A DNA stretch of 64,000 bases. Source: Haloflavibacter putidus (GTDB taxonomy: Bacteria; Bacteroidota; Bacteroidia; Flavobacteriales; Flavobacteriaceae). Shown here one piece after another: positions 1 to 64,000 of this stretch. The notes below the pieces were generated by a model. The model was not told where the DNA came from. It made no database searches and saw nothing but the letters and a program-made list of their open reading frames with translations. How positions within the stretch are numbered: the stretch's first letter is position 1; every line of letters begins with the position of its first letter. Made by a program: the position numbers and the translations under genes. The stretch is from contig NZ_VIAR01000014.1 of assembly GCF_006546625.1 (NCBI RefSeq), positions 1 to 64,000 on the forward strand, read 5' to 3'.

Positions 1-531
1 GACCGATGTCCTGGAGAACAAGAGGCGATTCAGATCCTTCAACATTATTGATGACTTTAACAGGGAAGCCTTACATATTGAAGTAGATTTTTCCCTTCCC
101 AGCAACCGTGTGGTCTGGGTGCTAAACCATCTGATAAACCGCAGGAAAAAACCCAAGAAAATAAGGATGGACAATGGTCCCGAGTTTATTGCACAGCTTA
201 CGGCAGAATGGAGCAAAATGCATGAAATAGAGTTCCAATATATCCAACCGGGCAAGCCAACACAAAATGCGTTTATAGAGCGTTTTAATGGTTCTTATAG
301 AAGAGGGGTGCTCAATAAATACGTCTTTGAAGATATCGATCAAGTAAGAGAACAAACACAAATATGGATGTACGATTATAATAATCATAGACCTCACGAC
401 GCACTAGAAAAAATGTCCCCGGTAGCATATGCAAAAAAATATTCTTCTGGGGCTAGCCCCAGAAGAATAAAAAATAATAACTTTATCGAAGTTTTAGAAA
501 AATGAACAGTTCTAATTAAGGGAAGCTTACA
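1..531 (+). mobile_element. 3' end of an IS3-family insertion sequence
   Basis: The transposase stop is followed by a short AT-rich tail ending in GGGAAGCTTACA near 531. IS3 elements normally end in CA, so 531 is a plausible right terminus. The left end and its inverted repeat lie outside the window, so neither the terminal repeat nor a target duplication can be confirmed. Confidence 0.6.
2..505 (+). CDS. IS3-family transposase (DDE integrase domain), 5'-truncated by window edge
   Basis: The frame is open from base 2 and the start lies upstream of the window, so only the last 167 codons are seen. The part shown is the retroviral-integrase-like (rve) catalytic domain of an IS3-type OrfB. It has the second catalytic Asp in MDNGPEF (visible codon 57) and the catalytic Glu in AFIERFNGS (codon 93). 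The 35-residue gap between them is the DD(35)E hallmark of the IS3 family. The C-terminal NHRPHDAL segment is also typical of this family. The enzyme would cut and join the insertion element's ends. I see no frameshift in the visible part, so it may be intact. The alternative GTG at 110 is internal and is not the true start. Confidence 0.9.
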
Positions 532-908
532 GGACGTTTTGTTTTGGGATTGTCATCTCGACGGTAGGAGAGATCTTTTTTCAGGCGCTGTAGGCTGTAG
601 GCAATAAGCAGTAAGCGAGAAATATTTCTCAGCTGCTTCTGTATCGAAAAGACACAGTAGAATGTTTTGTTTTGGGAGTGTCATCTCGACCTTAGGAGAG
701 ATCTCTTCTCCGAGTGTTAATAAGCAGTAAGCGAGAGAGATTTCTCAGTCGTACCTCCATTGAAATGACAGCGGAAAGATTTCTCAGTCATACCTCCATC
801 GAAAAGATAGGTGGTTTAAAGCTTTCTTGCAGCTTTACACTTACAAAAAACCGCATAAAAAAAGCAGGTTGTTTGAACCTGCTTTTTAAAAACTAAATAA
901 CTTAATTT
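532..908. repeat. Gene-free patch of degenerate direct repeats beside the IS end
   Basis: No credible gene lies here. A unit beginning GTTTTGTTTTGGGA occurs at 536 and again at 664. Each copy continues with TGTCATCTCGAC, a GGAGAGATCT segment and, further on, AATAAGCAGTAAGCGAGA (603-620 and 719-736). A second, tighter direct repeat starting GATTTCTCAGTC occurs at 739-768 and 778-807. The units are imperfect copies of one another. The patch resembles the dispersed intergenic repeats with TCATCTCGAC...GAGATCT that I recall from Flavobacteriaceae genomes, though that recollection is not verified here. A terminator closes the patch. Confidence 0.65.
857..888 (-). terminator. Terminator of the 12329-to-909 gene series
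   Basis: A 12-bp stem (AAAAAGCAGGTT at 859-870 with AACCTGCTTTTT at 876-887) has a 5-nt loop. On the minus strand it is followed by a T-rich run. It sits just past the stop at 909 and looks usable in both directions. Confidence 0.8.
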
Positions 909-3890
909 TTAATTCTTTATAAACTTTTTCTGTAAAGTTTTACCAACAGATTTGTTAGTGATGCTGAGGTTGTAAACGCCACTTTGTAAATGCGACAAGT
1001 TTAAGGCTGAGTTAACTTCGGTAAATGAGTTTTCAAAAACCTTTTGTCCAAGCATATTGTATATAACAAAGTTTGTTTCGCCAGTCCAATTTTGTGGCAA
1101 TTGAACATTTAGGCTCTCCGCGTCCGTTAAGGGATTGGGATAGATAGTTAGATTAGTGCTTTCAAAACTATCTGTTGCTAAATTTTCTTCACCAAAAACA
1201 ATAGCAAAACGATCTGGCGCAATGCTGGCGCTTTGCTCATTGTCTACGTTAAATGCTATATGGTTTATACCGTTGTCTAAAACTGTGCTTTCTTCTAAAT
1301 AGTTGTCTTTTAAATAAGCTTGGTAGCCTAAGTTTCCGTTTACTTCTATTACAAAAGTATATGCTTGTTCGCGGTATTGTTCTAAGGTCAATTGCAATAC
1401 TTCTTCGCTTTGCGGTAAGCTTCTGTATTCTAAAGCTAAGGTTTTTCCGTTAAGGCTGCGACCAAGATTTTCGTCTAAATTGAAAATCTTTTCTGCATCT
1501 CGCATTGTTTTATTATTGTCAAAATTTTCGCTAAAATTAATGCGTAAACCATCTGCCGGACTTTCGTTAGCATCAAAAGCTGTTTGGTTATATAGTTTAA
1601 GGTTGATAAACGAATGCATTTGACTACGCATAGTTGTTGTAGGGACTGCAGCTGTGTTTTTATAATTTTCCGTAAAGTTTAAAACGGGAGCGCCTCCAGC
1701 TGCCGTAGTTTGGAAAAAGGCCGATTGCATTGGTTGTAAAAACTGATTTGCATCACTACCAACGGGATTTGTAGACGCATCGCTTAAATCTATGGTTACA
1801 TAAGCGCCACGATCACTGATAGTTGGATCCCAAATTGTGTAATGATTTGTATTTACATTGGTGCTGTTGGCCATTACCTGGGTCATATCTACCGCTGCGT
1901 GATACGGATTACTAAACAAGTTATAAGCATTTGCTATAGCGTTAAAGTTGGTATAGGTCTGGTTGCCTTGCAAAATGCTTCCTTTTGCGCGCAATTTTGT
2001 GTTAGAAGGCGCAGCAGCGTTGCTGGTAATATCGGTACTTCTATCGCCACGAATCATTAATAAATACGGTGTTGTTACAGCAAGTTGGTTATTTTCGGTA
2101 TCGGTAATGGTTATCCACTCTTGGTTTAGGTTATCAAACCTAAACATAGAAGGGTTTCCGGAAGGAGTCAGATCCAATCCGTTTGTTTGGTCTGCAGTTG
2201 TGCCCGTGATATGTGTTCCGTAACCCGGATTTGGATTATCGTTCCAAGCGTTTGCTCCTTCTTGCCAAGCATCATGAATGCTGGTAGAAGTGTTTACAGA
2301 AGAATTTACCAATCTAAATGCTCTTTGGGCAGGGAAACATTGTTCTGTAGTAACATCTCCGTTTATCGTGCCGCCAATTGGGGCTATTTGCGCAGTTTTT
2401 GCAGGACTTCCAAAATTGCAACGCATATAAATTTTTCCTGCAGTATTTAGCGTGCCGTTAGTAACATTCAGTACGTTGGTAACATTAATAGTTTCGTTAA
2501 GTGCTGCATCTATGGTAAGTCCGTTCGAATTGGAGAGAATTAGGTCTCTAATCTCAAAACCGTTACCAGTTATATTCTGCGCTTGACTGCTAGAAGCAAA
2601 GTCTAATTTATTGATTGGGTCCGGAAAATTACCTTCATTAATAAAATCGCCAGTTATAGTAAGTTGGTAGTTATTGGATAAGTCTACATAAGCATTTGGT
2701 TGAACCACCAAATCACGAATAGAAAAATTAGTTGATAAAACCGGAAAATTAGGTGCATCTGACACTATTAAAATATTTGCAGAACCATTTCCCGGTGGAA
2801 CATCAGGACACCAATTAGCAGCATTAGAGGTGTTAGAGCTTACTTCCCCAGTCCAAATATAGTCATTAGAACTGCCATATAAATTAGTAAACGCTAAGGC
2901 ACCTATAGAATTACCGCCATCTTCTTGAATAGAGAATTCTATAGTAGAATTTGGTCCTAAGTACCCGCGCCAAACATCTGGAGTAGGGGCTCCGCCATCC
3001 CAAGTGTTGTCAGAATATTCTACAACGCCATCTATGGTTAAAGCTACATCATCATCGTAGCGCGGAATGTCTATTTGATAGTATCCGCAAGGAAAACCTT
3101 CTCTTCTGTAAATAAAGGCGTGATTTTCTGAAGTTACGGCGTTTCCATTGTAACCGGGGGCATCGGAAGGGGCGTTGGTAGAGCCCCAAGTTATATTGGT
3201 ATTAAAATCTAAAGTGTTTTCTGTATAATAACCAGCATACTGGTTAAAATTTCTGTCGGAAAAAACAGCTACGTGCCAAAGATCGCTTCCAAATACTTCA
3301 GGATCCGGAGCCGTTTGTGTCATGTGTATAGCGCCGTAAGACGCTCCCTGTCTTTCCATCCAAACCATTTCTACTTCATCGGTTGGTTGCAATTGGCCGG
3401 TCCACGCATTATTATGTACATCACAGCAGCTGGTATGGCTCCAAACTACGGTACCATTTACTAGTAATCTAGCGGAATCGTCGTGACCGTCTGCTCCGTT
3501 TCTTCCTCGTATATTAAATGTATACGAACCACTTGCAAAACCTTTACGACGGTAAGAAACCATGTGAAAATCATCGGTTACAGCGCAACCTTGATAGGCG
3601 GCATTACTGCTTGCGCTTGGACTATTAGTTGTGCCCCAGTAGTCACGAGAATCAAAATTATTGTTTCCAGAACCGTAGCCCGCATCTATATAGTACCCGC
3701 GGTAGGTGCTATAATCAAAATTGTTGGCATTGTAAGTGTTTAGGTTGTAGACATAAGCGGTCCATTGTCCATCAATAAACTCGCCTTCTGTAGGATGCGA
3801 TGAACCTGTTGGAATGCAAGCTTGTGCGTAACTAAAAGAGATGGAGAAAATACTAAGTATTACTAAATAGAATGTTCTTTTTAAAATCAT
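909..3890 (-). CDS. Giant secreted T9SS type A substrate with two beta-sandwich-like repeats
   Basis: This 993-residue protein has an N-terminal signal peptide (about 1-22, ending SYAQA). Two related repeats at about 24-195 and 200-340 share a GYY...WG...P...Y.G.AVT...H...R..GF..G.Y pattern and look like PA14/jelly-roll sandwiches, but I cannot name the family. A WTGEVSS...NWCPDVPP segment follows, a motif common in Bacteroidota surface proteins. The half beginning near TTEQCFPAQRAFR is shared with the two other giants here. The last ~81 residues (YPNPL, then MLGQKVFE and SGVYNLSI) form a type A T9SS sorting domain, so the protein is exported by T9SS to the surface or medium. The ligand is unknown. 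Its start is 105 nt past the preceding mini-gene, a wider gap than elsewhere in the array. Confidence 0.85.
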   Translation of the reverse strand: MILKRTFYLVILSIFSISFSYAQACIPTGSSHPTEGEFIDGQWTAYVYNLNTYNANNFDYSTYRGYYIDAGYGSGNNNFDSRDYWGTTNSPSASSNAAYQGCAVTDDFHMVSYRRKGFASGSYTFNIRGRNGADGHDDSARLLVNGTVVWSHTSCCDVHNNAWTGQLQPTDEVEMVWMERQGASYGAIHMTQTAPDPEVFGSDLWHVAVFSDRNFNQYAGYYTENTLDFNTNITWGSTNAPSDAPGYNGNAVTSENHAFIYRREGFPCGYYQIDIPRYDDDVALTIDGVVEYSDNTWDGGAPTPDVWRGYLGPNSTIEFSIQEDGGNSIGALAFTNLYGSSNDYIWTGEVSSNTSNAANWCPDVPPGNGSANILIVSDAPNFPVLSTNFSIRDLVVQPNAYVDLSNNYQLTITGDFINEGNFPDPINKLDFASSSQAQNITGNGFEIRDLILSNSNGLTIDAALNETINVTNVLNVTNGTLNTAGKIYMRCNFGSPAKTAQIAPIGGTINGDVTTEQCFPAQRAFRLVNSSVNTSTSIHDAWQEGANAWNDNPNPGYGTHITGTTADQTNGLDLTPSGNPSMFRFDNLNQEWITITDTENNQLAVTTPYLLMIRGDRSTDITSNAAAPSNTKLRAKGSILQGNQTYTNFNAIANAYNLFSNPYHAAVDMTQVMANSTNVNTNHYTIWDPTISDRGAYVTIDLSDASTNPVGSDANQFLQPMQSAFFQTTAAGGAPVLNFTENYKNTAAVPTTTMRSQMHSFINLKLYNQTAFDANESPADGLRINFSENFDNNKTMRDAEKIFNLDENLGRSLNGKTLALEYRSLPQSEEVLQLTLEQYREQAYTFVIEVNGNLGYQAYLKDNYLEESTVLDNGINHIAFNVDNEQSASIAPDRFAIVFGEENLATDSFESTNLTIYPNPLTDAESLNVQLPQNWTGETNFVIYNMLGQKVFENSFTEVNSALNLSHLQSGVYNLSITNKSVGKTLQKKFIKN

Positions 3891-3995
3891 AATCGATATT
3901 TATTTTATGGTTTATCCCTTTTATAGGATAACTTGTAATAATATTAACTGTTGGCATAGATGATTTTTATAAAAAAAACACAACTATGCCTTATT

Positions 3996-4190
3996 TTATC
4001 GGCGTAGCTTCTTATATCCTAAAGCTGTTCCTGCAACTAAACCGGCAACCAATAAACCATCAATAGGTACCGTTGGATTTTCATCGTCTACATCGTCTGG
4101 AAAACCAATTTGTGCATAGGCATTTGAAATAAACAAAAGACCAAAAACCACTAAGCCTGTCGAGATTATATTTTTAAAAGATTTTTTCAC
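3996..4190 (-). CDS. Mini secreted protein with PID-type C-terminal sorting tail (copy 2)
   Basis: This 64-residue product is almost nothing but targeting signals: a signal peptide ending NAYAQ (about 1-27), an acidic linker (DDVDDENP), then PIDGLL, a short hydrophobic Gly/Ala-rich helix and a basic end YKKLRR. That motif-helix-basic order is the plan of PEP-CTERM-like exosortase signals, and I know this variant as a PID-CTERM tail. The gene starts 11 nt after the stop of the 1550-residue T9SS protein, so the two are surely co-transcribed. It closely resembles the 67-residue protein at 8896-9099, at the DNA level as well. If an exosortase cleaves before the helix, only about 20 residues would be released. 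The function is unknown, and the link to the exosortase at 51267 is inference. Confidence 0.8.
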   Translation of the reverse strand: MKKSFKNIISTGLVVFGLLFISNAYAQIGFPDDVDDENPTVPIDGLLVAGLVAGTALGYKKLRR

Positions 4191-4201
4191 GTTAAAAATG
4201 A

Positions 4202-7200
4202 TTAAGGTTTGATAATTTTTAATGTTTCTTGTATGCCTTCTTCTTTGTTTTTCAGTATCAAATAATATAAACCGCTTGGAAAGTCTAAGTTTCTAACGTG
4301 CAACTTGCCGTTTTGATTAGCAGGTTGCTGTATTAAAACTTGCTGTCCTAAAACATTATAAATAGTTATTTGATAAGAGGTGTTGCTTTGCGTTCCTACT
4401 TCAATAAATAATTGGTTATCTTGAATAGGGTTTGGATAATAGCTAAGCACCCGTTGCTCTATAGTATCTGTATTTAAATTGTCGTCTCCAAAACGTAGAC
4501 TAAATCTGTCTAAAGCACCACTGGAAGAAGAACTTGGATCTACTGTAAAGCTAAGTGTGTTTTCTGCATTCTCTAATAAAGTAGAGGTGCCAAGATAATT
4601 GTCTTCCAAATAAACTTCTTTTTCTATGTTAGAAATATTGATTTGAATTATATACGAATTGGTTCGGTATTGACTAATCTGTAAAGGCAATATTTCTCCA
4701 ACTTCCGGAAGTTGACGTTTTTCTATACTAAGTAAATTACCGGTTTCGTTACGGGATAAATTTTCATCTTGGTTAAATAATTTAGGTGCATCTTGAAAAT
4801 CTACAGCATTGGTGTAATTTTCAGAAAAGTTTACTTTCAATCTGTCTGAATAAGAAGCGCCATTGGTAAAGGCTTCTTCTGTAAAGAGATAAAGTCGAAT
4901 ATTTTTATTAGTAACATCGGTAATAGCAGAATTAGATCGGAATACATCACTTCCTGCTTCGTCTGTATTCTTATAGTCTTCTTGAAACTTTATTACGGGT
5001 TGAACATTTTGGTTACCGGTAACAAAAAATGCGGCTTGCATAGGTTGTAAAAAACGGTTTGCTTCTGTTGTTCCCTGCGTACCATTAGGTAGTATTTCCG
5101 TAGATAAATTGTCTACATCTATTGCTACATAAGCGCCACGTCCTCCAGGTTGACCTGGTGTTGGCGTTCCGCCTAAAGTAGGATCAAAAATATAAAAATA
5201 CCTTCCTGCATTAGTAGTTGCCGGGTCGTTTAGAACTTCAAGCATATCTACAGCAGCCGGATATGGATTGCCAAAAGCATTAAAATCTCCTTCTACATTG
5301 CTAAAGCCTGTATTAAAAGTCTGGTCGCCACTAAGAATAGTACCGGTAGCTCTAATTTTTGTATTGGTTGGGGTAGCAGCGTTAGAAGTTACGTCTATAG
5401 CTCTGCTACCGCGTACCATAAGTAAATAGGGCTCGGCAGCTTGCAAGCTGTTAGTTAGCGTGTTGTTAACTGCATCCCATTGTTGGGTGCTATTATCAAA
5501 ACGGAATAAAGAAGGGTTGCCGCTTGGAGTAGCATCAAAACCGTTGTTTCCATTTATTGAACCGGTAATGTGGGTGCCGTAACCATTGTTTGGATTAAGA
5601 TTATCTGTAGGTTGTACCCCAGTGTTGTGCACACCTTCCTGCCAATTTGTGTTTATACTGGTACTAGTTGTAACCGGGGACGCGAGCAATCTAAAAGCTC
5701 TTCTGGCAGGGAAGCATTGCTCTGTAGTTACTTTTCCGTTGATGGTTCCGTTAGATAAATTGGCTATTTGAGCCATTTCCTGCACAGGTCCTGTAAAATC
5801 GCATTGTAAAGTAAGGTTGTCGTTCGTGTTCAAAACACCGCCTTGGTTTACCTCTACCAACTTTTGGACATAAAAAGTTTCTTGGGTAGCCAGATTTATA
5901 TTTGCGCCCGCAGGATTGGAAATAATAAAGTTGCCAACATTCATTGTATTTCCTGTAAGTTGCTGTGCGCTATCACCAGATAGGCTTAAAATACCATCGC
6001 TTGCATTAAATATTCCTTGATTATTTAAATCGTCACTTAAATTTAAGTTTACGTTAGCATCTAGAGTCAATTCAGCACTGTTTACAATAGTAACACACTT
6101 TACGGAAGCATCATTTTCTAACAAAGCAGGCAAACCGTTGTTAATTACTAGTTTTCGTTGTGCATCTTCTATTCCCGGAGCACCATTTGAACCGGTACCA
6201 TATAAAAACTGACTACCATCCCAGGTTATGGGTTGTAAATTATTTATTCTAAAGGTAAAATAGTCTCCGTTGCTAAAATTAACGTTACTAAAACTAACAG
6301 TTTCACAAGCATTGGTAACTGAAGAAATTACGGTTGGCGAGGTGAAATTTTCATTATCATCAATCAATAATTCTATGTCTGTATATGCATTGTTTGGAAT
6401 GTTAAGAGAAGATAGCGCGAGCTCCAAATCAAGCGAGCCAAGATTTCCTATCTTGCCTACACGCCAAATAGCATTTAGTTTTAGATTATCTTCCGCTGTT
6501 GCATTACAGTTTAGATCATTTAAATTTAACTTACTATATTCTTTGGTATTAGAGACGATAAAAAGGTATTTTCCTGTGCTAAAATTACTTGGATTTGATA
6601 ATCTTACAATACCAGTACCAAATTGCGAATCTGTTTTGTTGGTTAATTCTAAACCGGCAATTACAGCTACTAAATCGTGGTCAAAATTTCCTGCTGCAGT
6701 AGTATTAAATATATTAATGTATGCGGTAGTTAAATTAATATCGTACTTAGATGCTAAGTAGTTTTGGAGCAATAATATTTCTTCAGAATTTAAAGCGTAA
6801 TCATGAATGATAAACTCTGCCATTTTTCCGTCAAAATAATTATTGCTGGCGCTGCTTCCATTTAGAATTATACTGTCTGGGTTGCCGCCAATATTTATGT
6901 TACCAGAATGTGCATATAACAATCCCACACCAGAAACGCTACCAATGGTATCGCCGTTTAGATACATCGTAAAATCGCCATCTGTTGCGGAAGTTCCGTT
7001 GTACGTAAAGGTTAGTACATAACGTTCATTGGGTACAATAGGGGCAGAAATTTGCTTATTGTTCCAATTGTCTCCGGCTCCATCTGAATTTGGTATATTA
7101 TAGCCACCAACGTATAAATTATTGTTTTCTATAAATACGTGTAAATTCCTTTGGTTTCCTCCCTCTTCGTATAAAACTTGTGTAGTTGCTACATCTAAAG

Positions 7201-8854
7201 AAGTTTCGAAAGCTACGCTAAAGCTGCGTTGGGAAAAAGGCCCACCAACGTTTAGGTTTATATTATTTGGAATCTCTAAATTATCGTCTATTCCATCAAA
7301 CTGTATAGCAGGATAGGTGTTGAATTGGTTTTCTAAAAATAAAGGTTGTCTTGAAGTCGAAGTTTGGTTTGCATTATTTGGGTCGTCACCTTCATTTTCC
7401 CAGTTGGCTACATTGCTGTTGTTAGCAAGATTTGAATTCTCTGCTCGCCACCAAAATTTTGTATTAGATAGTGTGCTAAGTCCTGCGGGTAGTTCTCTGC
7501 TAATTGGTGTAGCCGATGGCAGTAAAAACTTAATATAGTTGCCATCTGCAACGTTTACGTTATCAAAAGTTATTGTACTTCCGTTTACGCTACTAACGTT
7601 AAAAAGAGTTGTAGAACCGGTTGTAAAATTACTAGTAGAAGATACTTCTAGTTGAACATCATCAAAGGGTGTGTTGCTGTAATTAAAACTGTCTATATCG
7701 AGTCTAAAGGTTGTATTGTTAAAAGAACCGTTTTTAGAAACCCGCCAAGTAGATTCTGTACGGTACAAATTGGTTGCGTTACTACTGCATCCTACAGGAG
7801 CAGGAGATAGGTTTGTATTAGAAAGTTGATTACTAGCTATAATTAAGAAATTGCCATCGTTTAGGGTGTTGTTCTGTATTGCGACAATGCCGGTTCCTAT
7901 AGAAGAAGTTAAATAAGAATCTAAATTATCATTACGACCTATTCCTACAGAATGAAAATCAAAATCACCTTCCGTAGCTGTATCATAAGAATTACGATCG
8001 CTTCCCGCGGATATTGCTACGGCATATTTGGAAGATAAATAGTTTTCTAAAGTAATTCGCTCAGAAACATTTAAAGCCTTGGCATAAACTGCCATCTCGG
8101 AAATTAAGCCGGTAAAATGAAACTTTTCACTGCCACTATTATTACCATCGTGATAATAACTATCAGCAACCTGTGCCCCAATCACCGCATTATTATGATT
8201 ATATAATTGCCCAATGTTATTTGCACTTCCTATAGCAACTCCGTTTACAAACGCAGATAATGTACCTGTTTTTGCAGCGTTTCCGTCAAATCTAAAAACG
8301 AGAATATAATTGGTGTTTGTTGTTATACTTGTAGAAGCAGAAACATATCCCCACGGGCTATCACTACCATCACTATTTTGTAAGTTATAACCGCCAAAAT
8401 ATAGCATGCCGTTATCTATATAGATATTTAGACCACGTATACTTCCTCCCTCTTCGTAAACAACCTGTCTAGTATTTATATCTCCCCCGGTTGTTATAGC
8501 TAGAGCAAAAGTTCGTTTTGAAAATGGCCCGCCATCGTTTAAAAGTCCGGAATCCCCAATTTCTAAATAATCGTTTCCACCGAAAGCTATTGCAGGCAAA
8601 GCGTTTACTTGACTATCTAAGAAAACGGGTCTTTTACCAGCAGTGTTTTGAGTAGCATTTAAGATGCTACCGCCAATATTTGTCCAAGAATTTATAGCAG
8701 TATTATTGCTAGCAGATGCTAATTGGTCTGCAGCAAACCAAAAAGGGTTATTAGCACTAGTGCCAACCCCGCCAGGACCTTCTTGTGCGCTAAGGTGCGC
8801 GCTAAAAGAAGTAAAAATAAGTAATAGAATTGGTAGAAAAGTAGTTTTTTTCAT
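4202..8854 (-). CDS. Giant secreted T9SS type A substrate with two LamG-like domains
   Basis: This 1550-residue protein has a signal peptide (about 1-23, SAHLSAQ). Two concanavalin/LamG-like modules lie at about 30-280 and 455-705. Each runs FWxxAxx...W.N.G, then PA(I)xFxGxDxLEI, RxFxxAxxT, VLYEEGG and YFDGKMAEFIIHD-type strands, followed by a SDRNSYDTATEGDFD or comparable linker. Such modules usually bind glycans. The following half (TTEQCFPARRAFRL...GYGTHITGS...PSGNPSLFRFDN) is nearly the same as in the 1072-residue neighbour. The final ~80 residues (YPNPIQDNQLFIEV, LGQQVL, SGLYYLIL) are the type A sorting domain. It lies between the two mini PID genes and is probably in one operon with them, since only 41 nt separate it from the upstream mini-gene. 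The substrate is unknown; adhesion or polysaccharide binding is a guess. Confidence 0.87.
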   Translation of the reverse strand: MKKTTFLPILLLIFTSFSAHLSAQEGPGGVGTSANNPFWFAADQLASASNNTAINSWTNIGGSILNATQNTAGKRPVFLDSQVNALPAIAFGGNDYLEIGDSGLLNDGGPFSKRTFALAITTGGDINTRQVVYEEGGSIRGLNIYIDNGMLYFGGYNLQNSDGSDSPWGYVSASTSITTNTNYILVFRFDGNAAKTGTLSAFVNGVAIGSANNIGQLYNHNNAVIGAQVADSYYHDGNNSGSEKFHFTGLISEMAVYAKALNVSERITLENYLSSKYAVAISAGSDRNSYDTATEGDFDFHSVGIGRNDNLDSYLTSSIGTGIVAIQNNTLNDGNFLIIASNQLSNTNLSPAPVGCSSNATNLYRTESTWRVSKNGSFNNTTFRLDIDSFNYSNTPFDDVQLEVSSTSNFTTGSTTLFNVSSVNGSTITFDNVNVADGNYIKFLLPSATPISRELPAGLSTLSNTKFWWRAENSNLANNSNVANWENEGDDPNNANQTSTSRQPLFLENQFNTYPAIQFDGIDDNLEIPNNINLNVGGPFSQRSFSVAFETSLDVATTQVLYEEGGNQRNLHVFIENNNLYVGGYNIPNSDGAGDNWNNKQISAPIVPNERYVLTFTYNGTSATDGDFTMYLNGDTIGSVSGVGLLYAHSGNINIGGNPDSIILNGSSASNNYFDGKMAEFIIHDYALNSEEILLLQNYLASKYDINLTTAYINIFNTTAAGNFDHDLVAVIAGLELTNKTDSQFGTGIVRLSNPSNFSTGKYLFIVSNTKEYSKLNLNDLNCNATAEDNLKLNAIWRVGKIGNLGSLDLELALSSLNIPNNAYTDIELLIDDNENFTSPTVISSVTNACETVSFSNVNFSNGDYFTFRINNLQPITWDGSQFLYGTGSNGAPGIEDAQRKLVINNGLPALLENDASVKCVTIVNSAELTLDANVNLNLSDDLNNQGIFNASDGILSLSGDSAQQLTGNTMNVGNFIISNPAGANINLATQETFYVQKLVEVNQGGVLNTNDNLTLQCDFTGPVQEMAQIANLSNGTINGKVTTEQCFPARRAFRLLASPVTTSTSINTNWQEGVHNTGVQPTDNLNPNNGYGTHITGSINGNNGFDATPSGNPSLFRFDNSTQQWDAVNNTLTNSLQAAEPYLLMVRGSRAIDVTSNAATPTNTKIRATGTILSGDQTFNTGFSNVEGDFNAFGNPYPAAVDMLEVLNDPATTNAGRYFYIFDPTLGGTPTPGQPGGRGAYVAIDVDNLSTEILPNGTQGTTEANRFLQPMQAAFFVTGNQNVQPVIKFQEDYKNTDEAGSDVFRSNSAITDVTNKNIRLYLFTEEAFTNGASYSDRLKVNFSENYTNAVDFQDAPKLFNQDENLSRNETGNLLSIEKRQLPEVGEILPLQISQYRTNSYIIQINISNIEKEVYLEDNYLGTSTLLENAENTLSFTVDPSSSSSGALDRFSLRFGDDNLNTDTIEQRVLSYYPNPIQDNQLFIEVGTQSNTSYQITIYNVLGQQVLIQQPANQNGKLHVRNLDFPSGLYYLILKNKEEGIQETLKIIKP

Positions 8855-8895
8855 GCAGATAGATGCTTTTGGAATTATATAAATACCTAGAATTC

Positions 8896-9099
8896 TTATT
8901 TCTTTAATTTTTTATAACCTAAGGCTGTTCCGGCAACTAAACCGGCCAGCAATAAACTGTCAATGGGAGCTGCAGGATTTTCGTCATCTACATCGTCATT
9001 TCCTCCGGGGAAGCCAGGTTGCGCGTAAGCATTAGAGATAAACAAAAGGCCAAAAACCACTAAGGCTGTCGAGATTGTATTTTTAAAAGATCTTTTCAC
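8896..9099 (-). CDS. Mini secreted protein with PID-type C-terminal sorting tail (copy 1)
   Basis: This 67-residue paralogue of the 3996-4190 product has a signal peptide ending NAYAQ, a Gly/Asp linker (PGGNDDVDDENP), PIDSLL, a hydrophobic LLAGLVAGTALGY stretch and a KKLKK end. It begins 11 nt after the stop of the 1072-residue T9SS protein, exactly the spacing seen for the other copy. The two mini-genes also share long runs of identical DNA through their signal peptides and into the 3' ends of the giants before them, which points to duplication of a [giant 3' end + mini-gene] unit. Both keep intact frames and all tail elements, so both are probably expressed. No function can be assigned from sequence. 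Confidence 0.8.
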   Translation of the reverse strand: MKRSFKNTISTALVVFGLLFISNAYAQPGFPGGNDDVDDENPAAPIDSLLLAGLVAGTALGYKKLKK

Positions 9100-9110
9100 G
9101 TTAAATATAT

Positions 9111-12100
9111 TTAAGGTTTTATAATTTTTATAGTTTCTTGGGTTTTGGTAGTAGCATTGTGCAATACTAAATAATAGATACCGCTAGGGAAGTCTAAGCC
9201 GTTAACCTGCAATTTCCCATTTTGAGATTCAAGCGTCTTGGCTAGCACCGTTTGGCCTAGTACATTGTATATTTTTACGGAATAATTAGTATCTGCTTGT
9301 CTTCCCAATTCAATAAAAAGCTGGTTATTTTTGATTGGATTAGGATAATAAGAGCGTATAGTCTTTTCAAGATTATCAGTTGCCAAATCGTTGTTTGTAA
9401 AACGCAAGCTAAAACGGTCTGTAGCTGTGCTTAATGCATTACCGTCTACTTGAAAACTAATGCTGTTACCACCGGCATTTAATAAAGTAGTGCTTTCTAA
9501 ATAATTGTCTTCCAAATATACCGGTATATCTAGATTGGAAACGTTAATATGTAGTACATAGTTTTCGTTGCGATATTGGTTAATGTCTAAAGCCAAAACT
9601 TCACCTTCTGTTGGGAGGAAACGTTTTTCCATTCCTAGTAAAATGCCATTTTCTGCGCGAGAAAGATTTTCATCTAAATTAGATAATTTTGGCGCGTCTT
9701 TATACGTAATGGCATTATCAAAATTAGAAGAAAAATTAATCTTTAAACGATCAGAATAAGAATATCCGTTATCGAAAGCTTCTTCCGTAAAGAGGTATAA
9801 TTGAATATTTTTAGCTATGGAAGTTGTATTAGTAGTTTCTGAACGAAACACTGAAGTTCCAGCTTGATTGACGTTTTTATAACTTTCTTTAAATTGTATT
9901 GCCGGTTGTATATTCTGATTGGCCGTTACAAAAAATGCAGCTTGCATAGGTTGTAAAAACCGATTTGCTTCTGATGTTCCACCAGTGCCATTTGGTAGTA
10001 TTTCGGTAGATAAATCGTCTACATCTATTATCACATAAGCACCACGGCCACCAGGTTCACCTACGGTTGGATTTCCACCTAAAGTAGGATCGTAAATATA
10101 AAAGTGTCTTCCCGCGTTTTTGGTGTTTGGGTCGTTTAATACCTTGCGCATATCTACTGCTGCAGCATACGGATTTCCAAATGCATTAAAATCTCCTTGT
10201 GTAACGCTAAAATTGGAAGTAAAGGCTTTATCACCTTGCACAATTGTTCCTTTTGCTCTTATTTTTGTATTGGTTGGTGCAGCAGCGTTAGAAGTCACAT
10301 TTATAGCCCGGCTTCCTCTTACCATTAACAAATACGGTTCCCCTGCAGTTAATGTATTAGCAAGCGTATTGGTAATCGCTGTCCAATTTTGTGTAGGGTT
10401 ATCAAATTGAAATAAAGAAGGATTTCCGCTTGGTGTGGCGTCCAAACCGTTATTGCCGGTAGTAGAGCCCGTTATATGCGTGCCGTAGCCATTATTTGGG
10501 TTTTGGAAATCACTATCTGTTGTGCCGGTATTATTAGAGCCTTCTTGCCAGTTTGCATTGATGCTGGTAGTAGTTGTTACCGGAGAACTTACCATTCTGA
10601 ATGCCCGTCTAGCGGGAAAACATTGCTCGGTTGTAATTTTACCTGAAACAACACCGGTAACTGGCGCTACTTGTCCCATTGTTAGGGTAGCAAAATCACA
10701 GGTTAACGTAATTTGATCATTGGTAGACAATGTACCTTCTTTTACTTGAAGTACTTCGCTTATTTTTAAAGCTTGTAAAACATCTAATCCAAAAGAGTTT
10801 TCCAGCGTTAAATTAGCTAATTCGCCGTTAGCAATTAGATTATTCTGAATAGTTTGCGTGGCAATGCCGGTAAAATATAAAGTAGAACCGGGAGCATCTC
10901 CAAAAATTTGCGCGCCGCCATTGGGGTTGAAACTTATGTCGCCGCTAATGTTAAATAAAAAACCATTTAAATCTAAGCTGCTGCCAATTTGTAAAGTAAA
11001 ATTTTTAGCTCCGGTGTTAGAATTTAACTGAGGGTAATTGGTTGCGCCGGTAGGAATGATAACATCAAAGTTCGCATTGGGTACTTCGTTATTAGACCAA
11101 TTTCCAGGCTTGTCCCAATCGGTATCAATATTACCTGTCCAGACTGCAGAAGTACAATTGGGACCAGTAATTGTTGTCGTAATTGCTGGTTCTAAGCTAG
11201 TACTTTCAAAAATTATTTTATGGTCACCGCCAACTTCAAAACTTAAATCATCAAAAACAACTTGTCCATTGGAGTCGGTTTGTTTTGTAGTTGTGCCAAG
11301 TAAAACTCCGGCACCTGTATAAATAGATGCGCTAACACTATAACCGCTTTGCTGAATTGCAAAACCATTAAAATCTTGCAGTTCTAAAGAAATATTCGAA
11401 TTTAAAACGCCATTACAGTCGGCATTGCTAGCAGAACTTAGAATTTCTAATTTACTGGCTACGCTAATTGCTTCTTCATTATAGGCTAAAAAAGCTGGAT
11501 CAGATGTCCCGCCTGAGGTATATACTATAGCTGCCGCGTTTTGATAGTTTGTATTGGTAATGCCCATTGTAGATAATTCTGCTGCAAAAAACCTAATATT
11601 TCTACTCGTGTTATGAAGCCCGGAATTAGTTTGGGTACTGTTAAAATTATAATAGTCTGCAGTCCAAGACGCAAGCGGCGGATTTGCAGAAGTATTCATC
11701 TGAATGGTTATTTCGTTACCGACCGTATTTCCAGAGCCGTCTACGAATTTAATTTTATCTATATTATTACCGGAAGGAGTAGCAATATTAGAAATTACGA
11801 TATCTGGCGTTCCGTCTCCAATTTTACTTTGCGTAATGCCGTTAGAACTTAATTGAAAAGTAGAAGTCGTACCTGGATCTATATTGGCTATTCCGGTACC
11901 CAGATCTAAACCTCTTGGGCCGTCTGTAAGAAAATATGCAGCTTCTGAACCATCTGTAATTGCAGGAAACGGATTTTGATTACCATTATCCACACCGTTG
12001 TCTATACCATCATAAATCTGACCTAAACCTATGTAGGCGCTGGAAGAATTGATGTTTGCCAATTCTGCCAGAGGTAAAGCCCGGTAATTTTCAGCAATAA

Positions 12101-12329
12101 AACTAACGCCTTGATTGGTTAAAATAGCATCGTTAACGCCCGTGGAATATGTATTTCCGTTGTATTCAAAACCTAATAAATGATGTGAATTTATCGGTTT
12201 TACTGAATTGATGTTGCCTTGAAAGGAAGACCAGTAGCCTTGATAATCTGTGTAAATTCCGGTTACCTGAGCTTTAAGCCCAATACAAGTGAAAATCGAT
12301 AAAAGAATTAATACATAGTATTTTTTCAT
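9111..12329 (-). CDS. Giant secreted T9SS type A substrate (1072 aa), first gene of the array
   Basis: The signal peptide (about 1-21, CIGLKAQ) is followed by a ~270-residue N-terminal region I do not recognise. Next come an Ig/Big-like strand-rich module (about 290-390, ending TITGPNCTSAVWTG) and a WDKPGNWSNNEVPN segment typical of Bacteroidota repeat proteins. The TTEQCFPARRAFRM half shared with the two giants downstream follows. The last ~80 residues (YPNPIKNNQLFIEL, LGQTVL, SGIYYLVL) form the type A T9SS sorting domain. A promoter lies about 40 nt upstream and no terminator is seen before 909, so this gene probably heads a five-gene transcript. The different N-termini on a common C-terminal half suggest one display scaffold carrying different heads. 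Confidence 0.87.
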   Translation of the reverse strand: MKKYYVLILLSIFTCIGLKAQVTGIYTDYQGYWSSFQGNINSVKPINSHHLLGFEYNGNTYSTGVNDAILTNQGVSFIAENYRALPLAELANINSSSAYIGLGQIYDGIDNGVDNGNQNPFPAITDGSEAAYFLTDGPRGLDLGTGIANIDPGTTSTFQLSSNGITQSKIGDGTPDIVISNIATPSGNNIDKIKFVDGSGNTVGNEITIQMNTSANPPLASWTADYYNFNSTQTNSGLHNTSRNIRFFAAELSTMGITNTNYQNAAAIVYTSGGTSDPAFLAYNEEAISVASKLEILSSASNADCNGVLNSNISLELQDFNGFAIQQSGYSVSASIYTGAGVLLGTTTKQTDSNGQVVFDDLSFEVGGDHKIIFESTSLEPAITTTITGPNCTSAVWTGNIDTDWDKPGNWSNNEVPNANFDVIIPTGATNYPQLNSNTGAKNFTLQIGSSLDLNGFLFNISGDISFNPNGGAQIFGDAPGSTLYFTGIATQTIQNNLIANGELANLTLENSFGLDVLQALKISEVLQVKEGTLSTNDQITLTCDFATLTMGQVAPVTGVVSGKITTEQCFPARRAFRMVSSPVTTTTSINANWQEGSNNTGTTDSDFQNPNNGYGTHITGSTTGNNGLDATPSGNPSLFQFDNPTQNWTAITNTLANTLTAGEPYLLMVRGSRAINVTSNAAAPTNTKIRAKGTIVQGDKAFTSNFSVTQGDFNAFGNPYAAAVDMRKVLNDPNTKNAGRHFYIYDPTLGGNPTVGEPGGRGAYVIIDVDDLSTEILPNGTGGTSEANRFLQPMQAAFFVTANQNIQPAIQFKESYKNVNQAGTSVFRSETTNTTSIAKNIQLYLFTEEAFDNGYSYSDRLKINFSSNFDNAITYKDAPKLSNLDENLSRAENGILLGMEKRFLPTEGEVLALDINQYRNENYVLHINVSNLDIPVYLEDNYLESTTLLNAGGNSISFQVDGNALSTATDRFSLRFTNNDLATDNLEKTIRSYYPNPIKNNQLFIELGRQADTNYSVKIYNVLGQTVLAKTLESQNGKLQVNGLDFPSGIYYLVLHNATTKTQETIKIIKP

Positions 12330-12369
12330 ATTTACGCAATTTAATGTACTTCTATACCGTACAGTCTAA

Positions 12370-12396
12370 CAAATTTAAAGTCAATAGTTTGCTCAA
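12370..12396 (-). promoter_or_regulatory. Promoter of the T9SS giant/mini array
   Basis: Read on the minus strand, TTG (12394-12396), 16 nt, then TAAATTTG (12370-12377) match the Bacteroidota -33/-7 consensus TTG/TAnnTTTG. The element lies about 40 nt before the ATG at 12329. Confidence 0.6.
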
Positions 12397-12618
12397 TAGG
12401 TCGAGTTCTACTATTTTAGTTAAAGTGTAGAAAAAAATCGATGAAATGCACTCAATATCGTTTAAAGGTGGTTGAATTTATGTAATTACGAGCAATTTAT
12501 GTTAAAATTTATGATTTTCACGTGTTAGAGGTAGGTTTTGCGGATTTTTAGTTAATAATATTAATAAAAAATAATAAGTTGTGTAGGGTCATTGTTTATT
12601 TAACGTCTCTATGTAAAA

Positions 12619-12652
12619 AAAGTTGGAGTACTATAAAAGTAACTCCAACTTA
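12619..12652 (-). terminator. Terminator of the acyl-CoA dehydrogenase gene
   Basis: AAGTTGGAGT pairs with ACTCCAACTT across a ~12-nt loop. On the minus strand the hairpin runs directly into a T tract. Confidence 0.75.
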
Positions 12653-12742
12653 TTAAAGCTTTTATCTTCTAAAAGAGATAAAACGGTAATAGGATATATT
12701 TCCTAAAACGGCAATTTATCTTCTTTAAAATGTAAAAGTAAA

Positions 12743-13885
12743 TTAATCTTTTAGTAAGCCACGCGAAATAACAATCTTCTGTATTTCAGAAGTGCCTTCG
12801 TATATCTGGGTAATTTTTGCATCGCGCATTAGGCGTTCTACGTGGTATTCTTTTACATAACCGTTACCGCCGTGAATTTGTACAGCTTCTACACTAGCGT
12901 TCATAGCGGTACGTGATGCATGTAATTTTGCCATTGCCCCGCTCATATCATAATTATTACCTTGGTCTTTATCCCACGCAGCTTGCATCACCAAATGTCT
13001 GGCGGCGTGAATTTCGGTATACATATCTGCTAATTTGAAGGCGATAGCTTGGTGGTTGCAAATCTCGGTACCAAAAGCTTTTCTTATTTTAGAATATTCT
13101 CTAGCCAATTCATAAGCTCCACTGGCAATACCCAGAGCTTGAGCAGCAATTCCTATTCGTCCTCCAGAAAGGGTTTTCATTGCAAATTTAAATCCGAACC
13201 CATCGTCTCCAATTCTATTTTCTTTAGGAACTTTTACATCATTAAAATTAAGCGTATGTGTATCGCTTCCTCTAATTCCTAATTTCTGTTCTTTTGGGCC
13301 TACTTCAAACCCATCCCAACCTTTTTCTACGATAAAAGCATTAATGCCTTTATGTTTTTTCTCACGGTCTGTTTGGGCAATTACCAAATAATAATCAGCA
13401 CTGTTTCCGTTGGTAATCCAGTTTTTAGTACCATTTAAAACGTAATGGTCTCCTTTATCTATTGCGGTAGTTTTTTGCGATGTCGCATCACTACCAGCTT
13501 CCGGTTCGCTCAAGCAAAAAGCTCCAATCGACTCTCCGGTGGCTAATTTTTCTAAGTATTTGTCTTTTTGTTCTTTTGTTCCGTAAGTCTCCAGTCCCCA
13601 ACAAACTAAAGAATTGTTTACCGAAACGATAACCGAGGAAGAAGCGTCTATTTTGGAGAGTTCTTCCATTGCCAATACATACGAGATCGTATCCATACCG
13701 CCACCGCCGTAATCCGGTGAAACCATCATTCCTAAAAAGCCAAGTTCCCCCATTTTCTTTACTTGTTCTGTAGGGAAGCTTTGCTTCTCATCTCTCTCTA
13801 TAACACCTGGTAACAGCTCGTTTTTAGCAAAATCGCGGGCTGCATCCCTAATCATTATGTGCTCTTCCGTAAGCTTAAAATCCAT
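12743..13885 (-). CDS. Acyl-CoA dehydrogenase (short-chain/butyryl type)
   Basis: At 380 residues this is the family's usual length. It is an FAD flavoenzyme that makes the trans-2-enoyl-CoA in fatty-acid or branched-chain amino-acid breakdown and passes electrons to ETF. Visible signatures are FCLSEPEAGSDA (family signature 1), WITNG, GIRGSDTH, IAAQALGIA and the C-terminal QIHGGNGY. The catalytic base is Glu363 in QIYEGTSEIQ, the position used by short-chain acyl-CoA dehydrogenases. The exact chain-length preference cannot be read from sequence. It is a single gene with its own promoter and terminator, divergent from anmK. Confidence 0.93.
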   Translation of the reverse strand: MDFKLTEEHIMIRDAARDFAKNELLPGVIERDEKQSFPTEQVKKMGELGFLGMMVSPDYGGGGMDTISYVLAMEELSKIDASSSVIVSVNNSLVCWGLETYGTKEQKDKYLEKLATGESIGAFCLSEPEAGSDATSQKTTAIDKGDHYVLNGTKNWITNGNSADYYLVIAQTDREKKHKGINAFIVEKGWDGFEVGPKEQKLGIRGSDTHTLNFNDVKVPKENRIGDDGFGFKFAMKTLSGGRIGIAAQALGIASGAYELAREYSKIRKAFGTEICNHQAIAFKLADMYTEIHAARHLVMQAAWDKDQGNNYDMSGAMAKLHASRTAMNASVEAVQIHGGNGYVKEYHVERLMRDAKITQIYEGTSEIQKIVISRGLLKD

Positions 13886-13925
13886 CTAATCTATTTTTGT
13901 TTATGATATATTTAATGAAACGCTA

Positions 13926-13956
13926 CAAATATAGCTTTTAACTGTCAAATTTTCAA
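13926..13956 (-). promoter_or_regulatory. Promoter of the acyl-CoA dehydrogenase gene
   Basis: On the minus strand, TTG (13954-13956), 20 nt, then TATATTTG (13926-13933). The start codon is at 13885. Confidence 0.6.
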
Positions 13957-13981
13957 TAAATATTACTTAATTTCACAGATT

Positions 13982-15061
13982 ATGAAAAAACAAAGTTATA
14001 CCGTAGTAGGGGTTATGTCCGGTACTTCCCTTGACGGAATAGACCTTGCTTGGGTAAAATTTGAGTTGCAAAACAACCAATGGAAAATACAACTACTTGC
14101 AGCGCAAACCCTTGCCTATACCGAAACTTGGCAAAAGCGACTACAAAATGCAGTTTCTTTATCTGGTTTTCAAATAGAAGAATTAGATAAGGATTATACG
14201 CTTTATCTAACCGATATAATTAGTACGTTTTTAAAAGAAAATAAAATTGAAAATTTAGATGCTGTTTGCAGTCACGGGCACACTGTTTTGCACCAACCAC
14301 AAAAAAAGCTTACCAAACAAATAGGTAATTTGCCAAAATTAGCGCAATTAATACAAGAGCCTGTCGTGTGCGATTTTAGAACGCAAGATGTAGCATTGGG
14401 CGGACAAGGAGCGCCTTTAGTACCCATTGGAGATGCTTTACTCTTTACGGAATATGATTTTTGTTTAAACCTTGGCGGCTTTGCAAATCTCTCTACCGTA
14501 AAAAACAGAAAGCGTATAGCTTATGATATTACCGCCGTAAACACCGTTCTTAATTTTCTGGCCAAGCAATTAGGAGAAAAATTTGATTGTGATGGAAAGC
14601 TGGCTGCTTCGGGTAAAATAAACCAAGAATTACTTAAAAAATTAGATGCCGTTGCTTTTTATCAACAAAAACCTCCAAAATCTTTAGGTATAGAATGGGT
14701 AGAAGCTACTATTTTACCTTTACTGAAAGCTTCAAACGCTACAACTGCTAATAAAATGGCTACTTATAATGCGCATATTTCTACTCAAATAGCGACCAAT
14801 TTATCTACTTCTCAAAAAACTACTTGCTTGGTCACAGGCGGCGGAGCCTTCAATAAACATTTAATAAAAAGTATTGCTGCAAAAACCAAAACCCGTTTAG
14901 TTTTACCTGCTTCACAAATAATCGATTTTAAAGAAGCAATAATTTTTGGTTTGTTGGGCGTTTTAAAGTTACGAGACGAAATCAACGTGTTTCAGAGCGT
15001 TACCGGAGCTTCTAAAGACCACGTTGCAGGAAAAGTTTATTCTTATCGAAAATCTTCTTAA
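13982..15061 (+). CDS. anmK: Anhydro-N-acetylmuramic acid kinase
   Basis: This 359-residue kinase phosphorylates and opens 1,6-anhydro-MurNAc from turned-over peptidoglycan to give MurNAc-6-phosphate, a cytoplasmic step of wall recycling. The N-terminal GVMSGTSLDGID (10-21) is the diagnostic AnmK phosphate/sugar loop. VCDFRTQDVALGGQGAPLVP and NLGGFANLS follow, as does the C-terminal LVTGGGAFN nucleotide-binding turn. The length is normal for the family. It is divergent from the acyl-CoA dehydrogenase and about 60 nt before the amino-acid dehydrogenase, which has its own -7 element. One exact copy of the CTTTACGGAA word lies inside at 14443. Confidence 0.95.
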   Translation: MKKQSYTVVGVMSGTSLDGIDLAWVKFELQNNQWKIQLLAAQTLAYTETWQKRLQNAVSLSGFQIEELDKDYTLYLTDIISTFLKENKIENLDAVCSHGHTVLHQPQKKLTKQIGNLPKLAQLIQEPVVCDFRTQDVALGGQGAPLVPIGDALLFTEYDFCLNLGGFANLSTVKNRKRIAYDITAVNTVLNFLAKQLGEKFDCDGKLAASGKINQELLKKLDAVAFYQQKPPKSLGIEWVEATILPLLKASNATTANKMATYNAHISTQIATNLSTSQKTTCLVTGGGAFNKHLIKSIAAKTKTRLVLPASQIIDFKEAIIFGLLGVLKLRDEINVFQSVTGASKDHVAGKVYSYRKSS

Positions 15062-15089
15062 TAAAGTGTTAAGAAGTTTAGGCTTTGTT

Positions 15090-15097
15090 TATCTTTG
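15090..15097 (+). promoter_or_regulatory. -7 element of the amino-acid dehydrogenase gene
   Basis: TATCTTTG matches TAnnTTTG and lies 27 nt before the ATG at 15125. No TTG is found at the ideal -33 spacing. Confidence 0.45.
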
Positions 15098-15124
15098 TGC
15101 AACCCAAAAATCAGCAAACTTATA

Positions 15125-16351
15125 ATGAAAGAATTACTTAGAAAATACGAAAAAAAGCAACCGGAAATTGTTTTTAATTGGAAAGACCCAGAAACCGAGG
15201 CAGAGGGCTGGACGGTAATCAATTCTTTACGGGGCGGAGCAGCTGGTGGCGGCACCAGAATGCGTAAAGGTCTCGATAAAAATGAGGTTTTATCGTTAGC
15301 AAAAACAATGGAGATAAAATTTACCGTCTCGGGGCCGGCAATTGGTGGTGCTAAATCGGGTATAAATTTCGATCCGACAGACCCGCGAAAAGAAGGTGTT
15401 TTAAAAAGATGGTTTAAAGCTGTTTCTCCGCTTTTGAAAACATATTATGGTACCGGTGGCGACATGAATGTAGACCAACGTACAGATGTTATTCCCATTA
15501 CGCAAGGTTATGGCGTGAGTCATCCGCAAGAGGGGGTATTTCAAGGACACTTTCAAACCAGTGAGCAAGAAAAAGAAATTAGAATAGGGCAACTCCGCAA
15601 AGGGGTTTCCAAAATAATAGAAGAAACAAAGTTTCTTCCTAATACACAAAAGCAATATACAATTGGCGATATGGTTACCGGTTTTGGAGTTGCCGAAGCG
15701 GTAAAGCATTATTATACTATTTACAACAAAGATATAATAGGTAAAAAAGCTATTGTACAAGGTTTTGGCAATGTAGGCGGCGCGGCCGCTTTTTATTTGG
15801 CACAAATGGGCGTTCGCGTGGTTGGAATTATAGATAAAAACGGTGGACTAATAAAAGAGGATGGTTTTGGTCTAGAAGAAATAAAAGAGCTTTATGAAAA
15901 TCGAAAAGGCAATGCGCTGTATGCAGATAAGATGCTTTCTTTTCATAAAGTTAATGAGGAAATCTGGAAAATGGGAGCTCAAATTTTTGCGCCCTGTGCG
16001 GCTTCCAGACTGGTTACTAAAAATCAGGTAGAAAGTATGGTAAATAATGGTTTAGAAGTTATTTCTTCTGGAGCTAATGTCCCTTTTGCAGATAAAGAAA
16101 TATTTTTTGGTTCTATAATGGAGTATACAGATGAACGAGTAGCTTTACTACCGGACTTTATTTCCAATTGTGGTATGGCACGCGTTTTCAATTACCTTAT
16201 GCAAGAAGATGCAGTTATAACAGATTCTGCTATTTTTGAAGATACTTCGGCTACTATAAAGGACGGTATACAGCGTATTTACGATAAAAACCCTGAAAAT
16301 TCTAACCTAAGTAAAACGGCTTTCGAGATAGCCCTAAAACAACTTTTATAG
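15125..16351 (+). CDS. Glu/Leu/Phe/Val dehydrogenase family protein
   Basis: This 408-residue NAD(P)-dependent amino-acid dehydrogenase interconverts an amino acid with its 2-oxoacid and ammonia. The N-terminal half has GGxxGGGTRMRKGL and KFTVSGPAIGGAKSGINFDP, which carries the catalytic lysine region. The C-terminal Rossmann domain has the VQGFGNVGGAAAFY dinucleotide fingerprint. The sequence is somewhat divergent from standard GdhA, so whether glutamate or a branched-chain amino acid is used is open. I chose the start at 15125, not an upstream in-frame codon at 15095, because a -7 promoter box occupies 15090-15097 and the family begins with a short KELLRKYE-type helix. Confidence 0.85.
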   Translation: MKELLRKYEKKQPEIVFNWKDPETEAEGWTVINSLRGGAAGGGTRMRKGLDKNEVLSLAKTMEIKFTVSGPAIGGAKSGINFDPTDPRKEGVLKRWFKAVSPLLKTYYGTGGDMNVDQRTDVIPITQGYGVSHPQEGVFQGHFQTSEQEKEIRIGQLRKGVSKIIEETKFLPNTQKQYTIGDMVTGFGVAEAVKHYYTIYNKDIIGKKAIVQGFGNVGGAAAFYLAQMGVRVVGIIDKNGGLIKEDGFGLEEIKELYENRKGNALYADKMLSFHKVNEEIWKMGAQIFAPCAASRLVTKNQVESMVNNGLEVISSGANVPFADKEIFFGSIMEYTDERVALLPDFISNCGMARVFNYLMQEDAVITDSAIFEDTSATIKDGIQRIYDKNPENSNLSKTAFEIALKQLL

Positions 16352-16360
16352 TTTTTTGAA

Positions 16361-17740
16361 ATGACAAGTTTAGTAATCGTAATCTTTGTGCTGGGTTATT
16401 TAACCATCACATTGGAACATCCGTTAAAATTAGACAAAGCCGTTCCCGCCTTGCTCATGGGAACCCTAATGTGGGCCATTTTATCTATCGGCTTTAATTA
16501 TGGTTGGTTTGATATTATTAATTATAAAGGAGACGTGTTTAGCCTTATTGAAGGCGAATCTGCCCAAGATGCCTACGGTTTTAAAAGAAACCTTATGCAT
16601 CACTTTAGCGAAATAGGTGAAATTCTGTTCTTTTTGCTTGGTGCGATGACCATTGTAGAAATTATAGATTTACACCGTGGTTTCGGGATAATCAAAAAAG
16701 TAATTCAGCCTAAAAGCAAACGGAAACTTCTTTGGATAATGGGTATTCTAGCCTTTGTTCTTTCAGCAATAATAGACAACCTAACCGCTACAATAATTTT
16801 AATGACACTATTACGAAAAATAGTGGCGCGTAAGCAATACCGCATTTGGTATGCCGGTCTTATTGTAATTGCGGCCAACGCCGGCGGAGCCTGGTCTCCA
16901 ATTGGAGATGTTACTACCACTATGTTGTGGATAGGAGGCAAAGTGACCGCTTTAGGATTGTCTGAATATGTTATCGTGCCTTCTATATTATGTTTTATTG
17001 TACCGTTTTTTATTGCTTCCAGAATGAAAGCATTTAAAGGCAAAGCTATACGAAAAGAATTAATCGTACACGAAGATATGGAGCGTTTGCTAAGTAGTAA
17101 AACTATGTTATACGTAGGATTGTCTGCAATTGTTTTTGTGCCAATTTTTAAAGGCATTACCGGTTTACCGCCTTATTTGGGTATGATGTTTAGTTTAGGC
17201 GTAGTGTGGTTGGTTTCAGAATATATTCAACCGGTTAAAAACCTTCCGAAAAGACAGAAATACTTATACTCTACACACCGGGCGCTTTCTAAAATTGAAT
17301 TTTCCAGTATTTTATTTTTCTTAGGAATCTTACTGGCTGTAGCAGCTTTACAAAGCATGGTTTTTGGTGATATAGAAGGCGTGCAAGTAGGTACTTTGCG
17401 TTATGCGGCAGAAAGTATATCTAACACAATTCCTAATATGGATGTGGTGGTTATACTGTTGGGAGCTTTATCTTCTTTAATAGATAATGTGCCAATGGTG
17501 GCTGCAACAATGGGTATGTATACGTTTGAAGTAGATAGTCCTATTTGGCATTTTATAGCTTATTCTGCCGGGACCGGTGGTAGCTTGCTTATTATTGGCT
17601 CTGCAGCCGGCGTAGCCGCAATGGGTATAGAGAAAATAGATTTTATTTGGTATTTAAAAAAAATAAGTTGGTTAGCCTTAATCGGGTTTTTATCTGGAGG
17701 GCTAGTCTTTATATTTATTGAGAAATTTTTATATAGTTAA
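16361..17740 (+). CDS. nhaD: Na+/H+ antiporter NhaD
   Basis: A 459-residue polytopic inner-membrane protein of the NhaD/ion-transporter superfamily exports Na+ (or Li+) against H+, as expected in a marine or salt-adapted bacterium. About a dozen hydrophobic segments are visible. Family signatures include TLEHPLKLDKAVPALLMG at the N-terminus, AIIDNLTATIILMTLLRK, NAGGAWSPIGDVTTTMLW and the matching C-terminal SLIDNVPMVAATMGMY with GTGGSLLIIGSAAGVA. These two half-repeats hold the Asp-Asn residues used for ion exchange. It starts 9 nt after the amino-acid dehydrogenase stop, so it is probably co-transcribed. Confidence 0.93.
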   Translation: MTSLVIVIFVLGYLTITLEHPLKLDKAVPALLMGTLMWAILSIGFNYGWFDIINYKGDVFSLIEGESAQDAYGFKRNLMHHFSEIGEILFFLLGAMTIVEIIDLHRGFGIIKKVIQPKSKRKLLWIMGILAFVLSAIIDNLTATIILMTLLRKIVARKQYRIWYAGLIVIAANAGGAWSPIGDVTTTMLWIGGKVTALGLSEYVIVPSILCFIVPFFIASRMKAFKGKAIRKELIVHEDMERLLSSKTMLYVGLSAIVFVPIFKGITGLPPYLGMMFSLGVVWLVSEYIQPVKNLPKRQKYLYSTHRALSKIEFSSILFFLGILLAVAALQSMVFGDIEGVQVGTLRYAAESISNTIPNMDVVVILLGALSSLIDNVPMVAATMGMYTFEVDSPIWHFIAYSAGTGGSLLIIGSAAGVAAMGIEKIDFIWYLKKISWLALIGFLSGGLVFIFIEKFLYS

Positions 17741-17764
17741 AATTTCAAAGCTAAAAAATTGCTA

Positions 17765-17772
17765 TAAATTTG
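17765..17772 (+). promoter_or_regulatory. -7 element of the exbB operon
   Basis: TAAATTTG matches the -7 consensus. It lies about 80 nt upstream of the exbB start. No clear -33 TTG is seen. Confidence 0.4.
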
Positions 17773-17850
17773 CCTTTAGGGAAGTAAAATTTTAGAAACC
17801 GGATAATTTAAGCCGGGAAAACACGTTATTCAACTTAAACACTACTATTT

Positions 17851-18552
17851 ATGCTAACAATTTTATTGCAGGATGCGGCGCAACAAATTACAGAAGAGAC
17901 CGATCCGGCGACACAAGAAAAGACCTTATCGTTTATCGAGCTAATTTTTAGCGGCGGCGTGGCCGGAACGGTAATAATTGCAATTTTGTTTGTCTTACTA
18001 ATAGTAGCTATGTATATTTATTTTGAACGCTTGTTTGCCGTAAAAGGAGCCTCTAAAACAGATCCTAATTTTATGGCGCAAATAAAAGATAATGTTGCCA
18101 ATGGTAATATAGAAGCTGCAAAAATTAGATGTGCACAAGAAAACTCGCCGGTTGCACGCCTTACCGAAAAAGGAATTTCCAGAATTGGTAGTCCGTTAGA
18201 AGACATCAATACCGCCATAGAAAATGCCGGTAGGTTAGAGGTTTATAAGTTAGAAAAAAACGTAAGTATTCTAGCTACAATTGCCGGTGCCGCCCCAATG
18301 ATTGGTTTCTTAGGAACCGTAATTGGTATGGTCTTGGCTTTTCACGAATTGGCAACCAGTAGCGGTCAAGCTGAAATGGGTAATTTGGCAGAAGGTATTT
18401 ATATTGCCATGACAACCACAGTTGCCGGTCTAATTGTGGGAATTATTGCCTATATTGGTTACAACCATTTAGTAGTAAAAACAGATAAAGTGGTGCACCA
18501 AATGGAAGCAACAGCAGTAGACTTTTTAGATCTTTTAAACGAACCTGCTTAA
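17851..18552 (+). CDS. exbB: MotA/TolQ/ExbB proton channel family protein
   Basis: This 233-residue inner-membrane protein forms the proton-channel scaffold that powers TonB-dependent outer-membrane transport. It has three membrane spans (about 33-55, 143-166, 188-212). The conserved MotA/ExbB core is ATIAGAAPMIGFLGTVIGMVLAF followed by GIYIAMTTTVAGLIVGI. Gly/Pro-rich helices and Thr residues of the channel are present. It is followed within 1 nt by exbD and then a TonB-like gene, a complete energising operon. Confidence 0.93.
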   Translation: MLTILLQDAAQQITEETDPATQEKTLSFIELIFSGGVAGTVIIAILFVLLIVAMYIYFERLFAVKGASKTDPNFMAQIKDNVANGNIEAAKIRCAQENSPVARLTEKGISRIGSPLEDINTAIENAGRLEVYKLEKNVSILATIAGAAPMIGFLGTVIGMVLAFHELATSSGQAEMGNLAEGIYIAMTTTVAGLIVGIIAYIGYNHLVVKTDKVVHQMEATAVDFLDLLNEPA

Positions 18553-18553
18553 T

Positions 18554-18943
18554 ATGAATTTAAGAGGAAGAAATAAAGTTAGTCCGGAGTTTAGTATGTC
18601 TTCCATGACAGATATTGTATTTCTGTTATTGATCTTTTTTATGCTAACCTCTCCGGTAATTACACCAGAAGCTTTAGATTTAATTTTACCCCAAGCCAAA
18701 GGTAAAACTACCAACAAGCATAATGTTTCGGTAAGCATTAATAAAGATTTGCAAGTTTTTATCAATTCCGAAAAGATAGCGGGAGATCGTTTAGAATTAG
18801 AATTACAAAAACGCCTTAAAGGCGTAGAAGATCCTACTATAATTTTACGTGCAGAAGAAAGCGTGCCTATTCAAGATGCGGTAAATGTGATGGATATTGC
18901 CAAACGCAACAAATATAAAATTGTCTTGGCAGTAAAACCCTGA
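18554..18943 (+). CDS. exbD: ExbD/TolR family biopolymer transport protein
   Basis: This 129-residue protein has one N-terminal membrane helix (about 17-38), preceded by a short basic cytoplasmic end and followed by a periplasmic domain. The conserved Asp of the proton path is in SSMTDIVFLLLIFFML, at the start of the helix. The C-terminal part (PTIILRAEESVPIQDAVNVMDIAKRNKYKIVLAVKP) is the usual ExbD/TolR periplasmic fold. It partners with the ExbB upstream and the TonB-like protein 2 nt downstream. Confidence 0.93.
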   Translation: MNLRGRNKVSPEFSMSSMTDIVFLLLIFFMLTSPVITPEALDLILPQAKGKTTNKHNVSVSINKDLQVFINSEKIAGDRLELELQKRLKGVEDPTIILRAEESVPIQDAVNVMDIAKRNKYKIVLAVKP

Positions 18944-18945
18944 TT

Positions 18946-19818
18946 ATGGCTTTTATAAAAACCAAATACGAAAAGAAATCTTTTGTCATAACGACAATAA
19001 TAACCTTGCTATTGCTTTTTTTGCTTTTCTTTTTTGGATTAACCTATTTAGATCCGCCACCAGAAAACGGTATCGCTGTTAATTTTGGTACCACAGATAC
19101 CGGTGCCGGAGAACAGCAACCTACACAGCCGGTAAAAACAGCGCCACAGCAAAACACGCCTGCGCCAACTCCGCAACAGCAAGAGGCAACGCCAAATGTT
19201 ACAGAAGAAGTAATTAACCAAGATACCGAAGAAGCGCCGGTAATAGAAGAAAAAGAAGAGAAGAAAGAAGTTTCTGAAGAGAAAAAACCGGAAGAAGAAG
19301 TAAAAGAACCGGTAAAAACCGAAACGCCCCCTAAAGAAGTAGAAGAAAAACCTGAGCCAAAGCCAGATCCAAAACCAGATAAAGCTACTACAGATGCTAT
19401 GAATAGCATTTTAAATGGTCCAGAGAATAACGGACAAGAAACAGAGGGAGAAGGTAACGATGCCAGTGGTGGCGATAAAGGCGATCCGGATGGAGATCCA
19501 ACGGCTTCTTCTTATTACGGACAAGGAAAAGGTTTAGACGGAGATGGTAACTATCGCCTTGGCGGAAGAAAAGCTTTAAATAAAGAAAAATTTGTGCAAG
19601 ATTGTAACGAGTCTGGTGTAGTGGTTGTAAAAATAGAAGTAAACCAAAAAGGCGAAGTAATCAATGCAGTGCCGGGCGTTAAAGGGACCACCAACACGGC
19701 CAATTGCTTGTTAAAACCTGCAAAAAAGGCAGCCATGGCAACCAAATTTAACAGTGATGTCAATGCTCCAATAAAGCAAACAGGCTATATAGAATACGAG
19801 TTTAAACTTTCTGAATAA
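18946..19818 (+). CDS. TonB-like energy transducer
   Basis: The 290 residues comprise a short cytoplasmic end, one membrane helix (about 15-38) and a long Pro/Glu/Lys-rich periplasm-spanning linker (about 50-145, with repeats such as PEPKPDPKPDK). A Gly/Asp-rich hinge follows, then a C-terminal domain (about 205-290) ending GYIEYEFKLSE. That architecture and its place after exbB-exbD support a TonB role. The C-terminal domain is weakly conserved: it lacks an obvious YP motif and carries two Cys residues (QDCNES and ANCLLK). TonB is therefore assigned by layout more than by motif. Confidence 0.8.
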   Translation: MAFIKTKYEKKSFVITTIITLLLLFLLFFFGLTYLDPPPENGIAVNFGTTDTGAGEQQPTQPVKTAPQQNTPAPTPQQQEATPNVTEEVINQDTEEAPVIEEKEEKKEVSEEKKPEEEVKEPVKTETPPKEVEEKPEPKPDPKPDKATTDAMNSILNGPENNGQETEGEGNDASGGDKGDPDGDPTASSYYGQGKGLDGDGNYRLGGRKALNKEKFVQDCNESGVVVVKIEVNQKGEVINAVPGVKGTTNTANCLLKPAKKAAMATKFNSDVNAPIKQTGYIEYEFKLSE

Positions 19819-19824
19819 TAGTAT

Positions 19825-21042
19825 ATGAACTATTCTGAAACCCTACAATGGATGTTTCAGCAGTTACCCATGTATCAAAAGCAGGGGAAAACCGCTTTTA
19901 AAAAAGACCTTACCAATTCCTTAGCACTTAGCAAACATTTAGGCCAGCCGCAAGAAAAATTTAAAAGTATTCACGTGGGCGGCACTAACGGCAAAGGATC
20001 TGTAAGTCATATTTTAGCTGCAATTTTACAAGCGAATAATTATAAAGTTGGGCTGTATACCTCGCCGCACTTAAAAGATTTTAGAGAACGCATAAAAGTA
20101 AATGGTAAGGAAGTTTCGCAAGATTTTGTAGTAAATTTTATTGCAGACAATAAGCTATTTTTAGAAAAGCAAAAACTATCCTTTTTTGAAATGAGTGTTG
20201 GGATGGCCTTTGACTATTTTGCACAACAAAAAGTAGATATAGCTATAATAGAAGTTGGTTTGGGCGGACGTCTAGATTCTACTAATATTATTCAACCAAT
20301 TTTAAGCATTATAACAAACATTGGTTTAGACCATATACAATTGCTTGGTGATAGTTTGCAAAAAATTGCAGTAGAGAAAGCGGGCATTATAAAAGAGAAT
20401 ACCCCGGTTATAATTGGAGAAACGCAAAAAGAAACGAAAGATGTTTTTGAAGAAACGGCCAAAAATAGGCAAGCTTCTATAATTTTTGCCGATAAAGAAA
20501 ACGAGAAAACCTATACCAGCGATTTAAAAGGCAACTACCAACAAAAAAACATACAGACAGCTGTAGCCGCTGTTAAGGTTTTAAAAGATTTGGGGTGGAA
20601 GTTAGCAGAGATAAAAACACTTGCTGCTTTAAAACAGGTAAAGCAACTTACAGGCTTTAAAGGTCGATGGCATATTTTACAGAAGGCTCCCAAAATAATT
20701 GCGGATACGGCGCATAATGCAGAAGGTTTGCAATATGTTTTACGACAACTGCAAGAAGAAGAATTCGAACAGCTGCACCTTGTTTTTGGCGTGGTAAACG
20801 ATAAAAATCTGGATACTATTTTGCCGATGCTACCAAAAAAAGGATTGTATTATTTTTGTTGCCCGAATATTCCGCGTGGTAAACCGGTAAAAGAATTACA
20901 AGCAGAAGCGGCTAAAGCAAACTTAAAAGGAGACGTATTTAACACAGTTTCAGAAGCTTTAAATGAGGCGAGAGCTAATGCAGATAAGAAGGATTTAATC
21001 TTTGTGGGTGGCAGCACTTTTACCGTAGCAGAAATAATTTAA
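19825..21042 (+). CDS. folC: Bifunctional folylpolyglutamate/dihydrofolate synthase
   Basis: This 405-residue cytoplasmic ATP-dependent ligase of the Mur-ligase superfamily adds glutamate to dihydropteroate and to folates. It has the P-loop VGGTNGKGSVSHI (51-63), then LYTSPHLKDFRERI, a FolC signature, the Mur-type central motif VEVGLGGRLDSTN and NIGLDHIQLLGDS, and the C-terminal IADTAHNAEG. Length is normal. It lies 6 nt after the TonB-like gene and is probably in the same transcript. Confidence 0.94.
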   Translation: MNYSETLQWMFQQLPMYQKQGKTAFKKDLTNSLALSKHLGQPQEKFKSIHVGGTNGKGSVSHILAAILQANNYKVGLYTSPHLKDFRERIKVNGKEVSQDFVVNFIADNKLFLEKQKLSFFEMSVGMAFDYFAQQKVDIAIIEVGLGGRLDSTNIIQPILSIITNIGLDHIQLLGDSLQKIAVEKAGIIKENTPVIIGETQKETKDVFEETAKNRQASIIFADKENEKTYTSDLKGNYQQKNIQTAVAAVKVLKDLGWKLAEIKTLAALKQVKQLTGFKGRWHILQKAPKIIADTAHNAEGLQYVLRQLQEEEFEQLHLVFGVVNDKNLDTILPMLPKKGLYYFCCPNIPRGKPVKELQAEAAKANLKGDVFNTVSEALNEARANADKKDLIFVGGSTFTVAEII

Positions 21043-21060
21043 TTTTTTTCGATTTTTATT

Positions 21061-21089
21061 TTGTACAATGTAAAAATGGTTTATATTTG
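21061..21089 (+). promoter_or_regulatory. Promoter of tRNA-Val
   Basis: TTG at 21061-21063, an 18-nt spacer and TATATTTG at 21082-21089 give a full Bacteroidota consensus about 20 nt before the tRNA. This is the best promoter in the window. Confidence 0.8.
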
Positions 21090-21109
21090 CATCCGCATTA
21101 CAGCAGTAA

Positions 21110-21184
21110 GGGCGCGTAGCTCAGTTGGTTCAGAGCACTTGGTTTACACCCAAGGGGTCAGGGGTTCGAATCCCTTCGCGCCCA
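21110..21184 (+). tRNA. tRNA-Val (anticodon UAC)
   Basis: A complete cloverleaf is visible. The 7-bp acceptor is GGGCGCG with CGCGCCC. The D arm is GCTCAGTTGGTTCAGAGC. The anticodon stem CTTGG/CCAAG encloses TTTACAC, giving anticodon TAC. The T loop is TTCGAAT, in a stem with a G-T wobble. The discriminator is A at 21184. CCA is not fully encoded. Confidence 0.96.
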
Positions 21185-21192
21185 CAGAAAAT

Positions 21193-21224
21193 AAAAGTTG
21201 GTAAGAAATTACCAACTTTTTTAT
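21193..21224 (+). terminator. Terminator of tRNA-Val
   Basis: A perfect 12-bp stem (AAAAGTTGGTAA at 21193-21204 with its complement at 21209-21220) has a GAAA tetraloop and a following T run. It may also serve murF from the other side. Confidence 0.88.
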
Positions 21225-21260
21225 TTTTATACCTGGTTCAATTTTCTTGAAAAATTTTTA

Positions 21261-22541
21261 TCACAAATAATCTAAACTTCTTTCTAGGGCCATTTTTCGG
21301 GATCCCTTAATCAAAACAGTTCCGGTTTTTATCGGATTTTTTTCTAAGTGATTTGCAAAATCTTTCCAATCAATAAATTTTTTTGCAGCAGAAGAAGTTT
21401 TGGTTTTTGAAAAATAACTACCTATTAGAAAAACATTATCTAGATGTAAATTACTCAGTTTATCTACTATCGCCTGGTGTTCTTCTAATGCTTTTTCCCC
21501 AATCTCCAACATATCTCCCAGAATAACAGATTTAGATTCGGTTTCTAAGCCTTTAAGATTTTGCAAGGCTAATGTCATGCTAGTTGGGTTTGCGTTATAA
21601 GCGTCTAAGATTATTTTAAGCTTATTTTTATTAAGAAGCTGGCTGCGGTTGTTGGAAGGTGTATATTCTTCTAACGCAATTTTAATCTGTTTATCCGGAA
21701 CTTTAAAATATAAACCAATAGCAACAGCTGCCGAAAGATTTTTAGCATTATAAACACCAATCAAGCGGCTGGTAAGCGTTGTATTGTTATAACAGAGTTT
21801 TACAAACGGATCGGCTTCTAAGAAAGTTATCTGAAAGTCTGCCGATTTTCCTTCGCTAAAACTAATAACCTGAGAAAATTCACTTTGTTTTACTTGTAAA
21901 TCGTCGTCGCGATTGATAAAAATAGTAGCGTTTTTCTTCCGTAAATAGGTATAGAGTTCACTTTTTCCTTTTATCACACCTTCAAATCCTCCAAAACCTT
22001 CTAAGTGTGCTTTTCCAAAATTGGTTATATAACCAAAGTCTGGTTCTGCTATTTTACATAGATTCTCAATTTCTTTTTGATGGTTTGCACCCATTTCTAC
22101 AATGCCTACTTCGGTTTCTTTGGTAAACTCCAGTAAGGTAAGTGGCACGCCAATATGGTTGTTAAGATTGCCGCTAGTGGCTTTTACTTTGTACTTTTTA
22201 GATAAAACTGCTTTTACCAGCTCTTTTGTGGTAGTTTTACCGTTGCTGCCGGTAATGGCAATGATATTGAGGTTTAAATAATTTCGGTGGTAGTTGGCTA
22301 GGTTTTGTAAACTTTCTAAAACATCGTGTACTAAAATGCACCGGCTGTTTTTTACGTATTTTTCTTCATCAACCACAGCGTAACTAGCCCCGCTGTCTAA
22401 GGCTTTCTCAGCAAAAGTATTCGCATTAAAATTTTCGCCCTTTAAGGCAAAAAATAATTGATTGGATTTTAGTTTTCTGGTATCTGTGCAAACGCCGCTA
22501 CTATTTAAAAAAAGCTGATGAATTTCTGAGGTGGTGGTCAT
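21261..22541 (-). CDS. murF: UDP-N-acetylmuramoyl-tripeptide--D-alanyl-D-alanine ligase
   Basis: The 426-residue ligase adds D-Ala-D-Ala to the UDP-MurNAc-tripeptide in the cytoplasm, the last soluble step of the peptidoglycan precursor. It has an N-terminal MurF domain with DTRKLKSNQLFFALKGENFN, the P-loop AITGSNGKTTTKEL (95-108), the Mur central motif EMGANHQKEI and NFGKAHLEGFGG, and the C-terminal ILDAYNANPTSM and ILGDMLELG-type (GDMLEIG) segments. It lies downstream of gldJ, as in several flavobacteria, but a strong hairpin separates the two. Confidence 0.95.
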   Translation of the reverse strand: MTTTSEIHQLFLNSSGVCTDTRKLKSNQLFFALKGENFNANTFAEKALDSGASYAVVDEEKYVKNSRCILVHDVLESLQNLANYHRNYLNLNIIAITGSNGKTTTKELVKAVLSKKYKVKATSGNLNNHIGVPLTLLEFTKETEVGIVEMGANHQKEIENLCKIAEPDFGYITNFGKAHLEGFGGFEGVIKGKSELYTYLRKKNATIFINRDDDLQVKQSEFSQVISFSEGKSADFQITFLEADPFVKLCYNNTTLTSRLIGVYNAKNLSAAVAIGLYFKVPDKQIKIALEEYTPSNNRSQLLNKNKLKIILDAYNANPTSMTLALQNLKGLETESKSVILGDMLEIGEKALEEHQAIVDKLSNLHLDNVFLIGSYFSKTKTSSAAKKFIDWKDFANHLEKNPIKTGTVLIKGSRKMALERSLDYL

Positions 22542-22554
22542 AAGTGTAAAAATA

Positions 22555-22587
22555 AAAAGTCCTTTAATATAAAATTAAAGGACTTTT
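22555..22587 (-). terminator. Strong hairpin between gldJ and murF
   Basis: A perfect 14-bp stem (22555-22568 with 22574-22587) has a 5-nt loop. On the minus strand it is followed by a T-rich tail. It should end most gldJ transcripts only ~15 nt before the murF start at 22541, leaving little room for a separate murF promoter. Confidence 0.8.
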
Positions 22588-22615
22588 GCGAATTAGAATA
22601 GCTTTTATAGAAATT

Positions 22616-24313
22616 TTAATTTCTAGACTTGGTTCCTTTTTGTGATTTTGAACCTACTCGAGACATTGCATTTCTAAACCCGATATAGTCGGTTGCCATA
22701 TCTTGTGGAAAATATCTACGTTGCGCAGGATCTAGCCAATAAGCACGATCTCTCCAAGAACCGCCTTTATATACACGAACTTCGTTATCTATGAGTGTTG
22801 TTCTGCTAGAAGAGCTGTCATATTCGCGTGCCATTTCTCCGGCACCGGTAGAGTCTCTTTCTACGCTTACTTTATGCTTAGGAGCATTATACATACGTTC
22901 TGATTCTGCTAAATCGCCAGCTTCACGAAAGTATTTAGAAGATTCTTTATCTCCGTCTCTAAAATCTCTATTATCGCTTTTTGTAAATTGTGTTCTTAGG
23001 TAAGTGTCTTCTTCCGTAACGGCTTCTTGTTTAATTTCTCCAGGAAGCGTGCGTGCTACAATGTTACCATTACTTAAGGTGTCAAACTCTATAGAGTCTG
23101 AGGTCACTATTTCTACTTTTCCATCTTTACCAATAGCGTTTTTGGTATAAACGTTACCACGGTAATAATTAAAGTCATTAAACTCATCGTCTACGATTGG
23201 TCGGTATACATCGGCTACCCATTCGGCTACGTTTCCGGCCATATCATAAAGACCGTAATCGTTTGGAGGGTAACTTTTAATTTCGTTGGTTATATCTGCG
23301 CCATCATCACTCCATCCGGCAATACCGCCGTAATCACCATCTCCTTGTTTAAAGTTGGCTAATTGATCTCCGCGGGTTCTTCTTTTTCCGGCTCTAGTAT
23401 ATTGACCGTCCCAAGGATATTTTTTTCTTCCACGATATTTGTTGTAGTCTCTAACACTAGACATTCCTAAAGCAGCGTATTCCCATTCTGCTTCTGTAGG
23501 TAAACGGTAAGCCGGTTGTAAAATACCGTCTTTACGCTGTACGTAAGAAGGGGCTTTTGTTCCGGTGCTATCACCTGCGCCGCCTCTTCTGTTGGCCATT
23601 CGTTCTGATTCTCTACCGCCTTTGGTCATTTCTTCGTCACCGCCATAAACTTGTGATGGTGCGTTGATATAGGTTTCTGTGTTAAAAGTTTTATCAGCAT
23701 CTGTTTCAAAGCGAGCACCATCTTTGGTGTACCCTTTTTCTTCTAATAATGCTTCGTTAACACGATCTGTACGCCATTGGCTAAATTCTGTAGCCTGTAT
23801 CCAGTTTACACCTACTACCGGATAGTTTTGATAAGCCGGGTGACGTAAATAATTATTGGTCATAGTTTCGTTATACCCTAGACGGTTTCTCCATACCAAA
23901 GTATCTGGTAATGCGCCTACATAAATAGTTTTATAACGATCTTCCGAAGGAGGGAAAGTCATTTTTAACCAATCTAAGTATTGCAAATACATTCTGTTGG
24001 TTACCTCTGTCTCATCCATATAGAAAGATTGTACGTGTTGTTGGGTTGGAGTGTTATTCCAATCATGCATCACGTCGTCCTGCACACGTCCCATTGTGAA
24101 GGTTCCTCCTTCAACAAAAACTAGACCTGGCGCGGCTTCTTGTCCACTATATTTGGTTTGATACTTCATATTCCCGTCTTTTCCGGTTAAGTCCCAACCG
24201 GTTGCGCGAGAATTATTCTTATAATCTCTAGAGTTGTTACATCCTATTAAAAGGCCTGTAAATACAACTGCAGATAAGGTTTTAAGAGCGATTTTAAATC
24301 TCATAATACTCAA
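22616..24313 (-). CDS. gldJ: Gliding motility lipoprotein GldJ
   Basis: This 565-residue outer-membrane lipoprotein is needed for gliding and for stability of the gliding/T9SS apparatus. The signal ends in a lipobox, VFTGLLIGC, with the lipid Cys at about residue 25. The body is a formylglycine-generating-enzyme-like (SUMF1) fold: FVEGGTFTMG, YMDETEVTNRMYLQYL, PVVGVNWIQATEFSQW, YRLPTEAEWEYAA, YDMAGNVAEWVADVY and the final VYKGGSWRDRAYWLDPAQRR with IGFRNAMS. GldJ is known to be a structural, not enzymatic, use of this fold. It is divergent from porU, as in Flavobacterium johnsoniae (gldJ-porU-porV). An in-frame Met three codons later (24304) is an equally possible start. Confidence 0.95.
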   Translation of the reverse strand: MSIMRFKIALKTLSAVVFTGLLIGCNNSRDYKNNSRATGWDLTGKDGNMKYQTKYSGQEAAPGLVFVEGGTFTMGRVQDDVMHDWNNTPTQQHVQSFYMDETEVTNRMYLQYLDWLKMTFPPSEDRYKTIYVGALPDTLVWRNRLGYNETMTNNYLRHPAYQNYPVVGVNWIQATEFSQWRTDRVNEALLEEKGYTKDGARFETDADKTFNTETYINAPSQVYGGDEEMTKGGRESERMANRRGGAGDSTGTKAPSYVQRKDGILQPAYRLPTEAEWEYAALGMSSVRDYNKYRGRKKYPWDGQYTRAGKRRTRGDQLANFKQGDGDYGGIAGWSDDGADITNEIKSYPPNDYGLYDMAGNVAEWVADVYRPIVDDEFNDFNYYRGNVYTKNAIGKDGKVEIVTSDSIEFDTLSNGNIVARTLPGEIKQEAVTEEDTYLRTQFTKSDNRDFRDGDKESSKYFREAGDLAESERMYNAPKHKVSVERDSTGAGEMAREYDSSSSRTTLIDNEVRVYKGGSWRDRAYWLDPAQRRYFPQDMATDYIGFRNAMSRVGSKSQKGTKSRN

Positions 24314-24460
24314 TAAGTTTGTAAAAATTTTGGGGTTGCAATATAATAATTCGTGCTAAATTAACAAGTTTCTTTTAAGATTTTAGGATTTAAACGTATT
24401 TAACGTTTCTAAGTTAATAACGATATGGCTACGAATATAGTATGTTTCTAACAAAAAATA

Positions 24461-24468
24461 TATTTTTG
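24461..24468 (+). promoter_or_regulatory. -7 element of porU
   Basis: TATTTTTG, a full match to TAnnTTTG, lies 47 nt before the ATG. The -33 TTG is not evident. Confidence 0.45.
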
Positions 24469-24515
24469 CAGCAATAAATATAATACAAAAAATTATTTAA
24501 CGTTATCCTTGTTCT

Positions 24516-27500
24516 ATGAAGTTAACCTACGTCATACTTATCTCTGTGCTATTCCCGGCAATGCTTTTAGGGCAACAAAAAAAATTTGTAATAGACTGGC
24601 AAGGACAAGCAGATATAAAAACCCTACCAGAACACAAGACGTTTTTTCTTCCTGTTTTTCAAAGCGAAAATTATCAATACGATTATTATAAGGATGCGAT
24701 TTCATTTGTAGCACAATGGCAAGAAACCGGGCAAATTGAGTCATCTAAGCTTACGCAGGTTTCTTACGCTTCTATTACTGCTACCGAATTAAAAAATCTA
24801 AACACCAATAATATACCGCAAGAGCCAAAGTTGCAACTCTCTGCTGCCAAGGCAAAAAACCGTTCTTATTTCGTGTTAGAATTATCGCCCATTGTAAAGC
24901 AAAACGGTACTTTTAAAAAAATAACTTCCTTTAGTATAGCCTATACAAAATCTAGCAGTCGTTCGGCAGCTTCTCTTATCAATGCGGTTCCGCCAATTAG
25001 TAATTCTGTATTGAGCTCCGGAGATTGGTTTCGGTTTTATGTAGATAAATCGGGGGTATATAAATTGTCTAGATCTTTTTTAGAAAGTTTAGGACTGAAC
25101 CTGAACAATATTGACCCTAGAACTATTCGTATTCATGGCCACGGCGGTGATATGTTGCCTTTACGGAATAGCGTAAATTTGCACTACGACATTCCGGAAA
25201 CGGCAATTCAAGTAATTGGAGAAGAAGACGGAAGTTTTGATAACCAAGATTATATTTTGTTTTATGCCAAAGCTGTAAACGATAAATGGAGCCAAGAAAA
25301 CAAAACCAACCTTAATTTATATGCAAAACGCTCCTATTATTATATAAGTGCTGGCGCGCAAAATGGTTTGCGTATAAATAATTATGCAGAACCAAGTGCT
25401 AGCGCCACGCAAACCATCTCTACTTTTGATGCTTACCAATATTATGAGGTAGACGAGCATAGCGTGGCAAAAACCGGCCGGCGATGGTTTGGCGATAGAT
25501 TTGATGTGCAGAACGAAAAAGAATACACCTTTAATTTTCCCAATTTAGATACTTCCGAACCTATAGAAATCACGGTAAATGCAATTTCTGCATCAGAATC
25601 TTCTTCCAGTAGTTTTGCAATTTCCGTAAACGGAAGTCAAACAGACCAACTTACTTATGCTGCTATCAATGATAATGTATATGCAAGAGAAGCAGAAACC
25701 ACGCAAAATGTTTCGGTTAGTAACGACGAAGTAAAAGTAAAATTAACCTATAATAATGGTGGTAATCCTGCCAGTTTGGGATTTTTAGATTATATAAACA
25801 TTCACGCCAAACGCCAATTAATTGCTGCTAATAAGCAGTTTGAGTTTAGCTTTACGGAAGCTGCTCTGGCTAACGGAATTGCAGCATATCAAATTTCTAA
25901 TGCCGCTGCAATAGAGCAGGTTTGGGATATTACCAATTTGCAAAACGTTAGTACAATCTTTAATCAGGACAGTCAAAATACCTTTAGTTTTAAAGCAAAC
26001 TTAGGCGAAGAGCGAAAGTATATTGCCATAAGTCCACAAGATTATTACACACCTTTAAAAGAAGGAAACCCAAAAGTTGCTAATCAAAACCTAAAAGGAA
26101 ACGTCTTTAAAGGACAAGACGGTAATTTTCAAGATATAGATTACCTTATTATTAGTCCGGCATTTTTAATGCAACAAGCCAACAGATTGGCCCAGCATCG
26201 TTCGCAGCGCGATAATTTAAATATTAAAGTAGTATTAGATACAGATATTTATACCGAGTTTAATAGCGGGAAACAAGATATTGGTGCCATAAGAAATTTT
26301 ATAAAATACATTTATGACAATGGCAGTCCGGGAAACAAAATTAAATATGTTGGTTTATTAGGCGATGCCTCGGTAGATTTTAAAGACCGCTTGCAAAACA
26401 ACAATAACATTCTTCCTATTTATCAAAGTTTATCCAGTTTTAGTTTAGGAGCGCGTACCACTGCTTCAGACGATTTTTACGGAATGATGGACCCAGAAGA
26501 AGGGACAATGATTACTAACGATAAGCTAGATATTGCCGTAGGAAGAATTTTAGCAGATTCGCCGCAGAGTGCAAAAACCTTTATAGATAAAATAATAGAT
26601 TACGAAAGTAGAGAGGCCTACGGTAGATGGCGCAACAATTTCTTGCTTATTTCAGACGATGCAGATGTGCCAGGTTCGGGCGGATTTCAGTTGCAAGAAG
26701 ATTTAGATAGCATTGGCGAAAATATTCGAATAAATAAACCTTTTATTAATGTAAAGAAAATACATAGCGATGCTTTTCAACAAGTTTCTACTGCCGGCGG
26801 GCAACGTTACCCAAAAGTAAACGAAGCAATTTCTAATGCTATAGAAGTTGGGGCTTGCGTGGTAAACTATTTCGGGCACGGCGGTGAAAACGGTTTAGCT
26901 TCTGAGAGAATTATAACCATAGACGATATAGAAAGCTGGCAAAACAAAAACAAATACAATCTTTTTGTCACGGTAACTTGCGAGTTTACCCGTTTCGATA
27001 ATCCGTTGCGCTTGTCTCCGGGAGAAATTAATTTAGCAAAGGACCAAGCCGGTTCTGTAGCTATGGTGACCACCACACGAAAAATTAGCGTTATAACTGG
27101 GAAGCAGTTTAATTTTGCTCTGGGGCCTTATTTGTTTGACTATGGCAACACCAATAATTCTATTGCCGAGTCCGTTCGGTTAACCAAAAATGAAATCTCC
27201 GGTTCAGACAGGCGTGTGGTATTTTATTTTGGCGATCCAGCCATGAAATTAGCCTTGCCCGAACCAAAAATAAGATTAACAGCTATTAACGATAAACCTT
27301 TTCCGCAGCAAAACGATACCTTAAAAGCTTTGGATAGAATAAAATTTGCCGGCGAGGTGGTTAATGAAAATGGTAGTTTGTTATCTAATTACAACGGAAT
27401 TTTATCTACCAGCGTTTTTGATAAGAGAATAGATCGGGAAACTTTAGGGAATGATGGCACAATGGTAGACCACGATGATAATTCTCAAACACCGAGTGTT

Positions 27501-28385
27501 TTAGGTATTATGGATTTTACCACCTTGGGCGAAATTATTTTTCGCGGACAAGCGTCTGTAAATAACGGCAAATTTGAATTTGATTTTGTAGTGCCCAAAG
27601 ACATCACAATTCCTGTAGGCAATGGCCGGGTTAGTTTTTATGCAGAAAACAAAGAAGTACTATTAGATAATCGCGGGTATAGCAATTCTATTTTGGTAGG
27701 AGGTATAAATGAAAACGCCCCCGAGGATAATTTAGGACCGGAAATACAGTTATATATGAACGACGAAACTTTTGTTTCCGGTGGCATTACCAATTCTTCG
27801 CCATTTATTTTGGCAAAACTCGCAGACGAAAACGGTATAAATACTGCCAGTGGCATTGGTCATGATTTGGTTGCCATTTTAGACGGCGATGAAACCGACC
27901 CAATTGTTCTAAACGACTATTATGAGACAGAAGTAGACGATTATGCCCAAGGCACGGTAAATTATAAATTGCGCAACCTAGAAGAAGGTTTGCACACTTT
28001 GACTTTTAAAGCTTGGGATGTGTATAATAATTCCAGTACAGCAGAAATTCAATTTCGTGTAGCAGACAATCAGGATTTAAAAATTACCAAAGTGCTTAAT
28101 TATCCAAATCCGTTTCATACTTATACCGAGTTTTGGTTTAACCACAACCGCCCGTTTGAGCCGTTAGAAGTACAAGTGCAGGTATTTACCGTTTCCGGAA
28201 AAATAGTCTGGACGCATAACCAATTAATAAATACAGAAGGCTTTTTATCGCGCGAAATAACTTGGGACGGCCGGGACGATTTTGGTGATAGAATAGGAAA
28301 AGGCGTATACATTTATAAGTTAAGCGTAAAATCTACGTTATCTAACAAGAAAGTCGAGAAATTTGAAAAGCTCGTTATCCTCTAA
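24516..28385 (+). CDS. porU: Type IX secretion system sortase PorU
   Basis: This 1289-residue cell-surface protease removes C-terminal sorting domains from T9SS substrates and attaches them to the surface glycolipid. It has a signal peptide (about 1-19) and an N-terminal beta-rich region. A gingipain-like C25 peptidase domain spans about 540-890, with catalytic His788 in YFGHGGENG and Cys822 in TVTCEFTRFDNP. A C-terminal domain of the sorting type (LNYPNPFHTYTEF ... DDFGDRIGKGVYIYKL) follows and is known to stay attached in PorU. It would process the four T9SS substrates seen in this window. porV follows after 42 nt with its own -7 box. Confidence 0.95.
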   Translation: MKLTYVILISVLFPAMLLGQQKKFVIDWQGQADIKTLPEHKTFFLPVFQSENYQYDYYKDAISFVAQWQETGQIESSKLTQVSYASITATELKNLNTNNIPQEPKLQLSAAKAKNRSYFVLELSPIVKQNGTFKKITSFSIAYTKSSSRSAASLINAVPPISNSVLSSGDWFRFYVDKSGVYKLSRSFLESLGLNLNNIDPRTIRIHGHGGDMLPLRNSVNLHYDIPETAIQVIGEEDGSFDNQDYILFYAKAVNDKWSQENKTNLNLYAKRSYYYISAGAQNGLRINNYAEPSASATQTISTFDAYQYYEVDEHSVAKTGRRWFGDRFDVQNEKEYTFNFPNLDTSEPIEITVNAISASESSSSSFAISVNGSQTDQLTYAAINDNVYAREAETTQNVSVSNDEVKVKLTYNNGGNPASLGFLDYINIHAKRQLIAANKQFEFSFTEAALANGIAAYQISNAAAIEQVWDITNLQNVSTIFNQDSQNTFSFKANLGEERKYIAISPQDYYTPLKEGNPKVANQNLKGNVFKGQDGNFQDIDYLIISPAFLMQQANRLAQHRSQRDNLNIKVVLDTDIYTEFNSGKQDIGAIRNFIKYIYDNGSPGNKIKYVGLLGDASVDFKDRLQNNNNILPIYQSLSSFSLGARTTASDDFYGMMDPEEGTMITNDKLDIAVGRILADSPQSAKTFIDKIIDYESREAYGRWRNNFLLISDDADVPGSGGFQLQEDLDSIGENIRINKPFINVKKIHSDAFQQVSTAGGQRYPKVNEAISNAIEVGACVVNYFGHGGENGLASERIITIDDIESWQNKNKYNLFVTVTCEFTRFDNPLRLSPGEINLAKDQAGSVAMVTTTRKISVITGKQFNFALGPYLFDYGNTNNSIAESVRLTKNEISGSDRRVVFYFGDPAMKLALPEPKIRLTAINDKPFPQQNDTLKALDRIKFAGEVVNENGSLLSNYNGILSTSVFDKRIDRETLGNDGTMVDHDDNSQTPSVLGIMDFTTLGEIIFRGQASVNNGKFEFDFVVPKDITIPVGNGRVSFYAENKEVLLDNRGYSNSILVGGINENAPEDNLGPEIQLYMNDETFVSGGITNSSPFILAKLADENGINTASGIGHDLVAILDGDETDPIVLNDYYETEVDDYAQGTVNYKLRNLEEGLHTLTFKAWDVYNNSSTAEIQFRVADNQDLKITKVLNYPNPFHTYTEFWFNHNRPFEPLEVQVQVFTVSGKIVWTHNQLINTEGFLSREITWDGRDDFGDRIGKGVYIYKLSVKSTLSNKKVEKFEKLVIL

Positions 28386-28399
28386 TTATAATAAAAATC

Positions 28400-28407
28400 T
28401 ATATTTG
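28400..28407 (+). promoter_or_regulatory. -7 element of porV
   Basis: TATATTTG lies 20 nt before the porV ATG, within the porU-porV gap. No good -33 TTG is seen. PorV could therefore be made in excess of PorU. Confidence 0.4.
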
Positions 28408-28427
28408 TCAAAATATTTTATACTTGT

Positions 28428-29591
28428 ATGAGAAAAATAACTTTTTTACTGCTAACCGCAATTTTGTTTATTAGCAACAAAACCAAAGCGCAAGACGAAA
28501 TCACAATTAAAGATAGAACCATTACCACGGCAGTACCGTTTTTATTAATCTCCGGAGACGCTAGAGCTTCTGGTATGGCAGACCAAGGTGTTGCAACCCC
28601 CGTAGACGCTTATTCCCAGCAATGGAACCCCGCAAAATATGTTTTTTCCGAAAAGCAGCAAGGCGTAGGTATTTCGTATGTGCCTTATCTTAGAGAATTG
28701 GCCAACGATATTAACGTAGGGCAAGTAAATTATTTTAACCGTATTAACGAACGAAGTGCTTTTGCTGCAAGTTTACGCTATTTTAATTTAGGTGAAATTG
28801 AAGCGCGAGATACGCCAGATCAAGAAGCCTTATTATTAAAACCTAATCAGCTTTCTTTTGATTTAACCTACGCTTTACGCCTTTCGGAACAATTTTCTAT
28901 GGCGGTAACCGGTAGGTACATCCGTTCAGATTTACAATTACAAACCTCTAATGAAGACGCTTCTGCAGCAAACTCATTTGGGGTAGATGTTTCTGCTTTT
29001 TACCAATCAGAAGAGATTGCTTATAGCGATTTTAATGGGCGTTGGAGAGGTGGTATCAATATCTCTAATATTGGTCCAAAAATAAAATACGACGATGCCG
29101 GACAAGAAAGTTTTATACCTACCAATTTTAAAGCCGGTGCCGGTTTCGATTTTATCTTAGACGCCGCTAATACTGTTGGAGTGTATGGCGAGATAAATAA
29201 ACTCTTAGTGCCAACGCCAAGCGATTCTAATGACGATGGTCGTATAGACCGCGAAGACGATTGGTATAACGAGAGTCCGTTTGGCGCTATATTTTCTTCT
29301 TGGGGAGACGCACCAGATGGCTTTAGCGAAGAGTTAAAAGAAATTACTTGGGCTTTAGGAGCAGAATACCGTTATGAAGATAGCTTTGCTTTTAGGTTAG
29401 GATATTTTAACGAGAGCGATGTAAAAGGGTTTAGAAAATTTTTATCGCTAGGAGCAGGGTTTAAATACTCTGTAATTAATATAGACGCGTCATATTTGTT
29501 TTCTACTGCCAAGAAAACCACCAATCCCTTAGAAGGAAGTTTGCGTTTTAGTCTTTCCTTTAACTTTGGCGAAGAATATACAGAGTACTAA
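28428..29591 (+). CDS. porV: T9SS outer-membrane protein PorV (LptO)
   Basis: A 387-residue, 14-strand-type outer-membrane barrel shuttles substrates from the T9SS translocon to PorU. It has a signal peptide (about 1-22, NKTKAQ), then the characteristic VPFLLISGDARASGMADQGVAT...QWNPAKY start. Repeated amphipathic strands run to the C-terminal aromatic-ended strand LRFSLSFNFGEEYTEY. The pairing with porU is conserved. A Ca-binding-like loop (SNDDGRIDREDDW) lies at about 265-277. Confidence 0.95.
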   Translation: MRKITFLLLTAILFISNKTKAQDEITIKDRTITTAVPFLLISGDARASGMADQGVATPVDAYSQQWNPAKYVFSEKQQGVGISYVPYLRELANDINVGQVNYFNRINERSAFAASLRYFNLGEIEARDTPDQEALLLKPNQLSFDLTYALRLSEQFSMAVTGRYIRSDLQLQTSNEDASAANSFGVDVSAFYQSEEIAYSDFNGRWRGGINISNIGPKIKYDDAGQESFIPTNFKAGAGFDFILDAANTVGVYGEINKLLVPTPSDSNDDGRIDREDDWYNESPFGAIFSSWGDAPDGFSEELKEITWALGAEYRYEDSFAFRLGYFNESDVKGFRKFLSLGAGFKYSVINIDASYLFSTAKKTTNPLEGSLRFSLSFNFGEEYTEY

Positions 29592-29612
29592 AAATGTTTA
29601 GTTAAATCAACA

Positions 29613-29654
29613 AAATAAAAAGCATCAATTTTTTTAATTGGTGCTTTTTATTTT
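29613..29654 (+). terminator. Terminator after porV
   Basis: A 17-bp stem with one T-G wobble (AATAAAAAGCATCAATT with its complement) has a short T-rich loop and a T-rich tail. Confidence 0.8.
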
Positions 29655-29680
29655 AGCACAACTATTTGTAACTTTAACCT

Positions 29681-30163
29681 ATGAAAGAAACCGAAATACG
29701 GGTAAAATTCGAAGTTTACCAAGACTTGCAAGAATTGCCGGAAAATACCCGAAATTTAATGTCGCACGCCTTTGCGGCAAGAGACAAAGCTTACGCCCCT
29801 TATTCAGAATTTTTGGTAGGAGCCGCGCTGCTTCTGGAAAACGGCGAAATTATAACCGGTAGCAATCAAGAAAACGCTGCTTATCCCTCGGGTTTATGTG
29901 CAGAAAGAACCGCCATATTTTATGCTGGTGCAAAATACCCGGATGTAAAAATAAAGCAGTTGGTTATTTCGGTAAAATCGCTTAAACGCACCATAAAAGT
30001 TCCCACGCCACCTTGTGGTTCTTGTCGTCAAGCTATAGCCGAATATGAGTTTAAACAAAAGCAACCCATTGCAATTTATTTTATGGGAGAAAGCGGAGAA
30101 ATACTAAAATCAGACTCCTTAATAAATATTTTACCCTTGGCATTTGACAGTAGTTTTATGTAG
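29681..30163 (+). CDS. cdd: Cytidine deaminase
   Basis: The 160-residue Zn enzyme of pyrimidine salvage converts cytidine and deoxycytidine to uridine forms. The zinc/catalytic motif is complete: Cys73-Ala-Glu75 in GLCAERTAIF and Cys112/Cys115 in PCGSCRQ. The substrate loop PYSEFLVGAALL and NQENAAYPSGLC are also present. Length is at the upper end for the homotetrameric class, because of an N-terminal ~25-residue extension. It stands alone between terminator and promoter. Confidence 0.95.
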   Translation: MKETEIRVKFEVYQDLQELPENTRNLMSHAFAARDKAYAPYSEFLVGAALLLENGEIITGSNQENAAYPSGLCAERTAIFYAGAKYPDVKIKQLVISVKSLKRTIKVPTPPCGSCRQAIAEYEFKQKQPIAIYFMGESGEILKSDSLINILPLAFDSSFM

Positions 30164-30188
30164 ACCGCTTTTTTAAATCAAAAGTGTT

Positions 30189-30217
30189 TTGCTTTAAGGC
30201 TTATTGTCTTATTTTTG
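30189..30217 (+). promoter_or_regulatory. Promoter of the pdhA-pdhC operon
   Basis: TTG (30189-30191), an 18-nt spacer and TATTTTTG (30210-30217) form a full consensus. The pdhA ATG is at 30255. Confidence 0.72.
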
Positions 30218-30254
30218 TGCTTGCGTTTCTGGTAACGCCTTAAAAATTAATTTC

Positions 30255-31253
30255 ATGAAAGAGATAACTAAAGAGACATACATTAAGTGGTATGAAGATA
30301 TGCTGTTTTGGCGCAAGTTTGAAGACAAGTTGGCGCAAGTATACATTCAGCAAAAAGTAAGAGGATTTTTGCATTTGTATAACGGGCAAGAAGCTATTTT
30401 GGCCGGGGCATTGCACGCGATGGATTTGAAAAAAGATCGTATGATAACCGCTTACCGTAACCACGTACAACCAATAGGTTTGGGTGCAGACCCAAAACGT
30501 GTCATGGCAGAACTTTACGGAAAAAAAACAGGAACTTCAAAAGGTTTAGGAGGTTCTATGCACATTTTTTCTAAAGAACACCGTTTTTATGGCGGTCATG
30601 GTATTGTTGGTGGGCAAATTCCGTTGGGAGCAGGATTGGCTTTTGGCGATAAATACCACAAGCGCGATAATGTAACCTTAACCTTTTTAGGAGATGGCGC
30701 CGCCAGACAAGGAACGCTACACGAAACGCTAAACTTAGCAATGACGTGGAAACTTCCGGTAGTTTTTTGTGTAGAAAACAATGGTTACGCAATGGGAACT
30801 TCCGTAAAGCGAACTTCTAACAGCCTAGATATTTGGAAACTAGGTTTAGGATACGAAATGCCTTGCGGTCCTGTAGATGCTATGAATCCTGAAAAAGTTG
30901 CAGAAGCTTTAGACGAAGCTATCTCACGTGCCAGAGCAGGTAACGGCCCAACCTTTTTAGATTTAAAAACCTATCGTTATCGCGGTCACTCTATGAGTGA
31001 TGCGCAAAAATACCGTACCAAAGACGAAGTAAAAGAGTACCAAAAAATAGATCCTATTATAACGGTATTAAACAAAATAAAAGAAAACGACTGGCTGTCT
31101 GAAGAAGAAATTAAAAAGATTAAGAAAGACGTAAAAGATCGTGTGGCAGAATGCGAAAAATTTGCAGACGAGTCAGAATTTCCGGAAACCAACGTAATGT
31201 ACGATGCGGTTTACGAGCAAGAAGATTATCCTTTTTTATCACATAAATTATAA
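30255..31253 (+). CDS. pdhA: Pyruvate dehydrogenase E1 component, alpha subunit
   Basis: This 332-residue ThDP-dependent subunit decarboxylates pyruvate and passes the acetyl group to the E2 lipoyl arm. It has KVRGFLHLYNGQEA, GGSMHIFS, the ThDP motif GDGAARQGTLHETLNLA...NN, and the phosphorylation-loop-like YRYRGHSMSDAQKYR. The start at 30255 is preferred to an in-frame codon at 30204, because the latter lies within the promoter spacer. It is 5 nt before the E2 gene. No E1 beta gene is adjacent, so beta must be encoded elsewhere. Confidence 0.95.
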   Translation: MKEITKETYIKWYEDMLFWRKFEDKLAQVYIQQKVRGFLHLYNGQEAILAGALHAMDLKKDRMITAYRNHVQPIGLGADPKRVMAELYGKKTGTSKGLGGSMHIFSKEHRFYGGHGIVGGQIPLGAGLAFGDKYHKRDNVTLTFLGDGAARQGTLHETLNLAMTWKLPVVFCVENNGYAMGTSVKRTSNSLDIWKLGLGYEMPCGPVDAMNPEKVAEALDEAISRARAGNGPTFLDLKTYRYRGHSMSDAQKYRTKDEVKEYQKIDPIITVLNKIKENDWLSEEEIKKIKKDVKDRVAECEKFADESEFPETNVMYDAVYEQEDYPFLSHKL

Positions 31254-31258
31254 AACCT

Positions 31259-32941
31259 ATGGCTGAAGTTATTAATATGCCAAGATTGAGCGACACTATG
31301 GAAGAAGGTGTGGTTGCAAAATGGCTAAAACAAAAAGGAGATAAAGTAGAAGAAGGCGATATTTTGGCCGAGATTGAGACAGATAAAGCCACAATGGAGT
31401 TTGAGTCTTTTCATAACGGTACGCTGCTTTATATTGGTATTGAAGAAGGAGAAGCTGCCCCGGTAGATTCGCTTTTAGCCATTATAGGAGAAGAAGACGA
31501 AGATATAGAAGATTTGATAAAAGAAGCTAAAAGCGCTGATAAAGAAGAAAAATCTGACGATAAAACCGAAGAAAAAGAAGAAACCAAAGAAACTTCAGAT
31601 AAATCTACTACAGAAGAAAAGTCAAAAGAAGAAAGTGAAATACCAGATGGAGTAGAGGTTATAAATATGCCACGACTTTCTGACACGATGGAAGAAGGAA
31701 CCGTTGCCCAATGGCTAAAACAAGAAGGTGATGAAGTAGAGGAAGGCGATATCTTAGCCGAGATAGAAACAGATAAAGCTACAATGGAGTTTGAAAGTTT
31801 CTACAGCGGTATTTTACTTTACATAGGCGTAAAAGAAGGCGAAACCTCACCAGTAGAAGAACTTTTAGCTATTATAGGTCCGGAAGGGACAGATGTTTCT
31901 GCTATTGTAGAAAAAACCAAGAACGGCGAAAGTCCTAAAAAATCCTCTTCTAAAGAAGATAAAGAAAACGAAGAAAATTCGGCAGAAAAAGATAGTCAAC
32001 AAGAAACAGAGGTGCAACATACCAACGATTCTGGAGGACGTATTTTTGCTTCGCCATTGGCCAAGAAAATGGCGCAAGAAAAAAATATAGATTTAACCAA
32101 TGTAAAAGGCTCGGGAGAAAATGGTCGCATTGTTAAAAAAGATATAGAAAATTACCAGCCTTCACAAAAACCGGCTGCTAAAAAAGAACAACCCACAAAA
32201 GCGCCACAAGCAGAAAAACCTGCTTCTAGTGCCGTAGAAGTTTTTACGCCGGCAGGAGAAGAAAGTTTTGAAGAGGTTAAAAACTCGCAAATGCGCAAAA
32301 CTATTGCCAAGCGTCTTGCCGAATCAAAATTTAATGCGCCGCATTATTATCTAACAATAGAGTTAGATATGGATAAAGCAATGGAAGCTCGTAAACAAAT
32401 AAACGAGATGCCGGACACTAAAATATCTTTTAATGATATGGCTATAAAGGCCTCGGCTATGGCTTTACGGAAACATCCGCAGGTGAATTCACAGTGGAAA
32501 GGAGAGGTTACTCAAATTGCCAAGCATATTCATATTGGCGTGGCCGTAGCAGTAGATGAAGGCTTGGTTGTACCGGTTTTAGAATTTGCAGACCAAATGC
32601 CAATGACGGCTATTAATGCTAACGTAAAAAACCTAGCAGGAAAAGCACGTGATAAAAAATTGCAACCCAAAGAGATGGAAGGTAGCACATTTACAGTTTC
32701 TAATTTAGGAATGTTTGGCATTGTAGAATTTACCAGTATTATTAACCAGCCTAATTCCGCAATTTTATCTATAGGTACAATTGTAGAAAAGCCGGTGGTT
32801 AGAAATGGCGAGATTCAAGTTGGTAACACAATGAAGGTGACTTTAGCCTGCGACCATAGAACGGTAGATGGCGCAACCGGAGCCAAATTTTTACAAACTT
32901 TTAAAACCTATATGGAAAATCCGGTAACTATGCTGGCATAA
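31259..32941 (+). CDS. pdhC: Dihydrolipoyl acetyltransferase (PDH E2) with two lipoyl domains
   Basis: This 560-residue core subunit of pyruvate dehydrogenase moves the acetyl group to CoA. Two lipoyl domains exactly 130 residues apart carry the modified lysines at Lys43 and Lys173, both in ETDKATMEF. Highly charged Lys/Glu/Ser linkers follow each domain. The E1/E3-binding domain is about 262-297 (ASPLAKKMAQEKNIDL...GRIVKKDI). The catalytic acyltransferase domain ends with ACDHRTVDG (His533, Asp537). The two lipoyl domains are so alike that an internal duplication is clear. Confidence 0.95.
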   Translation: MAEVINMPRLSDTMEEGVVAKWLKQKGDKVEEGDILAEIETDKATMEFESFHNGTLLYIGIEEGEAAPVDSLLAIIGEEDEDIEDLIKEAKSADKEEKSDDKTEEKEETKETSDKSTTEEKSKEESEIPDGVEVINMPRLSDTMEEGTVAQWLKQEGDEVEEGDILAEIETDKATMEFESFYSGILLYIGVKEGETSPVEELLAIIGPEGTDVSAIVEKTKNGESPKKSSSKEDKENEENSAEKDSQQETEVQHTNDSGGRIFASPLAKKMAQEKNIDLTNVKGSGENGRIVKKDIENYQPSQKPAAKKEQPTKAPQAEKPASSAVEVFTPAGEESFEEVKNSQMRKTIAKRLAESKFNAPHYYLTIELDMDKAMEARKQINEMPDTKISFNDMAIKASAMALRKHPQVNSQWKGEVTQIAKHIHIGVAVAVDEGLVVPVLEFADQMPMTAINANVKNLAGKARDKKLQPKEMEGSTFTVSNLGMFGIVEFTSIINQPNSAILSIGTIVEKPVVRNGEIQVGNTMKVTLACDHRTVDGATGAKFLQTFKTYMENPVTMLA

Positions 32942-32960
32942 CCCATTATATAATCGTATC

Positions 32961-32988
32961 AAAATCCCGTTTTCAACGGGATTTTTTT
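32961..32988 (+). terminator. Terminator after pdhC
   Basis: A perfect 11-bp stem (AAAATCCCGTT with its complement) has a 3-nt loop and a T run. Confidence 0.9.
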
Positions 32989-33022
32989 ATCTTTAGGCTT
33001 TTGTCATTTATTTAAGCAACTT

Positions 33023-33967
33023 ATGAAGAAAATTTATCATTTTGTAACACTCGTGTTTTTAGGTTTTGTTTCTTTCGCGCAAGAAACTACGCCAAAGTTA
33101 GAGAATAGATTTTTAGAAGAAACTTTAACCTATTTGGCTTCAGACGAGTTAGAAGGAAGAAAAACCGGCACCGAAGGAATAGAAAAAGCAGCGGTTTATA
33201 TGGAAAATATCTTTACGGAAAGTAAACTGCAACCCTTTTTTACAACCTACAGAGATAGTTTTAAAGTTAAAGGTCAAACAGGTTATAATTTAGTAGCTTT
33301 AAAAGAAGGCAACGACCCAGAACTAAAAGAAGAATATATAGTTCTCGGCGCGCATTATGACCATATTGGCAAAGTAAAAAAAGATGTAGATGGCGATTTT
33401 ATCGCCAACGGCGCCAACGATAATGCTGCCGGTACCACAGCGGTTGTGGCCTTAGCAAAGCAATTTGCGCAAATAGAAACCAAGCGCAGTATTTTGTTTG
33501 TACTTTTTTCTGCCGAAGAAGAAGGTTTAGAAGGTTCTAAACATCTGGCTAAGAAATTGGACGAAGCAGAGACAGATATATATGTTTTATTAAATTTCGA
33601 AATGATTGGTGTTCCTTTAAAAGGAGAAAGTTACCAAGCTTATTTAACCGGCTACGAAAAATCTAATCTGGCAGAGAAGTTTAACCATTATGCCGGAGAA
33701 AAAGTATTAGGTTTTTTCCCGAAAGCGCAAGAATTTCAGCTTTTTAAACGTAGCGATAACTATCCTTTTTATAAGTATTTAAACATTCCGGCGCAAAGCC
33801 TAAGCACCTTCGATTTTTCTAACTACGATTATTATCATCACGTAAAAGACGAAAGTGATTTAATGGATTTTGCCCATATGCGCAAACTCATAGAAAGTAT
33901 GTCGCGCGGAATTGAAAAAATGGCCAACACTCCCGAAAAAGAAATTTACTTAACCCCGAAAAAATAA
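33023..33967 (+). CDS. Secreted M28-family zinc aminopeptidase
   Basis: The 314-residue protein has a signal peptide (about 1-19, FVSFAQ). M28 peptidases hold two zinc ions and remove N-terminal residues. The metal ligands are visible: His in LGAHYDHIG, bridging Asp in GANDNAAGTTA, the Glu-Glu pair in SAEEEGLEGS, Asp/Glu in LNFEMIG and the late His in YYHHV. It is exported to the periplasm and has no T9SS tail. It heads a tight five-gene run ending with the DUF389 gene at 37792. Confidence 0.9.
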   Translation: MKKIYHFVTLVFLGFVSFAQETTPKLENRFLEETLTYLASDELEGRKTGTEGIEKAAVYMENIFTESKLQPFFTTYRDSFKVKGQTGYNLVALKEGNDPELKEEYIVLGAHYDHIGKVKKDVDGDFIANGANDNAAGTTAVVALAKQFAQIETKRSILFVLFSAEEEGLEGSKHLAKKLDEAETDIYVLLNFEMIGVPLKGESYQAYLTGYEKSNLAEKFNHYAGEKVLGFFPKAQEFQLFKRSDNYPFYKYLNIPAQSLSTFDFSNYDYYHHVKDESDLMDFAHMRKLIESMSRGIEKMANTPEKEIYLTPKK

Positions 33968-33971
33968 GACA

Positions 33972-34655
33972 ATGTCTAAAAATATAATTATTACCGGTAC
34001 CAGCAGAGGTATAGGTTTTGAATTGGTGCAAATTTTAGCCAAAATGGGTCATTCTATTTTGGCACTTTCCCGACAAGAAAAGACGGTAACAGATTTGCAA
34101 TTAGAAAACGTTCACGCTTTTTCTTGCGATATCAACAACCCGCAGGACTTAAAAAAAGTAAAAGAATATATAGAAGGCAATTGGAAACAGGTAGATGTGT
34201 TAATTAATAACGCCGGTAAAATTGTAAATAAAGCCTTTACGGAAATAAATGTAGAAGAGCTGGAAGCGGTTTATAAAACCAATGTTTTTGGGGTTTTCGA
34301 AATCACCAAGCTTATCTTGCCTTATTCAAACAAAGAAAGTCATGTACTAACCATTAGCAGTATGGGCGGGATACAAGGCAGTGTAAAATTTCCTGGACTA
34401 TCAGCTTATAGTTCCAGTAAAGGCGCGGTAATGACCTTAACAGAAGTATTGGCAGAAGAATATAAAGATAACGGTCCAGCATTTAATGTATTGGCACTTG
34501 GCGCAGTACAAACCGAAATGTTAGAAGAGGCTTTCCCGGGTTATAAAGCGCCCGTAAGCGCTAATAAAATGGCGCACTATATTGCAGATTTCGCCTTAAC
34601 CGGACAAGAATTCTATAATGGTAAACTCTTACAAGTTTCCAACTCTACGCCGTAG
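33972..34655 (+). CDS. Short-chain dehydrogenase/reductase (SDR)
   Basis: This 227-residue classical SDR is a soluble NAD(P)-dependent oxidoreductase. It has the Rossmann TGTSRGIGFEL glycine motif (8-18), the NNAG motif in VDVLINNAGKI, catalytic Ser in TISSMGG, and Tyr-x-x-x-Lys in AYSSSKGAV. The substrate cannot be deduced. It lies 4 nt after the M28 peptidase and 4 nt before the SprT-like gene. Confidence 0.9.
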   Translation: MSKNIIITGTSRGIGFELVQILAKMGHSILALSRQEKTVTDLQLENVHAFSCDINNPQDLKKVKEYIEGNWKQVDVLINNAGKIVNKAFTEINVEELEAVYKTNVFGVFEITKLILPYSNKESHVLTISSMGGIQGSVKFPGLSAYSSSKGAVMTLTEVLAEEYKDNGPAFNVLALGAVQTEMLEEAFPGYKAPVSANKMAHYIADFALTGQEFYNGKLLQVSNSTP

Positions 34656-34659
34656 ATAA

Positions 34660-35268
34660 ATGAAAAATATCCTACAGAAATATTTACCCGAGCGGGCTGT
34701 AGAACCGGTTTTTGCCTTAATAACGCAAAACGGAGTACATTTAAAAATTGTAAACGAGCGTAAAACCCGCCATGGCGATTATCGTAAAATAAACGGGCAT
34801 GTAATTATTACCGTAAATGCCAATCTAAATAAGTACAAATTTCTAATTACCCTGGTACACGAAATCGCGCATCTTGTAGCATTCGAAAAATATGGTATGT
34901 ACATAAAACCGCACGGCAGGGAGTGGAAACACACTTTTAAACATTTAATGCTGCCTTTTATAAATCCGGCGGTTTTTCCGCAGCAACTTTTACCGGTTTT
35001 GGCCAAGCATTTTAGAAACCCCAAAGCCAGTAGCGATACAGACGCTCATCTTTCTATTGCCTTAAAAGAATTTGATGCTAAAAACGATAAAAACTATATC
35101 TTTGAAATTCCTATTGGCAGTACCTTTAGAATTTATAATGGGCGCGTTTTTAAAAAAGGAAGAAAGCGCGTAAAACGTTATGAATGTTTAGAACTTGCAA
35201 CCGGGCAAACCTATATTTTTCAGCCCAATGCAGAAGTAGAATTGTTAAAAACCCAAGTTAATGAATAA
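34660..35268 (+). CDS. SprT-like zinc metalloprotein
   Basis: The 202 residues include a SprT-type zinc site: His67-Glu68-x-x-His71 in LVHEIAHLV and a third ligand near His85 in KPHGREWKHTF. Eukaryotic relatives (Spartan) cleave DNA-protein crosslinks, while bacterial SprT proteins are poorly characterised. The C-terminal half (KNYIFEIPIGSTFRI...GQTYIF) is beta-rich, where a zinc ribbon would sit in other members, but it lacks paired Cys. It overlaps the next gene by 8 nt, indicating translational coupling. Confidence 0.87.
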   Translation: MKNILQKYLPERAVEPVFALITQNGVHLKIVNERKTRHGDYRKINGHVIITVNANLNKYKFLITLVHEIAHLVAFEKYGMYIKPHGREWKHTFKHLMLPFINPAVFPQQLLPVLAKHFRNPKASSDTDAHLSIALKEFDAKNDKNYIFEIPIGSTFRIYNGRVFKKGRKRVKRYECLELATGQTYIFQPNAEVELLKTQVNE

Positions 35269-36340
35269 GAATTATTATGCAGTTATTATGGCCGGAGGCG
35301 TTGGTTCTCGATTTTGGCCGGTGAGCACGCAGGCTTTTCCAAAACAATTTCATGATATTTTGGGAACGGGAGATACCCTTATTCAAACTACTTATAAACG
35401 TTTAAACAAGTTGGTACCGCAAGAGAATATTTTGGTGTTAACCAATTCTGCATATAAAACTTTGGTGCAACAACAGTTGCCCGACTTAGAAGAAAACCAA
35501 ATTGTATTAGAACCGGCTATGCGCAATACTGCACCTTGCATTTTATTGGCGGCATTAAAAATTCAGGAAGAAAATCCCGATGCTTTAATGATGGTAGCGC
35601 CCAGCGACCATTGGATAGAAGATGAAAAAGCTTTTGTAGAAAATTTACAAATGGCTTATGACGCATGCCAACGACAAGATTTATTAATGACTTTAGGCAT
35701 TAAACCAACATTTCCCAACACCGGATATGGTTATATACAATACGCAGAAGAAGGTAATACACCTATAAAACCCGTAGTGAAATTTACAGAAAAACCAGAT
35801 TATAAAACCGCTCAATCTTTTTTAGAAAAGGGAACGTATTTATGGAATGCCGGTATATTTATCTGGAGTATTAAAAGCATTACCAAGGCTTTTGAAAAGC
35901 ATATGACGCAATTATACACGATGTTTTTAGAAGTTAAATCGGCTTTAAATACCGAAAAAGAAGAAAGTGCTTTATTGCAATTTTATCCGCAGGCAGAAAA
36001 CCTTTCTATAGATTATGCCATTATGGAAAAAGCCGATAATGTATGTGTGATTCCGGCTAATTTTGATTGGAATGATCTGGGCTCGTGGGGAGCTTTGCAC
36101 GAACAGCTACCAAAAGATGAAAATAACAATGTGGTAATGCAAGCCAAACCGCATCTTATTAATACCAAAAATACCATTGTTCGTACGCAAAAAGATAAAG
36201 TAACTATTATAGATGGTTTGGAAGATTATATAGTGGTAGAAAATAAAAAAGTTTTACTTATCTTTCCGCAGGATAAACAACAAGAAATCAAAGAAATTCG
36301 TTCTGCTATTGGGCAAAAATATGGCGAAGATTTGGTCTAA
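35261..36340 (+). CDS. manC: Mannose-1-phosphate guanylyltransferase
   Basis: The 359-residue cytoplasmic enzyme makes GDP-mannose from GTP and mannose-1-phosphate for surface polysaccharides and glycoproteins. It has the nucleotidyltransferase signature MAGGVGSRFWPVSTQAFPKQF (from residue 10), then RNTAPCILLAA, VAPSDHWI, TGYGYIQY, KFTEKPD, LWNAGIFIW and the NFDWNDLGSWGAL site. It is the single-function type without the PMI domain. It begins inside the SprT-like gene. Confidence 0.93.
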   Translation: MNKNYYAVIMAGGVGSRFWPVSTQAFPKQFHDILGTGDTLIQTTYKRLNKLVPQENILVLTNSAYKTLVQQQLPDLEENQIVLEPAMRNTAPCILLAALKIQEENPDALMMVAPSDHWIEDEKAFVENLQMAYDACQRQDLLMTLGIKPTFPNTGYGYIQYAEEGNTPIKPVVKFTEKPDYKTAQSFLEKGTYLWNAGIFIWSIKSITKAFEKHMTQLYTMFLEVKSALNTEKEESALLQFYPQAENLSIDYAIMEKADNVCVIPANFDWNDLGSWGALHEQLPKDENNNVVMQAKPHLINTKNTIVRTQKDKVTIIDGLEDYIVVENKKVLLIFPQDKQQEIKEIRSAIGQKYGEDLV

Positions 36341-36346
36341 TATTTA

Positions 36347-37792
36347 ATGGAAAAAGAACAAAACGCACAAGAAACTTCTAACCAAAAGCTTTCTGAAGAC
36401 CTTAAAGGAACAGCACAAAGCTTGCGCAGTTTTATCTCGGAACTTTTAGATATTCGTAGTGATACAGACAGAGATTCTACCATAGAAGCGGTAAAAAAAG
36501 ACATTCCCTTTAAAGGCCACAATGCGTGGATTCTTATCTTCTCTATTTTTGTGGCTTCTATTGGCTTAAACGTAAATAGTACAGCTGTAATTATTGGTGC
36601 GATGCTTATTTCTCCCTTAATGGGACCAATTGTAGGAATGGGACTTTCTGTTGCTATTAACGATATAGATACTTTGCGCCGCTCTTTGATAAATCTTGGT
36701 GTTATGGTGGGTCTTAGTGTACTTACCGCTTTTTTCTACTTTAGCATAACGCCGCTTACCGGCAGTAATTCTGAGCTGGAAGCGCGTACCTATCCTACTA
36801 TTTTAGATGTTTTGGTAGCTATTTTTGGTGGTCTGGCACTGATTGTGGCAAAAACCAAAAAAGGAACCATTGCCAGTGTTATTTTTGGGGTGGCAATTGC
36901 AACCGCTTTAATGCCGCCTTTATGTACGGTAGGTTACGGTTTGGCAGAAGGTAATTGGTCAGACGCCGGTGGCGCTTTATATCTTTTTTCTATCAATGCA
37001 ACTTTTATAGCACTTTCTACTTTTGTGGTTTCTAAACTATTGGGCTTTCCTTTGGTAAAGTATGCCAATTCCAAACGTAGAAAAAGAATTGCACAAATGG
37101 CTTCTATCATTGCCATTATCGTGATGGTACCCAGCGTATATTTGTTTTATAATATGTTGCAGGAATCTTATTTTAAGCAAGATGCCAAGAAATTTGTAGA
37201 AGATGAATTGATGGTTTATAATGAATCTTTTCTGCAGAAAAATGCTACAATAACCGAGTATAATTCTGGGCTTGACCCTAAAATAGAAGTTTCCTTTTTA
37301 GGAAAAGAAATTCCTTCTTCTGTAATTGGTCTTTGGCGCGAAAAGATGAAAAAGTATCCTAATTTGCGTAACTCTTCGCTTATAATTTTACAAAATGAAA
37401 ATACAGAATCTTTTGATAAGCTGCAGTATATGCAAGAATTTAAACGCAGAGATTCTATTAATTTACTGAATAAAGACGAGCGTATTGTTTATTTAGAACA
37501 AGAATTATCACGTTTACGGAAGTTTCAAAAGCAGCAAATACCTTTTGTGAGCATTAGTAAAGAAGTAGAGATAAACTACGAGAACCTTAGCGAAATTAGC
37601 TATGCAGATAAGATAATTAGTAATTTCAATACCATAGATACCTTGCCCGAAATCAGTTTGGTTTGGAAAGCAAATTTGCCCAAAGAAAAGCAATTGGCAC
37701 AAGAAACTAAACTGCGTAAATGGTTAACTTATAAATTGAATTTAGACACCTTGGTAGTGGTAAGTAAATCGGCAGCTGTTAAAGCCCTTTAA
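36347..37792 (+). CDS. DUF389-family membrane protein
   Basis: This 481-residue protein has a cytoplasmic N-terminus of ~55 residues and about six membrane helices between 60 and 275. The DUF389 core has GLNVNSTAVIIGAMLISPLMGPIVGMG and a later GVAIATALMPPLCTVGYGLA. A ~200-residue C-terminal region is soluble with coiled-coil character (about 375-400). The function of the family is not known. It is last in the M28-SDR-SprT-manC run and overlaps the oppositely oriented ABC ATPase gene by 14 nt at the 3' ends. Confidence 0.88.
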   Translation: MEKEQNAQETSNQKLSEDLKGTAQSLRSFISELLDIRSDTDRDSTIEAVKKDIPFKGHNAWILIFSIFVASIGLNVNSTAVIIGAMLISPLMGPIVGMGLSVAINDIDTLRRSLINLGVMVGLSVLTAFFYFSITPLTGSNSELEARTYPTILDVLVAIFGGLALIVAKTKKGTIASVIFGVAIATALMPPLCTVGYGLAEGNWSDAGGALYLFSINATFIALSTFVVSKLLGFPLVKYANSKRRKRIAQMASIIAIIVMVPSVYLFYNMLQESYFKQDAKKFVEDELMVYNESFLQKNATITEYNSGLDPKIEVSFLGKEIPSSVIGLWREKMKKYPNLRNSSLIILQNENTESFDKLQYMQEFKRRDSINLLNKDERIVYLEQELSRLRKFQKQQIPFVSISKEVEINYENLSEISYADKIISNFNTIDTLPEISLVWKANLPKEKQLAQETKLRKWLTYKLNLDTLVVVSKSAAVKAL

Positions 37793-38543
37793 GTTGTGCT
37801 TCGCGCACTTTTTTAAAGAGGTCTGAAGAATATACAAAGTTGGTAACTGCCTTATTCTCTGTCTTAAAAATTTCGCTGTTATTACCTTGCCAGGCTAAAT
37901 TTCCTTTCTGGAGAAAAATAATATTTTCACCAATTTCCAGCACAGAGTTCATATCGTGGGTGTTGATAACAGTGGTAATATTATTTTCGTGGGTTATTTC
38001 TTGAATTAAATTATCTATAATCATAGCAGATTTTGGGTCTAAACCAGAGTTTGGCTCATCGCAAAACAAAAATGTTGGTTCGTTAACAATGGCTCTGGCA
38101 ATGGCTACCCGTTTTTGCATTCCGCCACTAATTTCAGAAGGATATTTATGGTTTACATTTTTGAGGTTTACGCGCTTTAAAACTTTGTTTACACGCCCCA
38201 TCATTTCGTCTTTTTTAAGTTTGGTAAACATCCGTAAAGGAAACATTACGTTTTCTGCAATTGTCATAGAGTCAAACAAGGCGCTTCCTTGAAAAACCAT
38301 ACCCATTTTCTTTCGTAAATCTCGTTTTTCTTCCGCGTTAAGCGTAGAATAATCTACATCGTTATATTTTATAGTGCCTTGTTCAGGGCTAAATAAACCC
38401 AAAAGACATTTCATAAAAACGGTTTTACCAGAACCTGATTGCCCGATTATTAAATTGGTCTTACCTTGAAAAAATTCGGTAGTAATACCTTTTAATATCT
38501 CTTCGCCATTAAATCCTTTATGTAAATCTTCTACTTTTATCAT
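37779..38543 (-). CDS. ABC transporter ATPase, MlaF type
   Basis: The 254-residue ATPase has Walker A (IGQSGSGKT, about 34-42), the Q-loop MVFQGSALFDSM, the signature EISGGMQKRVAIARAI, Walker B LFCDEPNSGLD and the switch His in VINTHDMNS. The FQGSALFDSMT segment and pairing with a MlaE permease mark it as the lipid-transport (Mla/Mce) class, which maintains outer-membrane phospholipid asymmetry. The gene overlaps the permease stop by one base. No MCE-domain gene is adjacent in the window. Confidence 0.9.
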   Translation of the reverse strand: MIKVEDLHKGFNGEEILKGITTEFFQGKTNLIIGQSGSGKTVFMKCLLGLFSPEQGTIKYNDVDYSTLNAEEKRDLRKKMGMVFQGSALFDSMTIAENVMFPLRMFTKLKKDEMMGRVNKVLKRVNLKNVNHKYPSEISGGMQKRVAIARAIVNEPTFLFCDEPNSGLDPKSAMIIDNLIQEITHENNITTVINTHDMNSVLEIGENIIFLQKGNLAWQGNNSEIFKTENKAVTNFVYSSDLFKKVREAQLKGL

Positions 38544-39280
38544 TAACTAAGCAATAATTGGGTTAAAATATAATTTACGATAATAAGCATTACGCTAGTC
38601 CACACAAAAGATGTAGTACTGGCTTGCCCAACTTCTAATGCGCCGCCCTTCATATAATAACCGTGATAGGATGGTACGGTAGCCAAAATAAGGGCAAAAA
38701 AGAAACTCTTTATAAAAGCATAAGCCAAATGGTACGGGATAAAATCTTCTTGCAAGCCGCTTAAAAATTGATCGCTTGCTATAAACCCGCCAAAAACACC
38801 TGCCATATAAGCACCCAAAATACCAAGAAACATAGAAATAGCAATTACAAACGGATAGAGTAAAAGCGCTATTATTTTGGGGAAAACCAGATAATTGGTA
38901 GAGTTTATACCCATAACTTCCAATGCGTCTATTTGCTCTGTTACGCGCATTGTACCAATACTAGATGTGATATAACTGCCCACTTTTCCTGCCATTATAA
39001 TAGAAATAAAAGTAGGCGAGAACTCTAAGATAATAGATTGGCGCGCAGTAAAGGCAATTAAACTCTTAGGTATTAACGGATTGTTGAGGTTTAACGCAGT
39101 TTGAATAGTTACTACCGCGCCCAAAAAAAAGGAAATAAATATAACAATTCCCATAGAATTGATAATTAAATCGTCTATCTCCTTAAAAATTAATTGACGT
39201 AGAACAGAAGCTTTGGTCATTCTTCTAAACACGTCTTTTAACATGATGAAATATTGACCTATATCGTGAAGGTATTTCAT
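38543..39280 (-). CDS. ABC transporter permease, MlaE family
   Basis: A 245-residue inner-membrane permease with about five helices and MlaE family features: GVVIFISFFLGAVVTIQTA-type (IGIVIFISFF) helices, RQSIILEFSPTFISIIMAGKVGSYITSSIGTMRVTEQIDALEVMGIN and the C-terminal YHGYYMKGGALEVGQASTTSFVWTSV. It works with the MlaF-type ATPase downstream in lipid transfer between membranes. Its own promoter lies about 30 nt upstream. Confidence 0.92.
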   Translation of the reverse strand: MKYLHDIGQYFIMLKDVFRRMTKASVLRQLIFKEIDDLIINSMGIVIFISFFLGAVVTIQTALNLNNPLIPKSLIAFTARQSIILEFSPTFISIIMAGKVGSYITSSIGTMRVTEQIDALEVMGINSTNYLVFPKIIALLLYPFVIAISMFLGILGAYMAGVFGGFIASDQFLSGLQEDFIPYHLAYAFIKSFFFALILATVPSYHGYYMKGGALEVGQASTTSFVWTSVMLIIVNYILTQLLLS

Positions 39281-39308
39281 TAAAAGTGTTTTTGTAAAGC
39301 TAAAATAG

Positions 39309-39340
39309 CAAAAATAATTACCAAAGTATTTAACTTACAA
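39309..39340 (-). promoter_or_regulatory. Promoter of the MlaE-MlaF pair
   Basis: On the minus strand, TTG (39338-39340), 21 nt, then TATTTTTG (39309-39316). The start codon is at 39280. Confidence 0.6.
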
Positions 39341-39365
39341 TTAATCTTTAAGCTCAAAACATTTA

Positions 39366-39373
39366 TAACTTTG
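39366..39373 (+). promoter_or_regulatory. -7 element of the PafA-type gene
   Basis: TAACTTTG matches TAnnTTTG and lies 18 nt before the ATG at 39392. No -33 TTG at standard spacing. Confidence 0.45.
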
Positions 39374-39391
39374 TAAAAAAATAATATTCTT

Positions 39392-41086
39392 ATGAAAAAA
39401 ATGCTCTATAGCCTTTTTGGGGCTTTTTTAATTATGAGTTGCAATACTTCGCAAGAGACTGTTGCCACTCAAACAGAAACAACTGTAAAAACAGATAGTG
39501 TTAAACAAAACACCAACCATAAACCCAAACTAATTGTAGGAATTGTAGTAGACCAAATGCGCGCCGATTATATTTCCAGATTTTGGGAAAAATATGGCGA
39601 AAAAGGTTTTAAACGAATGATTAATAATGGATTTCATCTTAAAAATACCCATTTTAATTATGTGCCAACCTATACCGGTCCCGGGCACGCTTCTGTTTAT
39701 ACCGGCACCACGCCCCGCAACCACGGCATAATTGCCAACAATTGGTTTGATAAACAAATTGCAGAACGCGTGTATTGCGCCGGAGACAATTCCGTAAAGC
39801 CTGTTGGCACAAATTCTAAAGCTGGGAAAATGTCGCCTTCGCGTATGAAAACCACCACTTTTGGCGACCAAAACCGTTTGCATACGCAATTTCGCGGAAA
39901 AACTATTGGTATTGCTTTAAAAGACAGAGGCGCAATTTTGCCTTCGGGTCACACTGCCAATGCAGCTTATTGGTTTTATGGGGAAGATGAAGGGAACTTT
40001 ATAAGCAGCAGTTTTTACCAAGAAGACTTACCAGAATGGGTACAAAGTTTTAATCAAAGTGGTAAAGCAGCATCTTATTTAAAAATATGGAACACGCTTT
40101 ATCCTATAGAAAATTATACCGAAAGTGGAACCGATAAAAACTCCTACGAGTTTGGCTTTGACGGAAAAGAAGATGCAACTTTTCCGTACGATTTAGCAGG
40201 GTTAAAAGCAGAAAACGACAATTTTGATATTTTAAAAGCCACGCCTTACGGTAATAATCTTACAACAGACTTTGCCATAGCAGCCATAAAAGCTGAAAAT
40301 TTGGGGAAAGACAACTTTACAGATGTGCTAACGCTTAGTTACTCCAGTACAGATTATGTTGGGCACAATTTCGGTGTAAACTCCAAAGAAGTACAAGATA
40401 CTTATTTGCGTTTAGATCAAGATATTGCTCGTTTATTAGAGACCTTAGACCAAGAAGTAGGGAAAGGGAAATATACGGTATTTTTAACCGCAGATCACGG
40501 CGGGGTTAATGTTCCTAATTTCTTAAAAGACCATAAAATTCCTGCTGGTTATTTTAGCAATTCTACTTTACGGAAAGAACTCAATAAATTTTTAGGAAAC
40601 AATTATGCTGCTACCAATTTGATTGCCAACGTTTCTAACAACCAAGTGTTTTTTGATTACAATGCGTTGGGAGAAAAAAATATTAAGGCTAAAGATTTGG
40701 AAGCAGAAATTGCTAATTTTTTGTTACAACAAGAAGGCATTTACCAAGTATACACGCGTAGCAATATGCAAAATGCAGGCTTTACGGAAAAAAGGGCTAA
40801 ATTGATACAAAATGGTTTTAATCAAAAACGAAGTGGTGATGTTGTTTATGTGTTAGACCCGGCGCATGTTTCTTATCCGTCTAAAGGTTCTACCCACGGC
40901 AGCGCTTTAAATTATGATACGCACGTACCATTAATTTTTTACGGAAATGGCATTAAAAAAGGAAAAACTTACCGCGAATCACATATCACCGACATTGCGC
41001 CAACTATTTCTGCTTTATTAGAAATAGCTTTTCCTAACAATGCAACAGGAGATGTTTTATACGAGATATTAAAAACCACTGATTAA
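39392..41086 (+). CDS. pafA: PafA-type alkaline phosphatase (lipoprotein)
   Basis: This 564-residue alkaline-phosphatase-superfamily monoesterase resembles PafA of Elizabethkingia/Flavobacterium. The signal ends in a lipobox FLIMSC (lipid Cys about 17), so it is likely membrane-anchored. The Thr nucleophile is Thr95 in PTYTGPGH. Asn116 and the Lys177-x-Arg179 pair match the PafA phosphate-binding Asn and Lys/Arg. Metal ligands are seen in VVDQMRADY, YSSTDYVGHNFG, LTADHGG and the final THGSALNYDTHVPL. It would release phosphate from organic monoesters outside the cytoplasm. It contains three exact CTTTACGGAA words. Confidence 0.92.
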   Translation: MKKMLYSLFGAFLIMSCNTSQETVATQTETTVKTDSVKQNTNHKPKLIVGIVVDQMRADYISRFWEKYGEKGFKRMINNGFHLKNTHFNYVPTYTGPGHASVYTGTTPRNHGIIANNWFDKQIAERVYCAGDNSVKPVGTNSKAGKMSPSRMKTTTFGDQNRLHTQFRGKTIGIALKDRGAILPSGHTANAAYWFYGEDEGNFISSSFYQEDLPEWVQSFNQSGKAASYLKIWNTLYPIENYTESGTDKNSYEFGFDGKEDATFPYDLAGLKAENDNFDILKATPYGNNLTTDFAIAAIKAENLGKDNFTDVLTLSYSSTDYVGHNFGVNSKEVQDTYLRLDQDIARLLETLDQEVGKGKYTVFLTADHGGVNVPNFLKDHKIPAGYFSNSTLRKELNKFLGNNYAATNLIANVSNNQVFFDYNALGEKNIKAKDLEAEIANFLLQQEGIYQVYTRSNMQNAGFTEKRAKLIQNGFNQKRSGDVVYVLDPAHVSYPSKGSTHGSALNYDTHVPLIFYGNGIKKGKTYRESHITDIAPTISALLEIAFPNNATGDVLYEILKTTD

Positions 41087-41931
41087 AATAATTTTTCCTT
41101 TATTTTTTTCCAGCGGTATTTTCTAATCCATTTGCCTTCCTTGGCTGTAACGAGGTAAGGCAATTTTTTTTTCTTGGCAAGTTTATATCCTTTTAAGTAC
41201 TGAAAAAACAAGGCCGGTTTTTTCTTTAAAAAGCTTAATTTAAAAGCCGCAATGGCCGTAATTAAATATCCGTAGCGCAATTTATAAAAAGCTTCCCCTT
41301 GTTTAAATTTAGAAGATTTGTGGTAGGTTTTTCCGGTAGGTCTTAGGTGTTTTACTTTTAATTCTGATATGGTTTTAATTTCCCAGCCGTGATATTGTGC
41401 CAAAAGTTCGTCTACCGTGTCCCAACCCATAGAAGGTTTTAGACCGCCAATTTCTTGGAAGCATTTTTTACGGTAAGCTTTTAACGCCCCCCGAATATGG
41501 TCTTTGTTGGTTAAACTTTCTAAAACCCAATTTTTGTTTTGTTGTAGATAGCAAAAACCGCCGGCCATTCCTGTTTTGGTATTCTCTTCAAAAGCTTGTT
41601 TTAGTTTTTCTAAATAATTTTCCGGAAAAATTAAATCGGCATCAAATTTACAGATAACATCATAAGCTTCATCTAAGTATTTTAAACCATGCATAAAAGT
41701 TGCCACCACTTTTGCGCCGGGAATCCTGTTGGGCTCAGAGCCGCGTTTTATTGTATCTATAAAGGTATAATCTTGTGCGAATTTCTCGGCAATTTTTGCG
41801 GTATTATCGGTGGAATTATCGTCTACTACTAAAATTTTGGTAGGAAGAAAACTTTGCCGGGTTAATGAGGCTAAAGTTTTTGCTAAATGTTCTTCTTCGT
41901 TATAAGCCGGGATTATAATATAAAACCGCAT
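41083..41931 (-). CDS. Glycosyltransferase family 2 protein
   Basis: A 282-residue GT-A fold enzyme. It has the N-terminal IIPAYNEEEHLAKTLASL, the VVDDNSTDNT nucleotide-sugar turn, and the DXD-like metal site in ICKFDADLIFPENYL. A C-terminal basic stretch has many aromatic residues and no clear membrane helix. Donor and acceptor are unknown. It follows the methyltransferase by 3 nt and the KAS III gene by one more gene, so the three probably act on one lipid or polysaccharide product. Its 3' end overlaps the phosphatase stop by 4 nt. Confidence 0.88.
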   Translation of the reverse strand: MRFYIIIPAYNEEEHLAKTLASLTRQSFLPTKILVVDDNSTDNTAKIAEKFAQDYTFIDTIKRGSEPNRIPGAKVVATFMHGLKYLDEAYDVICKFDADLIFPENYLEKLKQAFEENTKTGMAGGFCYLQQNKNWVLESLTNKDHIRGALKAYRKKCFQEIGGLKPSMGWDTVDELLAQYHGWEIKTISELKVKHLRPTGKTYHKSSKFKQGEAFYKLRYGYLITAIAAFKLSFLKKKPALFFQYLKGYKLAKKKKLPYLVTAKEGKWIRKYRWKKIKEKLF

Positions 41932-41934
41932 TGG

Positions 41935-42459
41935 TTAGATTTTTCTTTCTGCGTAAACAATATAATATCTCGGCGTAAACCTGCGTAATATTGGCCTGAT
42001 ACCTATTTTATTTACGGGGTTGGTCCATTTTTCACTAGCTTTAATTTCCCAGCCTGCTTTTTCCAATAACCAATCGAACTGCCAATCTTCAAATTCGTGG
42101 AAATGCCGGTCCCATTTTTCTGTTTTGCTTCTGTAAGCCGAAGAAAACCATAATTTTAGAGGTACGCTTGCTATAAGTTTAGTAGCTTTTATTTCTTTTA
42201 AAATATTGAAAGGGGCTAACAAGTGCTCAAAAATTTCAAAAGCGGTTACTACTTCCGCAGTAGCGTGCTGCACAGAAGTAAAATCTACGTCCAGATCTTC
42301 GCCTTTTGTATTGTTTACTTGATAACCGGCATCTTTCATAATTTCCGTAAACGGATTTTTTACACCAAGGTCTAAGATTTTTTGTGGGGGCGGAGCTACT
42401 TTTTCTAAAAAAGCAAGCGTGTGTTTATAGCGTTTATTTGGATAATTGTTTTCGTACAC
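41935..42459 (-). CDS. SAM-dependent methyltransferase (class I, short)
   Basis: The 174-residue protein has a reduced Rossmann-type fold. ILDLGVKNPF is the SAM motif I with an altered Gly pattern, then EDLDVDFTSV (acidic loop) and VVTAFEIFEHLLAPFNIL, the usual motif in class I methyltransferases. The target is unknown. The weakened glycine-rich loop makes this a somewhat uncertain enzyme call. It is sandwiched by 3-nt gaps between the KAS III and glycosyltransferase genes. Confidence 0.75.
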   Translation of the reverse strand: MYENNYPNKRYKHTLAFLEKVAPPPQKILDLGVKNPFTEIMKDAGYQVNNTKGEDLDVDFTSVQHATAEVVTAFEIFEHLLAPFNILKEIKATKLIASVPLKLWFSSAYRSKTEKWDRHFHEFEDWQFDWLLEKAGWEIKASEKWTNPVNKIGIRPILRRFTPRYYIVYAERKI

Positions 42460-42462
42460 GTA

Positions 42463-43524
42463 TTAATATTGATAAAGCATCGCGTTAATATTCATACCTG
42501 CGCCTACGCTTGCAAGCAAAATTTTATCGCCGGGTTGTAGGTCTTGGTTTTTTAGTTGTTTTCTGCTTACCAAGTCTAAAAGTGTGGGCAAAGTGGCAAC
42601 AGAACTGTTGCCCAATTCGGCTATACTCATAGGCATAATATGTTCCGGTGGCGCGCTGTCGTACAACTTATAAAAACGCTCGCAAATAGCCTCGTCCATT
42701 TTTTCGTTGGCTTGGTGTAAAAAGAGTTTTTTTACATCTTTTGCTTCAAAACCGGCTTTGTCTAAGCATTTTTTCATTGCTGCCGGTACTCTGGTTAGAG
42801 CAAAGTTGTAAATCTTTCTACCGTTCATTTTTATATAGCGGGTTTCTTCCTGCTTTTCTTTGTTATACGATTTCTCGAAAGTTAAATAATAGGCTTCATT
42901 TTTGCTGTAGGTTGCAGATTCGTGGCTTAAAATTCCGCCACTTGTGTCTTTGGTTTCTTCAATTATTGCTGCGCCGGCACCATCGCTAAAAATCATACTA
43001 TCTCTGTCGTGCTTATCTATAACACGCGACAAAGTTTCTGCGCCAATAACCAAACATTTTTTGGCAATTCCTGCTTTTATAAAAGCATTGGCTTGGATAA
43101 CTCCTTCTAACCAGCCGGGGCAACCAAAAACAACATCATAGGCAACGCAAGACGGATTTTCTATTTTTAAGTAATGTTTTACCCGGGAAGCCAAACTTGG
43201 TACCGCATCACTTTGGGTATTTTTGTGTCTTACATCGCCAAAGTTTTGGGCTACGATTACGTAATCTAAACTTTCTTTGTCTATTCCCGCATTTTCTATA
43301 GCTCTTTCTGCGGCAATACTGGCTAAATCAGACGCGGTAACTTTGTTATCTGCATAACGCCGTTCTTTAATACCGGTAATAGCCCTGAATTTTTTAATAA
43401 TCGTTTCGTTGCTACCGGGTATGGCGCTACCATCAGGATTTTTAAATTCACTTTCTAAAAATGCTGTGTTTTTTACACTGTTTTCAGGAATACAACTTCC
43501 TATGCCGGTTATTTTTATTGCCAT
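42463..43524 (-). CDS. 3-oxoacyl-ACP synthase III (FabH-like) family protein
   Basis: This 353-residue thiolase-fold condensing enzyme has the Cys-His-Asn triad: about Cys135 in VVFGCPGWLEG, His270 in FLHQANEKM and Asn306 in ELGNSSVATLP. It also has SDGAGAAIIEE and the end GAGMNINAML. Standard FabH starts fatty acids, but this one is longer and more divergent. It sits with a methyltransferase and a glycosyltransferase instead of fab genes, so it may prime a specialised lipid or polyketide-like product. It is first in its three-gene transcript. Confidence 0.88.
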   Translation of the reverse strand: MAIKITGIGSCIPENSVKNTAFLESEFKNPDGSAIPGSNETIIKKFRAITGIKERRYADNKVTASDLASIAAERAIENAGIDKESLDYVIVAQNFGDVRHKNTQSDAVPSLASRVKHYLKIENPSCVAYDVVFGCPGWLEGVIQANAFIKAGIAKKCLVIGAETLSRVIDKHDRDSMIFSDGAGAAIIEETKDTSGGILSHESATYSKNEAYYLTFEKSYNKEKQEETRYIKMNGRKIYNFALTRVPAAMKKCLDKAGFEAKDVKKLFLHQANEKMDEAICERFYKLYDSAPPEHIMPMSIAELGNSSVATLPTLLDLVSRKQLKNQDLQPGDKILLASVGAGMNINAMLYQY

Positions 43525-43597
43525 ATTTGTTTTGATATTGTTACTAACAAAATAATAATAAATTCTTAAAACAAGCTAATAATTGACGGTTTATATA

Positions 43598-43634
43598 AAA
43601 AAACCGGCCTTAATTTACGTTTAAAACCGGTTTT
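43598..43634 (-). terminator. Terminator of gcvP
   Basis: AAAACCGG (43600-43607) pairs with CCGGTTTT (43627-43634). On the minus strand the hairpin is followed by a T tract. The second arm is itself part of the palindrome AAAACCGGTTTT. Confidence 0.7.
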
Positions 43635-43640
43635 GCTTAT

Positions 43641-46496
43641 TTACATCTCGTCTGCGGTCATATATTCTTCTATAGGATCGCAAGTACACATTAAATTTCT
43701 ATCGCCAAAAGCGTCGTCTACTCTGCGTACGGCCGGCCAAAATTTATTTTCGGCAACCCAAGGTAATGGAAATGCTGCTTCTTGTCTGCTGTAAGGCAAA
43801 TCCCAATTATCTGCAGTTAGCATTTGCATGGTATGTGGTGCATTTTTTAGCAGATTGTTTTCTTGGTCTTCTATAGCATCAATTTCTTCCTTAATCGAAT
43901 TTAAAGCATCGCAAAAACGATCTAATTCTGCTTTGCTTTCACTTTCTGTTGGTTCTATCATCATTGTTCCGGCAACGGGAAAAGAAACGGTAGGCGAGTG
44001 AAAACCATAATCTATAAGTCGTTTAGCAATGTCTCCTACTTCTACGCCTTTTACTTTAAAAGGCCGCAGGTCTAAAATCATCTCGTGAGCCGCTCTGCCA
44101 CGTTCTCCGGAATATAAGGTTTTAAAGTTTTTGTCTAAACGCGCTTTTATGTAATTGGCATTTAAAATAGCGTGTTCTGTCGCGCTTTTCAAGCCTTTAG
44201 GCCCTAACATAGAAATGTATGCATACGAAATTAAACAAACCAAAGAAGAACCCCAAGGCGCGGCAGAAATAGCTTTAATTGCCTGCCCTCCGCCGGTTTT
44301 AATAAGCGGATTGGAAGGTAAATATGGTACTAAATCTTTTGCAACACAAATTGGTCCTACGCCAGGTCCGCCGCCTCCATGCGGAATAGCAAAGGTTTTA
44401 TGCAGGTTTAAATGGCATACATCTGCGCCAATTCTACCAGGATTGGTTAAACCTACCTGCGCGTTTAAGTTGGCGCCATCCATATAGACTTTTCCGCCGT
44501 TGTTGTGCACAATTTTGGTTATATCTCTAATGGCAGATTCAAAAACCCCGTGTGTAGAAGGATAAGTTACCATTAACGCGGCCAAGTTATCTTTGTGTTT
44601 TTCTGCTTTTTCCCGAAGATCGTCTACGTCTATATTTCCTTTGTCGGTAGCTTTGGTTACTACCACTTTCATTCCTGCCATAACTGCACTTGCCGGATTG
44701 GTACCGTGTGCGGAAGAAGGAATCAAACAAATATTTCTATGACTTTCTCCGTTGGCTTCATGATAGGCTTTAATCGTCATTAAGCCGGCATATTCTCCCT
44801 GCGCACCGGAGTTAGGTTGTAAGGAAGTAGCGGCAAAACCTGTAATTTCGGTAAGTTGTTCTTCTAAACGTTTTAAAACAATTTGATAACCTTCTGCTTG
44901 TTCTATTGGTACAAACGGATGAATATTGCCCCATTGCGGATAACTTAACGGAAGCATTTCTGAAGCTGCGTTTAGTTTCATCGTACAAGAACCCAACGAA
45001 ATCATCGAGTGGTTTAACGATAAATCTTTACGCTCTAGTTTTTTGATGTATCGCATCAATTCGGTTTCGGAATGGTAGCTGTTAAAAACCTCGTTGGTTA
45101 AAAACTCTGTATTTCTACTTACCGGAGTTTCTTCTAAAAGACCTTTCTCTAAATTCGAAATTTTAGAACTGGATTTTCCTGCCACGTGTGCAAAAACCGC
45201 CACAATATTGTTTAAATCTGTAAGCGAAGTTGCTTCGTTTAAAGCAATGGCTACGGTATTTTTATCCGGATAATAGAAATTTATCTCACTTGCTTCGGCT
45301 ACAGCCTTTACTTTTTGAGCATCTGCTTTTATTTGCAGCGTATCAAAATAAAGTTTATTTACCTGTTCAAAACCTAAATTTTCTAAAGCTGTTGCTAACT
45401 CTACCGCAGAAGAGTGTACTTTATTTCCAATATATTCCAGTCCTTTCGGGCCGTGATAAACCGCATACATTCCTGCCATTACAGCCAGCAATACTTGTGC
45501 GGTACAAATATTAGAAGTTGCGCGGTCGCGTTTTATATGTTGTTCTCTGGTTTGCAAAGCCATCCGTAAAGCAAAGTCGCCATTTTTATCTTTAGAAACG
45601 CCAATTATCCTTCCGGGGATGTTACGCTTGTAAGTTTCTTTGGTAGCAAAGTAAGCAGCGTGTGGACCGCCATAGCCTAACGGAATCCCGAAGCGCTGGG
45701 TAGAACCAACAACAACATCTACTCCAAAATCTCCCGGAGCACGTAGTTTTACCAAGCTTAAAATATCTGCTGCAACTGCAACTTTTATGTTGTTAGCATT
45801 GGCTTTTTCTACAAAATCTTCATAATCGTAAATCTCTCCGGTTTTACCGGGATATTGTAATAAAGCACCAAAAAAACCTTCCGAAAAATCGAAATTCTCA
45901 TGCGAGTCAAAAACCAATTCTATGCCAACAGATTCTGCGCGGGTTTTTAAAACTGCGATTGTTTGTGGCAAAACTTCTTCCGAAACAAAGAACTTATCGG
46001 CTTTACTTTTCTTTTTGCTACGTTCGCGGACGGCATAAAGCAAGCTCATTGCCTCGGCGGCTGCGGTAGCTTCATCTAATAAAGAAGCATTTGCCAGCTC
46101 CATTCCGGTTAAATCTACCACCATAGTCTGAAAATTAATCAAAGCCTCTAAACGGCCTTGTGCAATTTCTGCCTGATATGGCGTATAGGCAGTATACCAA
46201 CCCGGGTTTTCAAAAACATTACGCTGTATTACCGCCGGCATTATAGCTTGATGATAACCCAAGCCAATGTAGGTTTTAAATAACTTGTTTTTGGAGGCAA
46301 GTTTAATAATGTGTTCTAAATATTCTTGCTCGCTTAAAGCGTCTGGAAGGTCAAGTTCTTTTTCCAGCTTTATACCGTCTGGTAAGGTCTCAAATATTAA
46401 TTGATCTAAAGAATCTACTTCTATGGTCTCGAGCATTTCTGCAATGTTTTCTGGTCTCGGACCTATATGTCTTAGGGCAAAATTATCTGTGTTCAT
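43641..46496 (-). CDS. gcvP: Glycine dehydrogenase (decarboxylating), P protein
   Basis: The 951-residue, single-chain PLP enzyme decarboxylates glycine and loads the aminomethyl group on lipoyl-H protein. The N-half has RHIGPR at residues 9-14, then YTPYQAEIAQGRLEAL and ASLLDEATAAAEAM. The C-half has LGSCTMKLNA, NSGAQGEYAGL and IPSSAHGTNPASA. The PLP-lysine motif NLHKTFAIPHGGGGPG lies near residue 697. Full length for the fused type. The lone gene has no gcvT or gcvH beside it. Confidence 0.97.
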   Translation of the reverse strand: MNTDNFALRHIGPRPENIAEMLETIEVDSLDQLIFETLPDGIKLEKELDLPDALSEQEYLEHIIKLASKNKLFKTYIGLGYHQAIMPAVIQRNVFENPGWYTAYTPYQAEIAQGRLEALINFQTMVVDLTGMELANASLLDEATAAAEAMSLLYAVRERSKKKSKADKFFVSEEVLPQTIAVLKTRAESVGIELVFDSHENFDFSEGFFGALLQYPGKTGEIYDYEDFVEKANANNIKVAVAADILSLVKLRAPGDFGVDVVVGSTQRFGIPLGYGGPHAAYFATKETYKRNIPGRIIGVSKDKNGDFALRMALQTREQHIKRDRATSNICTAQVLLAVMAGMYAVYHGPKGLEYIGNKVHSSAVELATALENLGFEQVNKLYFDTLQIKADAQKVKAVAEASEINFYYPDKNTVAIALNEATSLTDLNNIVAVFAHVAGKSSSKISNLEKGLLEETPVSRNTEFLTNEVFNSYHSETELMRYIKKLERKDLSLNHSMISLGSCTMKLNAASEMLPLSYPQWGNIHPFVPIEQAEGYQIVLKRLEEQLTEITGFAATSLQPNSGAQGEYAGLMTIKAYHEANGESHRNICLIPSSAHGTNPASAVMAGMKVVVTKATDKGNIDVDDLREKAEKHKDNLAALMVTYPSTHGVFESAIRDITKIVHNNGGKVYMDGANLNAQVGLTNPGRIGADVCHLNLHKTFAIPHGGGGPGVGPICVAKDLVPYLPSNPLIKTGGGQAIKAISAAPWGSSLVCLISYAYISMLGPKGLKSATEHAILNANYIKARLDKNFKTLYSGERGRAAHEMILDLRPFKVKGVEVGDIAKRLIDYGFHSPTVSFPVAGTMMIEPTESESKAELDRFCDALNSIKEEIDAIEDQENNLLKNAPHTMQMLTADNWDLPYSRQEAAFPLPWVAENKFWPAVRRVDDAFGDRNLMCTCDPIEEYMTADEM

Positions 46497-46528
46497 TTAG
46501 TTTTAAAAATTGCTGTGTTTGTGTGGTG

Positions 46529-46536
46529 CAAAAATA
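46529..46536 (-). promoter_or_regulatory. -7 element of gcvP
   Basis: On the minus strand, TATTTTTG lies 32 nt before the ATG. No clear -33 TTG. Confidence 0.4.
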
Positions 46537-46618
46537 CAATTTTAAAGTGAGAAAGAGGCTTGCGCCTGCGGCATTAATTTTTTAGGCTTGTGCTTTTTTT
46601 AACAAAAAAATCTCGTCG

Positions 46619-46626
46619 TATCTTTG
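46619..46626 (+). promoter_or_regulatory. -7 element abutting the UbiA-like gene start
   Basis: TATCTTTG ends only 4 nt before the GTG start at 46631. With transcription starting some 5-7 nt after the box, the message would be leaderless or nearly so. Confidence 0.45.
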
Positions 46627-46630
46627 TAGT

Positions 46631-47446
46631 GTGAAAATCTTTAAACAAGCATTCAATTTTTATATAGATAGTAGCATTCATGTGTCCTTGGCTATTTGTG
46701 CTTTGTTTATTATTAGTTTTTTACGATTTGATTTACCTATAGATATAGATTTATTATTTTTTGTTTTTTTTGCCAGCATTACCGCGTATAACTTTGTAAA
46801 ATATGCCGGGATTGCAAAATTGCATCATCGCAGTTTGACCTCGCAATTAAAAGTTATTCAGGTCTTCTCGTTGGTATGTTTTTTAGTATTGCTGTATTTG
46901 ATTTCTTTACAAAGTAGATTAACCTTGCTAATTTGCAGCATTCTGGCAGTCTTTACTTTTTTATACGCTGTACCTTTTTTACCGAATAAGAAAAATCTTC
47001 GAAATTTAAAAAGTTTAAAAATCTTTATCATTGCTTTTGTTTGGGCGGCAGTTGGTGCTTTTTTGCCTTGGCAAAATCTAGAAAGTTTACTGCAAGTTGA
47101 GGTGTTTTGGTTATTTGTGCAGTATTTTCTTTTTGTGGTGAGTATAACCTTGCCTTTTGAGCTAAGAGATTTACATTATGATAAACTTGCTTTGGGCACT
47201 ATTCCGCAAAAAATTGGCGTTCCCAAAACGAAACGCTTAGGAATGGTTTTTTTAATATTGGTACTCCTAATACAATTTTTATTTTTTAAAGAAAATTGGC
47301 AGGTAGATTTAAGTTTGCTTTTTATCTGTTTGGTGGCAAGTTTGTTTCTAATTTTTTCTTCCGTAAAGCAAAAAAAATATTTTGCTTCATTTTGGGTAGA
47401 GGCACTGCCAATATTTTGGATTATTTTGCTGTATAGTCTTCTCTAA
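46631..47446 (+). CDS. UbiA-like polytopic membrane protein with degenerate first motif
   Basis: This 271-residue protein has about eight hydrophobic helices in the UbiA-prenyltransferase layout. The second Asp-rich motif is recognisable in PFELRDLHYDKL. The first, normally NDxxDxxxD in loop 2, is replaced by TAYNFVKYAGI, with Asn but no Asp. Either it is a divergent prenyltransferase or one that has lost activity. The start is GTG, with no ATG nearby. Its 3' end converges with the zinc-finger gene, 9 nt away. Confidence 0.65.
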   Translation: MKIFKQAFNFYIDSSIHVSLAICALFIISFLRFDLPIDIDLLFFVFFASITAYNFVKYAGIAKLHHRSLTSQLKVIQVFSLVCFLVLLYLISLQSRLTLLICSILAVFTFLYAVPFLPNKKNLRNLKSLKIFIIAFVWAAVGAFLPWQNLESLLQVEVFWLFVQYFLFVVSITLPFELRDLHYDKLALGTIPQKIGVPKTKRLGMVFLILVLLIQFLFFKENWQVDLSLLFICLVASLFLIFSSVKQKKYFASFWVEALPIFWIILLYSLL

Positions 47447-47455
47447 AGATGATTT

Positions 47456-47689
47456 TTAAAACTTCTTTAATTTTGTAATTATACTTTCTTTTAACCGAAT
47501 AGTCTCTGCTTCTGTAAGACTTTGTAAATCTGCTTTTTGAATTAAAAAACCCAGTTTTTTGTTTCGCTTAGAGAAATTTCGGCATTTTTCACAGAAAGTT
47601 AAATGCATTTTTAATTTAAAACACTCTATCCATCCGGCTTCGCGATATTGGTGTTTTTGACAATATATTTTAGCTTTTTCGCACTTCAA
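47456..47689 (-). CDS. Small zinc-finger protein, probable anti-sigma partner
   Basis: The 77-residue protein has HLTFCEKCRNF (His49, Cys53, Cys56 region) and earlier Cys residues. The H-x3-C-x2-C arrangement is the ZAS zinc motif of anti-sigma factors. There is no membrane helix, so if it is an anti-sigma factor it is a soluble one. It begins 28 nt after the ECF sigma stop and is almost certainly co-transcribed. The anti-sigma role is inferred from the motif plus position. Confidence 0.7.
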   Translation of the reverse strand: MKCEKAKIYCQKHQYREAGWIECFKLKMHLTFCEKCRNFSKRNKKLGFLIQKADLQSLTEAETIRLKESIITKLKKF

Positions 47690-47717
47690 AAATTGTATAA
47701 TTTTATTTATAGAAACA

Positions 47718-48278
47718 TTAATTTAACCACTTTTCTTCCAAGCAAGCTGCCAAGGCTGTGCGCGCACGATGAATGATTACCCACAAATTAGACGCAGTGA
47801 TATTATGTTCATTACAAATTACTTTGGTTGGGCGATTGTCTATGGTTTTTTCCTTAAAGATTTTGGCGTGTTTTGGGTTTATCTCATCCAAACAAGTAAA
47901 AATTGCTTCGCGCAGCTCTGTATTTAGTATTTTGTCTTCTGCGTTACCGGTAGATTTTGCGGCCACTTGTTCTTCTAACCAATCTCCCTCCCGACCGCTT
48001 TGATTATAGTTTATTTTTACTTCGGCTTTTCCTTTTTTAGAATTAATTTTGCGGTAATAATCTATAATTTTTCGTTTTAAAATAGCTACCAGCCAAGTGC
48101 GTTCTGTAGCATTACCTTTAAAATTTCTTTTGGCCTTAAGACCGGCCAAAAAAGTTTCGGAAATCAAATCTTTGGCAATATCTCTGTTATTAACCCTACC
48201 TATAGCATAGTTAAAGAGGTAGTCAGAATATTTGTCTACCCATTTATTTGGATTAATTTTGTAAGCTTTGCTAGACAT
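47718..48278 (-). CDS. ECF-type sigma-70 family RNA polymerase sigma factor
   Basis: This 186-residue sigma factor has region 2 (about 14-80, WVDKYSDYLFNYAIGRVNNRD and DLISETFLAGLKAKRNF) and the region 2.4-like ERTWLVAILKRKIIDYYRK. A charged linker follows. Region 4 (about 130-180) has LTASNLWVIIHRARTAL-type helix-turn-helix (ITASNLWVIIHRAR). It redirects RNA polymerase to a specific regulon. The regulon cannot be read from the window. The zinc-finger protein downstream is its likely controller. Confidence 0.9.
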   Translation of the reverse strand: MSSKAYKINPNKWVDKYSDYLFNYAIGRVNNRDIAKDLISETFLAGLKAKRNFKGNATERTWLVAILKRKIIDYYRKINSKKGKAEVKINYNQSGREGDWLEEQVAAKSTGNAEDKILNTELREAIFTCLDEINPKHAKIFKEKTIDNRPTKVICNEHNITASNLWVIIHRARTALAACLEEKWLN

Positions 48279-48351
48279 AAGTTTTTGTATGTTCTAAAAT
48301 TACAAAAAATAAAACCTTAGTCTAGGTGGTAATTGTGAAAATAAGCATAAA

Positions 48352-49602
48352 ATGAAGAAGCTATTGGTAATTGGCTATGTATGGCCGGAGCCCGCGTCTT
48401 CTGCGGCGGGAAGCAGAATGATGCAGCTCTTAAAGATTTTTTTGAATAAAAATTGGAAAATTTGGTATGCCAGCCCGGCAGCAAACAGTTTATATGCCGA
48501 AAAATTGGAAAACCTTTCTATACAAAGCGTTAAAATAAAAACTAACGATTCTAGCTTTACGGATTTTCTTAAAGAAATTAAACCCAATGTTGTTATGTTT
48601 GATCGTTTTATGATGGAAGAACAATTTGGCTGGCGTGTAGCAGAAAACTGTCCAAAAGCACTACGAATTTTAGACACAGAAGATTTGCATTTTTTTAGAA
48701 AAGCTCGGTACGAAGCTTTTAAACAAAATAGAAATTTAAAAAAATCTGATCTGCATAGCGACGAAGCGCGTCGCGAAATTGCCAGTATTTTACGTTGTGA
48801 TCTTTCGCTTATTATTTCGGAAGCAGAAAAAGATTTGCTTTTAAAGAAGTTTGGCATTAACCCGGCTTTGTTGTTATACCTTCCCTTTTTACTTCCTAAA
48901 TTAGAACAGGCAAGCTTAGAGGCTTATCCCAATTTTAACGAGCGTAAGAATTTTATGTTTATCGGTAATTTTTTGCACCAACCCAATTGGGACGCAGTTT
49001 TGTTTCTCAAACAAAATATTTGGCCGCTTATTCGGCAGCAATTACCGCAAGCCGAGTTGCATATTTACGGAGCTTACACCAGAAAAAAAGTCAAGCAACT
49101 GCATAATACGCAAGAAAATTTTTTGGTGCAAGGTCGCGCAGAAAATGCCGGAAAAACTATGCAAAATGCCAAAGTACTTTTGGCGCCATTACGTTTTGGC
49201 GCGGGTATTAAAGGCAAGTTTATAGAAGCTATGCAAAATGGTACGCCAAGCGTTACAACTACTATTGGCGCAGAAGGTATTGGCGGCCCACACCCGTGGA
49301 ATGGCGAAATTGCCAACACAGATCAAGAAGTTGCCAGTGCTGCCGTGCGCTTATATACCAACCAAAAAAGATGGGAAAAAGCACAACAGTATGGTTTAAA
49401 AATTATTAATAATCGTTTTCAAAAAGATTTGTTTACAGATGCGTTTATTGAAGAATTAGAAAACCTGCAAAAAAGTCTGACTACGCATCGTGCCAATAAT
49501 TTTATGGGTTCTATGTTAATGCACCACAGCTTAAAAAGCACCAAATATATGGCGCTTTGGATAGAGGCAAAAAACAAATTAAAAGCTTTAGAAAAAGAAT
49601 AA
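48352..49602 (+). CDS. Glycosyltransferase (GT-B, family 1/4 type)
   Basis: A 416-residue protein. The N-terminal domain begins LVIGYVWPEPASSAAGSRMMQLL, a donor/acceptor-binding start seen in GT4-like enzymes. The C-terminal domain has FIGNFLHQPNWDAVLFL, a strand ELHIYGAY, and LAPLRFGAGIKGKFIEAMQNGTPSVTT, the GT-B nucleotide-sugar (E-x7-E-like) site. The C-terminal end (SLKSTKYMALWIEAKNKLK) has amphipathic helices. The sugar and acceptor are unknown. The stop and the next ATG share a base (TAATG), so hemW is translationally coupled. Confidence 0.85.
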   Translation: MKKLLVIGYVWPEPASSAAGSRMMQLLKIFLNKNWKIWYASPAANSLYAEKLENLSIQSVKIKTNDSSFTDFLKEIKPNVVMFDRFMMEEQFGWRVAENCPKALRILDTEDLHFFRKARYEAFKQNRNLKKSDLHSDEARREIASILRCDLSLIISEAEKDLLLKKFGINPALLLYLPFLLPKLEQASLEAYPNFNERKNFMFIGNFLHQPNWDAVLFLKQNIWPLIRQQLPQAELHIYGAYTRKKVKQLHNTQENFLVQGRAENAGKTMQNAKVLLAPLRFGAGIKGKFIEAMQNGTPSVTTTIGAEGIGGPHPWNGEIANTDQEVASAAVRLYTNQKRWEKAQQYGLKIINNRFQKDLFTDAFIEELENLQKSLTTHRANNFMGSMLMHHSLKSTKYMALWIEAKNKLKALEKE

Positions 49603-50726
49603 TGGCAGGAATTTATATACATATCCCGTTTTGTAAGCAAGCTTGTCATTACTGCGATTTTCATTTTTCTACCAGTTTAAAGAAAAAAATACCACTCATA
49701 AATGCTTTACGGAAGGAACTCGGCTTGCGTAAAAACGAATTGCAAGAAAGCATAGAAACCATCTATTTTGGCGGTGGAACCCCGAGTTTGCTTAGCGCGG
49801 AAGAAATTAAACTTTTGCTGGATAGCGTAGCAGAAAACTACACTATAGCTCCCAATCCCGAAATTACCCTAGAAGCCAATCCCGATGATCTTTCCGAAGA
49901 AGTTTTAGAAAAACTAGCACAAACCAACATAAACAGATTAAGCATTGGCGTGCAATCTTTTTTTGAAAGAGATTTACAATTAATGAATCGTGCGCACAAT
50001 GCAAAAGAAGCAACCAAATGCATAGAGTTAGCAAATAAATACTTTGATAATGTTTCTATAGATCTCATTTACGGTATTCCGGGTTTAAACAACAAACAAT
50101 GGCAAGAAAATTTGGATACCGCTTTAGCTTTAAATGTACCACATATTTCCAGCTATGCGTTAACGGTAGAACCCAATACGGCTTTAAAAATTTTTATAGA
50201 AAAAGGTAAAGTAAAACCAATTGATGAAGACCAAGCCAAAGAACAATTTGATATTTTAGTGGAAACCTTAACTGCAAACGGCTTTATAAATTACGAGTTT
50301 TCTAATTTTGGAAAACCAGGTTTTTTCTCGCAAAACAACACCGCTTATTGGCTGGGAAAACCGTATTTGGGCATCGGGCCTTCTGCACACAGTTTTAATA
50401 AAAACACCCGTAGTTGGAATGTTGCTAATAACACCAAATATATTAAAGCAATAGAGCAAGACGCTTTACCCGCGCAAAAAGAAGTGCTTTCTATAACAGA
50501 TTCTTATAACGAATATATAATGACGCGTTTAAGAACAATGTGGGGAATTTCTAAAAAAGAGATTAAAAGAGAGTTTGGTCTTATCTATCTAGAGCATTTT
50601 GAAAGAGAAGCAAAGCAATTTTTTGAAAAAGGAATGCTTCAAAAACAGGAAGAAAAAATAACCATCGCTCCAAAAGCAAAATTCTTGAGCGATGGTATTG
50701 CTGCCGATTTGTTTTATTTAGATTAA
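49602..50726 (+). CDS. hemW: Radical SAM heme chaperone HemW
   Basis: A 374-residue protein related to coproporphyrinogen dehydrogenase HemN but lacking the C-terminal HemN features. HemW binds and delivers heme. The [4Fe-4S] motif is Cys11-x3-Cys15-x2-Cys18 in FCKQACHYCDF, without the extra HemN Cys. Also seen are TIYFGGGTPSLL, EANPDDL, RLSIGVQSF and DLIYGIPGL. The ATG at 49602 is chosen because it starts the conserved IYIHIPFC and overlaps the glycosyltransferase stop; a longer in-frame start at 49557 is inside that gene. Confidence 0.93.
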   Translation: MAGIYIHIPFCKQACHYCDFHFSTSLKKKIPLINALRKELGLRKNELQESIETIYFGGGTPSLLSAEEIKLLLDSVAENYTIAPNPEITLEANPDDLSEEVLEKLAQTNINRLSIGVQSFFERDLQLMNRAHNAKEATKCIELANKYFDNVSIDLIYGIPGLNNKQWQENLDTALALNVPHISSYALTVEPNTALKIFIEKGKVKPIDEDQAKEQFDILVETLTANGFINYEFSNFGKPGFFSQNNTAYWLGKPYLGIGPSAHSFNKNTRSWNVANNTKYIKAIEQDALPAQKEVLSITDSYNEYIMTRLRTMWGISKKEIKREFGLIYLEHFEREAKQFFEKGMLQKQEEKITIAPKAKFLSDGIAADLFYLD

Positions 50727-51181
50727 TCTAAAATTTTAGCTACTTCCTCGTTTACAAATTCTAAAAAAGCTTCGTCTTTTTCCGTAAAGGGATTTACAGA
50801 ATGCGAGTCGATATCTATCTGACCAATATTTTCGCCATCTACAAATAACGGAATCACAATTTCTGCTTTTACATTAATGCTGCATGCAATATAATTATCT
50901 TGGGCTTTTACATCGGGTACTACAAAGTTTGCATTAGATTCTGCAACCTGTCCGCAAATACCTTTTCCGTACGGAATTATAGTGTGATCTGTTGGCTCGC
51001 CGGCAAAGGCGCGTAATTTAAGCTCATTTTTATTGTCGTTTTTAAAATAAAAACCAACCCAATCGTAATAATCTACTTGTTTTTGCAGCAAATCACATAC
51101 CTCGTTTAGGCGTTCGTCTACAGACAAACTTTTTTCTTGAAGCAAACTGGTAAGCTTCGGTTTTAACTCGTTTAAATTCAT
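50723..51181 (-). CDS. GAF-domain protein related to free methionine-(R)-sulfoxide reductase
   Basis: The 152-residue single GAF domain has the order DWVGFYFK, YGKGICGQVAES, DNYIACS and EIVIPLFVDGENIGQIDIDS, which fits the fRMsr family that repairs free Met-R-sulfoxide. Compared with E. coli fRMsr (Cys84/94/118), Cys76 and Cys100 match Cys94 and Cys118. The Cys84 position is His66. That first Cys takes part in disulfide exchange, so the cycle may be altered or the protein may be a sensor instead. The gene converges on hemW with a 4-nt stop overlap. Confidence 0.8.
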   Translation of the reverse strand: MNLNELKPKLTSLLQEKSLSVDERLNEVCDLLQKQVDYYDWVGFYFKNDNKNELKLRAFAGEPTDHTIIPYGKGICGQVAESNANFVVPDVKAQDNYIACSINVKAEIVIPLFVDGENIGQIDIDSHSVNPFTEKDEAFLEFVNEEVAKILD

Positions 51182-51261
51182 AGCAATTTTTTTTCAAAAG
51201 TATTTAATAAATCGCTTATTTTAAAGTTGTATTTCTATAAATTTGATTTTTTAAAAGAAAG

Positions 51262-51269
51262 TATTTTTG
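51262..51269 (+). promoter_or_regulatory. -7 element overlapping the xrtF TTG start
   Basis: TATTTTTG is a full -7 match. Its last bases are the TTG that is the only plausible start codon of xrtF, so either the box or the start assignment is wrong, or translation begins at a rare codon such as ATT (51276). Confidence 0.4.
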
Positions 51270-51821
51270 CAGGAAATTTTTAGAAAAAATAAAGCGGTAA
51301 TAAAGTTTTTGGTCTTGTTTTTTGGCAGCTATTTGTTGTTGGCTTTTTTATATGATTTTTATTTAGAATACGGTCAATCTGCCGTTTATTACCCAGATTA
51401 TGTAACGCATTTGGTAAGTTTACAAAGCGAAAAAGTGGTAGAGTTATTTGGGTATACTTCGCGGGTTTTACCGCATCCCAACGAAGCTTCTATGAAATTA
51501 TATGTAAACGACACCTATTTGGCCCGAATAGTAGAGGGTTGCAATGCCATTAGTGTCTTAATACTTTTTGTAGCGTTTATTATAGCCTTCCACTCAAAGT
51601 GGAAACCTACTATTTTATATGCTTTGGCGGGTTGTGTACTTTTATATGCGTTTAATATTTTGCGCATTGCTTTACTGAGTATTGGTTTGTATGAATATCC
51701 AGAATCTAAAGATTTACTACACGATATTTTATTTCCGGCGGTTATTTATGGCTCGGTTTTTATTTTATGGGTAATTTGGGTGCGTTGGGTTACTGCTTCA
51801 AAACCTAAAAAAAATGCATAA
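51267..51821 (+). CDS. xrtF: Exosortase family protein XrtF
   Basis: A 184-residue polytopic membrane cysteine protease/transpeptidase with the exosortase triad: Cys92 in RIVEGCNAISV, Arg133 in AFNILRIALL and His152 in LLHDILFPAVIYG. Exosortases cut C-terminal signals (motif, helix, basic end) of exported proteins in the inner membrane. XrtF is the flavobacterial class. Candidate substrates in this window are the two PID-tailed mini-proteins. The start is TTG, preceded by an in-frame stop at 51252. The next gene overlaps by 8 nt. Confidence 0.9.
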   Translation: MQEIFRKNKAVIKFLVLFFGSYLLLAFLYDFYLEYGQSAVYYPDYVTHLVSLQSEKVVELFGYTSRVLPHPNEASMKLYVNDTYLARIVEGCNAISVLILFVAFIIAFHSKWKPTILYALAGCVLLYAFNILRIALLSIGLYEYPESKDLLHDILFPAVIYGSVFILWVIWVRWVTASKPKKNA

Positions 51822-52251
51822 ATTTTTAAAAATAGCTCTAATAGGTTTGCTGTTTGTTTGTTTGGCGGGTATTCGTTTTTTTGAGAGTAGTTTGTTTTAC
51901 GACCCTTTAATTGCTTTTTATAAAGATAATTATTTGCAAATGGCGCCACCAAAATTAGAAGTTGGTCGTCTCTTGCTTTCTACCGGTTTACGTTTCTTAC
52001 TTAACAGTTTTGTGTCTTTGGTTATTTTGTATATTGCTTTTCAGCAGAAAAATGTGCTTAAAATAAGCGGAATTATCTATTTGTTAGTGCTCGTAATATT
52101 ACTGCCGGTTTTTTATTATTTGTTGATAAATATGCAGCCCGATAATTATTTTACGTTGTTTTATGTGCGTAGATTTTTGATACAGCCGGTTTTAATATTG
52201 GTATTATTGCCAGCTTTTTATTACCAAGAGTATATAAAAAAAACCGACTAA
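51814..52251 (+). CDS. Exosortase F-associated membrane protein
   Basis: This 145-residue protein has about four hydrophobic helices and begins with a short Lys-rich end. XrtF is usually followed by a small membrane protein of this kind, and the 8-nt overlap and tandem order fit. Recognisable features are FESSLFYDPLIAFYK and a C-terminal DNYFTLFYVRRFLIQPVL. Its role (chaperone or partner of the protease) is unknown. Confidence 0.82.
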   Translation: MHKFLKIALIGLLFVCLAGIRFFESSLFYDPLIAFYKDNYLQMAPPKLEVGRLLLSTGLRFLLNSFVSLVILYIAFQQKNVLKISGIIYLLVLVILLPVFYYLLINMQPDNYFTLFYVRRFLIQPVLILVLLPAFYYQEYIKKTD

Positions 52252-52264
52252 TGCCGGTTTTTTG
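52236..52264 (+). terminator. Terminator of the xrtF operon
   Basis: AAAAACCG pairs with CGGTTTTT across an 8-nt loop and ends in T residues. The left arm overlaps the stop codon of the associated gene. Confidence 0.7.
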
Positions 52265-52297
52265 TGTAATCTTAAAAATGTAAAATTTAGAACTCTT

Positions 52298-52663
52298 TTA
52301 TTCTTTTCTTTCTACACCTTCTCCGCTTTTGTTTAAATCTTTAAACTTTTCGAATTGTGCAGGATTTAAAACTTTTTTGGTGTTGCGAATTAATTCGCCT
52401 TCAAACTTTTGTTTTTTCTGGAAATACGTTTTGTTTTTTTCGGCGCCAGCCAAATTACGGTCATAATTTAAATTGTACGCGTAAAAATAACGAACCATTA
52501 GGTCTTTTTGCTCTGTAGTTAATTCTAATTGTACACCCAAATCACTCACTTGGTCGCGAGTTTCTTGCATAATTTCTTTCTCGCTGGTATTTTGTGCAAA
52601 ACCTGCATTGGCAAATACCAAGCTTGCAAAAACGAATGTAAAAAGGGTAATTATTTTTTTCAT
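52298..52663 (-). CDS. Small secreted protein of unknown function
   Basis: The 121 residues carry a clear signal peptide (about 1-23, NAGFAQ). The mature part is helical and highly charged, with LELTTEQKDLMVRYFYAY and NPAQFEKFKDLNKSGEG. The LTxEQ...hAQFEKF pattern recalls periplasmic Spy/CpxP-like helical proteins common in Bacteroidota, but the match is weak and I do not assign a function. It is monocistronic, convergent with the xrtF pair. Confidence 0.65.
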   Translation of the reverse strand: MKKIITLFTFVFASLVFANAGFAQNTSEKEIMQETRDQVSDLGVQLELTTEQKDLMVRYFYAYNLNYDRNLAGAEKNKTYFQKKQKFEGELIRNTKKVLNPAQFEKFKDLNKSGEGVERKE

Positions 52664-52935
52664 TTTGGTCTAAGTTTTAGTTTAATTTTGCCTTAAATGT
52701 ACTATTTTTTTTCGAAATAACAGAAAGCTTTTTATTTTTCGGTAGGTCTAAGCTTTTCGGAATTAAAAATACATCCTGTCTTTTTTGTCCAATAACATTC
52801 TAACATAAAAATATTTGCATAAATTATTTAGCTTTTTGTTACGATAAATAATTGCTTTAGTGTTACACTTTCGTGAAGTTTACTCATACTTAATTAAATA
52901 AAGTGCGTTTAGAAAACATTTCCGTAAAGCCATTA

Positions 52936-53478
52936 TTAATATAAGGAAGTGGCATAAATTGTTTGGTAGCAAAACTTTGGTGCATAATATTTTTCTAAGA
53001 AAGTCCGGTTCCAAAACTGTTTTTTGAATATAAATAACGGATCTTCTACCATAAACTGCGGAATAAAATGATACCATTTAATACCACGAAGTTGTAAAAA
53101 ACGTTTTGCTTCTTTTTGCAATCCCAATTCTTTGCAAGCTATGCTAAGCGCGTGGCGTTGGCATTTTGATGAGGTATAATTGTTGGCAATTTTTGGTTTA
53201 AAACCATAAAGATACAGTTGATCTTTTATGCGTTTATAGTTTTGAAACCGCGACCAACTATCCATAAAAACCAAAAAAATATGCAGAAAGGCAAATAAAA
53301 AGCAAGACCACCAAAAGCCAATCCAAAACACAGAGTTTTGCATTTCTGCTTGTTGCAATTGCCCCCAATAAATTAAAGACTCTGCTATAAAAAGTCCTTG
53401 TGAGACAAGCAGCCATTTACTTACGTGCAAATAAGACGCAAATAAAGATGGTTGTTTTGGCAGCATTTCCGGTTTCAT
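52936..53478 (-). CDS. Two-helix membrane protein of unknown function
   Basis: A 180-residue protein. Two hydrophobic helices lie at about 20-42 and 48-75, followed by a basic, Tyr/Phe-rich cytoplasmic-type region. A Cys pair (SKCQRHALSIACKELG) at about 104-116 is notable. No family is recognised. A copy of the CTTTACGGAA word lies just beyond its stop. The region 52664-52935 on its 3' side holds no gene I can support. Confidence 0.6.
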   Translation of the reverse strand: MKPEMLPKQPSLFASYLHVSKWLLVSQGLFIAESLIYWGQLQQAEMQNSVFWIGFWWSCFLFAFLHIFLVFMDSWSRFQNYKRIKDQLYLYGFKPKIANNYTSSKCQRHALSIACKELGLQKEAKRFLQLRGIKWYHFIPQFMVEDPLFIFKKQFWNRTFLEKYYAPKFCYQTIYATSLY

Positions 53479-53560
53479 CTTTCTAAGATAAAGAAATAAT
53501 CTTGAAATTTTAGGGATTAGGAAATTGGACTTTAGGAAATTAAATACCCGTTAAATTAAA

Positions 53561-53596
53561 AAGCTTGCCCGATAAGCAGATTTATCAGGCAAGCAG
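53561..53596 (-). terminator. Terminator of lysS
   Basis: A 13-bp stem with one C-A mismatch (GCTTGCCCGATAA with TTATCAGGCAAGC) is followed on the minus strand by a T tract. Confidence 0.8.
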
Positions 53597-53620
53597 GGTG
53601 AAATTTTTTCTTATTTAAAA

Positions 53621-55312
53621 CTACATTTTCTCTACAAACAAACCTTCGTCTGTTTTATTTACGTTGGCGAGCTCGTGGTTGCGCAGACCTTTTAGGGCTT
53701 TGTCCCATTTTTTGTTGCTCAGACCACTTTTAGCTTTTAAATCGTTTAATTCTTGTGGCGATTCTTTTTTCAGTAACTCAAAAACCACTTTTTCTTCCTC
53801 TTTCAAATCGATTTTTTTAGCTTCCGGTTTCATTTGAGGAAAGAACAAAACTTCTTGAATAGAAGGATTGTTGGTCAAAAACATAATTAGCCTGTCCATT
53901 CCAATTCCCAAACCAGAAGTTGGCGGCATACCGTATTCTAAAGCACGCAAGAAATCTTGGTCAATATGTCCGGTTGCTTCTTCGTCTCCTTTTTTAGCAA
54001 GCTTTAACTGATCTTCAAAACGAGCGCGTTGCTCAATTGGGTCGTTAAGCTCAGAATAAGCATTGGCAATTTCTTTTCCGCAAACCATCAATTCAAAACG
54101 CTCTGTCAACTCCGGGTTGTCGCGGTGTTCTTTGGTAAGCGGACTCATTTCTTTTGGATAATCTGTAATAAAAGTTGGCTGAATAAAATTAGGTTCGCAT
54201 TTTTCGCCAAAAATCTCATCAATCAATTTGCCTTTTCCCATAGTATCGTCAATCTCGATATCCATATTTTTGGCGGCTTCCCGTATTTCTTCTTCGGTTT
54301 TACCGGTAATATCAAAATTGGTAAATTGCTTAATCGCGTCTGTCATTGTTACTCTGGCATACGGTGCTTTAAAGTCTATTTCGTGTTCTTTAAAAGTAGC
54401 TTTTGTGGTTCCGTTTACGGCAATGGCGCAATGCTCCAAAAGATTTTCCGTAAAGTTCATCATCCAATTATAATCTTTATAGGCCACATAAATTTCCATA
54501 GCGGTAAACTCCGGATTGTGCGTGCGGTCCATACCTTCGTTACGGAAGTTTTTAGAAAACTCATAAACGCCATCAAAACCACCAACTATAAGTCGTTTTA
54601 AATATAACTCATTGGCAATACGCAAATAAAGCGGAATATCTAAAGCGTTGTGGTGTGTTACAAAAGGCTTTGCCGCCGCCCCGCCCGGAATTGATTGTAA
54701 AATTGGAGTTTCTACCTCAAAATAACCCTGACTGTTAAAAAACTCGCGCATTGCTGTAAACAAACGCGATCTTTTTATGAAAATTTCTTTTACGTGCGGA
54801 TTTACAGCCAAATCTGCATAACGTTGGCGGTAACGCGTTTCCGGATCTATAAATTTATCAAACTCTTTTCCTTCTTTATCTTTTTTAGGAATAGGCAAAG
54901 GTTTTAAAGCTTTACTCAACAAGCTAAAGTTTTTTACCATAATGGTTTTTTCGCCCACCTTGGTGGTAAAAAGCTCGCCTTCTATCCCGATAAAATCGCC
55001 TATATCTAACAATTTTTTATACACATCGTTGTAGAGGGTTTTATCTTCGCCGGGACAAATTTCGTCGCGGTTAAAATAAACCTGAATGCGGCCATCAGAG
55101 TCCTGCAATTCTGCAAACGAAGCTTTACCTTGTATTCTTCTAGACATTAGCCTTCCTGCAACTACCACCTTTTTACCCTCTTCAAAATCCTGTTTTATGG
55201 TTTTAGAAGTTTTGTTAACCGGATATAAATCTGCCGGATACGGATTGATGCCCATTTTTTTTAAGGAAGCTAATTTTTCCCTGCGTACAAGTTCTTGCTC
55301 AGATAATTGCAT
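53621..55312 (-). CDS. lysS: Lysyl-tRNA synthetase (class II)
   Basis: This 563-residue cytoplasmic enzyme charges tRNA-Lys. It has an N-terminal OB-fold anticodon-binding domain (about 45-160, VVAGRLMSRRIQGKASFAELQD), motif 2 FRNEGMDRTHNPEFTAMEIY, and motif 3 SGLGIGMDRLIMFLT near 480. A C-terminal extension of about 65 residues (KIDLKEEEKVVFELLKKE...FVEKM) goes beyond the usual ~500 residues and is typical of Bacteroidota LysS. It has its own promoter and terminator. Confidence 0.96.
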   Translation of the reverse strand: MQLSEQELVRREKLASLKKMGINPYPADLYPVNKTSKTIKQDFEEGKKVVVAGRLMSRRIQGKASFAELQDSDGRIQVYFNRDEICPGEDKTLYNDVYKKLLDIGDFIGIEGELFTTKVGEKTIMVKNFSLLSKALKPLPIPKKDKEGKEFDKFIDPETRYRQRYADLAVNPHVKEIFIKRSRLFTAMREFFNSQGYFEVETPILQSIPGGAAAKPFVTHHNALDIPLYLRIANELYLKRLIVGGFDGVYEFSKNFRNEGMDRTHNPEFTAMEIYVAYKDYNWMMNFTENLLEHCAIAVNGTTKATFKEHEIDFKAPYARVTMTDAIKQFTNFDITGKTEEEIREAAKNMDIEIDDTMGKGKLIDEIFGEKCEPNFIQPTFITDYPKEMSPLTKEHRDNPELTERFELMVCGKEIANAYSELNDPIEQRARFEDQLKLAKKGDEEATGHIDQDFLRALEYGMPPTSGLGIGMDRLIMFLTNNPSIQEVLFFPQMKPEAKKIDLKEEEKVVFELLKKESPQELNDLKAKSGLSNKKWDKALKGLRNHELANVNKTDEGLFVEKM

Positions 55313-55335
55313 AACGTTTATTTAATTTGAATCCG

Positions 55336-55366
55336 CAAAGGTAATTACAAAGTTTTTAGCAATCAA
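55336..55366 (-). promoter_or_regulatory. Promoter of lysS
   Basis: On the minus strand, TTG (55364-55366), 20 nt, then TACCTTTG (55336-55343), 23 nt before the ATG. Confidence 0.6.
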
Positions 55367-55443
55367 AAAAGCTTGCAAAAGCTTTTTAAATAATCTAGAA
55401 TTAGGATGATTTTAGTTATTTTTACCAGAATAAAGGCAATTTT

Positions 55444-56580
55444 ATGAAAAACACTCTACTCCTTTTGGCTTTTTTAAGCACTATCGGCACTTTTGCTCAA
55501 GTAAATGCAAACGATGCTAATCTTTTGGTTTGCGAAGAAGACACAGATGGTTATGCTACTTTTGACTTAACCCAAGCAAATACCGCTATTTTAAACGGGC
55601 AATCGCCCGCAGATTTAGAGGTGAGTTATTATTCAACAGAGGTAGATGCAGAAAGTGCCACTAACCCTCTAATGCCCACCTACTCAAATGTTATTCCCTT
55701 TACGGAAACACTTTATACGCGCGTAGAAAACATAGGGACTGGAAATTTTGCTACTGGTTTATTGGTTTTGGAAGTTGGCGAAGCTTTTCAAATCTTGCAA
55801 GACATTCCGGATAATGTTGCCTGCGATCAAGACGACGAACCTATGGATGGAATTACGCAATTTAATTTAACCACTGCCGAAAGTCTAATTCTTGGAGATT
55901 TGAATCCTGCCAATCACTCGTTTCATTATTACTTAACGGAAGACGATGCCGAAAACGCTATAAACGAAATTACAGACCCTGAGAACTTCACAAATATTTA
56001 CAATCCGATAACTATTTTTGTGATGGTTAAAAATGAATCCGGTTGTACAGCAATGAGTAGTTTTGAATTGTACCCAAGCGGTTGCTGGGAAGATTATGAT
56101 AACGATTTGGTAAGCGGCGCGGACGAAGATGTAAATAATAACGGAAACTTAAACGATGACGATACAGACGGCGATGGCCTAAAAAACTATATGGATAACG
56201 ACGATGATGGCGATGGTATTTTAACTGCCGATGAAGATTATAACGGCAATGGCGACCCAACAGACGATGATACAGATAATAGTGACGTAGCAGATTATTT
56301 GGAAGAAAATGTAGCACTTGCTACAACGTCTTACACAAAAAATCAATTTTCGGTTTACCCGAATCCTGCCAAAGAAGCTTTTTTTATTGAATTTACTAAA
56401 GCAGAAAAAAGCAGAAGCCTACAAATTTTCACCTTTGCAGGGAAGATGATAAAAGAGATTTCCTTTGAAAATTCCGTAAAGAAACAAAGAATTTCTATTA
56501 CAGATTTCCCGGCCGGCATCTATTTTCTTAGATTAAACACTGCAGAAAACACAGGAGTTAGAAAGCTAATTGTACGATAA
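55444..56580 (+). CDS. Secreted T9SS type A protein with thrombospondin-3-like calcium repeats
   Basis: The 378-residue protein has a signal peptide (about 1-19, GTFAQ). Two related strand-rich modules span about 25-115 and 120-205 (VCEEDTDGYATFDLTQA... and ACDQDDEPMDGITQFNLTTA). An Asp/Asn-rich stretch of TSP3-type repeats covers about 215-285 (DDDTDGDGLKNYMDNDDDGDG), which binds Ca2+. The last ~75 residues (FSVYPNPAKEAFFIEF ... GIYFLRL) form the type A sorting domain. Export is through T9SS and processing by PorU. The ligand is unknown. Confidence 0.88.
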   Translation: MKNTLLLLAFLSTIGTFAQVNANDANLLVCEEDTDGYATFDLTQANTAILNGQSPADLEVSYYSTEVDAESATNPLMPTYSNVIPFTETLYTRVENIGTGNFATGLLVLEVGEAFQILQDIPDNVACDQDDEPMDGITQFNLTTAESLILGDLNPANHSFHYYLTEDDAENAINEITDPENFTNIYNPITIFVMVKNESGCTAMSSFELYPSGCWEDYDNDLVSGADEDVNNNGNLNDDDTDGDGLKNYMDNDDDGDGILTADEDYNGNGDPTDDDTDNSDVADYLEENVALATTSYTKNQFSVYPNPAKEAFFIEFTKAEKSRSLQIFTFAGKMIKEISFENSVKKQRISITDFPAGIYFLRLNTAENTGVRKLIVR

Positions 56581-56641
56581 GGTAGTTCCAATTACTGAAA
56601 TAAGGTAAAGCTTTGCTGATTAAATTTATCACAATAAAAAT

Positions 56642-56679
56642 AAAAGTCTAGTTTTTCAATTAAGGAAGCTAGACTTTTT
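56642..56679 (+). terminator. Terminator after the TSP3-repeat T9SS gene
   Basis: A ~12-bp stem with one wobble (AAAAGTCTAGTTT with AAGCTAGACTTTT) is followed by T-rich sequence. Confidence 0.7.
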
Positions 56680-56747
56680 GCTTGCGCAAAATTGTAGTTT
56701 TATCAACCAAAAAAATAAATAATTGTACATTCGCAATCAAAAAAAGA

Positions 56748-56912
56748 ATGGATTTTTGGCGCGTACTCCTCGCAATATTGTTTCCGCCTTTGAGCGTAAT
56801 AGACAAAGGTTGTGGTTCTATCTTAATCGTACTTATTTTAACGCTTTTGGGCTGGATTCCCGGCGTTATTGCTGCCTTAATTATTTTAAACCGTCCGCCA
56901 CATGCAAAATAA
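56748..56912 (+). CDS. YqaE/Pmp3-family small membrane protein
   Basis: The 54-residue protein has two hydrophobic helices and the family signature LLAILFPPLSVIDKGCGS followed by ILTLLGWIPGVIAALII. Pmp3-type proteolipids help with membrane potential and salt or cold stress. The ATG at 56748 gives the family-length protein, while an upstream in-frame Met at 56682 adds a non-conserved charged tail. It overlaps lipB by 11 nt, so the two are coupled. Confidence 0.88.
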   Translation: MDFWRVLLAILFPPLSVIDKGCGSILIVLILTLLGWIPGVIAALIILNRPPHAK

Positions 56913-57645
56913 AGCTATCTATTTTCAAGATTTAGGGAGAGAAGACTATAAAACCGTTTGGCAATTGCAAGAAAAATATTTTGATGGCATTCTATTGCAG
57001 AAAAAAGAAAACCGGCAACTTAGCAAACAGGGTTTACAACCAAATTTAACTAAAAATCAATTAATTTTTGTAGAACATCCGCACGTTTATACTTTAGGTA
57101 AAAATGGCGATGAAGCGAATTTACTTTTATCAAAAAAACAATTAGCTGCCAAAAAAGCGAGTTTTTACAAAATAAATAGAGGAGGCGATATTACTTACCA
57201 CGGTCCCGGACAAATTGTAGGTTATCCCGTTTTAGATTTAGAAAACTTCTTTACAGATATTCATAAATATTTACGTTTACTGGAAGAAATGGTAATTCTA
57301 ACCTTGGCAGAATATGGCATAAAAGGCGAGCGCAGCAAAGGCGAAACCGGTGTTTGGTTAGACGTGGGAACACCGGCAGCCAGAAAAATTTGTGCTTTGG
57401 GCGTTCGTGCCAGCAGATGGGTAACTATGCACGGGTTTGCGTTTAATGTAAATGCAGATTTATCTTATTTTGATAATATTGTTCCCTGCGGAATAAAAGA
57501 TAAAGCGGTTACTTCTTTACATACAGAATTGCGTGAAAAAGAAGTTAATATACAGGAAGTTAAGCAGAAGTTGTTAAAGCATTTTGTAAGTTTGTTTGAA
57601 GCCAGATTTATACAACAAAATGAAAACAAAAAAAATTCACTTTAA
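56902..57645 (+). CDS. lipB: Lipoyl(octanoyl) transferase
   Basis: This 247-residue enzyme moves octanoate from ACP to lipoyl domains, the first step of lipoylation. It supplies the modification needed by pdhC and the glycine cleavage system. It has the family core NRGGDITYHGPGQIVGYPVLDL, then RKICALGVRASRWVTMHGFAFNV and FDNIVPCGI. Lys162 and Cys196 are the catalytic pair, 34 residues apart as in E. coli LipB. The gene starts inside the Pmp3 gene and overlaps the hydrolase gene. Confidence 0.95.
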   Translation: MQNKAIYFQDLGREDYKTVWQLQEKYFDGILLQKKENRQLSKQGLQPNLTKNQLIFVEHPHVYTLGKNGDEANLLLSKKQLAAKKASFYKINRGGDITYHGPGQIVGYPVLDLENFFTDIHKYLRLLEEMVILTLAEYGIKGERSKGETGVWLDVGTPAARKICALGVRASRWVTMHGFAFNVNADLSYFDNIVPCGIKDKAVTSLHTELREKEVNIQEVKQKLLKHFVSLFEARFIQQNENKKNSL

Positions 57646-58834
57646 AAATAGAAACGGACAAGAATTAACCGCCTATTTAGATTTACCTATAGACAGAAAA
57701 ACAACAAATTTCGTGCTTTTTGCACACTGCTTTACCTGTACCAAAAATTTAACTTCTGTAAGAAACATTAGCAAAACCCTAAGCAACCAGGGTTATGGAG
57801 TTTTTAGTTTTGATTTTACTGGATTGGGCCAAAGCGAAGGCGATTTTAGCGAAACCAACTTCTCTGGAAATGTAGAAGATTTGATAGACGCAGCAAACTT
57901 TTTGGAAAAAGAACACCAAGCTCCCAGTTTGTTGGTAGGGCATTCTTTAGGAGGCGCGGCCGTTTTATTAGCAGCAAAAACCATAAAAAGCATTAAGGCG
58001 GTTGCCACAATTGCGGCACCAAGCAATCCAGATCATGTAAAAAAACTTTTGCAAAACGATATTCAAGAGATAGAAAAAAATGGTTTTGCTACAGTAAAAC
58101 TTGCCGGCAGACCTTTTACCATCAAAAAAGAATTTTTGGATGATATAGAAAAGCAGCAGGTAGAAAGCAACTTAAAAGACCTGAAAATAGCGTATCTAAA
58201 TCTACATTCGCCACAAGATACATTAGTAGGCATAAGCAATGCAGAGAGTTTGTATAAAAATGCACATCATCCTAAAAGTTTCATCAGTCTAGACGGGGCA
58301 GACCATTTACTTTCCAACAAAAAAGATGCGATTTATGTTGGCGAAAGTATTGCGGCCTGGGCAAAACGTTATTTAGAATTTCCTGAAGACGAAAAATTAG
58401 AAACCAAAGAAGATGCGGTGGCCTCTTTGCATGCAGATAACGGTTTTACTACCAATATGCGCGCCGGCGACCATCCGTTAACCGCAGACGAACCAATAAA
58501 AGTTGGTGGTAATAATTTTGGTCCCAATCCGTTTGAACTTGTTTCTGCCGGACTTTCGGCTTGTACTGTTATGACTCTGCAAATGTATGCGCGTCATAAA
58601 AAATGGGATTTACAAAAGGTAGAAACGCACACCAGCCATCACCAAGAAAAAGAAGAAACCGAGGTAGATGGTAAAAAGAAAATTGTAAAGCACGACATTT
58701 TTAAGCGTAAAATCATGATGGAAGGAGATTTAGACGAAAAGCAACGCCAACGCCTTATAGAAATTGCCAACAAATGTCCGGTGCACAATACCTTAGCTAA
58801 AAAAGCAAAGATAGATACGGTGGCGGTGGAGTAG
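57620..58834 (+). CDS. Bifunctional alpha/beta hydrolase-OsmC fusion protein
   Basis: A 404-residue fusion. The N-terminal alpha/beta hydrolase (about 1-255) has the HCFTC oxyanion region, the nucleophile elbow GHSLGG (Ser109) and a late His in DGADHLLS. The C-terminal OsmC-like domain (about 265-404) has its two peroxidatic Cys, in LSACTVMTLQMYA and NKCPVHNTL. OsmC proteins reduce organic hydroperoxides. This fusion is known in other bacteria. The ATG at 57620 is preferred to 57596, which lies deeper in lipB; the 26-nt overlap with lipB is unusual but plausible. Confidence 0.9.
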   Translation: MKTKKIHFKNRNGQELTAYLDLPIDRKTTNFVLFAHCFTCTKNLTSVRNISKTLSNQGYGVFSFDFTGLGQSEGDFSETNFSGNVEDLIDAANFLEKEHQAPSLLVGHSLGGAAVLLAAKTIKSIKAVATIAAPSNPDHVKKLLQNDIQEIEKNGFATVKLAGRPFTIKKEFLDDIEKQQVESNLKDLKIAYLNLHSPQDTLVGISNAESLYKNAHHPKSFISLDGADHLLSNKKDAIYVGESIAAWAKRYLEFPEDEKLETKEDAVASLHADNGFTTNMRAGDHPLTADEPIKVGGNNFGPNPFELVSAGLSACTVMTLQMYARHKKWDLQKVETHTSHHQEKEETEVDGKKKIVKHDIFKRKIMMEGDLDEKQRQRLIEIANKCPVHNTLAKKAKIDTVAVE

Positions 58835-59063
58835 AAAAAAGTTTCGTTTGCAGAATTGTGCTCATTTGTGGAAGCAATTTTATTTTTTAAGTATTATTTT
58901 TTTCTGTGCTTTTCTAAAATACTATTTAATAGTTTAAGAGAATAGTAGCGTTCGTTTTTTAAAAGTGTTTGAAAAAAGTGGTTTCAACTCTTTAATTAAT
59001 CCTTTATTTATCACAATAAATCGAATCAGATTCAAATTCGCCATAATTCATATTGGCTGAAAT

Positions 59064-59094
59064 TTGCGAACCTTACCAATTTTTGGTATTTTTA
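59064..59094 (+). promoter_or_regulatory. Promoter of parDE with overlapping palindromic operator
   Basis: TTG (59064-59066), 20 nt, then TATTTTTA (59087-59094), one base off the -7 consensus. A perfect 6-3-6 palindrome TACCAATTTTTGGTA fills 59074-59088 and overlaps the -7 box by 2 nt, a position suited to repression by ParD binding. Confidence 0.55.
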
Positions 59095-59112
59095 GGTGTA
59101 AATTCAAAAGTT

Positions 59113-59364
59113 ATGAGCAAAAACACATCAGTATCACTCGGAAATTATTTTGACCAATTTGTGAGTAGTCAAGTTTCTGCTGGTCGATATAAAAACGTCA
59201 GCGAAGTTATAAGAGCTGGACTTAGATTATTAGAAAATGAGGAAAGTAAAGTTATTGCCTTGAGAAACGCCATTGATCAAGGCTTAAACAGTCCTATTGT
59301 CGAGGATTTTGACTTTGATGAAAATCTGAAAAAATTAAAAGCGGAAAGAAGAAAAAATGGCTAA
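59113..59364 (+). CDS. parD: ParD-type antitoxin of a type II toxin-antitoxin system
   Basis: An 83-residue protein. The N-terminal ribbon-helix-helix DNA-binding part is SVSLGNYFDQFVSSQVSAGRYKNVSEVIRAGLRLLE, the ParD/CC2985 pattern, and the C-terminal end is acidic (VEDFDFDENLKK) and would mask the toxin. The start is the ATG at 59113; an in-frame codon at 59053 is upstream of the promoter. It overlaps the toxin gene by 8 nt. It likely represses its own promoter through the palindrome upstream. Confidence 0.93.
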   Translation: MSKNTSVSLGNYFDQFVSSQVSAGRYKNVSEVIRAGLRLLENEESKVIALRNAIDQGLNSPIVEDFDFDENLKKLKAERRKNG

Positions 59365-59656
59365 AGTTGTATTAAGACAGGAAGCCATTGATGATTTAAA
59401 TAATATTTGGTTTTATACTTTCGAGACTTGGTCTGAAACTCAAGCTGATAAATATTACGCAACGATAAATATGGCCTGTAATGGAATTGCTAATAACCCA
59501 AGTGTAGGAAAAGAATATGATGGGATAAGCAAAAATCTTTTAGGAGTCAAATCTGAAAAGCATATAATTTTCTATCAAATAATTAATTCCGAAAGAATTG
59601 AAATTATTAGAATTTTACACGAAAGAATGGATTTGAAAAATAGAATAGGCGAATAA
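59357..59656 (+). CDS. parE: ParE/RelE-type toxin
   Basis: This 99-residue protein of the RelE/ParE superfamily has VVLRQEAIDDLNNIWFYTFETWSETQADKYY (helical hairpin) and the strand core KHIIFYQIINSERIEIIRILHERMDL. The C-terminal IIRILHERMD motif is typical of ParE, which poisons DNA gyrase. The cognate antitoxin is ParD immediately upstream. The 59657-59814 gap after it has no gene but holds one CTTTACGGAA word. Confidence 0.92.
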   Translation: MAKVVLRQEAIDDLNNIWFYTFETWSETQADKYYATINMACNGIANNPSVGKEYDGISKNLLGVKSEKHIIFYQIINSERIEIIRILHERMDLKNRIGE

Positions 59657-59814
59657 AATAACTACACCCAATAATATTTATAAATAGTAAAGAAATTCTT
59701 CTCATAGCTTTACGGAATAATTTAGCTTTTTGAACCTCTATTATTAAATAGACCAATAATTTAAAGACTGATTTCTTGATTATTTAATTTTCAGTAACTT
59801 TTTTAAAAAAACTT

Positions 59815-62283
59815 TTACTGTATTTCATACATCAGCACGCTATTATCTTCGCCTTTTACCACAAACTCCAGATTGCCGCGGTTGTCTATATTGCCCATAC
59901 TTATTTTTGAGTTTCCGTAAACCGGAAAGCCGGGAAGCAAGTTTGCTTTCGTGTCAAAAACATACACCTTAGAAGTCTGCAAATCTGTTATAGAAATGTA
60001 GGTGTTTTTGCTAATTTCGTGCAGTTGTGGTTCGGTGTAGAGACCAAAGTCCAATTCGGCTTTAGCCTTATTTATTTTTAAAGTGTTTTCAGAAAAACTC
60101 ACTTTTGTATTTTGGTTAGCCAAAAAGTTATGGTTTTCGGTTAAACCGAATTTTTCTTTGCTTATTTTTCCTGCTTGGTCTACTTGTATCAAATCGCCGC
60201 CGGCGGTTGTAGAGGTGAATTTCCTGTTGTTTAAAAACCATTCGTTTTCAGAAAAATCTATTTTCTGGTCTACTTTAATTCTGGTATCGCCGGTTCTGTT
60301 TAAAATATGCAACTTTCCGTTTTCTAACGGAAAAACAATATAATCTTTACTGCCAATACGTATGTGTTTTGGTGCTTGCGTAATTGGGGCGGCGGCTTTT
60401 TCAAAAGTAAAACCTTTTACACGGCTTGCTTCTTTGTTTAGCATATAAAGCCTGTTGTTTTGGGTAACTACAAAACGGTATTTGCTGTTGTTGGCATAAT
60501 CAAAAATAGAAAGCGGTTGCGTAATTGGATCGTTAAACGGAACCGGAAATGGTTTTACCCGCGTACCATTAACCGCGTAAATATGAAATTTGTTCTGCGT
60601 AGTAAATACAAATTGAATGCGTCCATTGTTGTAGATGTCTATTTCTTTTACCGGGCCGTTTATTCTGCTTTCCAACTCTTTTTTCCAACGTAAGTTGCCG
60701 TCAAAATCATAAACATACAGCACGTTTTCTTCGTCTTGTATTACAATGTTTTTTTCTTTGTTGCGCCAGTTTTCTAATAAATAAGGATGCGAACTTAAAT
60801 CATTTGGGAGTTTTATGCTTTTTACCTGCAGTACTTTTTCTGGAGCTTTACCGGCTTCTGCTTTTTCTAAAATAGCGTTTACGTGCGCAAAATTTGTATC
60901 GTAAACCAACTGCAATACGCTAAGATCGTAGTTAGAAAAATCTAATTGTTGATAAGCTTTCTTTTTTTCTGAAGCTACACTTGTTGCAATAACGTCTTTT
61001 AGGTTATTATTAATTCCCATAAAAAGCATGGAAGATTCATCGGTTAGCTTATCGGCAACATTTTTATAATAAGCTTGTTGGCCTAACAAAGTGCCATTTT
61101 GGTAATTGGCAATAATATTTTCTATCGTTTCTATTTCTTCCGCAAAGACAAAAAACTCGTCTATTTGTGTATAATATTTTATGTTTTTGGTATGAATTAA
61201 CGGATTAAATGCCTGCTGAATATTAGTATCTGTATATTCTAAAATTGTTTTTCCGCGAAAGCTGGAAGCTGTATTTTGATGAGCTAATAGACTTTCTTTG
61301 GTAATATCCTGATCTAAAGACCGTAAAACCACAGCGTTTTTATTTGGCCGAAAAATAATACCTACTTCTACAATACTATTAAAAAGAGCTTCATTTTGTA
61401 CAGGGTTTACTTTTGCTTGCCGGTATTGCGCAAAGTTTTGCTGCAGTTTCTCAAAATTATTGTATCCAAAAGCAAAAAAACCAGAAGCGTTTAAAGGTGT
61501 AATATCTGCGGTTTGCAAATTTTGGGTTTTAATGCCTTTAAAAACATCAATAAGTCTGGTATCTGTGCCGGCACTTTTGGTTACCCCGTAAAGTTTAATT
61601 CCGTCAGCTTGTATTTCTAAGTCCAAAGCAGACCAATCTGAAAAATCTGTAATAAATTGGGTAGATTTATTAGGGCTAAAATTTTCAAGTATTTCTTGTG
61701 CGTTTTTATTGGCTAAAAATACAGTAGCTTTTCCCGAAGAAGAGGCAGTATAAATTTCTTGCAAAGCCTCTGGTGGTGGCAATTTATTGTTGTAAACGCG
61801 TATTATGTTTTCTAAAGTAAGTTTAGAATTGCTGTAAACAAATATCTGGTCTAATTGCGTGCTAAAGGTTTGTTTGTCTTCTAAAGTATATTTTTTTATC
61901 TGGTAATTATCGTAGGTAAAAGTTTCTACTTTTTTATTTTGTACAGAATCTGTTTCTATTAAGTTGGGTTGCGTTTTGGTAATAAGTGTAACTGCAACAT
62001 CTTTTCTGCCAACTTTAGTAAAACAAAGCAGACTTTCTTCTTCTAATTGTAAGTTTTCAAAAGGTAAAAAGCTTTCGCGGAAGTTTTTAAATACCGGAAT
62101 ATTTTTATTTTGTTGTATAAAGGAATTTTCGGTAACCGCTTTACGGAATTCAGAAATATTATTGGTCTTTAAAATAACCGCGGTATTGGGCGGTACAAAA
62201 TTAAGTAAAGCCGTTGGGGCAGAAGTGTCTTCTTGGCAAGAAATTAAAAAGCCTATAAATAAAAGTGTCCAAAGTTTTTTCAT
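59815..62283 (-). CDS. Large lipoprotein of unknown function (DUF3352-like)
   Basis: The 822-residue protein begins MKKLWTLLFIGFLISC, a lipoprotein signal with lipid Cys at about 16. The N-terminal half (about 20-480) resembles DUF3352-like proteins (FVPPNTAVILKTNNISEF, ASGFFAFGYNNFEKL). The C-terminal ~270 residues have repeated strand motifs (YVYDFDGNLRWKKELE, LYMLNKE, LHILNRTGDT, VYVFDTKANLLPGFPVYG) of a beta-propeller. The start 62283 is chosen over 62328 because it gives a clean lipoprotein signal. It follows rnhB by 63 nt in the same direction. Confidence 0.75.
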   Translation of the reverse strand: MKKLWTLLFIGFLISCQEDTSAPTALLNFVPPNTAVILKTNNISEFRKAVTENSFIQQNKNIPVFKNFRESFLPFENLQLEEESLLCFTKVGRKDVAVTLITKTQPNLIETDSVQNKKVETFTYDNYQIKKYTLEDKQTFSTQLDQIFVYSNSKLTLENIIRVYNNKLPPPEALQEIYTASSSGKATVFLANKNAQEILENFSPNKSTQFITDFSDWSALDLEIQADGIKLYGVTKSAGTDTRLIDVFKGIKTQNLQTADITPLNASGFFAFGYNNFEKLQQNFAQYRQAKVNPVQNEALFNSIVEVGIIFRPNKNAVVLRSLDQDITKESLLAHQNTASSFRGKTILEYTDTNIQQAFNPLIHTKNIKYYTQIDEFFVFAEEIETIENIIANYQNGTLLGQQAYYKNVADKLTDESSMLFMGINNNLKDVIATSVASEKKKAYQQLDFSNYDLSVLQLVYDTNFAHVNAILEKAEAGKAPEKVLQVKSIKLPNDLSSHPYLLENWRNKEKNIVIQDEENVLYVYDFDGNLRWKKELESRINGPVKEIDIYNNGRIQFVFTTQNKFHIYAVNGTRVKPFPVPFNDPITQPLSIFDYANNSKYRFVVTQNNRLYMLNKEASRVKGFTFEKAAAPITQAPKHIRIGSKDYIVFPLENGKLHILNRTGDTRIKVDQKIDFSENEWFLNNRKFTSTTAGGDLIQVDQAGKISKEKFGLTENHNFLANQNTKVSFSENTLKINKAKAELDFGLYTEPQLHEISKNTYISITDLQTSKVYVFDTKANLLPGFPVYGNSKISMGNIDNRGNLEFVVKGEDNSVLMYEIQ

Positions 62284-62346
62284 AATCAAAAATCTGTTGC
62301 TGCTGCTTTTTACTTTAAACAATAACAAAGTTATAAATAGAACAAC

Positions 62347-62946
62347 CTAAAACTTTAACGCAAATTGTTCTGGTAGCAATTTAAAACTTGTACGATGGTA
62401 TTTTGTTACGCCGTATTTTCTAATTGCATTTCTATGTTCTCGTGTGGGGTAACCTTTGTTTTGTTTCCAATTATACATCGGGTATTCTTCGTGAATCTTT
62501 ACCATAAAAGCATCGCGATAAGTTTTTGCCAAAACAGAAGCTGCCGCAATATTTAGAAATCTGGCATCGCCTTTTACCAAACACGCATACGGAATGTTTT
62601 TATACGGTTTAAACCGGTTGCCGTCTACTGCAATATGTTCTGGTACGGGTTCTAATTGCTCTATAGAACGGTGCATTCCTAAAATAGAAGCATTTAAAAT
62701 GTTTATTTTGTCTATTTCGTCCATCATTACGTGACTAACGCCAAAACATACCGCTTCCTTTTCTATTAGAGATTTTAAGCTTGTGCGGTCTTTTTCTGTA
62801 AGCTGCTTAGAGTCGTTAAGCAATTTATGTTTAAAAGAATCTTTTAGTATAACGGCAGCAGCAGTTACCGGACCTGCAAGACAGCCTCTTCCGGCTTCGT
62901 CTGTACCGCATTCAAGATAATTTATATTATATTTTAATTGTAACAT
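62347..62946 (-). CDS. rnhB: Ribonuclease HII
   Basis: A 199-residue enzyme that removes RNA from RNA-DNA hybrids. The catalytic core is [18 protein letters not shown] (Asp16, Glu17), with further acidic residues in LLNDSKQL and the AVDGNRF segment. The start 62946 is chosen because the -7 box TATCTTTG sits at 62952-62959; the longer start 62994 would put the box inside the gene. Transcription therefore begins close to the ATG. Confidence 0.95.
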
Positions 62947-62951
62947 TGGCG

Positions 62952-62959
62952 CAAAGATA
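62952..62959 (-). promoter_or_regulatory. -7 element of rnhB, 5 nt from the start codon
   Basis: On the minus strand TATCTTTG ends 5 nt before the ATG at 62946, implying a near-leaderless message. No -33 TTG at a standard distance. Confidence 0.45.
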
Positions 62960-63020
62960 AAACATTTTCTTGGCCGTATAAAGTTCATAAACAATCAAAA
63001 GCGCATTCCGTAAAAAATCA

Positions 63021-63028
63021 TACTTTTG
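63021..63028 (+). promoter_or_regulatory. -7 element of the porin gene
   Basis: TACTTTTG matches TAnnTTTG and ends 18 nt before the ATG at 63047. Confidence 0.45.
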
Positions 63029-63046
63029 CTGCAGGTTATTAAAAAA

Positions 63047-64000
63047 ATGAGAAAACTACACTTTATACTTTTTTTTATTATTTGTCCGCTAAGCGTATTT
63101 GCTCAGGTAGAATTGCGTAGAGATGGGAGCACACGTAGTACAAACCGCGATCAGTTAAAAACCAAAACGGTAATAGATAACAGAGAAAAACCCCCAATAG
63201 AAGATTATAAAATAATATCTGTAAAAAACGATACCACACATGTAGATACTAGCTTAACTATTTATAAGCAGTATAAATTTAATTATTTACGGAAAGATAA
63301 TTTTGAATTATTGGCTTTTTCTAATATTGGCCAAACCTATAATAAATTGGCCTATGACTTTACGGAAAACAATTTGGTGCCCGACATTGGTGCGCGCGCA
63401 AAACACTATCCGTATTACGAAGTAGACGATATTTATTATTACCACGTACCAACCCCGTTAACCGAGTTGTATTTTAAAACCACTTTTGAGCAAGGGCAAA
63501 ACACAGACGCATTTTTCACCTCAAATTTGAGTCCGCGTTTTAATTTCTCTATCGCTTACCGCGGATTGCGTAGTTTAGGAAAATACCAACATATACTCGC
63601 CAGTCAAGGAAGCTTTAGATTTGCTGCCAGTTACCGTACTAAAAATAACAGGTATCATTTAAAAACGCATTTTGTTTCGCAAGATTTAAACAATCAAGAA
63701 AATGGTGGTTTGTCTGCCTTAGCTAATAGTCAATACCAATCTGGAAATCCTGAGTTTGAGGATAGAAGTTTGTTGGAGGTAAATTATGAAAACGCAGAAA
63801 ATATGTTGTATACAAAGCGTTTTTTCTTGCAGCAGCACTACAAGATTTTAAAGGGGAATGATTCTACGCAAAATAATCAATTCCGCATTGCCCATAGGTT
63901 TAACTTTACGGATAAGGAATACCGTTTCAGCCAAAGTGCGCCATTCGAGCAATACGGTCCTTCTTACAAGAGTACGAATCTTCGCGATGAAACCGAGTAT
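63047..64000 (+). CDS. Putative outer-membrane porin (Porin_10-like), 3'-truncated by window edge
   Basis: The first 318 codons are seen, all open, running off the window. The protein has a signal peptide (about 1-21, SVFAQ). A short charged linker follows, then strand-rich sequence with aromatic belts (YKQYKFNYLRKDNFELLAFSNIG, FNFSIAYRGLRSLGKYQ). This fits the Bacteroidota Porin_10 (putative porin) family, commonly adjacent to rnhB. The divergent arrangement with rnhB agrees. The channel specificity is unknown. Confidence 0.8.
   Translation, partial: MRKLHFILFFIICPLSVFAQVELRRDGSTRSTNRDQLKTKTVIDNREKPPIEDYKIISVKNDTTHVDTSLTIYKQYKFNYLRKDNFELLAFSNIGQTYNKLAYDFTENNLVPDIGARAKHYPYYEVDDIYYYHVPTPLTELYFKTTFEQGQNTDAFFTSNLSPRFNFSIAYRGLRSLGKYQHILASQGSFRFAASYRTKNNRYHLKTHFVSQDLNNQENGGLSALANSQYQSGNPEFEDRSLLEVNYENAENMLYTKRFFLQQHYKILKGNDSTQNNQFRIAHRFNFTDKEYRFSQSAPFEQYGPSYKSTNLRDETEY

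Follow-up and report, generated by a model that had tools for sequence, protein, structure and literature searches.

A cargo protein of the type IX secretion system (T9SS) that carries a conserved domain ahead of its secretion tail, and a very small protein with a PID-type sorting tail (hereafter, a mini), together form what is, judged from sequence, a conserved gene pair in bacteria with exosortases of the XrtF or XrtX type. The order is, as a rule, cargo first and mini second, and we are close to certain that the pairing of PID minis with T9SS cargos is real. Three components were known before: the tail of the mini, the exosortases and the T9SS tail. The pairing itself was undescribed in a limited search of the accessible parts of the open-licence literature on exosortases and on T9SS, Bacteroidetes and gliding, in which the term "PID-CTERM" was not mentioned. 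As to what the pair does, a plausible reading, which we hold at somewhat under even confidence, is that an exosortase attaches the mini peptide to an envelope acceptor, where the peptide would hold or guide the T9SS cargo.

Gene pairs in the Haloflavibacter putidus genome

The window, the whole stretch of DNA that was analysed, spans 64,000 nucleotides of Haloflavibacter putidus (contig NZ_VIAR01000014.1). The features considered here are:

909..3890, minus strand: third T9SS giant, 993 aa, with a pre-tail domain at 1167-2318
3996..4190, minus strand: PID-tailed mini-protein 1, 64 aa, GTG start (NF046080, 27.4 bits)
3999..4070, minus strand: PID-CTERM sorting tail of mini 1 (E 3.4e-6 in a whole-genome search)
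4202..8854, minus strand: 1550-aa T9SS type A giant containing two LamG-like stretches, paired with mini 1
4208..4438, minus strand: T9SS C-terminal tail of giant 4202-8854
4460..5647, minus strand: pre-tail domain of giant 4202-8854 (E 7.7e-73 with model A3, which includes this sequence)
8896..9099, minus strand: PID-tailed mini-protein 2, 67 aa, GTG start (NF046080, 19.7 bits)
8899..8970, minus strand: PID-CTERM-like sorting tail of mini 2 (E 8.6e-4)
9111..12329, minus strand: 1072-aa T9SS type A giant, paired with mini 2
9117..9347, minus strand: T9SS C-terminal tail of giant 9111-12329, with a structural match to solved T9SS tails
9369..10499, minus strand: pre-tail domain of giant 9111-12329 (E 5.8e-75 with model A3, which includes this sequence; structure modelled)
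51267..51821, plus strand: exosortase XrtF, 184 aa (TIGR04128, 238.7 bits; cut-off 90)
51814..52251, plus strand: exosortase F system-associated membrane protein, 145 aa (TIGR04127, 156.1 bits; cut-off 35)

The preliminary description of this DNA had reported two minis of 64 and 67 residues with PID tails, each beginning 11 nt past the stop of a large T9SS-cargo ORF, and an XrtF gene at 51267 in the same genome. The ORFs and the matches to NF046080, TIGR04183 and TIGR04128 bear this out. Mini 1 consists of a signal peptide (approximately residues 1-26, by eye), a short acidic linker, the PID tail, a helix and an RR end. It scores above the NF046080 cut-off of 26 bits, and mini 2 scores below it. 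Both tails contain PID and neither contains PEP, which places them outside the classical PEP-CTERM class. The minis follow the plan common to PEP-CTERM/EpsH substrates, namely a signal peptide, a short motif, a helix and a basic end (a plan taken in part from the accessible portion of PMC7468200), but differ in their PID-type motif, their tiny size and their frequent position behind T9SS cargos. By profile score, the tail of the minis is the PID-CTERM sorting signal already named by NCBIfam, or one close to it; the family for exosortase X, NF046081, carries the adjacent number. The comparison with NF046080 covered the name and the scores of the family, and these make no mention of a proline-rich class of minis, of the pre-tail domain or of a pairing with T9SS cargos.

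All three giants in the window exceed the 23-bit cut-off of TIGR04183 (43.5 and 43.2 bits for giants 4202-8854 and 9111-12329) and so count as T9SS type A cargos, a class described in the accessible portion of PMC7468200 as attached via a Wbp/Vim sugar. Two things set the partner giants apart from ordinary type A cargos: an additional, conserved pre-tail domain and a second partner, the exosortase-type peptide. The window also holds both genes of the exosortase F system (TIGR04128 and TIGR04127; Fjoh_1448 and Fjoh_1449), with TIGR04128 above its cut-off and TIGR04127 alongside.

The whole genome carries 37 T9SS tails in 2.9 Mb and four PID-CTERM matches at E<=0.01, all of which lie 11-12 nt behind a T9SS type A tail. 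The adjacency of minis and T9SS tails in this genome exceeds chance. A search for the pre-tail domain with alignment A3, which contains sequences from the window and from this genome, returned seven strong copies and one weak match. Cargos with strong copies precede all four of the minis found by PID-CTERM, an arrangement with a chance of 35 in 66,045 (four of four among seven of 37), with the caveat that the four pairs include two near-copies. A fifth mini, in which API-G replaces PID, overlaps by 1 nt the stop of another domain-bearing cargo; it was found through the domain search and not the family search, and is absent from the NF046080 matches even at E<=10. No mini was found behind the remaining two of the seven strong copies: the window giant 909-3890, with the same pre-tail domain, and a copy on contig C13, near that contig's end. 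A sixth mini, rich in proline, lies between genes that appear by eye to encode methylmalonyl-CoA epimerase and riboflavin synthase/pdxA, with no T9SS-cargo partner of the paired kind alongside. Some XrtF-type tails escape NF046080, those of the fifth and sixth minis among them.

Distribution of the pairs and of exosortases

In a sample of the phylum, a T9SS cargo tail lies directly upstream of the PID-CTERM gene, on the same strand and within 500 nt, at 115 of 152 loci. At the same loci the opposite strand gave one tail (1/152) and the region within 1.5 kb downstream gave three (3/152). The opposite strand is the fairer of these controls; the downstream count errs on the low side, since the flanks, about 1.5 kb long, often stop before a long gene ends. 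T9SS tails were called with a profile built from 30 TIGR04183 matches, which replaced an earlier regular expression that had given 108/152. The 152 loci comprise 150 of 178 matches at E<=0.01 and two at E 0.012 and 0.016; outside them are four loci near contig ends, 18 weaker ones beyond the window's family, and six examined later, four of which likewise have a T9SS tail as upstream neighbour. The 37 loci with no T9SS neighbour include L048, which probably encodes no PID protein and was scored as a miss. Tandem minis behind one cargo were scored twice; judged by their final 100 residues, the 115 cargos comprise 111 distinct ones.

Pairs are present in 10 of 12 families: f24 (73/82), f9 (7/8), f51 (7/8), f22 (9/13), f43 (4/4), f4 (3/6), f1 (9/19), f3 (1/1), f36 (1/6) and f44 (1/3), with f7 and f8 each at 0/1. 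The preliminary description would have counted against its proposal a finding that PID genes occur mostly away from T9SS substrates; in this sample most are paired. The pairing it proposed is widespread in the phylum, but it is not supported as a general rule for PID-tailed minis, as a proline-rich class in Flavobacterium is mostly unpaired (see below). Nor does its fixed 11-nt coupling survive as a rule, for the gap between cargo and mini elsewhere ranges from -29 to 389 nt, with a median of 77. The ends of the two paired window giants are 67 per cent identical, and since these pairs look like copies of each other, the 11-nt spacing in the window is probably an effect of duplication.

Of 111 pairs, 34 have a terminator-like hairpin in the 150 nt that follow the mini and four have one between the two genes; among 111 control pieces there was none. 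These counts suggest that in part of the pairs the mini stands at the end of an operon. The same scan found no such hairpin behind either window mini, and promoter and terminator scans of locus L002 and the window gave counts that were not above those of shuffled sequence.

The PID-CTERM signal goes with XrtX- or XrtF-type genomes. NF046080 matched 73 of 395 genomes at E<=0.01, and an XrtF- or XrtX-type exosortase matched 115 of 395 at E<=1e-5 (above the families' own cut-offs, XrtF 43/395 and XrtX 45/395). Exosortase matches at E<=1e-5 were found in 71 of the 73 genomes with PID hits versus 44 of the 322 others (Fisher p 8e-45, uncorrected for kinship). The PID hits of the two exceptions, G035 and G152, are marginal (E>0.005), as are some among the 71. 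Within the window's family, PID hits were found in 14 of 31 genomes with XrtF versus 0 of 10 without it (p 0.009). The other contrary finding named in the preliminary description, PID genes lying mostly in genomes that lack any exosortase, was likewise not seen in the sample. In six genomes (G115, G273, G072, G045, G033 and G317) no more than 1 kb separates a PID mini from the exosortase gene. The order in G115 is cargo, mini, exosortase and membrane ORF, with a 24-nt gap after which the last three overlap; this exosortase passes the general model TIGR04178, falls slightly short of the XrtF cut-off and also scores under that of XrtX.

These data bear on a different view of the mini, as an assembly factor that persists, or is only slowly turned over, in the inner membrane, catches the pre-tail domain as it leaves Sec and hands the cargo to the T9SS, exosortase cleavage then releasing or recycling the mini with no tether formed at the surface. 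Adjacency on the same strand and the class of cargo would suit such a chaperone equally well, and the mature linker is short. The presence of an exosortase match in nearly every genome with a mini, however, suggests that processing is the point, and the F. johnsoniae mini discussed below is not beside a T9SS tail. We consider an assembly factor unlikely.

Partner cargos and the pre-tail domain

The partner cargos share a domain of about 390 residues ahead of the T9SS tail. The Pfam family Por_Secre_tail was found in all 15 paired cargos scanned. The heads of the cargos are diverse (LamG, LTD, RCC1, Ig-like, subtilase and propeller), while their last 480 residues align, with G-N-P-[FY] near -350 and W-R..S.P near -460. 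As regular expressions over the 115 paired cargos, GNP[FYW] matched 101 and GWR..SPV matched 33. Outside the window's family the cargo ends are mostly 12-31 per cent identical to those of the window, and the mini is still kept.

A hold-out domain profile was trained on 65 paired cargos of families f24, f51 and f43 and recognised 26 of the 31 paired cargos drawn from the remaining families. The five misses are G115 C1, G231, G355 C7, the window giant 4202-8854 and the cargo on contig C50 of the H. putidus genome; three of the nine paired cargos in the window's own family are among them and are recognised solely by the model that contains such sequences. Among 30 top-scoring T9SS cargos, which are the high-scoring tails of six genomes and not a random sample, the profile matched four, three of which are followed by a PID-like mini; no such mini was found by pattern and by eye behind the 26 others. 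This adds to the preliminary description that it is mainly cargos with a particular pre-tail domain that carry minis, and the domain appears to help in telling which T9SS cargos are involved. A search of 12 genomes with A3 found the domain in nine, and not in G134, G182 and G198, which lack XrtF. F. johnsoniae has remote domain cargos, with no mini behind those inspected.

The pre-tail region of the two paired window giants had no match in Pfam at 0.001 or in NCBIfam at 1. A model of the end of giant 9111-12329 had a pLDDT of 83, and its T9SS tail (model residues 418-500) matched 8glk_D with Z 10.8 and an rmsd of 1.9 over 75 aligned residues. Modelled alone, the pre-tail part reached a pLDDT of 80 and a pTM of 0.83, and a fold search gave no clear match (best Z 3.6), a result that excludes nothing and leaves a new fold unproven.

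Near-identical minis often occur behind different cargos within one genome. The peptide therefore looks generic, and the domain shared by the cargos is its likeliest partner. The same observation, together with the widely different heads of the cargos, would also be expected if pre-tail domain, T9SS tail and mini were a duplicating cassette that spread as a unit, so that adjacency reflected descent and shared expression with no physical partnership. This explanation seems to us quite improbable: the mini is kept despite the low identity of cargo ends beyond the window's family, and G088, with neither an exosortase match nor a mini, still has eight remote matches to the pre-tail domain.

The proline-rich minis and the proposed role of the peptide

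Proline-rich minis were sought with A1, an alignment of seven sequences. Genus g2 (Flavobacterium) was represented by 299 genomes, and 253 of them matched, a count made irrespective of XrtF status. Among 28 further genomes, A1 matched 13 of 18 with XrtF (four of the 13 being rows of A1) and 1 of 10 without; the one match without XrtF, in G130, lies within a 1469-aa frame at E 0.0066 and was taken as chance. Of 33 proline-rich Flavobacterium loci inspected, none has a T9SS tail upstream and two have one downstream. In family f2, four of eight genomes with XrtF have a proline-rich match (L309-L312). In each of these the gene ahead of the mini is a cargo of ~480 residues or more, truncated where the locus ends, and three of the four cargos score above the TIGR04183 cut-off.

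Genome G526, which we take to be F. johnsoniae UW101, identifies g2 as Flavobacterium and therefore the window's family as Flavobacteriaceae. Its proline-rich mini (710501-710743, minus strand, 80 aa, with GLPIN at the tail) is almost certainly Fjoh_0651, on two grounds of sequence. A 760-aa ORF at 778668-780950 is exactly 2283 bp, as is the porZ (Fjoh_0707) insert in the accessible part of the published account, and a mechanical count from it to the mini gives 61 ORF steps, including five that look doubtful, where Fjoh_0651 should lie 56 steps away; the count is approximate, as at least one of the five may be a real gene. The mini is also the only nearby ORF that, by eye, is both hypothetical-looking and short enough to fit with a promoter in the 434-bp complementing fragment given there. 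Likely orthologues lie beside riboflavin synthase and pdxA (names by eye) in H. putidus, G367, G118, G226, G103 and G029, and the mini of G355 (L307) has a different location.

Deletion of Fjoh_0651, xrtF, fjoh_1449, porU or porZ abolishes zorbs and strongly reduces biofilm, and deletion of the sugar gene fjoh_0334 gives the same phenotype (PMC10936215, accessible portion), so the shared phenotype is not specific. These published mutants supply the functional evidence on the peptide, and it is indirect. In the same portion of that paper no link is drawn between Fjoh_0651 and the exosortase, and XrtF substrates, expected to be unlike PEP-CTERM, were left in 2024 to future research; substrates are proposed here.

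The fjoh_0334 phenotype also fits a matrix role, in which the processed peptides would join or help to make a surface polysaccharide, and the giants, as adhesins that bind the matrix, would simply share expression with their peptide. In other bacteria a link between exosortases and exopolysaccharide has been described (PMC7468200, in its accessible portion), and xrtX lies directly behind a sugar aminotransferase-type gene in two genomes (L327 and L328), although its neighbours differ at L329. Sugar-nucleotide genes beside xrtX were considered as a general feature and rejected: the neighbouring oxidoreductase matched in 5 of 12 genomes searched, and of these five it is on the xrtX contig in G127 only. 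A matrix role would moreover not account for a pairing that mainly involves cargos carrying one pre-tail domain, and we give it little credence.

Under the preferred reading of the peptide as a tether or guide for the cargo, mini and cargo would both reach the periplasm by Sec, and the tail would keep the mini anchored in the inner membrane. By analogy with known exosortases, in part as described in the accessible portion of PMC7468200, the exosortase would cut near P-I-D/N/G and transfer the short remaining peptide, acidic or proline-rich, to an acceptor in the envelope, most likely a lipid or a glycan. Our table of tail motifs was anchored on a chosen P-x-D-like pattern and is blind to other motifs. 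Peptide lengths estimated with a simple cleavage rule proved unreliable and were set aside. The displayed peptide may then bind the pre-tail domain of the T9SS cargo encoded on the same message, or become linked to it, and would thereby retain or position that cargo on the surface of the cell or within the matrix. Against this reading stand the working of the T9SS in bacteria that have no exosortase, the 37 PID loci with no T9SS neighbour and the mostly unpaired proline-rich class of Flavobacterium. The stand-alone proline-rich mini, represented by Fjoh_0651 in F. johnsoniae, would be a constitutive form of the same peptide in Flavobacteriaceae.

The fuller form of this proposal is offered tentatively: the exosortase-conjugated mini would be a receptor or tether for T9SS giants with the pre-tail domain, and Fjoh_0651 would be the first genetically supported XrtF substrate, its loss explaining the biofilm defect of the xrtF mutant. 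Fjoh_0651 is in this sense a concrete proposed XrtF substrate in a genetically tractable species for which deletion mutants already exist. More broadly, the conserved gene pairs tie exosortase sorting to type IX secretion in many families of the Bacteroidota, and suggest that two separate protein-sorting machines work together.

A window giant without a mini

No mini, the tiny secreted protein with an exosortase sorting tail, was seen behind one T9SS giant of the window, which carries the pre-tail domain common to the paired giants:

909-3890: third T9SS giant with the pre-tail domain

The mini may have been lost at this giant, since an open reading frame just beyond it (110-505) resembles, by eye, a transposase fragment.

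Gene order and carriers in the sampled genomes

At two Flavobacterium loci (L156 and L162) a T9SS cargo of ~430 aa lies 3' of the Pro-rich mini and not 5' of it. The order also appears reversed, judged by coordinates, at L289 (G127:C13:56500-63000), where a PID mini is placed just 5' of a cargo with the pre-tail domain. An unusually large carrier was found in genome G166, where a PID-like tail ends a frame of ~995 aa (L322, G166:C1:2167132-2167203); no T9SS tail occurs upstream of this frame within the extracted stretch. A conserved gene, thioredoxin-like by eye, comes directly after the mini in four genomes of family f2 (L309-L312).

Neighbours of the exosortase genes

In genome G115 the exosortase gene overlaps a mini on one side and a 132-aa membrane ORF on the other:

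L069:602-1598: exosortase gene with its overlapping neighbours

The membrane ORF, which had no match in NCBIfam, may correspond to the protein associated with exosortase F.

Linkage of sugar genes to xrtX, the exosortase X gene, was not general. At two loci (L327 in G127 and L328 in G054) there is an overlap between xrtX and the stop of a gene for a DegT-type aminotransferase, and at L327 xrtX is also preceded by sugar dehydrogenase, oxidoreductase and acetyltransferase genes. Family models assigned no Wbp name to the L327 sugar genes; the gene order there is reminiscent of the Wbp pathway of Porphyromonas, which makes the T9SS linking sugar.
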